In this document: positions 1 through 32,636 of the stretch, piece by piece
Position numbering within the stretch: position 1 is the first letter of the stretch
Layout: every line of letters begins with the position of its first letter
DNA from: an uncultured Chloroflexota bacterium
Lineage (GTDB): Bacteria; Chloroflexota; UBA11872; UBA12225
Assembly: GCA_903836285.1 (NCBI GenBank)
Contig: CAILQO010000173.1
Coordinates: forward strand, 1-32,636
DNA length: 32,636 nt
Reading direction: 5' to 3'
Made by a program: the position numbers and the translations under genes
The notes under the pieces: model-generated
Seen by the model: the letters and a program-made list of their open reading frames with translations, nothing else
The model's database searches: none
What the model was told of the DNA's origin: nothing

Positions 1-744
1 ATGGCGCGCAGCCTCGAGGGGAGCCAGACGATGGTGGGTGACGGTGCGGTGATCGACGCGCGGGCGGGGGCGTCGCCGGGAGCAGCTCGCGTGCGCGTGA
101 TGCTCGTGGATGACCACCACCTCGTGATTGAGGGGCTTCGCGCCGTCCTGTCGACCGACGAGCGTCTCGAGGTGATCGGCGAGGCGCGATCCGGGTCGGC
201 CGCCGTTCGTCTCGTGCCGGAGTTGCGCCCCGACATCGTGCTGATGGACATCCGCATGCCGGACATGGACGGCATCGCGGCAACGCGCCTCGTGAAGCAG
301 GCGGCGCCTCAATCCAGCGTCATCATGCTGACGATGTACGAGAACCCCGACTATCTCTTTGAGGCGGTCAAGGCTGGCGCGAGCGGGTACGTGCTGAAGG
401 ATGTTGCTGGGGTCGATCTGTTGCAGGCCATCCACACCGTCGCCGAGGGCGGTTCGCTGCTCAACCAGGAGGTTGTGGGGCGTTTCCTGCGTCGCCTGGC
501 GGCGGAGGTGGACCAGCGATCGTCGGAGGTGAAGGCGCCGCCACAGACGGAACGCCTGACCCCGCGCGAACTCGATGTCCTCCGATTGATCACGGCGGGC
601 ATGAGCAACAAGGAAATCGCCGTGCGCCTTTCCGTCACGGTTGCCACGGTGAAAACGCACCTCGAGCACATCCTCCAGAAGTTGCAGGTCAGCGACCGGA
701 CACAAGCTGCCGTCCATGCCGTGACGCATGGGCTACTGAACTAG
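1..744 (+). CDS. NarL/FixJ-family response regulator (REC + LuxR HTH)
   Basis: Receiver motifs VMLVDDHHLV, DIVLMDIRMPDMDG, LTMYE, VLKD; C-terminal LuxR HTH LTPRELDVLRLITAGMSNKEIAVRLSVTVATVKTHLEHILQKL. The start coincides with the window edge, so the true start may differ (internal ATG at 31). Confidence 0.92.
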   Translation: MARSLEGSQTMVGDGAVIDARAGASPGAARVRVMLVDDHHLVIEGLRAVLSTDERLEVIGEARSGSAAVRLVPELRPDIVLMDIRMPDMDGIAATRLVKQAAPQSSVIMLTMYENPDYLFEAVKAGASGYVLKDVAGVDLLQAIHTVAEGGSLLNQEVVGRFLRRLAAEVDQRSSEVKAPPQTERLTPRELDVLRLITAGMSNKEIAVRLSVTVATVKTHLEHILQKLQVSDRTQAAVHAVTHGLLN

Positions 745-758
745 CGTCCCGATTGCCC

Positions 759-832
759 TTGCGCCGAATTGGGCGCAACACGGTGCCGAGAACTCGCGCA
801 CTCTCGGCGGGCACGCCCGGGAGCTCCCGTGC
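759..832. other. Cluster of three consecutive inverted repeats in the 745-1085 intergenic region
   Basis: TTGCGCC-N6-GGCGCAA (759-778); GCCGAGA-N10-TCTCGGC (785-808); GCAC-GCCC-GGGAGCTCCC-GTGC (811-832). Confidence 0.55.
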
Positions 833-1085
833 GCCTTTCCAAAACCACATGTGCCGTGACGCCAATCGCCGGTGAGGCGGGCGCCGGAGCGACTGGAAAT
901 CGGTCGAGTGGCCGATGGACGTTCAGTCTCGGGGCCGATGCCCGGGATGCCCGCCGTGGCGGAAACTCCCGACGAACGGTCGATGCCCCTCAGGGGCCGG
1001 GCGCGATGCAGCGGGAAGCCGTGCGTCATGCCTGACGGGCCGTTGATCCGGCGCGTTGCCGGGCTGTACGTTCGGGAGGTCGCGA

Positions 1086-1628
1086 GTGGCGCTTGCAGGC
1101 TCACCTGCACGGGCACCCCGCCACGCATTGCTCGTCGGGTCCAACCCGGCGGTGACGCGCGTACTCCGCACGTACCTGCAGCGTGAAGGCGTCCTGTGTC
1201 GTGAGGCGACCCCCGAGTCCGTCCTGCGCGCGGCGACGCGCCACCAAGCAAGCGGCCAAGTTGACGGGTCATACCTCGATGCGGTCGAGGTCACGTTGGT
1301 GGTTGCATCGGTCGGTATCGACCTGCCGCGCCTCCAGGCGGCGCTGACGTCGCTGCCCGCGACCGCGTCTGCCCCAATCCTGACCGTCGATTCACTCGCT
1401 GGTGACGGCAACCGTCCCAGTTCTCCCAGCCCCTCGTATCCCACCTTGGCCTGGCCCTTCCGTCTGCGTGACGTCATGGACGCGATCACGACCGCCGTTG
1501 CGGTTCGGGCCATGGCCATGTCCACATGCGCGGTACGCACTCAGGGACCGAACCCGCCGTTGTCGGTGGGGGCACATCCCGACCTTGCGCTCGCTGACGC
1601 CGCCGCTCGTGGGGGTGCGCTTCCGTGA
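1086..1628 (+). CDS. Degenerate receiver-like (pseudo-receiver) protein, function unknown
   Basis: ORF 1056-1628, possible GTG start at 1086. Receiver-like layout ALLVGSNPAVTRVLRTYLQREG ... VTLVVASVGIDLP ... APILTVDS ... LAWPFRLRDVMDAI, without the canonical Asp/Lys residues. Stop overlaps the start of the next response regulator. Confidence 0.5.
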   Translation: MALAGSPARAPRHALLVGSNPAVTRVLRTYLQREGVLCREATPESVLRAATRHQASGQVDGSYLDAVEVTLVVASVGIDLPRLQAALTSLPATASAPILTVDSLAGDGNRPSSPSPSYPTLAWPFRLRDVMDAITTAVAVRAMAMSTCAVRTQGPNPPLSVGAHPDLALADAAARGGALP

Positions 1629-2359
1629 TACCGGGTGGCACCCAGGCCATCCCGCCGCGAGACGCCGGCACGCCGATCCGGGTGCTGGTGGCCGATGGCA
1701 TGATGCTGATGCGGCATGGCCTGCGGGCCATTCTCGAGTTGGCTGGCGGATTTGAGGTGGTGGCGGAGGCCGGGTCGGTCCATGACCTCGCAAGGGTTTA
1801 CGCGACATCGGGTGCCGACGTGGCGCTTGTCGATGTAGACCTGCCTGGCGGGGGCGTGGCGGAGGTGCTCAGGCTGCGAACTCCTGCCGAGTGCGCGGTG
1901 CGAGTACTCGCCGTGGCCACACGCGAGACTGAGGCGCAGCTGCTGCCGCTGCTCGGTTCGGGTGCATGCGGCATGGTGCTGAAGGATGGGGCGGCTGCCT
2001 CAATCGTGGGAGGTGTCCGCGAGGTCCATCGGGCGGCGTTCTACGTCGCGCCGGACGTTTCGCGAAAGCTGATTGATCGCTGGCATCGGGGTCCCGTGCG
2101 GCCGGGGTCGTGGGCGCAACCCGGCGTGAGTCAGTTGAGCGCGCGTGAGCGCGAGTTGCTCGGGTGCATCGGTTCCGGCATGGCCAACCGGGAGATTGCC
2201 GCACGCCTGTGCATCAGCGTGAAGACGGTCGAGGCCCACAAGTCGCACATCGCAACCAAGCTTGGCCTCCGCGGGGCCGCCGACTTGATCCGGTTCGCTG
2301 CGCGAGAGCAGTGGGGCATCAGTTCGAGCGGGGTGGCAACGCCGTCCGCGGTGGTGTAG
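1625..2359 (+). CDS. NarL/FixJ-family response regulator with atypical receiver
   Basis: IRVLVADGMMLMRHGLRAIL, VALVDVDLPGGG, MVLKDG; LuxR HTH LSARERELLGCIGSGMANREIAARLCISVKTVEAHKSHIATKLGL. GTG start overlapping the upstream stop. Confidence 0.88.
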   Translation: MIPGGTQAIPPRDAGTPIRVLVADGMMLMRHGLRAILELAGGFEVVAEAGSVHDLARVYATSGADVALVDVDLPGGGVAEVLRLRTPAECAVRVLAVATRETEAQLLPLLGSGACGMVLKDGAAASIVGGVREVHRAAFYVAPDVSRKLIDRWHRGPVRPGSWAQPGVSQLSARERELLGCIGSGMANREIAARLCISVKTVEAHKSHIATKLGLRGAADLIRFAAREQWGISSSGVATPSAVV

Positions 2360-2413
2360 CGTACTCACCCAAATGGACGTGCGTGCTTGGTGGGGCGCCC
2401 GTGGAGCACCGAC

Positions 2414-2617
2414 GTGATCCGCGTGACGCGCATGGGTAGCGGTGAGCAGCTGTACGTCAACAGCGAGCACATCGAGTGGGTCGAGTCCACGCCGGACACG
2501 ATCATCGTGCTGCAGAGCGGCAAGCGGATCATCTGCGTCGAGTCGCCAGCCGACATCATCACCCGGGTGGTCGAGTTTCGGCGACGCATCGTGATGCCCG
2601 CGCCGGGGGAGACGTAG
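2414..2617 (+). CDS. flbD: FlbD family flagellar protein
   Basis: VIRVTRMGSGEQLYVNSEHIEWVESTPDTIIVLQSGKRIICVESPADIITRVVEFRRRI matches the FlbD layout; sits directly before motA. GTG start at 2414 chosen by family fit (ORF opens at 2387). Confidence 0.85.
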   Translation: MIRVTRMGSGEQLYVNSEHIEWVESTPDTIIVLQSGKRIICVESPADIITRVVEFRRRIVMPAPGET

Positions 2618-2721
2618 CCGGAGGTACCGAGGGCGCTCACTATGGTGGGTGCCTCGATGCGCTGCTATCCTTCTGCGACTACCAGCAGGCGCGCGTCGTT
2701 TCACGGGCTAAGGAGTAGGCG

Positions 2722-3543
2722 ATGGCAGCGAAGCGAGGGTTCGACCCTCTCTCACTCGGGGGCATTGTATTCGGCCTAGGCGCGCTTGGCATCGGCTTCG
2801 CGCTCGAAGGTGGTGACTTTGGCGCCCTCCTTCTTCCGTCACCGATCATCATCATCTTCGGTGGCACCGCGGGCACCCTCATGACCTCCGTTCCGGTGAG
2901 CCCGGTGGCGTGGGGTTCGATCGCCGGGGCATCGTTCACGGCCGTCCATCACGACTCGGTCGAGACCATCCAGACGTTCGTCCGCCTCGCGGAGAAGGCC
3001 CGGCGCGAAGGTCTGCTCTCGCTCGAAAGCGAGATGGCGAACATCCACGATCACTTCATGAAGGAAGGGATCCAGGAGGTCGTCGACGGTACCCCCGCTG
3101 AGCAGATCACCGACATTTTCATGGTCCGTATCGAATCCATGGAGAAGCGCCATCACGTGGGCAAGGAGTTCTGGGCCCAGATGGGTGGCTTCGCCCCAAC
3201 GATGGGAATCATCGGGACCGTGCTCGGCCTCACCGTCGTTCTCGGCAGCCTTGGTGGTGCCGACGCCGCGGGTCTGGGTCACTCGATCGCCGTTGCCTTC
3301 ATCGCCACGCTCTTCGGCGTCGCGCTGGCAAACCTTGTGGCGCTCCCCGTTGCCAAGCGGTGCCAGATCAAGAGCGAACATGAGGTCGAGTACCTCAACA
3401 TGGTTGTGGCGGGCATCCTGTCCATTCAGGCCGGCGACTCACCGCGCTTGGTTCGTGCCAAGCTGAACTCGTACCTGAACGGTACTGACCAGAAGCGCCT
3501 TGCGAAGGCCGCGGAAGGTGGGGCTGCCACGGCAGCCGCGTAG
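2722..3543 (+). CDS. motA: Flagellar motor stator protein MotA
   Basis: MotA/ExbB-type protein: FGGTAGTLMTSVP, FWAQMGGFAPTMGIIGTVLGLTVVLGSLGGADAAGLGHSIAVAFIATLFGVALANLVALPVAKR; followed by motB. Confidence 0.95.
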   Translation: MAAKRGFDPLSLGGIVFGLGALGIGFALEGGDFGALLLPSPIIIIFGGTAGTLMTSVPVSPVAWGSIAGASFTAVHHDSVETIQTFVRLAEKARREGLLSLESEMANIHDHFMKEGIQEVVDGTPAEQITDIFMVRIESMEKRHHVGKEFWAQMGGFAPTMGIIGTVLGLTVVLGSLGGADAAGLGHSIAVAFIATLFGVALANLVALPVAKRCQIKSEHEVEYLNMVVAGILSIQAGDSPRLVRAKLNSYLNGTDQKRLAKAAEGGAATAAA

Positions 3544-3669
3544 TCTGAGGGTGCGGCATGGCGCTAGGCCGCCATCCGCTGACCGAGCCGGGCCCCGTAT
3601 TCGCGCGGGTGCCCGGCGCGCCGTTCCCGGCCCCCGCGCGGTGGGCCACGCGCCGTGGAAGGTGAAGCC

Positions 3670-4425
3670 ATGGGACTGCCAAAGAAGCACGTCTGCCCCG
3701 AGCATGAGAACGCGGAGCGGTACCTGCTGACCTATGCGGACATGATCACCCTGCTCTTGGCGTTGTTCATCGTGCTGTACGCGATGAGCATCCAAGACCC
3801 GATCAAGTATCAGGTTGTCGCGTCATCGCTCCAGAAGGCGTTCAACACCGCGGCGCGGTCCAACATCTCGGACACGATGATTTCCATCGGCAACGTCACG
3901 AATGCGTACGCAGGGATGACGAGCACCGGTGAGACGGTCGGTGAGGAACTGACGTCCTACGCAGCGCAGAACGAGCTTGGTGACCAGATCAGCGTCACCG
4001 CCAGCAAGGACGCGGTCGTCATCACGCTGGCAGGCGGAATGGTCTTCAGCTCCGGCAGCTCGGAGATGCGCCCTGAGGGTCGCCAGACGTTGGAGTTCAT
4101 CTCCGATCGCCTGAAGGGGTTGACCGACCGCAACCCCATTCGGATTGAGGGGCACACCGATGACGTGTCCCCGAATACGGACAAGTTCCCCACCAACTGG
4201 TTCCTGTCGTCCGCGCGCGCCGCGTCAGCCGCCAACCTGCTCGCTGACACTGGGATTGACCGCAGCCGCTTGCAGGCCGTTGGACTCGCGGAGACCCGGC
4301 CAATCGCGCCAAACCTCACGCCGGAGGGTCGGGCAAAGAACCGGCGCGTAGAAATCTGGATCCTGCCCCCCGCCAATCAGGGACCGGCAGCGGCAGCGAC
4401 GCCTCGTCCGGCCGCTGCGCGGTAG
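3670..4425 (+). CDS. motB: Flagellar motor stator protein MotB (OmpA-like C-terminus)
   Basis: Plug/TM YLLTYADMITLLLALFIVLYAMS; OmpA-like IRIEGHTDDVSPNTDKFPTNWFLSSARAASAANLLAD...AKNRRVEIWI. ATG at 3670 (ORF opens at 3655). Confidence 0.95.
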   Translation: MGLPKKHVCPEHENAERYLLTYADMITLLLALFIVLYAMSIQDPIKYQVVASSLQKAFNTAARSNISDTMISIGNVTNAYAGMTSTGETVGEELTSYAAQNELGDQISVTASKDAVVITLAGGMVFSSGSSEMRPEGRQTLEFISDRLKGLTDRNPIRIEGHTDDVSPNTDKFPTNWFLSSARAASAANLLADTGIDRSRLQAVGLAETRPIAPNLTPEGRAKNRRVEIWILPPANQGPAAAATPRPAAAR

Positions 4426-4504
4426 GATGGCATGCCCCGAGGGGGCGTGAGCGGGTGATCCCTGAGCGGAACTGGTTCGACGGGCGTAGTGGGAGCGGGC
4501 GAAC

Positions 4505-5542
4505 GTGGTAAGCGACGAGCAGCTGGTCTCCGACGAGGAGCATGAGGCGCTGATGGATGGCGCCGCCTCGGTGGCGGTTGACTACGTCGGCCCAATCCTC
4601 GGGCATCGCGGGTCTGCCTCAGGTGAGGCTCCCGAAGTGCGCTATTACGACTTCCGCCGACCGGATCGCTTCACCCGGGAGCAGCTGCGGATCCTCACGG
4701 ACCTCCACGACGACCTCGCGGTGAGGATGTCGGAAGCGATTGGTGGGTACATCCGGGCGGCGATCGGCCTCTCCCTGTCCGAGCTCGTGCAGGCGTCATA
4801 CGAGGACTTCGTCGATGTGACTACCGAGGGGTACTTCGTGTACTCCGTGAGCCTCGACCCGTTCCCGCGAACGTCCATCATTGCGATTTCGGCGGACGTG
4901 GCGTTTGCGGCCATCGACCGCATGCAGGGCGGTGCGGGAAAGAAGCTGAAGGATTCACGTCCAGCGACGGATATGGAGCGCGAGCTTCTGCAGAAGTACC
5001 TCATCCCCTTGGTTCTCGAAAGTGTGAAGGGAGCATGGGGAGAGGTCGAGGCGATCACTCCCCGGGTGGTCGCCTCGGACACCAGCTCGGCTTACCTTCG
5101 GATCGCGTTGCCCGCCGACGCATGCTTGACGGCGGAGTTCGCGATGAAGCTCGGGAACGCCGAAGGCGCGATCCGGGTCTGCTACCCGTTCGCGCTGGTT
5201 GAACCGGCCTTGGCGATCATCGCGGCAAACAACACGCCACCGTCGGCGATGGTGGTGCGCGGACCGGCAGATGACGCCAATGTCCGCCGTGGACTTGGCA
5301 ACATCCAAGTTCCGGTGGTCATCGAGCTTGGAGGGGCGCACGTCTCGATTGGCGACGTGCTTGGCCTGCAGGTTGGTGACGTCGTTCCGCTCGGCAGCCG
5401 GGTCGATGGTGACATCTCGGTGCTTGTGAGTGGGTCAAGGAAGTACACGGGTCGACCTGGGCTACGTGGCAAGCGTCTCGCGGTGCGTGTGACCGGCTTT
5501 GCCGCGAGCGACGACGATGACGAGGCGCCGCCAACGGCCTGA
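4505..5542 (+). CDS. fliM: Flagellar motor switch protein FliM
   Basis: VRYYDFRRPDRFTREQLRILTDLHDDLAVRMSEAI; C-terminal SpoA-type domain VPVVIELGGAHVSIGDVLGLQVGDVVPL. GTG start. Confidence 0.95.
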   Translation: MVSDEQLVSDEEHEALMDGAASVAVDYVGPILGHRGSASGEAPEVRYYDFRRPDRFTREQLRILTDLHDDLAVRMSEAIGGYIRAAIGLSLSELVQASYEDFVDVTTEGYFVYSVSLDPFPRTSIIAISADVAFAAIDRMQGGAGKKLKDSRPATDMERELLQKYLIPLVLESVKGAWGEVEAITPRVVASDTSSAYLRIALPADACLTAEFAMKLGNAEGAIRVCYPFALVEPALAIIAANNTPPSAMVVRGPADDANVRRGLGNIQVPVVIELGGAHVSIGDVLGLQVGDVVPLGSRVDGDISVLVSGSRKYTGRPGLRGKRLAVRVTGFAASDDDDEAPPTA

Positions 5543-5554
5543 CGCCATTGACTT

Positions 5555-5578
5555 CGCCGGCAGGCGGTGTTGCCGGCG
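5555..5578. repeat. Intergenic inverted repeat / hairpin between fliM and fliN
   Basis: CGCCGGCA-ggcggtgt-TGCCGGCG, perfect 8-bp stem just upstream of the fliN RBS. Confidence 0.75.
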
Positions 5579-5592
5579 CGGAGAGGACCACC

Positions 5593-5949
5593 ATGACGAT
5601 GGAAGAGACGATGGCGGCCGAAGGCGGGCGCCCGGGCGTCCACCCGGCGCAGTTTGAGGCGATTGATGGGGCGGGCATCGCAGGTGGGGGGGCGAACCTT
5701 GAGCTGCTGCTTGACGTCACCCTCCGCATGACCGTGCAGCTTGGGAAGCAGGAGTTGGCGGTCAAGGACGTGCTTTCGCTGGGCAACGGCTCGGTCATCG
5801 AGCTGGACAAGCTTGCCACTGATCCCGTCGACATCTTGGTGAACGACCGGCTGATCGCGCGCGGGGAAGTTGTCGTCGTTGACGAGAACTTCGGCGTCCG
5901 CGTGACCGAAATCGTCCACCCCGACCAGCGGATCGCTCGGGCTCGATAG
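5593..5949 (+). CDS. fliN: Flagellar motor switch protein FliN
   Basis: SpoA domain LELLLDVTLRMTVQLGKQELAVKDVLSLGNGSVIELDKLATDPVDILVNDRLIARGEVVVVDENFGVRVTEIV. ATG at 5593 with upstream GAGAGGA. Confidence 0.95.
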   Translation: MTMEETMAAEGGRPGVHPAQFEAIDGAGIAGGGANLELLLDVTLRMTVQLGKQELAVKDVLSLGNGSVIELDKLATDPVDILVNDRLIARGEVVVVDENFGVRVTEIVHPDQRIARAR

Positions 5950-6018
5950 GGTCGCTCTCATGGCGACGGCGACGGCGGTCGTGGCGCGCTCGCGTCGCTT
6001 CTCCGACGGCGCCGAACG

Positions 6019-6747
6019 GTGGACACCTCGTTGAGGCAATGGTTCGAGCGACAGTCGGTCAGCGTCCGGCTTGGACTCCTCGTGATGCTGTTCCTGCTCG
6101 GGCTGGTCTGGGTGAGCATCCCGGATGACGCGGTCCCATCGTCGGCTGCGACACCGGTGAGGCCCACAATACCTGCCGCTGAGCGTCCTGTTTTGGCGCG
6201 TGAGGGTCAGGAAGCGCCGGCAATCGCGTCCGGCGCGGGCTTCCTGACCCCGTACCAGGAGCCGACTGCGAACCCAAGCGGGATAACGTGGTACGGCGCG
6301 ATTCGGACGATCGTAAGCGTTGCGATTGTCCTGGCGTTGATTGTTGCGGGCGCACAGGGGCTGCGGGCGCTAGGGATGGCTACCGCGACGACTGGTGCAT
6401 CGGGGTCAATCCGGGTTCGCGAGACGGTGCGCTTGCCGTTGGCAGGGTCTCGCTCTTCGGCAACGCTCCATCTGGTGGAAGTTGGCGAACGCCTCCTGCT
6501 GATCGGGGCGAGTGAGGGCAGCGTCTCGCTGGTTACGGAGTTCGAGCAGGACGAGGTCGAGGCACTACCGGGGGCAGGAACACCGCGTGGGCCGGGTGCG
6601 ATGGGCCGGGCAGAGGCACGCCGGGCGGCCGCGGCGGCTGAGGGCGTCGAACCCGCACGGCCGGTGCCCGCGGATGAAGGTGCCGTGATGGCGTCGGTAC
6701 TTCGGCGGTTGAGTGACAGTGGTCGGCGGTTGCGCGGCGATGAGTGA
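6019..6747 (+). CDS. fliO: FliO-like flagellar biosynthesis protein
   Basis: Two hydrophobic segments, then SIRVRETVRLPLAGSRSSATLHLVEVGERLLLIGASEGSVSLVTEFE (FliO-type domain); located between fliN and fliP; stop overlaps the fliP ATG. Confidence 0.8.
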   Translation: MDTSLRQWFERQSVSVRLGLLVMLFLLGLVWVSIPDDAVPSSAATPVRPTIPAAERPVLAREGQEAPAIASGAGFLTPYQEPTANPSGITWYGAIRTIVSVAIVLALIVAGAQGLRALGMATATTGASGSIRVRETVRLPLAGSRSSATLHLVEVGERLLLIGASEGSVSLVTEFEQDEVEALPGAGTPRGPGAMGRAEARRAAAAAEGVEPARPVPADEGAVMASVLRRLSDSGRRLRGDE

Positions 6748-7549
6748 GCGGCAGATGCAATCAGGCGTAGGCAACTCCCATGGCCGCCGTACTTTCGGCC
6801 TTGCCGTCGCGGTCGTGACTGCCTTCCTGCTCGTTGGCTGCGGTGCCGCAGACGTTGCGGGGAGCACGGGCGGCGCCGTGCCGAAAGTGACGCTCGGTAT
6901 CGACCAGGCACAGAGCCCGCAGGACACGGCCCAGTCGATCCAGATCATCATCCTGCTGACGGTACTGTCGCTGGCACCTGCCTTCCTTATTATGGTGACG
7001 GCGTTCACTCGCATCATCATCGTGCTTTCGCTGATCAGGAACGCCATTGGTGTTCCCCAGCTTCCGCCGAACACCGTACTTATTGGCCTTGCCCTCTTCC
7101 TGACATTCTTCGTGATGGCGCCGGTCGCCCAGCAAGTGGAGCGCGAGGCGTATGGACCGTTCGCTGACGGTCGCATTTCGCAGGCGGAGGCGTACGCGAA
7201 GGCGGAAGCGCCGGTCCGGACCTTCATGCTCCGGCAGGTGCGCGAGAAGGACCTGGCATTGTTTGTTTACCTGGCGCGACTCGATCAACCAAAGACGATC
7301 GATGAAGTACCCACGTACGTTGTCGTGCCGGCATTCATCATCAGTGAACTCAAGACAGCGTTCCAGATGGGCTTCATGATCTTTGTGCCTTTTCTTGTGA
7401 TTGATCTTGTTGTATCGACGATCCTGATGTCGATGGGCATGATGATGCTGCCACCGGTGCTTATCTCGCTCCCATTCAAGATCCTGCTGTTTGTGATGGT
7501 GGATGGCTGGTACTTGCTGATGCGGGCGCTGGTCCTGAGCTTCAATTAG
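6740..7549 (+). CDS. fliP: Flagellar type III export protein FliP
   Basis: LAPAFLIMVTAFTRIIIVLSLIRNAIGVPQLPPNTVLIGLALFLTFFVMAPV and FQMGFMIFVPFLVIDLVVSTILMSMGMMMLPPVLISLPFKILLFVMVDGW. ATG at 6740. Confidence 0.97.
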   Translation: MSERQMQSGVGNSHGRRTFGLAVAVVTAFLLVGCGAADVAGSTGGAVPKVTLGIDQAQSPQDTAQSIQIIILLTVLSLAPAFLIMVTAFTRIIIVLSLIRNAIGVPQLPPNTVLIGLALFLTFFVMAPVAQQVEREAYGPFADGRISQAEAYAKAEAPVRTFMLRQVREKDLALFVYLARLDQPKTIDEVPTYVVVPAFIISELKTAFQMGFMIFVPFLVIDLVVSTILMSMGMMMLPPVLISLPFKILLFVMVDGWYLLMRALVLSFN

Positions 7550-7574
7550 CATCGGGATTGATCCCCGGTTCAAG

Positions 7575-7590
7575 CCCGTCGCCCGACGGG
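7575..7590. repeat. Hairpin in fliP-fliQ intergenic region
   Basis: CCCGTC-GCCC-GACGGG. Confidence 0.6.
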
Positions 7591-7683
7591 TGAATCGCCC
7601 CGGCTGGCGGACCTCGCCGGCAAGAAATCGGCCACGTGGCTGATCCCGCCCGGGGAGGGGCGCGCGTACCATCTCTGGCGGGG

Positions 7684-7701
7684 AACGCAGGAGTCTGCGT
7701 T
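7684..7701. repeat. Hairpin upstream of fliQ
   Basis: AACGCAG-GAGT-CTGCGTT, perfect 7-bp stem. Confidence 0.65.
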
Positions 7702-7724
7702 TGCCGTGGCATTGGTGAGGCGCG

Positions 7725-7994
7725 ATGACCGAGGGCATGGTGTTTGACGTGGCGCGGAATGCGATGACGGTCGCGCTCCAGGTTTCGCTACCGTTCCTCG
7801 TGCTCAGCCTGATCACGGGTCTCGTCGTGTCAATCTTCCAGGCGGTAACCCAGATCAATGAGATGACCTTGACCTTTGTTCCCAAGATCCTTGCGGTCTT
7901 CCTCGCGGGGGCCCTCTTCGGGCCCTGGATCCTGAACAGCTTGCTGACGTACGTGGCGAACCTGTTCATCGCCTTGCCGACGCTTGGTCGCTAG
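7725..7994 (+). CDS. fliQ: Flagellar type III export protein FliQ
   Basis: 89 aa, two TM segments: VSLPFLVLSLITGLVVSIFQAVTQINEMTLTFVPKILAVFLAGALFGPWIL. Confidence 0.95.
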   Translation: MTEGMVFDVARNAMTVALQVSLPFLVLSLITGLVVSIFQAVTQINEMTLTFVPKILAVFLAGALFGPWILNSLLTYVANLFIALPTLGR

Positions 7995-8015
7995 GACTTG
8001 AGGGCACCGCGAACG

Positions 8016-8801
8016 ATGAACCTGCTGTCCGGAATGCCCGCGGCTTGGGAGGCCTTGTTCCTGGTCTTCTGCCGCGTCGGCACCATGATGCTGGTTGCCC
8101 CGATTTTCGGATCGCGAGGAACGACGCCGCAGGTACGGGTGTTCCTTGGGCTGACAGTGGCGTTCGTGATGGCACCCGTCGTGGCCCCGCCGGGGACAGT
8201 TATTCCTGGTGACACAGGTGCGTTCGTGGCCAGAATCGCCCGCGAGGTGCTTCTCGGGGGTCTGGTCGGGTTCGTGGTGCTGCTGGTGTTCACCGCGCTG
8301 GAGGGTGCGGGACACATCGTCGGACTGCAGATGGGCTTCTCGCTGGCCAACATCATCAACCCGTTGACGTCGACGAACGCCAGCTTGATCGACCAGTTCT
8401 ATACGCTGGTCGCGACATTGGTGTTTCTCACGATTGATGGGCACCACATCGTGTTGCTGGGGATCGAACGCACCTTCCTGATCGCACCAATCGACGCCAT
8501 CGGAAGCACGCTGCCCCCTCAGGAGATGATCTTTGGGCTGGGTCGCGAGATCTTCGCGACGGCTTCGCGGATGGCGCTGCCAGTACTGACGGCGCTCTTG
8601 CTGACCGATGTTGCGCTCGCGATGGTTGCGCGAAGCGTGCCCCAACTCAATGTGTTCGTCGTTGGCATGCCGGCAAAGATCGCGGTGGGCTTCGTAATGC
8701 TGATCGTCACGGTGCCGGCCGTGGCCTACATCATGGCCAAGTCATTCAGCGACATCGTCGCGCTGCTGGTGCCATTTGCGCGGGCGATGGGCCCGTCCTG
8801 A
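8016..8801 (+). CDS. fliR: Flagellar type III export protein FliR
   Basis: Multi-TM protein, LFLVFCRVGTMMLVAPIFGSRGTTPQVRVFLGLTVAFVM; RSVPQLNVFVVGMPAKIAVGF. Follows fliQ. Confidence 0.95.
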   Translation: MNLLSGMPAAWEALFLVFCRVGTMMLVAPIFGSRGTTPQVRVFLGLTVAFVMAPVVAPPGTVIPGDTGAFVARIAREVLLGGLVGFVVLLVFTALEGAGHIVGLQMGFSLANIINPLTSTNASLIDQFYTLVATLVFLTIDGHHIVLLGIERTFLIAPIDAIGSTLPPQEMIFGLGREIFATASRMALPVLTALLLTDVALAMVARSVPQLNVFVVGMPAKIAVGFVMLIVTVPAVAYIMAKSFSDIVALLVPFARAMGPS

Positions 8802-8860
8802 ACGAGCGAGAGGATGAAGCCTCACCCGGTGACGGGTAGCGGCGACGACGGAAGCGACTG

Positions 8861-10015
8861 ATGGCAGGCGAACGGAGCGAGGCAGCAACGCCGCGGAGGC
8901 GCCAGGAGGCGCGTGATCGCGGGCAGGTGCTGAAAAGTGTCGAGGTCAACACGGCGGTCGTGCTGTTGGCCGGGGCATGGATGCTGCAGTCCATGGCGCC
9001 CGCAATCGGCACGATGCTGCTCGACCTCCTCCGCTACACGTTCACGAACCTCGTCCAGACCGATTTCACGGTGCAGGGGGTCCACACGCGCGCGCTTGGG
9101 CTGTCGCTGGTCGTGATGAAGGTCCTGGCGCCGTTCACCTTGGGCTTGGCGGCGATCGCGGCCCTCAGTTGCCTGGCGCAGGTTGGGCCGCTGCTTACTT
9201 GGAAGCCGCTCCAGCCACAGTTCTCGCGCCTGAACCCACTGAGCGGGTTCCAGAGGCTGTTCTCACTGAACGCACTTGTTGACTTGTTCAAGTCGGTCCT
9301 GAAGATCACGTTGGTGGGATCAGTCGCATGGGTAGCGTTCCAGGGGCAGGTGACGACGCTCCCTGCACTGTCGGACATGACCCCCCTCGAGGCGATACGC
9401 GCGGTCGGCGACGCGGTCTACCAAATTGTGTGGCGCGTGGTGATGGTGTTTGGGGGGCTTGCACTCGTCGATTACTTCTACCAGCGCTACAGCTACGAGA
9501 AAAGCCTCAAGATGTCGAAGGAAGACATCAAGGAAGAGTTCAAGCAATCTGAAGGGGACCCGCAGATCCGTGCACGCCTGCGGCAACGCGCGCGTGCGTT
9601 GTCCCGGCAGCGGATGATGAAGCAGGTCCCGCAGGCGGACGTGGTGGTCACGAACCCGACCCACTTCGCGATTGCGCTGAAGTACGGCCCGGGCATGGAC
9701 GCACCCATGGTGCTCGCCAAGGGGGAGCGGCTTCTGGCGCAGCAGATCAAGAAGGTCGCACGTGAACACCACGTGCCGATGGTTGAGAACCGGCCGCTGG
9801 CGCAGGCGTTGTTCAAGGCATGCGAGGTTGGTCAGGCGGTTCCGCAGGACCTGTACAAGGCAGTTGCCGAGGTCTTGGCCTGGGTCTACCGGATGTATCC
9901 CGGCCGCGCCCCGACAGGCTTTAGCGCGGCGCCGGCGGCGCGTCCCGCGCCTGTGGCCGAGCCGTGGGACGGTTCGATCGCGTACGGGACAGGCCTCTCC
10001 GGAGCGCTCGGGTGA
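8861..10015 (+). CDS. flhB: Flagellar type III export switch protein FlhB
   Basis: N-terminal ERSEAATPRRRQEARDRGQV; autocleavage NPTH in VVVTNPTHFAIALKY; MSKEDIKEEFKQSEGDPQIRARLRQRARALSRQRMM. Confidence 0.97.
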   Translation: MAGERSEAATPRRRQEARDRGQVLKSVEVNTAVVLLAGAWMLQSMAPAIGTMLLDLLRYTFTNLVQTDFTVQGVHTRALGLSLVVMKVLAPFTLGLAAIAALSCLAQVGPLLTWKPLQPQFSRLNPLSGFQRLFSLNALVDLFKSVLKITLVGSVAWVAFQGQVTTLPALSDMTPLEAIRAVGDAVYQIVWRVVMVFGGLALVDYFYQRYSYEKSLKMSKEDIKEEFKQSEGDPQIRARLRQRARALSRQRMMKQVPQADVVVTNPTHFAIALKYGPGMDAPMVLAKGERLLAQQIKKVAREHHVPMVENRPLAQALFKACEVGQAVPQDLYKAVAEVLAWVYRMYPGRAPTGFSAAPAARPAPVAEPWDGSIAYGTGLSGALG

Positions 10016-10052
10016 CGTGGGCTTCCGTGCGGTCGCGCACCACTAGGGGACG

Positions 10053-12182
10053 ATGATCGAGATGGCAACTGCAAGCACCACGCTTGGCAACGGCAACGGC
10101 GGAGCGAGCGCCTCCGGCTGGCAGCGCATGCTGCGCCAGCGGGACATTCTGCTCCCGATTGCGGTCGTGGCGGTCGTGGCGATGATGATCGTCCCGCTGC
10201 CGACGCCGTTCCTCGACCTTCTCCTGATCGTGAACCTCTCCATCGGCCTGCTCATCCTGCTGGTGTCGATGTACACGCAGGAACCGCTGTCGTTCTCGGT
10301 CTTCCCCACCTTGCTCCTCATCACGACGCTCTTCCGCCTCGGGCTAAACATCTCGGCAAGCCGGTTGATCCTGCTGAATGGGTACGCCGGCCACGTGATC
10401 GAGGCGTTCGGCAGCGTCGTGATTGGTGGGAGCTACGTCGTCGGTGTGGTCGTTTTCGTCATCCTGGTCGTCATCCAGTTCGTGGTCATCACGAACGGTG
10501 CCGGTCGCGTCGCCGAAGTCGCTGCCCGGTTCACCCTCGACGCAATGCCCGGCAAGCAGATGAGCATCGACGCCGACCTGAACGCCGGCCTTGTGACTGA
10601 GGCGGAGGCGCGTCGCCGCCGGGCGAAGATCGAGCAAGAGGCAGATTTTTACGGGGCGATGGACGGTGCCTCGAAGTTCGTCCGAGGTGACGCGATCGCG
10701 GGCATCGTCATCATCTTGGTCAACATCATCGGCGGGTTCGTGATCGGCGTGGCGCAGCAGGGCATGTCCCTCACCGGTGCCCTGCAGACTTATGCGCTCT
10801 TGACCGTCGGCGATGGCCTCGTCAGCCAGATCCCCGCGCTCATGATCTCGACGGCTACCGGTATCGTCGTTACCCGGGCAGCCTCGGCCGGCGACCTCGG
10901 CGCGGACACGATCCGCCAGATCACGTCGAACCCGCGGGTCCTTGGCATCGTGGCAGGGGCGCTCGCGATCCTGGGCTTTGTTCCGGGCCTGCCAAAGCTG
11001 CCCTTCTTTGGTCTCGCACTCCTTGCTGGCGCTGGCGCGTACTTTGCCTACCGCTCCGAGCAATCGGGTACCGGTGTCGCCACCGCTGAGGGCGGCTCGG
11101 TCACCGAGGCGGGTTCCGGCGAAGCTGCACCAACTGGCCCGGAGGCGGTTGCCCCGTTGCTTGCCCTCGATCCGATGGAGCTGGAGATCGGCTACGGCCT
11201 CATCCCGCTTGTCGATCCGCAGGAGGCAGGTAACCTGCTTGATCGCATCACACGCATCCGTCGCCAGATGGCGCTCGACCTGGGGATCATCCTGCCGACC
11301 GTTCGCGTGCGCGACAACCTCCAGTTGCAGCCGAGCCAGTATGTGGTCAAGTTGCGCGGGGTCGAGGTGGCGCGGGGTGACCTGCTTATCAACCAGTACC
11401 TCGCAATGAACGCCGGCATGGCCGACGAGCAGATTGAGGGCATCCCGACGACGGAGCCGGCGTTCGGCCTGCCTGCGCTCTGGATCCAGGCAAGCTTGAA
11501 GGACCGTGCGGAACTGCTTGGGTACACCGTTGTTGACCCGCCGAGCGTACTGACGACGCACCTGACCGAGGTGATCAAGGGCAATGCGGCGAGCATCCTG
11601 TCCCGGCAGGACGTCCAGACCCTCGTGTCGAACCTCAAGGCGGATCACCCTGCCGTTGTTGATGAGCTGGTTCCCGGCGTCCTTTCCGTCGGGGAAGTCC
11701 AGAAGGTGCTCCAGAACCTGTTGCGCGAGCGGATCACCATCCGTGATCTGGTCACGATCATGGAGACGCTGGCCGACTACGCGCGCCAGACGCGAGATAC
11801 GGAGGCCCTGACCGAATACGTGAGGCAGCGCCTCTCACGGGCAATCTCTGCGCAATACCGAGGCCCGGATGGCTTGGTCCACGTGATCACGCTCAGCCCG
11901 AAGGTTGAGCAGCACCTCACCGAGGCACTCAAGCAGACGGACCAAGGCACGATGATCGCCATGGAACCCGTTCGGGCGCAGGCGTTGCTGCAGCGGCTGG
12001 CCGGTGAGATGGAGCGCGTCGCAGGGCTTGGGCATGCGCCAGTGCTGCTCTGCTCGGCGCGTCTGCGTCTCGCGGTGCGACGCCTCACGGAGCGTGTGCT
12101 GCCAAACCTCGTGGTGCTCTCATTCAGTGAGATCGCAAGTGGGGTGGATGTCCAGGCGGAAGGGATGGTCATCGTCGACTAG
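10053..12182 (+). CDS. flhA: Flagellar type III export protein FlhA
   Basis: FHIPEP family: NGAGRVAEVAARFTLDAMPGKQMSIDADLNAGLVTEAEARRRRAKIEQEADFYGAMDGASKFVRGDAIAGI. Confidence 0.98.
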   Translation: MIEMATASTTLGNGNGGASASGWQRMLRQRDILLPIAVVAVVAMMIVPLPTPFLDLLLIVNLSIGLLILLVSMYTQEPLSFSVFPTLLLITTLFRLGLNISASRLILLNGYAGHVIEAFGSVVIGGSYVVGVVVFVILVVIQFVVITNGAGRVAEVAARFTLDAMPGKQMSIDADLNAGLVTEAEARRRRAKIEQEADFYGAMDGASKFVRGDAIAGIVIILVNIIGGFVIGVAQQGMSLTGALQTYALLTVGDGLVSQIPALMISTATGIVVTRAASAGDLGADTIRQITSNPRVLGIVAGALAILGFVPGLPKLPFFGLALLAGAGAYFAYRSEQSGTGVATAEGGSVTEAGSGEAAPTGPEAVAPLLALDPMELEIGYGLIPLVDPQEAGNLLDRITRIRRQMALDLGIILPTVRVRDNLQLQPSQYVVKLRGVEVARGDLLINQYLAMNAGMADEQIEGIPTTEPAFGLPALWIQASLKDRAELLGYTVVDPPSVLTTHLTEVIKGNAASILSRQDVQTLVSNLKADHPAVVDELVPGVLSVGEVQKVLQNLLRERITIRDLVTIMETLADYARQTRDTEALTEYVRQRLSRAISAQYRGPDGLVHVITLSPKVEQHLTEALKQTDQGTMIAMEPVRAQALLQRLAGEMERVAGLGHAPVLLCSARLRLAVRRLTERVLPNLVVLSFSEIASGVDVQAEGMVIVD

Positions 12183-12229
12183 GCACCTCCGTGCGGGAGG
12201 CGAGCCATCTCGACGCATGAAACGCAATC

Positions 12230-14134
12230 ATGAAAGTAAAGCGATACCGAGCCGAGGACCGTGCGACTGCCCTGAAGCAGATCCGGGCGGAGCTTGGCGC
12301 CGACGCAGTGATCGTGGCGGAGAATCGGGTTCGCACCGGCGGCGTGTTCGGGATGTTCGGGCGCGTCGAGGTCGAGATCCTGGCCGCTCTCGAGGAGCGC
12401 CCGCCCGCCCCGCGCGCCGCCGCGCCCGCGCCGAGGGCAACGCCCCCGTCCGGTGGTCGTGCCGGCGAAGTTGAGGCAACTATCTCGGCGGCAGCGCGAC
12501 GAGTGGCCGCTGCCAACCCACCAGCCGCCTCGAGCGCGCCGATGGACGGGGCTGGTCGACTGGCGGCCATCCTTGAGCAGCTTCCGCGAACCGGTGGCAG
12601 CGTCTCGCCGGAGATGACCTCACGGCTGGCTGATCTCCTTGCCCAAGGCGGGCAGGCCCAGGGTGGGGCGGCGACGTCAGGCACATCGAGTGGCGGTGTG
12701 TTGCCGTCGCCTCGACCGTCAGCGGCGTCGTCACAGGGCCCGGCGGGACAGTCGGCAGGCGCCGCGCGCGGTGGTGCGATCGGCCCTTCGTCCCCGACCG
12801 CTGACCGGCAAGCACCGACCGTGCCTGTGGATGCGACGAGCGCGTCCGGCTCGGCCGAGGTCTTGGCCCCCGACGAGGTAGCGGAGCCCCGTCCGGGCGA
12901 TGATCTCACCGGGAACCCGCGTGAGTCCCAGCCCGAGCAAGCGCAAGCCTCGGTTCAGCAGCCGGAAGCGTCGCCGTCTGGCGGTGGCTTCGGTGCACCG
13001 CGTGCCGGGGGCGCCATGGGTTCGCAAGTGGTGGCGCCGCTTGTGCCCCCGCCGGCCCCGCTACCAGCCCCGCCTGCTCCCCAGTCAGCCTCACCTGCGC
13101 CTCAGGCGGCCTCACCTGCTCGCCAGCCCGGGCCGACCGCCCCCCCGATTGGTGGTGAGGCGCCGGCGCCGGCTGGGCTCCGCGACATGCAGCACACCCT
13201 GTCGGACTTGCGGGCCTCGGTTGAGCGCCTAATGCGCCAGCAACAGACGCAGCTGTGGCCCCGTGACCTTCCGGTCGTCCGCACGATCTACCAGCACCTC
13301 ATCTCGCAGGAGCTTGATGGGCAGCTGTCGCTGGAAGTCGTCGGGCAGGTGTCGGACGAGGTCAACGAGGGGAAGGGCACCGATCCGACCGCCGTGATGG
13401 GGCGGGTCCGCGAGTTGATCGCCGAGCGGATTCAGGTCGGTCGCATCGCTCCGAACCCTTCCGGGCCGACGGTCATCGTCTTGGTCGGCCCAACCGGTGT
13501 TGGCAAGACGACGACTCTCGCCAAGCTGGCCGCGCACCTCTCGATGCAGGAGAACCGGCGCGTGGCCTTGGTCACGACGGACACGTTCCGGATCGCGGCG
13601 GCGAGCCAGCTCGGCACATACGCCGACCTGATGGAACTGCCGCTCGAGGTGGCGTACTCGCCGGACGAGTTGAGGGCGGCGATCGACCGGCAGTCCGATG
13701 CAGACTACATCCTGGTCGACAGTCCTGGTTGCGCCCAGCGCAACGATGCGCAGATCCGCGAGCTTTCGGCCTTCGTGGAGACGTTGCCCGGTGCGACGGT
13801 GCTCCTCACGGTCTCGGCGACGGTGAAGTTGCGCGACCTGATCGATATCCAGGATGGGTTCGGCGTGCTGCCGCTCGGTGGTCTCGTCCTCACGAAGCTT
13901 GACGAAACGACCGTGTTTGGTCCGGTGATGAGTCTCGTGGCACGTAGTGCGTCGAAGGACGTCCCGGTCTACTACATGACGTCGGGCCAGAACGTCCCGA
14001 CCGACCTTGAGGAGGCGAGCCTCGAGCGGTTGACCGACCTCGTGGTGGGCCAGCTGCTCGATCAAGCGGTGACGAACCTGGTCGGCAAGGGTGGTCCGCC
14101 ACGTGAGCTTGTCGGCGTGGGAGACGCGCGATGA
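12230..14134 (+). CDS. flhF: FlhF SRP-type GTPase with long Pro/Ala-rich linker
   Basis: N-terminal MKVKRYRAEDRATALKQIRAELGADAVIVAENRVRTGGVFGMFG; P-loop VGPTGVGKTTTLAKLAA; DTFRIAAASQLGTYADLMELPLEV; LTKLDE. Stop overlaps flhG start. Confidence 0.95.
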   Translation: MKVKRYRAEDRATALKQIRAELGADAVIVAENRVRTGGVFGMFGRVEVEILAALEERPPAPRAAAPAPRATPPSGGRAGEVEATISAAARRVAAANPPAASSAPMDGAGRLAAILEQLPRTGGSVSPEMTSRLADLLAQGGQAQGGAATSGTSSGGVLPSPRPSAASSQGPAGQSAGAARGGAIGPSSPTADRQAPTVPVDATSASGSAEVLAPDEVAEPRPGDDLTGNPRESQPEQAQASVQQPEASPSGGGFGAPRAGGAMGSQVVAPLVPPPAPLPAPPAPQSASPAPQAASPARQPGPTAPPIGGEAPAPAGLRDMQHTLSDLRASVERLMRQQQTQLWPRDLPVVRTIYQHLISQELDGQLSLEVVGQVSDEVNEGKGTDPTAVMGRVRELIAERIQVGRIAPNPSGPTVIVLVGPTGVGKTTTLAKLAAHLSMQENRRVALVTTDTFRIAAASQLGTYADLMELPLEVAYSPDELRAAIDRQSDADYILVDSPGCAQRNDAQIRELSAFVETLPGATVLLTVSATVKLRDLIDIQDGFGVLPLGGLVLTKLDETTVFGPVMSLVARSASKDVPVYYMTSGQNVPTDLEEASLERLTDLVVGQLLDQAVTNLVGKGGPPRELVGVGDAR

Positions 14135-15273
14135 CGAGCGCGCGGGTTCCAGTGGTCCCGGTGGATCGCGCTTCAACGCGGACGCCGGGTCAAGAGGTCG
14201 CACGTGGGGACCGGCCGGTGGCGTCGAGCGCAGATCAGGCGCAGGCGTTGCGGGTGATGGCCGCGCGGCGTCGGCCGTCGGAACCCGTTCGTCGCCTCGG
14301 TGGCGCGGCCCGCGTGCTTGCGGTCGCGAGCGGCAAGGGTGGTGTCGGCAAGACGAACGTCGCGGTCAACCTTGCGGTGACCTTCGCCAAGCAGGGCTAC
14401 CAGGTCGTCGTGCTGGACTGCGATCTTGGCTTGGCCAACGTGGACGCGTTGCTCGGCCTCCACCCGAAGTTCACACTGCAACACGTGTTGACACGCCAGC
14501 GACGCCTTGAAGAGGTGGTTCTGGAGGGACCGGCGGGCGTCCGCATTGTGCCCGGGGCATCCGGGCTCTCCGAACTCGCGGACCTGACCGATGCCCAGCG
14601 CGACGACCTGATGGCGCGGTTGGGCGGCATCGATGGCATGGCGGACATCGTCATCCTCGATACCGGCGCCGGTATCTCGGCGAACGTGCTGCAGTTCGTG
14701 GTGGCCGCCGGCGACGTGCTGATCGTGACCACGCCAGAACCGACGGCCATCACGGACGCGTATGCCCTGATCAAGGTTGTCACGTCCCGTGTCACCCAGG
14801 CGCGTGGCGAGGCCCCGATGCGGATGCGCCTCGTGGTGAACCAGACGATGAATGATGCGGAGGCGCGTGAGACGGCGACGAACATTGTCACGGTTGCCAA
14901 GCGGTTCCTTGACGTCGACATCGAGCCGCTCGGGGGCATCCCGGCAGATCCGGCGGTATTGCGGGCGGTGCGATCACAGGGGCCGTTCACGTTGCTGACC
15001 CCGCGCGCACCGGCATCGCAGGCGGTGGAGCGACTGGCGATGCGAATCCTCGGCGACTCGTCCTTTGATGACGGGGAATTGCCGGGAACGGTAGACCGGG
15101 GACGCACATCTTCCGCGGCAACACGGCCAACCGTGACCCGCCCGGTGATGGCGTCGAATGACGTGCCGCGTGCGGTCGCTTCGGGTGGGGCGCCCCGCCC
15201 CGCGGCGCCGACGCAGCGATCTGGCATTGGTGGGTTCGTGCAACGGCTGTTCGGGTTCGGACGTGGTTCGTAA
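14131..15273 (+). CDS. flhG: FlhG (YlxH/FleN, MinD-like ATPase)
   Basis: Deviant Walker A ASGKGGVGKTNVAVNLAV; DCDLGLANVDALLGL; N-terminal DQAQALR motif; ATGA overlap with flhF. Confidence 0.95.
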   Translation: MTSARVPVVPVDRASTRTPGQEVARGDRPVASSADQAQALRVMAARRRPSEPVRRLGGAARVLAVASGKGGVGKTNVAVNLAVTFAKQGYQVVVLDCDLGLANVDALLGLHPKFTLQHVLTRQRRLEEVVLEGPAGVRIVPGASGLSELADLTDAQRDDLMARLGGIDGMADIVILDTGAGISANVLQFVVAAGDVLIVTTPEPTAITDAYALIKVVTSRVTQARGEAPMRMRLVVNQTMNDAEARETATNIVTVAKRFLDVDIEPLGGIPADPAVLRAVRSQGPFTLLTPRAPASQAVERLAMRILGDSSFDDGELPGTVDRGRTSSAATRPTVTRPVMASNDVPRAVASGGAPRPAAPTQRSGIGGFVQRLFGFGRGS

Positions 15274-15366
15274 TTCTGGCGCGACCGCTTGGGTCGGTCG
15301 CGGGCGCACGCAGTTCCCGAGGGCCGCGACGGCGGCGGGTAGTCGATACTGGAGGGTGACGCGATC

Positions 15367-15900
15367 ATGACCGCAGAGGCTGCGCCAACGGCGAAGGAGC
15401 AGGCACCGGCGAAGGATGGCAAGGCGGCGAAGGCTGCCAAGCCAGCCAAGGCCGCGAAGCCAGCGAAAGAGGTGGCACCGGTCTCGACGAGGATGCGCCT
15501 GTACGGCGGTGGCATCTCACTGGCGTTCGGGTCGTCCTTCCTGGTGATCGGCTACGAGATGATCAGCGGCGTCGATGCATTCACCTCGACGGTGTGGGCG
15601 TTCTTCACGTTCTTTGCGGTCGGCTTGGTGTCGTGGCTCTTCGCCCTGACATTCGGCGCGGCGCTTGAGGATGCCGCGAAGGAGCGGAGTAAGGCGTACG
15701 TGTCGAGCGTGTCGGAGTTCCCGAGGCATGGTGCGGTCGAGTCCCGGCGCGGCCTGATGGGAGGGATTGACCAGAGCATCCTTGCACCGTCAGTCGTGCG
15801 GAATGGCAACGCAGGTGCGAATGGCGCCGATGCGGACTTCCAGGACCTCGCGTCGCTCTTGCGCGAGGGGGCGGAGTCCGGTGCACGCAGTGGTCGGTAG
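15367..15900 (+). CDS. Uncharacterised membrane protein, Ala/Lys/Pro-rich N-terminus and two predicted TM helices
   Basis: KAAKAAKPAKAAKPAK tract, then hydrophobic segments LAFGSSFLVIGYEMISG and FTSTVWAFFTFFAVGLVSWLFALTFGAAL; between flhG and fliA. No family recognised. Confidence 0.75.
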   Translation: MTAEAAPTAKEQAPAKDGKAAKAAKPAKAAKPAKEVAPVSTRMRLYGGGISLAFGSSFLVIGYEMISGVDAFTSTVWAFFTFFAVGLVSWLFALTFGAALEDAAKERSKAYVSSVSEFPRHGAVESRRGLMGGIDQSILAPSVVRNGNAGANGADADFQDLASLLREGAESGARSGR

Positions 15901-15952
15901 ACGATCGGATGGGGTTCCTGGTGGCGGTCCATAGCGGCATGGGCTTGGCGAA

Positions 15953-16741
15953 ATGACGACGGGAATGGTGCGCACGCCCGAAATGGTTGCGGACCGCTGG
16001 GTGCGCTTCACCGCGGAGCGTGACCCGGCGATTCGTGAGCAGCTCGTGCTGCAATACGCGCCGCTGGTCAAGTACGTCGCCGGGCGCCTTGCGATCATGC
16101 TGCCACGCGTGATGGACTCTGACGACGTCATTTCGTCGGGTGTCCTGGGCTTGATCGAGGCGATTGATCGTTACGACCCCACCACCGGGGTCAAGTTTGA
16201 GACGTACGCCATCTCGCGGATCCGTGGGGCAATCCTGGACGAATTGCGGTCACTCGACTGGATTCCTCGCTCCGCCCGGCAGCGGAGTCAGGAAATCGCC
16301 AAGGCGTTCACCCGCCTTGAGGCCGAGTACGGACGCCCACCGACCGACGAAGAGGTCGCCAAGGACCTCAAGCTGGACATGAACCAGTACCACCAGGCGA
16401 GCATCAGTGCCGCCGCGGTGGTGGTCTCCCTTGAGACGCCGATGTCCACCGGCGACGGCGAAGGCGAGGGATCGGCCCTCGTTGACACGATCGAGTCGGG
16501 TCAGGCCCGCGATCCCCTCCAGCACACCGAGGAGGGCGAGCTGCTTGAGGCGCTTGCGGGCGCGATTCGCTCCCTGTCGGAGCGCGAACGGATCCTGCTC
16601 TCCTTGTATTACGAGCAGGAACTGACCATGAAGGAGATCAGCCTCGTCCTCGACGTCTCGGAGTCACGTGTCTGCCAGTTGCACGGACGTGCGGTGCATC
16701 GACTGCGCGCGCAACTTGTGTCGCTGATGAGGCCGGACTGA
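15953..16741 (+). CDS. fliA: RNA polymerase sigma-28 factor FliA/WhiG family
   Basis: LVLQYAPLVKYVAGRLAIMLPRVMDSDDVISSGVLGLIEAIDRYDPTTGVKFETYAISRIRGAILDELRSLDWIPRSAR; region 4 LSERERILLSLYYEQELTMKEISLVLDVSESRVCQLHGRAVHRLRAQL. Confidence 0.96.
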   Translation: MTTGMVRTPEMVADRWVRFTAERDPAIREQLVLQYAPLVKYVAGRLAIMLPRVMDSDDVISSGVLGLIEAIDRYDPTTGVKFETYAISRIRGAILDELRSLDWIPRSARQRSQEIAKAFTRLEAEYGRPPTDEEVAKDLKLDMNQYHQASISAAAVVVSLETPMSTGDGEGEGSALVDTIESGQARDPLQHTEEGELLEALAGAIRSLSERERILLSLYYEQELTMKEISLVLDVSESRVCQLHGRAVHRLRAQLVSLMRPD

Positions 16742-17112
16742 TGAGTGGTCGGATGGACGGCGTGACGCTCTCAATGACCCGCGCGGTCCTCGACGCGCAG
16801 GAGGTGCAGGTATCGTCGCAGCGCGCGACGCAACTCGTGGAGTTGCAGCAGCGTGAATCGTTGCGCATCGAGGCCGAGCACCAGTTGCGCGAGACGCGGG
16901 CGATGTGGGGTGCAGGGCGATCGCGGCCATCGGCGACCGGCCGACCCGTGGAGGCGATCGAACGGCGCGAGCATGGGCGTCCCGGGCGCGACGCCTTCGC
17001 CCCCCGGCGCGGCACCCGTCGCGACGCAGACGCGCCGGCCGACGTCATTGCGTCGCCCACGTCGCTCGTCGCTCACCCGTCCTTGGGTACGCGCCTGGAC
17101 CTTCGCACGTGA
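16741..17112 (+). CDS. Hypothetical protein
   Basis: ORF with 1-nt overlap with the fliA stop (TGATG); its stop overlaps the next GTG start (GTGA). Translational coupling supports coding; no family recognised. Confidence 0.55.
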   Translation: MSGRMDGVTLSMTRAVLDAQEVQVSSQRATQLVELQQRESLRIEAEHQLRETRAMWGAGRSRPSATGRPVEAIERREHGRPGRDAFAPRRGTRRDADAPADVIASPTSLVAHPSLGTRLDLRT

Positions 17113-17891
17113 GCTTCCAGGACGTGGCAATCCTGCTGCTTGGCGTCGGCTTGGTGGCAACGTGGGTGCTCGGTGCCAGGATGATCCGGCGCACCGCGAC
17201 CGAGCTTGACGAATATGCTCGCGATCGGGTTGAGCACGACGAGTTGCAGACGAGTGTCGGGCGAACGCTTGGCCAGCTGCAAGTGGCGGCCGACAACCTC
17301 GCCGACGCGTTGGCGACTCGGACGGAACGCCTGCATGAGTTGCTTGCGCAGGCTGACGCCCAGTCCGCGATGCTGGGCGAGGCGATTGCAGTCGCTGCCG
17401 CGCTGACCGAGCGGCTCCGGGCCGACGCGGTGAGCCTGCAGCAGGCGATCGCAAGTGCCCGCGCTCCCGAGCGGAATGACCTCCGGCATGATGACGCCGG
17501 AGCATCGTTCGGGGTACGTGTGGGCTACGTGAACGGTTCGGCCAATGGTGCGGGCGGTGGTGGCTTCCCGATCCAGGAGGACGCCTCCCGGGCAATCGCG
17601 GTGAGTCCCGGCCCGGCCGCGCCTGAGGCGCCGGCGGCGGTCGTCCCGCTCGATCAAGCGGGGGCCGACGTCGACATGGTCGCGGCGCCGGCAAGTGCCG
17701 ACGAGGTCCGGCGACTGGCGAGGGACGGGATGGATCTGGCGACGATTGCCCGGCGAACCAATCGTGGTCGCGAGGAGGTTCGCCTGCTGCTCCGGTTCGC
17801 TGGGTCACCGGGAGGCACCGACGGCAGGCGCGGTCTGAATGGCATGCCGGGGCAGGCAACGCTCACGCCGGGCACGTTCCGGCGCCCATAG
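17109..17891 (+). CDS. SwrB/DUF6115-like membrane-anchored coiled-coil protein with C-terminal HTH-like motif
   Basis: GTG start overlapping the upstream stop; N-terminal TM VSFQDVAILLLGVGLVATWVLGARMI, coiled coil, C-terminal ADEVRRLARDGMDLATIARRTNRGREEVRLLLRFAG; downstream of fliA as swrB is downstream of sigD in Bacillus. Confidence 0.6.
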   Translation: MSFQDVAILLLGVGLVATWVLGARMIRRTATELDEYARDRVEHDELQTSVGRTLGQLQVAADNLADALATRTERLHELLAQADAQSAMLGEAIAVAAALTERLRADAVSLQQAIASARAPERNDLRHDDAGASFGVRVGYVNGSANGAGGGGFPIQEDASRAIAVSPGPAAPEAPAAVVPLDQAGADVDMVAAPASADEVRRLARDGMDLATIARRTNRGREEVRLLLRFAGSPGGTDGRRGLNGMPGQATLTPGTFRRP

Positions 17892-17942
17892 CACCACGTA
17901 CTGGAAGAGCGCCCTCACGCGGCGCGGAAGGACGGGACGACG

Positions 17943-18695
17943 ATGATCCGGGGCACGTATGCGGCGACAGCGGGCATGATCACCATGCTGACGCGTGCGC
18001 AGCAGATCAGCAACAACATCGCGAACGTCAACACCGTTGGCTACCGCGAGGACCAGCTTCGGGTGACTGCGTTCCCCCAACTGCTGATGAACCGCCTGTT
18101 CTCCGAGCGCGGACAACCGAACATCGGGGGACTCGTGAACGGCACCGCGACGGAGAGCACGTGGATCCGGTTCGCGCAGGCACCCCTCCGAGCGACCGAC
18201 AACCCGCTCGACATGGCGATCCAAGGCACTGGCATGTTTGCGGTGCAGACCACCCAGGGGGTTCGCTACACGCGCGATGGTGGCTTCCGTCGCGACGGCC
18301 AGAACCAGCTGGTGACGACGCGCGGCGATCTCGTCCTTGATGCAAACCTGCAACCGGTCACGCTGCCGGTCGGCCTGACTGCGATCCGGGCGAACGGGGA
18401 AATCCTGGTTGATGATCAGCTCGTTGGACAGGTCGGCCTGTTCGACTTTGCCGAGCCACAACAACTGGTGAAGGTGGGGAACACCCAGTTCGAGGACCAG
18501 CGAGGGCTCGCACAGCCGGTTGCATCGACCGGCACCACGGTGCGCCAAGGCTACCTTGAGCAGTCGAACGTGGACCCGGCGCGTGCGATGTCCGACCTCA
18601 TGGTCGCGCAACGCCAGTATGAGGCGTCGGCACGGATGGTCCAGCTGCAGGATGAGATGACGCAGCGCGCGGCGAACGACATCGGACGCATTTAG
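17943..18695 (+). CDS. flgF: Flagellar basal-body rod protein, FlgF/FlgG family
   Basis: N-terminal MIRGTYAATAGMITMLTRAQQISNNIANVNTVGYREDQLR; C-terminal GYLEQSNVDPARAMSDLMVAQRQYEASARMVQLQDEM. Exact FlgF versus FlgG assignment uncertain. Confidence 0.88.
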   Translation: MIRGTYAATAGMITMLTRAQQISNNIANVNTVGYREDQLRVTAFPQLLMNRLFSERGQPNIGGLVNGTATESTWIRFAQAPLRATDNPLDMAIQGTGMFAVQTTQGVRYTRDGGFRRDGQNQLVTTRGDLVLDANLQPVTLPVGLTAIRANGEILVDDQLVGQVGLFDFAEPQQLVKVGNTQFEDQRGLAQPVASTGTTVRQGYLEQSNVDPARAMSDLMVAQRQYEASARMVQLQDEMTQRAANDIGRI

Positions 18696-18719
18696 CGCGC
18701 CCCGACCATAGGCGACGGT

Positions 18720-18737
18720 GCCGGGTTCGTTCCCGGC
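18720..18737. repeat. Hairpin between the two rod genes
   Basis: GCCGGG-TTCGTT-CCCGGC. Confidence 0.5.
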
Positions 18738-18777
18738 TCACACGGCGACGAACGGTCGCCCAAGGAAGGACCCCTCG

Positions 18778-19593
18778 ATGCCCATCTCGCAGATCGTCCG
18801 GTCGGCCGTATCGGGGATGCTTTCCCACAAGCTGCAGCTCGACACCATCGCGAACAACCTTGCGAACGCGAATACGACGGGCTTCAAGACCGCCAAGGTC
18901 CACTTCCAGGACGTGCTGTACCAGAACGCGACGTATGCGACGAACGTCGACGACGTCCAGCTTGGGGCGGGCGTGAGGCCATCGGCGATTACCCCGGCGT
19001 ACACGCAGGGAGCCCTCGAGCAGACCGACCTGCCGACCGACGTGGCCATTTACGGCGACGGGTTCTTCCGGGTGCGGTCAGCGGACGGTGCCACCGCGTT
19101 CACGCGGAACGGCAGCTTCCACCTCGATATCGTGGGTGGGCAGCGAGTCCTCGTGAACGGTGACGGGCTGGTGGTGCTAGGCGCCGACAACGGGCCGATC
19201 GTGGTCGGCAATGACCTGTCGGCACAGTCGCTGGCGATCCTCTCAAACGGTGACGTGCAAGCCACGCGGTTCGATGAGGGCGCGGCGAGGGATGTCGTGG
19301 CAACGGTCGGGCAGATCTCATTGGCGCGGTTCGTGAACCCTGAAGGGCTGGAGCAAATCGGCCAGACGCTTGCACGCGAAACGGGGACGTCGGGGGCGCC
19401 GGAGGTTGGCGTGCCTGGCACGACCGCCGGATTCGGCCAGCTCGTGGGTGGCACGCTCGAGAAGTCGAACGTGAACGTTGCAGACGAGATGACGAACATG
19501 GTGCAGGCCCAGCGTGCGTACAGCCTTTCGGTGCAGGCACTGCGGACGCTTGACGAGATGATTGGCCTCGCGAACAACCTGCGTCGGGGCTAG
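18778..19593 (+). CDS. flgG: Flagellar basal-body rod protein, FlgF/FlgG family
   Basis: RSAVSGMLSHKLQLDTIANNLANANTTGFKTAKVHFQDVLYQ; C-terminal LEKSNVNVADEMTNMVQAQRAYSLSVQALRTLDEMIGLANNLRRG. RBS AAGGAAGGA before ATG 18778. Confidence 0.9.
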   Translation: MPISQIVRSAVSGMLSHKLQLDTIANNLANANTTGFKTAKVHFQDVLYQNATYATNVDDVQLGAGVRPSAITPAYTQGALEQTDLPTDVAIYGDGFFRVRSADGATAFTRNGSFHLDIVGGQRVLVNGDGLVVLGADNGPIVVGNDLSAQSLAILSNGDVQATRFDEGAARDVVATVGQISLARFVNPEGLEQIGQTLARETGTSGAPEVGVPGTTAGFGQLVGGTLEKSNVNVADEMTNMVQAQRAYSLSVQALRTLDEMIGLANNLRRG

Positions 19594-19632
19594 TCGGTTG
19601 GCATCGGAATCGGCCGCGGGTGTTGATGTAAC

Positions 19633-19660
19633 TCAAGAAGGAGGCCGATCTTGCCGATAC
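19633..19660 (+). promoter_or_regulatory. Candidate sigma-28 (FliA) promoter upstream of flgM
   Basis: TCAA-N16-GCCGATAC, close to the sigma-28 consensus TAAA-N15-GCCGATAA; nearly the same sequence occurs upstream of flgL. Confidence 0.7.
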
Positions 19661-19784
19661 TCTGAGTGTTGACTGGCCGATCCAGGCGGTGAAGGCATCG
19701 CCCTTGGTGTAGGCAGGCATGGAGTGTCGCGGGCAGCGGCGGTCCCAACGGGCAAGATTCCACGGCGAACCAAGTGAGACGGGC

Positions 19785-20078
19785 ATGAAGATCAGTGATT
19801 TCCGGGCCGCGCAGATTGCGCAAGGCTACGGTGTCCAAAAGCCGGGCGGTGGCCCGGCAGCGCGACGGGAGACCACGGCTGGCGGCACTGCCGACAGCGC
19901 GGCGCTCTCCGCGGATGCGAAAGCGTTCGTGAAGGGGCGCCAAGCCGCGCAAGGTGCGCCGGAGGTTCGCTCTGAGCTCGTTGCGGAACTGCGCCGTGCC
20001 ATCAAGGACGGCACCTACCAAGTGGACGAGTACGCCCTCGCTGGCAAGATGCTCGCTCACCCTGACCTCACGGGCTAG
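19785..20078 (+). CDS. flgM: Anti-sigma-28 factor FlgM
   Basis: MKISDFRAAQIAQGYG...SAALSADAKAFVKGRQAAQGAPEVRSELVAELRRAIKDGTYQVDEYALAGKMLAHPDLTG has the FlgM C-terminal pattern. Confidence 0.85.
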   Translation: MKISDFRAAQIAQGYGVQKPGGGPAARRETTAGGTADSAALSADAKAFVKGRQAAQGAPEVRSELVAELRRAIKDGTYQVDEYALAGKMLAHPDLTG

Positions 20079-20215
20079 CGATTGCGGCCCGACCTCGCGC
20101 AACGTCCCGCCTGCCCGTGGCGGGGTCGCAGCGCGACCACGGCCCCAGACGTGCGGTGCTTCGGTACCGCGATGACCGCTCGCACCGGCAAGCCCGCAAC
20201 CGGTATCACCAACGG

Positions 20216-20767
20216 ATGACTCCCCAGGAACTCGCAGTCAACACCCTCCCGATCACCGGTGAGGATGCGATCGTCGATCTCACGTCGCTTCTCGATGCCC
20301 AAGTCGCGATTTACGACGACATGCTTGAGGTTGCGCGCGGACGGTTTGCGGCGCTTGCGGCAAATGATGTCGAGGCGCTCGGCTCGCTCGTTGGGCGCGA
20401 AGGCCCGATGCTGGCTTCGCTCCGACGCCTCGACTCGGCGCGGCTCATGGTCCTGCGCCCACTCGCGACCCGTCTCGGCGTCGATGTCGCGCGGCTCACG
20501 GTCTCACGTATCGCCGAGGAAGTTGGCCCGGAACGCGCTCTGCCGCTCGTGAGCTCACGTGACCGACTGGTCGCCGTGGCGACGCGAGTTCAAGACGCGA
20601 ACGAGCAGAACCGCCGCCTGCTTGAGGCGTGCCTTGACTCGGTCAACGATCTCGCGCAATCGTTGCTCCAAGCCATCGAGACGAACCCGCAGTACGGGTC
20701 GCTCGTTGGCGGGGGAAGCGCGCCTGGCGCCGGTGACCCACCCCGCCTGGCAGACCTTCGCGCCTAA
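20216..20767 (+). CDS. flgN: FlgN-like flagellar export chaperone
   Basis: Helical protein DLTSLLDAQVAIYDDMLEVARGRFAALAANDVEALGSLVGREGPMLASLRRLDSARL; located between flgM and flgK. Confidence 0.75.
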   Translation: MTPQELAVNTLPITGEDAIVDLTSLLDAQVAIYDDMLEVARGRFAALAANDVEALGSLVGREGPMLASLRRLDSARLMVLRPLATRLGVDVARLTVSRIAEEVGPERALPLVSSRDRLVAVATRVQDANEQNRRLLEACLDSVNDLAQSLLQAIETNPQYGSLVGGGSAPGAGDPPRLADLRA

Positions 20768-20839
20768 GCCGCCGGGGCCGGGCATTCGCCAGGAACCCCA
20801 CCACCGTTAGAACCAGCAAGTAGAGAGGGGCTCCCGCCG

Positions 20840-22621
20840 ATGCGGTCATCCTTCATGGGGCTGACGACCCTGCTGCGCGCACTGCAGGCGCAGCAAGCGG
20901 CGATGGACGTCACCAACCAGAATATCGCGAACGCCAACACTGTCGGCTATACCCGCCAAGAGGCGAAGCTGGTCCAGACGGCGCCCCACGCTGGCTCAGG
21001 CTACAACCGCCCGGTCGGCGGTGGTCTGATGATGGGCACCGGGGTCATGGTCTCGGAAATCCTGCGCCAGCGGGACTCGTTCGTTGACCAGCAGTTGCGG
21101 ACTGAAACGGCGCAGCAGAAGCGTTGGCAGGTTGTCTCGGACGGCGTGCAGCAGGTCGAGGCGCTCTTCAATGAACCATCGACCAACGGCTTGGGCAACC
21201 AGCTCACTACCTTTTTCAATGCATGGAGTGAGCTGAGCACCAATCCGGGCAGCGCGACGGCGCGGGCGCAGTTGCAGACGCAGGCGCAGACAGTTGTTGC
21301 AGCATTTCAGGACCTCTCGCAGCAGCTTGAGGCCTTCCGCCAGAACCAAGACTTCAGGCTCACTTCGGTAGTGAGCGAGGTCAACGACCTCTCGACGCAA
21401 ATCGCGTCGCTCAACCTGCAGATCAGGCGCTCCACCGCGGTTGGTGACAACCCGAACGACCTGATGGACGCGCGCGACCGATTGATCGATCAGGTCGTGA
21501 CCCTGACTGGGGCGACCTACCAAGAGCAGCCGGACGGTTCCGCGACGGTCCGCCTCGGTGGGCGGATCCTCGTCGACGGCACCAAGGCGAACGCCCTGCT
21601 TGCCGAACTGACGCCGAAGGTCAGCGGGCAGGCATCGCACACGGTCCAGTGGGCCCCGGGAGGGACCGCGGTGGCCGGCCTAGGCGGCACCATCGGTGCG
21701 CTCATCCACCTGCGCGATGGCGTCGTGGCGGACAAGGTCTCCAAGCTGAACCTGCTCGCTTCGACGCTCGTGACCTCAGTGAATGCGCAACATGCCCAAG
21801 GACGTGGCACCGGCATCTACGCCTCGTCAACCACCAACACCGACTTCTTCGATACGCAGCGGACAGCGACGCCGCTGCGCCAGACGGGTCTTGGCGACAC
21901 CTTGGTTGCCGGCAGGTTCACGGTGGGCACCACGTCGATCACGATCGATCCGGCGACCGACTCGCTCGATACGGTCATGGGCAAGATCACCACGGCGGCC
22001 GGTGGTGGGGCGACTTGGAACCTTGATGCGACGACGGGCCGGATCGTCATCTCATCGACGAATGCGGTCTCGTGGGGGAGCGCAACCGATACCTCGAACT
22101 TCCTGCAGGTCACCGGTTTGGCAGCGTCGGGAGTCACGGGAACGAGTCCGCGGGTGTACACCTCGGCATTCCCGCTAGGGATCGTGAAGGCGGCGACCTT
22201 GTCGCTTGACCCTCTGGTCGCCTCGGACGTGCAGGCGATCCGGGCGTCGGGTACGACGACGACCAATGGTGTCACCTCGTCGGCGGGCGCGGGCGACAGC
22301 TCGAACGCACTCAAGATCGTTGGCCTCGCCACGACGCAGTGGGCGGCCCTGGGGTCGGCAACCTTCGACGACTACTACGCGTCGATGATTGGTTCGCTCG
22401 GCATCGAATCACGACAGGCGACGCAGATGGCGACGAACCAGACGGCGCTGGTCGATCACCTCACGGCCCGGCGCGAGTCTGCTTCCGGGGTGAACCTCGA
22501 TGAGGAGGCGGCGCAGCTCATCCGCTTCCAGCGCGCCTATCAGGCTGCGGCGCGCGGCATTACCGCCCTGGACGAACTGCTGTCGATGACGATCAACAGC
22601 ATGGGTCGCGTCGGCCTGTAG
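20840..22621 (+). CDS. flgK: Flagellar hook-associated protein FlgK (HAP1)
   Basis: MGLTTLLRALQAQQAAMDVTNQNIANANTVGYTRQEAKL; C-terminal SGVNLDEEAAQLIRFQRAYQAAARGITALDELLSMTINSMGRVGL. Confidence 0.96.
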   Translation: MRSSFMGLTTLLRALQAQQAAMDVTNQNIANANTVGYTRQEAKLVQTAPHAGSGYNRPVGGGLMMGTGVMVSEILRQRDSFVDQQLRTETAQQKRWQVVSDGVQQVEALFNEPSTNGLGNQLTTFFNAWSELSTNPGSATARAQLQTQAQTVVAAFQDLSQQLEAFRQNQDFRLTSVVSEVNDLSTQIASLNLQIRRSTAVGDNPNDLMDARDRLIDQVVTLTGATYQEQPDGSATVRLGGRILVDGTKANALLAELTPKVSGQASHTVQWAPGGTAVAGLGGTIGALIHLRDGVVADKVSKLNLLASTLVTSVNAQHAQGRGTGIYASSTTNTDFFDTQRTATPLRQTGLGDTLVAGRFTVGTTSITIDPATDSLDTVMGKITTAAGGGATWNLDATTGRIVISSTNAVSWGSATDTSNFLQVTGLAASGVTGTSPRVYTSAFPLGIVKAATLSLDPLVASDVQAIRASGTTTTNGVTSSAGAGDSSNALKIVGLATTQWAALGSATFDDYYASMIGSLGIESRQATQMATNQTALVDHLTARRESASGVNLDEEAAQLIRFQRAYQAAARGITALDELLSMTINSMGRVGL

Positions 22622-22646
22622 TCGCATCAGGGAACCGAAGCCACAT

Positions 22647-22674
22647 CCGACCGGGGCCGAAAGGCCCCGGTCGG
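22647..22674 (+). terminator. Strong hairpin (putative intrinsic terminator) after flgK
   Basis: CCGACCGGGGCC-GAAA-GGCCCCGGTCGG, perfect 12-bp stem with GAAA tetraloop, followed by TGTTTC. Confidence 0.85.
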
Positions 22675-22723
22675 TGTTTCCGGCGTACGCCCTGTGTCGC
22701 GGCACATTCGCTGGGCCGCGCGC

Positions 22724-22750
22724 TCAAGAATGTGGCTGACCTGCCGATAC
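22724..22750 (+). promoter_or_regulatory. Candidate sigma-28 (FliA) promoter upstream of flgL
   Basis: TCAA-N15-GCCGATAC; matches CTCAAGAANGNGGC...GCCGATACT upstream of flgM; lies just after the flgK terminator. Confidence 0.75.
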
Positions 22751-22835
22751 TGGGAACAGGGAAGCGAAGGTGCCGGCCTGATCGGTCACCGCCACTGGTA
22801 GCAGTCCCACTCCCGAACCCCAAGGACGAGACATC

Positions 22836-24050
22836 ATGCGAGTGACGACCCGGATGCTGACAAGCCAAGTAGCTTCGCAGATTATGGCGAACGCCGAGGC
22901 GATGCAGCAGACGCAGCGTCAGCTGACCAGCGGCAAGCGGATCACTCGTCCCGGCGATGACCCGGCCGCTGCCGCTGCGGGCGTGCGACTCCGGGCGCAG
23001 CAGTCCCGTGACGCCCAGTACTTGCGCAACATCGAGCACGCGCGCACGTGGCTGGATACCACCGACCGGGTCCTCAGCGATATTGGCGACCTGCTCGGGC
23101 GCGCCCGCGAGCTTGCCGTACAGGCGTCGACTGGCACCTTCACCAGCGGTGACACCAAGCAGCTGGCGGAGGAGATCAGCGCGATCCGAAGCCAGATCAT
23201 TAGTGCAGTGAACGGGACGGTTGACGTCGATCAGCACGTCTTCTCCGGCCAGAAAAGCGATATCACCCCCCTTGTCTTGGACGCGAACGGAAACGCTTCG
23301 TACCAAGGAGACACGGGGGTGACGATCGGTACCGGAACTGGTGCGGGCAGTGATCTCGCTCCAGCGAATGGCATTCCTAACGTGGACAACGGGATCGTCC
23401 AGATCGCCGCGCAAAGCCCAGTGACCTCGAGGGGCAGCTACTCCATTGCGGTGAGCGCGCCAGTAGGTGGCTCAGTGACAGTGACGCTGACGCGCGCTTC
23501 TGATGGCAAGCAGGAGGCGCAGACGGTAGCGGTGCCTGCCTCCGGGAAGACCTCCGCACTTGAGTTCTCCACTGTAGGGATAAACGTCGTCGTCGGAAGT
23601 GGGTTAACGGCGATCGCCGGCGACAATGTGTTTGAGGTCGATGGCCTTGGCCTCGGCCACGAGGTGGCGCAGGGAGCGGTGCTCGAGACGAACATTTCGG
23701 CGTCGGCGATGCTCCCGATGTTGGCGCAGCTGAAGACGTTTTACGATGCCCTGCTCAGCGGCACGGCAGTGAACTCGGCGTCGAATACCGCGATTGGCCA
23801 GATTGACGTTGCCGTCGACCGGATGCTCTCGCTGCGGGCGCAGGTCGGGGCCAAGACGAACCACCTCGACTTCGCGCAGGCGCGCGGTGAGGCTCGCGAC
23901 GTTGAGAATGGTCGCCTGATCTCCGTGAATGAGGACATCGACCTGACGGAGGCACTGTCGCGCCTCACGACGCAGCAGACGGTCTACAAGGCCTCCCTCG
24001 AGATTGGTTCCAGAGTGATGCAGAACAGCCTCATGGACTACCTCCGTTGA
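22836..24050 (+). CDS. flgL: Flagellar hook-associated protein FlgL (HAP3)
   Basis: MRVTTRMLTSQVASQIMANAEAMQQTQRQLTSGKRITRPGDDPAAAAAGVRLRAQ; C-terminal LTEALSRLTTQQTVYKASLEIGSRVMQNSLMDYLR. Confidence 0.93.
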   Translation: MRVTTRMLTSQVASQIMANAEAMQQTQRQLTSGKRITRPGDDPAAAAAGVRLRAQQSRDAQYLRNIEHARTWLDTTDRVLSDIGDLLGRARELAVQASTGTFTSGDTKQLAEEISAIRSQIISAVNGTVDVDQHVFSGQKSDITPLVLDANGNASYQGDTGVTIGTGTGAGSDLAPANGIPNVDNGIVQIAAQSPVTSRGSYSIAVSAPVGGSVTVTLTRASDGKQEAQTVAVPASGKTSALEFSTVGINVVVGSGLTAIAGDNVFEVDGLGLGHEVAQGAVLETNISASAMLPMLAQLKTFYDALLSGTAVNSASNTAIGQIDVAVDRMLSLRAQVGAKTNHLDFAQARGEARDVENGRLISVNEDIDLTEALSRLTTQQTVYKASLEIGSRVMQNSLMDYLR

Positions 24051-24156
24051 TGGGGGTGGGGTTCACTAGCGTCGCGCAACCCGCGGGGCGTTTTCGTTCG
24101 CGGTTCCCAGGGCTTCTGGCAGGAAGTCCTGATCATTGCAAGGGGTGGGACATCGC

Positions 24157-24663
24157 ATGGCATCGGCAGCAGTCGCGATGACTGGTCGGACGGCGGCGCA
24201 GGACGCGACCACGAGGGCGACCCGCCACCTGCAGGTTGTGCGTTTCGGGCAGACGGAAGCCCTGGACGTCGCCAGCACAGATGTGGTGACGTTCGACCAA
24301 GGGCTTGTCGGCATGGAACACCTCCGCCAGTTCGCGGTGGTGGCCGATACCCGTCTCGCCCCGTGTGCGTGGCTGCAGTCGATCGAAGATCCGGCGCTGG
24401 CCTTCGTCGTGATCGCGCCGACGCTGCTGCTTCCCGACTACGCGGCGGAGATCAGCGGCGACGATGCCTACCAGCTTGAGCTGGAGGACCCGGACGACGC
24501 CGATATTTGGTCGATCGTCACGATCGTCGGCGACCCACGGCACTCCACGGTCAACCTTTTGGCCCCGATCATTGTGAACCGCAAGCGGGGCTTGGGCAAG
24601 CAGGTTATCCTGAGTGATGCGCGATACTCCTTGCGCCATCCGCTGATCAGCAGCGGCGCGTAG
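24157..24663 (+). CDS. fliW: Flagellar assembly factor FliW
   Basis: DVVTFDQGLVGMEHLRQFAVV...PCAWLQSIEDPALAFVVIAPTLLLPDYAAEIS...IVTIVGDPRHSTVNLLAPIIVNRKRGLGKQVILSDARYSLRHPL; adjacent to csrA. ORF may start at 24136. Confidence 0.93.
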   Translation: MASAAVAMTGRTAAQDATTRATRHLQVVRFGQTEALDVASTDVVTFDQGLVGMEHLRQFAVVADTRLAPCAWLQSIEDPALAFVVIAPTLLLPDYAAEISGDDAYQLELEDPDDADIWSIVTIVGDPRHSTVNLLAPIIVNRKRGLGKQVILSDARYSLRHPLISSGA

Positions 24664-24676
24664 GCGACCCGCTTCC

Positions 24677-24694
24677 GGGCGCGCGGCCGCGCCC
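24677..24694. repeat. Hairpin between fliW and csrA
   Basis: GGGCGCG-CGGC-CGCGCCC. Confidence 0.55.
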
Positions 24695-24718
24695 CCATGA
24701 CGTACGCCAGGAGCCATC

Positions 24719-25213
24719 ATGCTCGTCCTGAGCCGGAAAACAGAGCAGCGTATCCGGATCGGCGACGAGATCGAGGTGATCGTGCTCGCGATCGAGGGCG
24801 ATCACGTCAAGATTGGCATCCAGGCGCCCCGGCACATCACGGTGCTGCGCTACGAGCTTGTGCAGGACGTGACCGACGAGAATCGTCGGGCTGCCGGAGC
24901 GGCGGCGGCCTCAACGCAGATACCCGCCGACGCGATGGCTGGCCTTGGGTCGCTCCTCGGTGGGTTGGGTCGTGGTGGCTCGCAGGTGCCCGGTGGTGCG
25001 ATTGGTGGGCCCGGGACCCCCTCGGCGCCAGCCTCACGCCCGGCGATCCGCGGGCAGATCCCACAGCGCCCGGGAGGCCCGCCCGGCCAACCGCCGAGGC
25101 CCCGCCCGAACCAGTCGTTCCGTGTCGGCGGTTCCATTCCACCGGGAGGGGAAGGCCGGCCCCAACGCCCGCCCTCACCGCCGCGCCCTGACCAGAGGCC
25201 CGACCGCACCTGA
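24719..25213 (+). CDS. csrA: CsrA carbon storage regulator with ~100-aa Pro/Gly/Arg-rich C-terminal extension
   Basis: MLVLSRKTEQRIRIGDEIEVIVLAIEGDHVKIGIQAPRHITVLRYELVQDVTDENRRAA is CsrA; continuous ORF to residue 164. Confidence 0.92.
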   Translation: MLVLSRKTEQRIRIGDEIEVIVLAIEGDHVKIGIQAPRHITVLRYELVQDVTDENRRAAGAAAASTQIPADAMAGLGSLLGGLGRGGSQVPGGAIGGPGTPSAPASRPAIRGQIPQRPGGPPGQPPRPRPNQSFRVGGSIPPGGEGRPQRPPSPPRPDQRPDRT

Positions 25214-25238
25214 TCAAGGCGCAGCCACCCTGAACGGG

Positions 25239-26639
25239 TTACGCGACTGGTTGGCGGTCCAAGACCTCCTGGGCCTTCCGCTGGACCTCATCCGCCATCG
25301 CTGCTGGCGTCATCTCCCCGCGCTCGACGGCGCCCCAGTTGGTCGCGGTATCGAACTCTTCCCCGCGGAAGTTCGCCACGAGGTAGTCGGCTTCGATCCC
25401 CTCCATTAGCGTGCGCAGACGCTTGTAGATCGGCGCACGGTCGAGGATGCGTGGGTCCGACCACGCGTCTGGGCGGGCGTTCGGCCCCTTGAACCCCTGT
25501 GTGACGCCTTGCACGGCCATCTCCTTGCCGGCAAGCCACGTGAGTACCGCGAGTGCCTCATCCGGGTTCTTTGTCGCTTTGGTGATGCCGAAGACATGCT
25601 CGTTCAGGAGCGACCGGCGCTTGTCACCTTTGCGGACGGTTGGCGTGAGCAGGAACTCGACGTCGAGGCTCTTGAACTGCTTGGGAAGCCAGCCAATGCG
25701 GACCGGCCACCCGTCCATGGCGAGCAGCTTCTGCTCCTGACCAAACAGGTTGATGTAGTTGGGCGGAGGCGACGCTGGCGGCGAAACCTTCCAGTTGCCG
25801 ACGAGGTTCGCCCTGAAGGTCAGGGCCTGCACGAAGGCGTCGCGCGTATCGAGGAACGTTGCCTTGCGCCCGGTCGGGTCGACCGGTTCGACACCCCACT
25901 GGCGCAGGAATGGCGAACTGGTGAAGGCGTCGTTGCCGCTGTCGGCACGCGAGTAGCCGTAGAGGCCCCGGCCGGCGGCCTTCTGGCCCCACTCGGCGAG
26001 GTCGTCAAACGTCCAGTCGTCCGTCGGCATCGTCAGGCCGGCCGACTGCACCGCACCCTTGTTCACCGCCACGATCGGACAAACCGGTTCCGACACGTAC
26101 GGCAGGAAGAAGACCTTGCCGGCTTCGGAGTTCTGGTCGATGGACGCCTTGTAGAACTGGCCGAGGTCGAACTTCTGCCCGCGCAAGTCGCTCGTGAGGT
26201 CGCGAACAAGGTTGCGTCGGCTCCCCCAGATCAGATGGGAACGGTGGCGCGGTGGGTACCACACGAGGTCTCCGGGCGTGCCGGAAGCCCACACCTTCTC
26301 CATCTCGGGCAGGTACTTGTCGGTCCACGCACCGAAGGTCTCGACCTTGACGCTAACGTTCGGTTGCTTTGCCTTGCGGCCGTCGATGTCCTGCTTCAAC
26401 GCCTCCTCGATCCATCCCCCCATATCCGGCTGTGTGACCGTCTGGATGCGGATCTCGGTGCCGGACGTGCCAGCGGGCTTGGTGCCGGCTTGCCCGGACG
26501 CTGCCGGGGACGACGGCATCCCCGGCGCCTCACAAGCCGCGAGCACCACGGCGGCGCCGGCCACGGTGAGTGCGGAACGGCGCGAGGCTGGTGCGCGTCG
26601 CGCGGGAGGTGTGCGATCACGGCGCACGTGCGAGTCCAT
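25239..26639 (-). CDS. ABC transporter extracellular solute-binding protein (family 1-type), Tat/lipoprotein signal
   Basis: MDSHVRRDRTPPARRAPASRRSALTVAGAAVVLAACEAPG (twin Arg plus lipobox LAAC); start at 26639 with GGAGG upstream; body typical of sugar-type SBPs. Confidence 0.85.
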   Translation of the reverse strand: MDSHVRRDRTPPARRAPASRRSALTVAGAAVVLAACEAPGMPSSPAASGQAGTKPAGTSGTEIRIQTVTQPDMGGWIEEALKQDIDGRKAKQPNVSVKVETFGAWTDKYLPEMEKVWASGTPGDLVWYPPRHRSHLIWGSRRNLVRDLTSDLRGQKFDLGQFYKASIDQNSEAGKVFFLPYVSEPVCPIVAVNKGAVQSAGLTMPTDDWTFDDLAEWGQKAAGRGLYGYSRADSGNDAFTSSPFLRQWGVEPVDPTGRKATFLDTRDAFVQALTFRANLVGNWKVSPPASPPPNYINLFGQEQKLLAMDGWPVRIGWLPKQFKSLDVEFLLTPTVRKGDKRRSLLNEHVFGITKATKNPDEALAVLTWLAGKEMAVQGVTQGFKGPNARPDAWSDPRILDRAPIYKRLRTLMEGIEADYLVANFRGEEFDTATNWGAVERGEMTPAAMADEVQRKAQEVLDRQPVA

Positions 26640-26677
26640 CCGGCAGTCCTCCATGGCGAACAGGTGCCTCCCCGATT

Positions 26678-26706
26678 GTCCCACGGGCGCACACGTGGCG
26701 TGGGAC
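26678..26706. promoter_or_regulatory. Inverted repeat in the divergent promoter region (candidate operator)
   Basis: GTCCCACG-N13-CGTGGGAC, perfect 8-bp arms between the divergent SBP and uraD starts. Confidence 0.5.
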
Positions 26707-26755
26707 GGGTGGCGGCGATTGGCGCGCAGGGCGGCCGTAGGCGTACGGTCACGAC

Positions 26756-27250
26756 GTGGACCTGCGTGACCTGAATGCCATGCCCACCGACGACTTTGTC
26801 GAGGCACTCGGGGGCATCTTTGAACACTCGCCTTGGGTCGCGCGGGCCGTCGCGGGCAAGAGGCCTTTTGCAGACGTCGATGCGTTGCATGGCGCGATGG
26901 TCGAGGCCATGCAAGGTGCGGGTGAGGCGGGGCACCTTGCACTGATCCGCGCCCACCCCGATCTTGGCACCCGCCTGAAACTCAGCGACTCTTCCACGGC
27001 GGAACAGGCAAGCGCCGGGCTTGACCAGCTGTCGCCGGAGGAATTTGCGCGGTTCACTGAGCTGAACACCCGGTACCGAGATCGCTTTGGCTTCCCGTTC
27101 ATCATCGCAGTCCGGGACAACACACGCGCGCAGATCCTGCAGGCGTTCGAGCGCCGGATCGCAAACGACCGTGCATCGGAAGTGTCGACCGCCCTCGCCC
27201 AGATTGCGCGCATCGCCCGCATCCGCCTGGATCAGGCCATCGCGCAGTAG
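26756..27250 (+). CDS. uraD: OHCU decarboxylase
   Basis: FEHSPWVARAVAGKRPFADVDALHGAM...LIRAHPDLGTRLKLSDSSTAEQASAGLDQLSPEEFARFTELNTRYRDRFGFPFIIAVRDNTRAQILQAFERRIANDRASEVSTALAQIARIARIRLDQ. GTG start. Confidence 0.95.
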   Translation: MDLRDLNAMPTDDFVEALGGIFEHSPWVARAVAGKRPFADVDALHGAMVEAMQGAGEAGHLALIRAHPDLGTRLKLSDSSTAEQASAGLDQLSPEEFARFTELNTRYRDRFGFPFIIAVRDNTRAQILQAFERRIANDRASEVSTALAQIARIARIRLDQAIAQ

Positions 27251-27307
27251 CCCACGACGAATGACACCGCGCCCGACCCTGGCGCGCCGTGCAGAAGGAG
27301 GTTCCCT

Positions 27308-28246
27308 ATGACCGCCGAGATTCGCTATGGCAAGGGCAACGTCTGCGTCTACCGCTTCTACGGTGCGCCCCTCGCGGGGGTGACGCCGATCCCAGAGTCG
27401 CCGTTTTCGGGTCGCACCAATACGCTATTTGCGTACGACATCGACGTCGAGGTGTACGGCGACGCCTTCCTGCCTGCGTACACCGAAGGCGACAACTCCC
27501 AGGTCGTCGCGACCGACTCGATGAAGAACTTCATCCATGGGCAGGCGATCGCGTACACCGGCGCCACGCTTGAGGGCTTCCTGGAGTTCCTGGGCACGCA
27601 GTTCCTGTTGACGTACGCCCAAATGGGGTGGGTGCGCGTGCGCGGACGTGAGATCCCGTTCCACGCGGCGCCGGTGCCAACCGAGGAGGGGCTTTTTGAG
27701 GCAAGCCCGGTGCTCTTCAGCCATGGCCGGGGCGAACATGCCACCGCCGAACTGGACGTCCACCGCGATGGTGACGGCACCAAGGTGACCGCACTCCAGG
27801 CCGGCATGGTAGACATCCACCTGATCAAGGTCACCGGTTCTGCATTCGCCCGGTTTGTGCGTGACGGGTTCACGACGCTGGAGGAGCGGGTCGACCGGCC
27901 GCTGTACATCTTCATGGACGTCGGCTGGAAGTACACCGACCCGCACGACGCGATCGACCCGACCCACGCCCGCTACGTGGCGGCAGAGCAGGTGCGTGAC
28001 CTGTGTGCAGTGACGTTTCACGACTTCGTCAGCATGTCGATCCAACACCTGATCTGGGAGATGGGCAAGCGGCTGCTTGCGCGCTTCCCGCAGCTCGCAT
28101 CCATCAGCTTTGAGGCGCAGAATCGCCTGTGGGACGTCGTCGTGCGCGCAACCGATGGGACGAAGGTTGCGTCGTACTGCGACCCGCGTCCGCCGTACGG
28201 CAGCCTGTCGCTGGTAATCCATCGCGATGACGTGGCGGGCCAGTAG
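27308..28246 (+). CDS. Urate oxidase (uricase)
   Basis: NTLFAYDIDVEVYGDAFLPAYTEGDNSQVVATDSMKNFIHGQA, TLEGFLEFLGTQFLLTYAQ, HLIKVTGSAFARFVRDGFTTLEERVDRPLYIFMDVGWKY; RBS GAAGGAGG. Confidence 0.96.
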   Translation: MTAEIRYGKGNVCVYRFYGAPLAGVTPIPESPFSGRTNTLFAYDIDVEVYGDAFLPAYTEGDNSQVVATDSMKNFIHGQAIAYTGATLEGFLEFLGTQFLLTYAQMGWVRVRGREIPFHAAPVPTEEGLFEASPVLFSHGRGEHATAELDVHRDGDGTKVTALQAGMVDIHLIKVTGSAFARFVRDGFTTLEERVDRPLYIFMDVGWKYTDPHDAIDPTHARYVAAEQVRDLCAVTFHDFVSMSIQHLIWEMGKRLLARFPQLASISFEAQNRLWDVVVRATDGTKVASYCDPRPPYGSLSLVIHRDDVAGQ

Positions 28247-28248
28247 CG

Positions 28249-28611
28249 ATGGCGAGTGAAGGGCGCCTGACGACGCATGTCCTCGACACGATGCACGGGG
28301 GCCCGGCGGTCGGGGTGCGGGTCGAGTTGCGCCGCGTCGTCGGCGACGTGGTGACCGTGTTGCGGGACGCATGTACCAATGCCGACGGGCGCTTGGACGG
28401 CGGACTGCTGTCCGGTGACGACTTGCATGCGGGCCGCTACGAGATCAGCTTCCACGTGGGCGACTACTTCCGGGCACGTGGCGTCGTGCTGCCAGACCCG
28501 ACGTTCCTCGATGTAGTCCCGGTGCGCTTTGCGGTCGCCGACCCAGCCGGACACTACCACGTGCCGTTGCTGGTATCCCCGTGGGCGTACTCAACGTACC
28601 GGGGTAGCTGA
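28249..28611 (+). CDS. uraH: 5-hydroxyisourate hydrolase (transthyretin-related)
   Basis: LTTHVLDTMHGGPAVGVRVELRR, HYHVPLLVSPWAYSTYRGS (terminal YRGS signature). Confidence 0.96.
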   Translation: MASEGRLTTHVLDTMHGGPAVGVRVELRRVVGDVVTVLRDACTNADGRLDGGLLSGDDLHAGRYEISFHVGDYFRARGVVLPDPTFLDVVPVRFAVADPAGHYHVPLLVSPWAYSTYRGS

Positions 28612-28613
28612 AG

Positions 28614-29906
28614 GTGGTCACGACGGCCGAGCTAGCGGCGACGGTCATGGCCCGCGCCGACCGGCTTGGGTCGATCTCCGAAGATGCCGGGCGACTGGTG
28701 CGTCGGCCGCTGACCGGGCCGGCCCGTGATGCTGAGGACCTCGTTGCATCGTGGCTGACGGAAGCTGGCGCCACGGTCACGCGCGACGCGGTCGGAAACG
28801 TGTTCGGCCGACTTGAGCACGCTGGCGACGGCGGACCGGCGCTGGTCATCGGGTCGCACGTGGACACGGTCCGCGACGCTGGAAAGTACGACGGGCCGCT
28901 TGGAGTCCTGCTGGGCATCGCCGCGATGGCGTACCTCGCGGCGCGCGAGGACGAAGGCGACCCGGGGCTGCCGTTCGCGTTGGAGGTCGTTGCGTTTGCC
29001 GGCGAGGAAGGCGTGCGCTTCGCGGCACCGTTTCTTGGGAGCCGATTCGCCACCGGCACGCTCCCTGACGAGTGGCTCGCGCGCGCGGATGACGAGGGCA
29101 TCACCTTGGCCGGTGCGATCTGCGACGCGGGGGGCAACTCGGATGCGCCGCCACGGGCGAGGTATCGGGGCGCCGACGTTCTTGCCTACATCGAACCACA
29201 CATCGAGCAGGGCCCGATCGTGGACCTCGCCGGGGCGGCGCTGGGGGTCGTCGAGGCGATCGTGGGGCCGGAGCGCCTCAGACTGGCCTTCACGGGGCAG
29301 GCGAACCATGCGGGCACCACGCCGATGCCTGCACGCCGCGACGCATTGGCAGGCGCGGCGGAGGCCATCCTCGTGGCCGAGCGGGTCGCCCGCGATGTGC
29401 CAGGCCTGGTCGCTACGGTGGGAGAAATCGCAGTCGCCCCGGGCGCGGCGAACGTCATCCCGGGGGCGGCGACGATCACCATGGACATCCGCCACGCCGA
29501 CGATTCGGTGCGCGTGTCAGCGGTCGGATCGATCCTCGAGGCGGCGCGCCAGGCCGCCGCGAGCCGCGACCTTGACCTCGTCGTCACCCCGGAGATGGAG
29601 GTCGCCGCGACGCCGTGTCACGGTGCCGTGACCGCGGCGATCCAGGCGGCTGCGCGGCGCACGGGCATGGGTCCGCTGCGCGTGATGACGAGCGGCGCCG
29701 GGCACGACGCGATGGTGATGTCATCGGTCGCGCCGATCGGCATGCTGTTCGTGCGATCCCCCGGTGGGATCAGCCACCACCCCTCCGAGTCGGCCTTGGG
29801 AGGCGATGTCCTCGCCGCACTGCGCGTATTGATCGCGACGGTTGACGAGGTGGCAACGAAAGTGCGCGCGGGATCGTTCCTGGCGCGATCGGAGGTCGTG
29901 GCATGA
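28614..29906 (+). CDS. allC: M20-family Zn-dependent amidohydrolase, probable allantoate amidohydrolase
   Basis: VIGSHVDTVRDAGKYDGPLGVLLGI, FAGEEGVRFAAPFLGSR, IEPHIEQGPIV, GQANHAGTTPM, SGAGHDAMVMSSVAPIGMLFVRSPGGISHHPSE; GTG start; located in the purine operon. Confidence 0.88.
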   Translation: MVTTAELAATVMARADRLGSISEDAGRLVRRPLTGPARDAEDLVASWLTEAGATVTRDAVGNVFGRLEHAGDGGPALVIGSHVDTVRDAGKYDGPLGVLLGIAAMAYLAAREDEGDPGLPFALEVVAFAGEEGVRFAAPFLGSRFATGTLPDEWLARADDEGITLAGAICDAGGNSDAPPRARYRGADVLAYIEPHIEQGPIVDLAGAALGVVEAIVGPERLRLAFTGQANHAGTTPMPARRDALAGAAEAILVAERVARDVPGLVATVGEIAVAPGAANVIPGAATITMDIRHADDSVRVSAVGSILEAARQAAASRDLDLVVTPEMEVAATPCHGAVTAAIQAAARRTGMGPLRVMTSGAGHDAMVMSSVAPIGMLFVRSPGGISHHPSESALGGDVLAALRVLIATVDEVATKVRAGSFLARSEVVA

Positions 29907-31266
29907 CGGACCGGCTGCTGGTGCGCGGGGCGACACTCGTCCGCCCAGACGGCGGTACGGATGCCGACATCCTTGTCGAGGACGGCGTGGTGGTGGCGAT
30001 AGGCCGAGACCTTGCCGCGCCGGCCGGTGCGGCCGAGTTTGATGCCGCGGGCCTGCACGCCTTTCCCGGCGCAGTGGACACTCATGTGCACTTCAACGAG
30101 CCGGGGCGCGCGGACTGGAGGGCTTGGCCACCGGAAGCCGTGCCCTTGTCGCTGGCGGAGGCACGACATTCGGCGACATGCCGCTCAACAACCTGCCACT
30201 GACGCTCGATGGGCCATCGTTCGACGAGAAGGTTGCGATCGCGTCACGGGTGTCGCACGCTGACTTTTCCCTTTGGGGAGGGCTGGTCCCCGGCAACGTC
30301 GCTGCCCTGCCGGAACTCCATGCCCGTGGAGCAATCGCCGTCAAAGCGTTCATGTCGGACAGTGGCCTGCCTGAGTTCCCCGCATCCGACGACTACACGC
30401 TGCTTCGCGGGATGGAGGTTGCGGCCTCGCTTGGGATGATCGTGGCGGTCCACGCCGAGAGTGATGCGATCACGCGGGGCTTGACGGCGGAGGCGCGCGG
30501 GGCGGGTCAGCGTGGCGCGATGGCGTGGGCCGCGTCGAGACCGGTCCTCGCCGAGACTGAGGCAATCTCCCGCGCGATCCACCTTGCCGAGGCAACCGGC
30601 GCGCGCCTGCATGTGGTGCACGTCAGCAGTGGGCGTGGTGCCGTCATGATCGCTGAGGCGCGCGCGCGAGGCGTCGACGTAACGAGCGAGACGTGCCCGC
30701 ACTACCTGACGTTCACCGACGAGGACGTGGCCCGTCTCGGTGCAATTGGCAAGTGCGCGCCGCCGGTACGTAACGCCGAGGAACGCGCCCGGCTCTGGGC
30801 CGCGGTCACCTCGGGTGCGGTGGACATGGTGGTGTCTGACCATTCGCCGTCGCCGCCATCCATGAAGGAGGGTGACGACTTCTTTGCGATGTGGGGTGGC
30901 ATTCCGGGCGTGCAGACGACTCTCGGGACACTGCTGGAAGAGGGGCCGGCTCACGGGCTTGACCTCGGTTCCATCGTGCGATTGGTCGCCGCCGGCCCGG
31001 CGGCCCGGTTCGGCCTAGCCCCAAGCAAGGGAACGATCTCAGTGGGGGCGGACGCCGATCTCGCCCTCGTGGATCTGCGCAACCGGCACGTGGTTTCGCA
31101 GGCGACCTTGCACTACCGGCACCCACAGTCGCCGTTCGTGGGGCGGACGGTGCGCGGCCTTGTGGTGCGCACCATTTTGCGCGGCGAGGTTGTCGCCGAG
31201 AAGGGGGCGCCCGTCGGCGAACCTCGTGGACGACTGGTGCGCCCAGTTGGTCGCGTGGCGGCGTAG
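29903..31266 (+). pseudogene. allB: Allantoinase interrupted by an apparent single-base frameshift near 30116-30120 (ORFs 29903-30202 and 30124-31266)
   Basis: Frame 1: GAVDTHVHFNEPGRADW; then -1 frame: (E)GLATGSRALVAGGGTTFGDMPLNN...AIAVKAFMSDSG...HVVHVSSGRG...TSETCPHYLTF...VVSDHSPSP. Joining the frames restores W-E-G-L-A-T-G-S-R. Confidence 0.88.
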
Positions 31267-31338
31267 CTCGCGCCCGGCGGATGCGCCTCCGGGTACGTTT
31301 CGGACGGGCGCGCGCGGTCGCGCCGGAGGAGGAACGGG

Positions 31339-32112
31339 ATGCCCTTGCCCCCGACGACGCGGACGCGACTTGGTGCGCGGCACGCGGTGATCACGGCCGA
31401 AAGCCATGTACGTACGACTCTGCCCGGGTGGACCAGTAGCCGCGTCATTGTGACGGTTAGCCCGCAGATGGGCGCCGGGTTCGTCCAATACGTCGCCGAA
31501 ATGGAGGCCGGTGCACGGGCCGGTGCACCGCCTCCCGGTGTCGAGCGGTTTGTGTTTGTCGTCGACGGCGGTGTTACCGCTGAGGCGCGCGGGATCGGGC
31601 GCGTTGACCTCGGGTACGAGGGCTACCTCTACGCGCCGCCGGGGGCACTGTTGGCACTCGTCGCCACCGAGGCGACGCAGTTGCTCATCGTTGATCGCCA
31701 CGCCATCTCGGTGCCGGTCGGTGCGAACCCGCCGGCGGCGATTGCCCGGTCGTTGGCCGACGTGCCGAAGCTGCCGTTTCTGGGCGACCCAGATGCACGC
31801 TTGCAGACACTGATCCCGGACGACCTTGGCTACGACTTCGGCATGAACGTGTTCACGTTTGAACCTGGCGCGTGCCTGCCGTTGGTCGAGTCGCACTACA
31901 TGGAACACGGCCTGCTGTTCTTGCAGGGCGGCGGGATTTACCGATTGGAGGACGACTGGTACCCGGTGCAGGAGGGCGACCAGTTGTGGATGGGGCCGTT
32001 CTGCCCGCAGTGGTTCGCGGCGGTCGGCAAGGAACCGGCGCGGTACCTGTACTACAAGAATGGGAACCGGCACCCGCTGCGTGACGTCACAACCGTTCCC
32101 GGGGCCGAGTAA
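31339..32112 (+). CDS. allE: (S)-ureidoglycine aminohydrolase (bicupin)
   Basis: LGARHAVITAESHVRTTLPGW...FVQYVAEMEAG...YDFGMNVFTFEPGACLPLVESHYMEHGLLFLQGGGIYRLEDDWYPVQEGDQLWMGPFCPQWFAAVGKEPARYLYYKNGNRHP. Confidence 0.93.
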   Translation: MPLPPTTRTRLGARHAVITAESHVRTTLPGWTSSRVIVTVSPQMGAGFVQYVAEMEAGARAGAPPPGVERFVFVVDGGVTAEARGIGRVDLGYEGYLYAPPGALLALVATEATQLLIVDRHAISVPVGANPPAAIARSLADVPKLPFLGDPDARLQTLIPDDLGYDFGMNVFTFEPGACLPLVESHYMEHGLLFLQGGGIYRLEDDWYPVQEGDQLWMGPFCPQWFAAVGKEPARYLYYKNGNRHPLRDVTTVPGAE

Positions 32113-32113
32113 C

Positions 32114-32636
32114 GTGGCGGTGGTTGACGACGCGCGCCTTGCAATCGATGGCGCCCGCATCGAGGCAGAACTCGCGCACCTCGGGACCTTTACGGAGGCT
32201 CCGCCTCCCGCGGTGACGCGCGTCCTTTGGACGCCCACCGACCTCGCCGGACGGGCGTACGTGCGCACCTTGCTTGAGGCCGAGGGGCTGACGATCCGCA
32301 CCGACCCAATCGGCACGATCTTTGCCCGCTGGCATGGCACGGAGGGTTCGCTCGCGCCGGTCGCGACAGGTAGCCACGTGGATGCGATCCCGAACGCGGG
32401 GCGCTACGACGGGTGCTACGGCGTGGTCGGTGCCATCGAGGCGCTTCGTGGCCTGCGTCGCGCCGGGTTCGTTCCACGGCGGTCGATCGACGTGGTCGTG
32501 TTTGCGTCCGAGGAGCCGACGCGCTTTGGCGTGGGATGCCTCGGGAGTCGGTTGATGACCGGGGCGATGTCGGCGGACGCGGCGCGGGCCATGCGCGACG
32601 CTGACGGCGTGTCTGTCGAGGATGCCCGGTTGGCGG
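32114..32636 (+). CDS. M20-family amidohydrolase, N-terminal part (ureidoglycolate amidohydrolase-like), truncated by window end
   Basis: Manual translation from GTG 32114: VAVVDDARLAIDGARIEAELAHLGTFTEAPPPAVTRVLWTPTDLAGRAYVRTLLEAEGLTIRTDPIGTIFARWHG...VATGSHVDAIPNAGRYDGCYGVVGAIEALRGL...VVVFASEEPTRFGVGCLGSRLMTG; no stop before the window end. Confidence 0.85.
   Translation, partial: MAVVDDARLAIDGARIEAELAHLGTFTEAPPPAVTRVLWTPTDLAGRAYVRTLLEAEGLTIRTDPIGTIFARWHGTEGSLAPVATGSHVDAIPNAGRYDGCYGVVGAIEALRGLRRAGFVPRRSIDVVVFASEEPTRFGVGCLGSRLMTGAMSADAARAMRDADGVSVEDARLA

What the first reader, a model, noticed from the sequence alone, without database searches (positions are those of the whole stretch)
30100..30205. 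Allantoinase split by one missing G while all catalytic motifs remain intact
Seen directly: frame 1 runs ...THVHFNEPGRADW then diverges into RAWPPEAVPL; the downstream frame reads (E)GLATGSRALVAGGGTTFGDMPLNN. Adding one G at ~30116-30118 (tggagg to tgggagg) restores continuous W-E-G-L-A-T-G-S-R. The metal-binding HVH, candidate carboxylated Lys (AIAVKAF), His (VVHVSSG), CPHYL and Asp (SDHSP) are all preserved. Either an assembly/sequencing indel, a very recent inactivation that would block the pathway at allantoin, or less likely a recoding event. No canonical slippery heptamer is apparent at the junction.
Basis: partly seen in the sequence, partly recalled or inferred. Interest (0 to 1): 0.7.

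Follow-up and report, generated by a model that had tools for sequence, protein, structure and literature searches.

The report
Allantoinase with one missing base
In one draft genome of an uncultured Chloroflexota bacterium, the gene for the purine-degrading enzyme allantoinase lacks a single G that every close relative has; this is most likely an isolated sequencing/assembly error or a very recent mutation, not a new way of reading genes, and is ordinary.

Summary
The allantoinase gene (window 29903-31266) changes frame at 30117-30118: the first 72 codons lie in one frame and the rest in another, and one G of a GGG run is absent relative to four orthologues in the same family, all uninterrupted there. 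All metal-binding residues are present. The gene sits in an otherwise intact urate-to-ureidoglycine operon and is the only allantoinase found in the 89%-complete assembly. Both halves show the strong purifying selection of their neighbours (dN/dS 0.12 and 0.09 against 0.12-0.16), so any loss is too recent to have left a trace. A survey of 184 gene regions found no other clear internal frameshift, at 64% sensitivity, so the assembly is not riddled with indels. Recoding is very unlikely: no slippery site, no unusual RNA fold, and relatives need no shift. An apparent second broken allantoinase in a relative is a 25-N scaffold gap. Without reads, an assembly error (about 0.5) and a real recent frameshift (about 0.45) cannot be separated. 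Low interest.

The parts
27308..28246 (+). uricase (factor-independent urate hydroxylase)
   Evidence: TIGR03383, 212.9 bits against a cut-off of 168.4
28249..28611 (+). 5-hydroxyisourate hydrolase
   Evidence: TIGR02962, 130.4 bits against a cut-off of 87.45
28614..29906 (+). M20-family allantoate amidohydrolase-like protein; its stop overlaps the allantoinase start
   Evidence: NF006775 E 2.3e-141 (471.3 bits, just under its cut-off of 479); TIGR01879 above cut-off
29903..30202 (+). 5' part of the allantoinase gene: 72 homologous codons (with HVH), then 27 out-of-frame codons to TGA
   Evidence: TIGR03178 positions 2-70; orthologue comparison; translation
30117..30118 (+). site of the missing base: GG where orthologues have GGG
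   Evidence: DNA alignment with four relatives
30118..31266 (+). 3' part of the allantoinase gene in the next frame, open to its stop; first possible start TTG 30124
   Evidence: TIGR03178, 434.9 bits against a cut-off of 357.85 from this part alone; 3hm7 alignment
31339..32112 (+). (S)-ureidoglycine aminohydrolase
   Evidence: TIGR03214, 265.8 bits against a cut-off of 200
31859..32636 (+). start of a second M20-family amidohydrolase (N-carbamoyl/allantoate amidohydrolase type), cut by the contig end; the listed frame begins inside the previous gene, and homology starts near codon 95
   Evidence: TIGR01879 domain match on the fragment; full-length orthologue L055:7600-9117:- scores 356.6 bits against a cut-off of 204

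Best explanation
A conventional AllB-type allantoinase gene carries an isolated one-base deletion in the consensus of a draft metagenome-assembled genome. I lean slightly towards a base-level error of the draft consensus (a miscalled GGG run or a collapse of strain variants), with the living population making a normal, intact enzyme. Shown: the one-base difference, the intact orthologues, the purifying selection on both halves, and the lack of other lesions. Inferred: that the base was lost in the data and not in the cell.
For: The assembly is a draft: 619 contigs, 89.2% complete, 4.5% contamination. Four relatives have the extra G and read straight through. Both halves keep dN/dS of 0.119 and 0.089, like the neighbouring pathway genes at 0.124-0.162. 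All metal ligands are intact and there is no other stop or indel in the gene. The other pathway genes are intact, and there is no second allantoinase to make the loss tolerable.
Against: The assembly is not generally indel-rich: no other clear internal frameshift in 184 gene regions (198 kb) at 64% sensitivity, and none elsewhere in this 32.6-kb contig. The site lies 2.5 kb from the contig end in a run of only three bases, which is not where short-read assemblies usually fail (general knowledge). A mutation a few generations old would look identical.
Confidence: 0.5

Rival explanations
1. A real, very recent frameshift mutation (fixed or polymorphic in the sampled population) that inactivates allantoinase and stops urate breakdown at allantoin.
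For: The rest of the sampled assembly is clean of frameshifts, so random consensus error is not rampant. Recent single-base frameshifts in accessory catabolic genes are common in bacteria (general knowledge).
Against: No sign of relaxed selection or second hits. The downstream and upstream pathway genes are intact. Neither point excludes a mutation only a few generations old.
Confidence: 0.45
2. Programmed or spontaneous -1 ribosomal frameshifting (or transcriptional slippage) restores the full-length enzyme.
For: Only that the two frames overlap and both remain under selection.
Against: The junction GAC TGG AGG is not slippery: a -1 slip would put tRNA-Trp on CUG. There is no long homopolymer for polymerase slippage. 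The downstream RNA folds no better than shuffles (z 0.76; z -0.63 for the wider stretch). Four close relatives are in frame without any shift, so there is no conserved recoding.
Confidence: 0.02
3. Two separate polypeptides (99 aa from ATG 29903 and 380 aa from TTG 30124) assemble into a split allantoinase.
For: TTG 30124 follows a GGAGGG stretch.
Against: The purine-rich stretch is only about 1-2 nt from the TTG, too close for a ribosome-binding site. The split removes HVH from the barrel, and no relative has a split gene.
Confidence: 0.01
4. An old pseudogene.
For: None beyond the frameshift.
Against: dN/dS 0.09-0.12 and no further stops or indels.
Confidence: 0.02

Closest known systems
AllB-type allantoinase (TIGR03178; solved chains 3hm7, 8hfd, 3e74)
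   Same: Sequence, metal ligands, and a urate-catabolism operon around it
   Different: One base missing, so no single open frame encodes it in this consensus
Orthologues in G001, G003, G006 and G007 of the same family
   Same: 84% (G001) to 71% amino-acid identity over the gene, excluding the gap in G006; in G001 the whole window is collinear
   Different: All uninterrupted at the site; G006 has an unrelated 25-N scaffold gap near its 3' end

Membership tests
AllB allantoinase (TIGR03178) | Curated family score | tested here: met
   434.9 bits from the 3' part alone, cut-off 357.85; the orthologue L039 scores 527.5
AllB allantoinase (TIGR03178) | Metal-binding HxH, carboxylated Lys, two His, Asp | tested here: met
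   All present, HxH in the first frame and the rest in the second
AllB allantoinase (TIGR03178) | One continuous reading frame | tested here: not met
   One-base frameshift at 30117-30118; allantoinase by ancestry, activity of this consensus gene not expected
AllB allantoinase (TIGR03178) | Hydrolysis of allantoin | not testable with these tools
   Needs an enzyme assay
Programmed -1 frameshifting | Slippery heptamer X XXY YYZ in frame | tested here: not met
   Codons GAC TGG AGG GCT at the junction
Programmed -1 frameshifting | Stimulatory downstream structure | tested here: not met
   z-score 0.76 for 30122-30210; pseudoknots not tested
Programmed -1 frameshifting | Conservation of the shift in relatives | tested here: not met
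   Four relatives are in frame
Decayed pseudogene | Relaxed selection or further lesions | tested here: not met
   dN/dS 0.119 and 0.089; no other stop or indel

The most novel reading that the evidence does not exclude
A non-canonical recoding event, without slippery heptamer or RNA structure, restores full-length allantoinase in this one species.
Probability: 0.02. Interest if true: 0.6.

Novelty: already known. Interest (0 to 1): 0.08.

Why it matters
If the deletion is real, this population would stop urate breakdown at allantoin while keeping every other pathway gene, which is a minor ecological point. If it is an error, the practical lesson is that automatic annotation of this genome will report allantoinase as missing or truncated when it is probably intact. 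In neither case is a new mechanism involved.

Tried and rejected
A second allantoinase: the next hit (C275:26518) scores below the cut-off and reads as a dihydroorotase (its 'TAG inside' is its own stop); no PuuE-type hit. Repeated allantoinase breakage in the family: the apparent frameshift in G006/L042 is a run of 25 N. Further frameshifts in this genome: three first candidates (L087, L116, L122) were antisense or shadow frames across neighbouring genes. In the more sensitive pass six other candidates lay at the 5' ends of stop-to-stop frames, where the query runs into a preceding gene; I take them as boundary effects, and only L087 was inspected residue by residue. The FliW dN/dS is an alignment artefact (stop characters dropped) and is not used. 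Paper searches found nothing specific on this gene in Chloroflexota.

Full report
What is there. The window is a whole contig (C173, 32,636 bases) of a 3.66-Mb, 619-contig draft genome (89.2% complete, 4.5% contamination). At the 3' end of the window lies a urate-degradation operon on the + strand: uricase, 5-hydroxyisourate hydrolase, an allantoate amidohydrolase-like M20 enzyme, allantoinase, (S)-ureidoglycine aminohydrolase and the start of a second M20 amidohydrolase.

The frameshift. The allantoinase begins at ATG 29903, overlapping the stop of the gene before it. Its first 72 codons match the orthologues. After TGG 30116-30118 the frame diverges and stops at 30200 (99 aa). Homology resumes at once, without gap or overlap, in the frame that starts with GAG at 30118 and runs to 31266. 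At DNA level the orthologues read GACTGGGAAGG or GACTGGGAGGG and the window reads GACTGGAGGG, so one G of a three-G run is missing. This is far beyond chance: the 3' part alone scores 434.9 bits to the allantoinase model and the 5' part matches positions 2-70 of the same model.

Is the enzyme otherwise sound? Yes. The metal ligands are all present, divided between the two frames. Against G001 the dN/dS (Nei-Gojobori) is 0.119 for the 5' part and 0.089 for the 3' part, compared with 0.158 for uricase, 0.129 for the HIU hydrolase, 0.162 for the amidohydrolase and 0.124 for ureidoglycine aminohydrolase. There are no further stops or indels. An old pseudogene is excluded; a mutation a short time old is not.

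Error or mutation? I sampled about 620 kb of this genome and 1.17 Mb of G001 and looked for genes whose homology changes frame. The allantoinase was the only one found in G000 among 241 matched stretches, and the reverse comparison found none in G001. A simulation with one base deleted per stretch gave a sensitivity of 99/241. A more sensitive version on 184 gene regions (198 kb) detected 117 of 184 simulated deletions, the allantoinase, and six further candidates that all lie at the 5' ends of stop-to-stop frames and are best read as the query running into the preceding gene (only one of the six was inspected residue by residue). So the assembly has few indels of any origin. This survey counts errors and real mutations alike and so cannot tell them apart. 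Reads would, but none are held.

Recoding. The junction codons GAC TGG AGG GCT cannot re-pair after a -1 slip, no long homopolymer is present, the downstream RNA is not unusually stable (z 0.76), and relatives at 71-84% identity need no shift. A split enzyme is disfavoured because the purine-rich stretch is too close to TTG 30124 and no relative is split.

Back-up genes. The only other allantoinase-like long hit is dihydroorotase on C275. PuuE-type allantoinase is absent. The genome is incomplete, so absence is not proof.

Verdict. This is an ordinary single-base frameshift in a draft genome: about 0.5 consensus error, about 0.45 real recent mutation, about 0.02 recoding, with the small remainder shared by an old pseudogene and a split enzyme.

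Noticed in passing
window 24719-25213 (+): CsrA (first ~60 residues nearly invariant in relatives) carries a tail of about 100 residues rich in Pro, Gly and Arg; tails of similar make-up are present in G001 and G003. CsrA is usually only 60-70 residues long (general knowledge).
   Followed up: partly
L042 4080-4104: The allantoinase of the UBA2235 record is interrupted by 25 N (scaffold gap), which imitates a frameshift in translated searches.
   Followed up: yes
window 1-24050: Most of the contig is collinear with one contig of the same-genus genome G001; its later part holds flagellar genes (FlgK at 20840, FlgL at 22836) just upstream of CsrA and the urate operon.
   Followed up: partly
L039, L041 record titles: Two related metagenome-assembled genomes are titled 'Thermoflexus hugenholtzii JAD2', although they group with the UBA2235 record; the organism names look like automatic nearest-name labels.
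   Followed up: no
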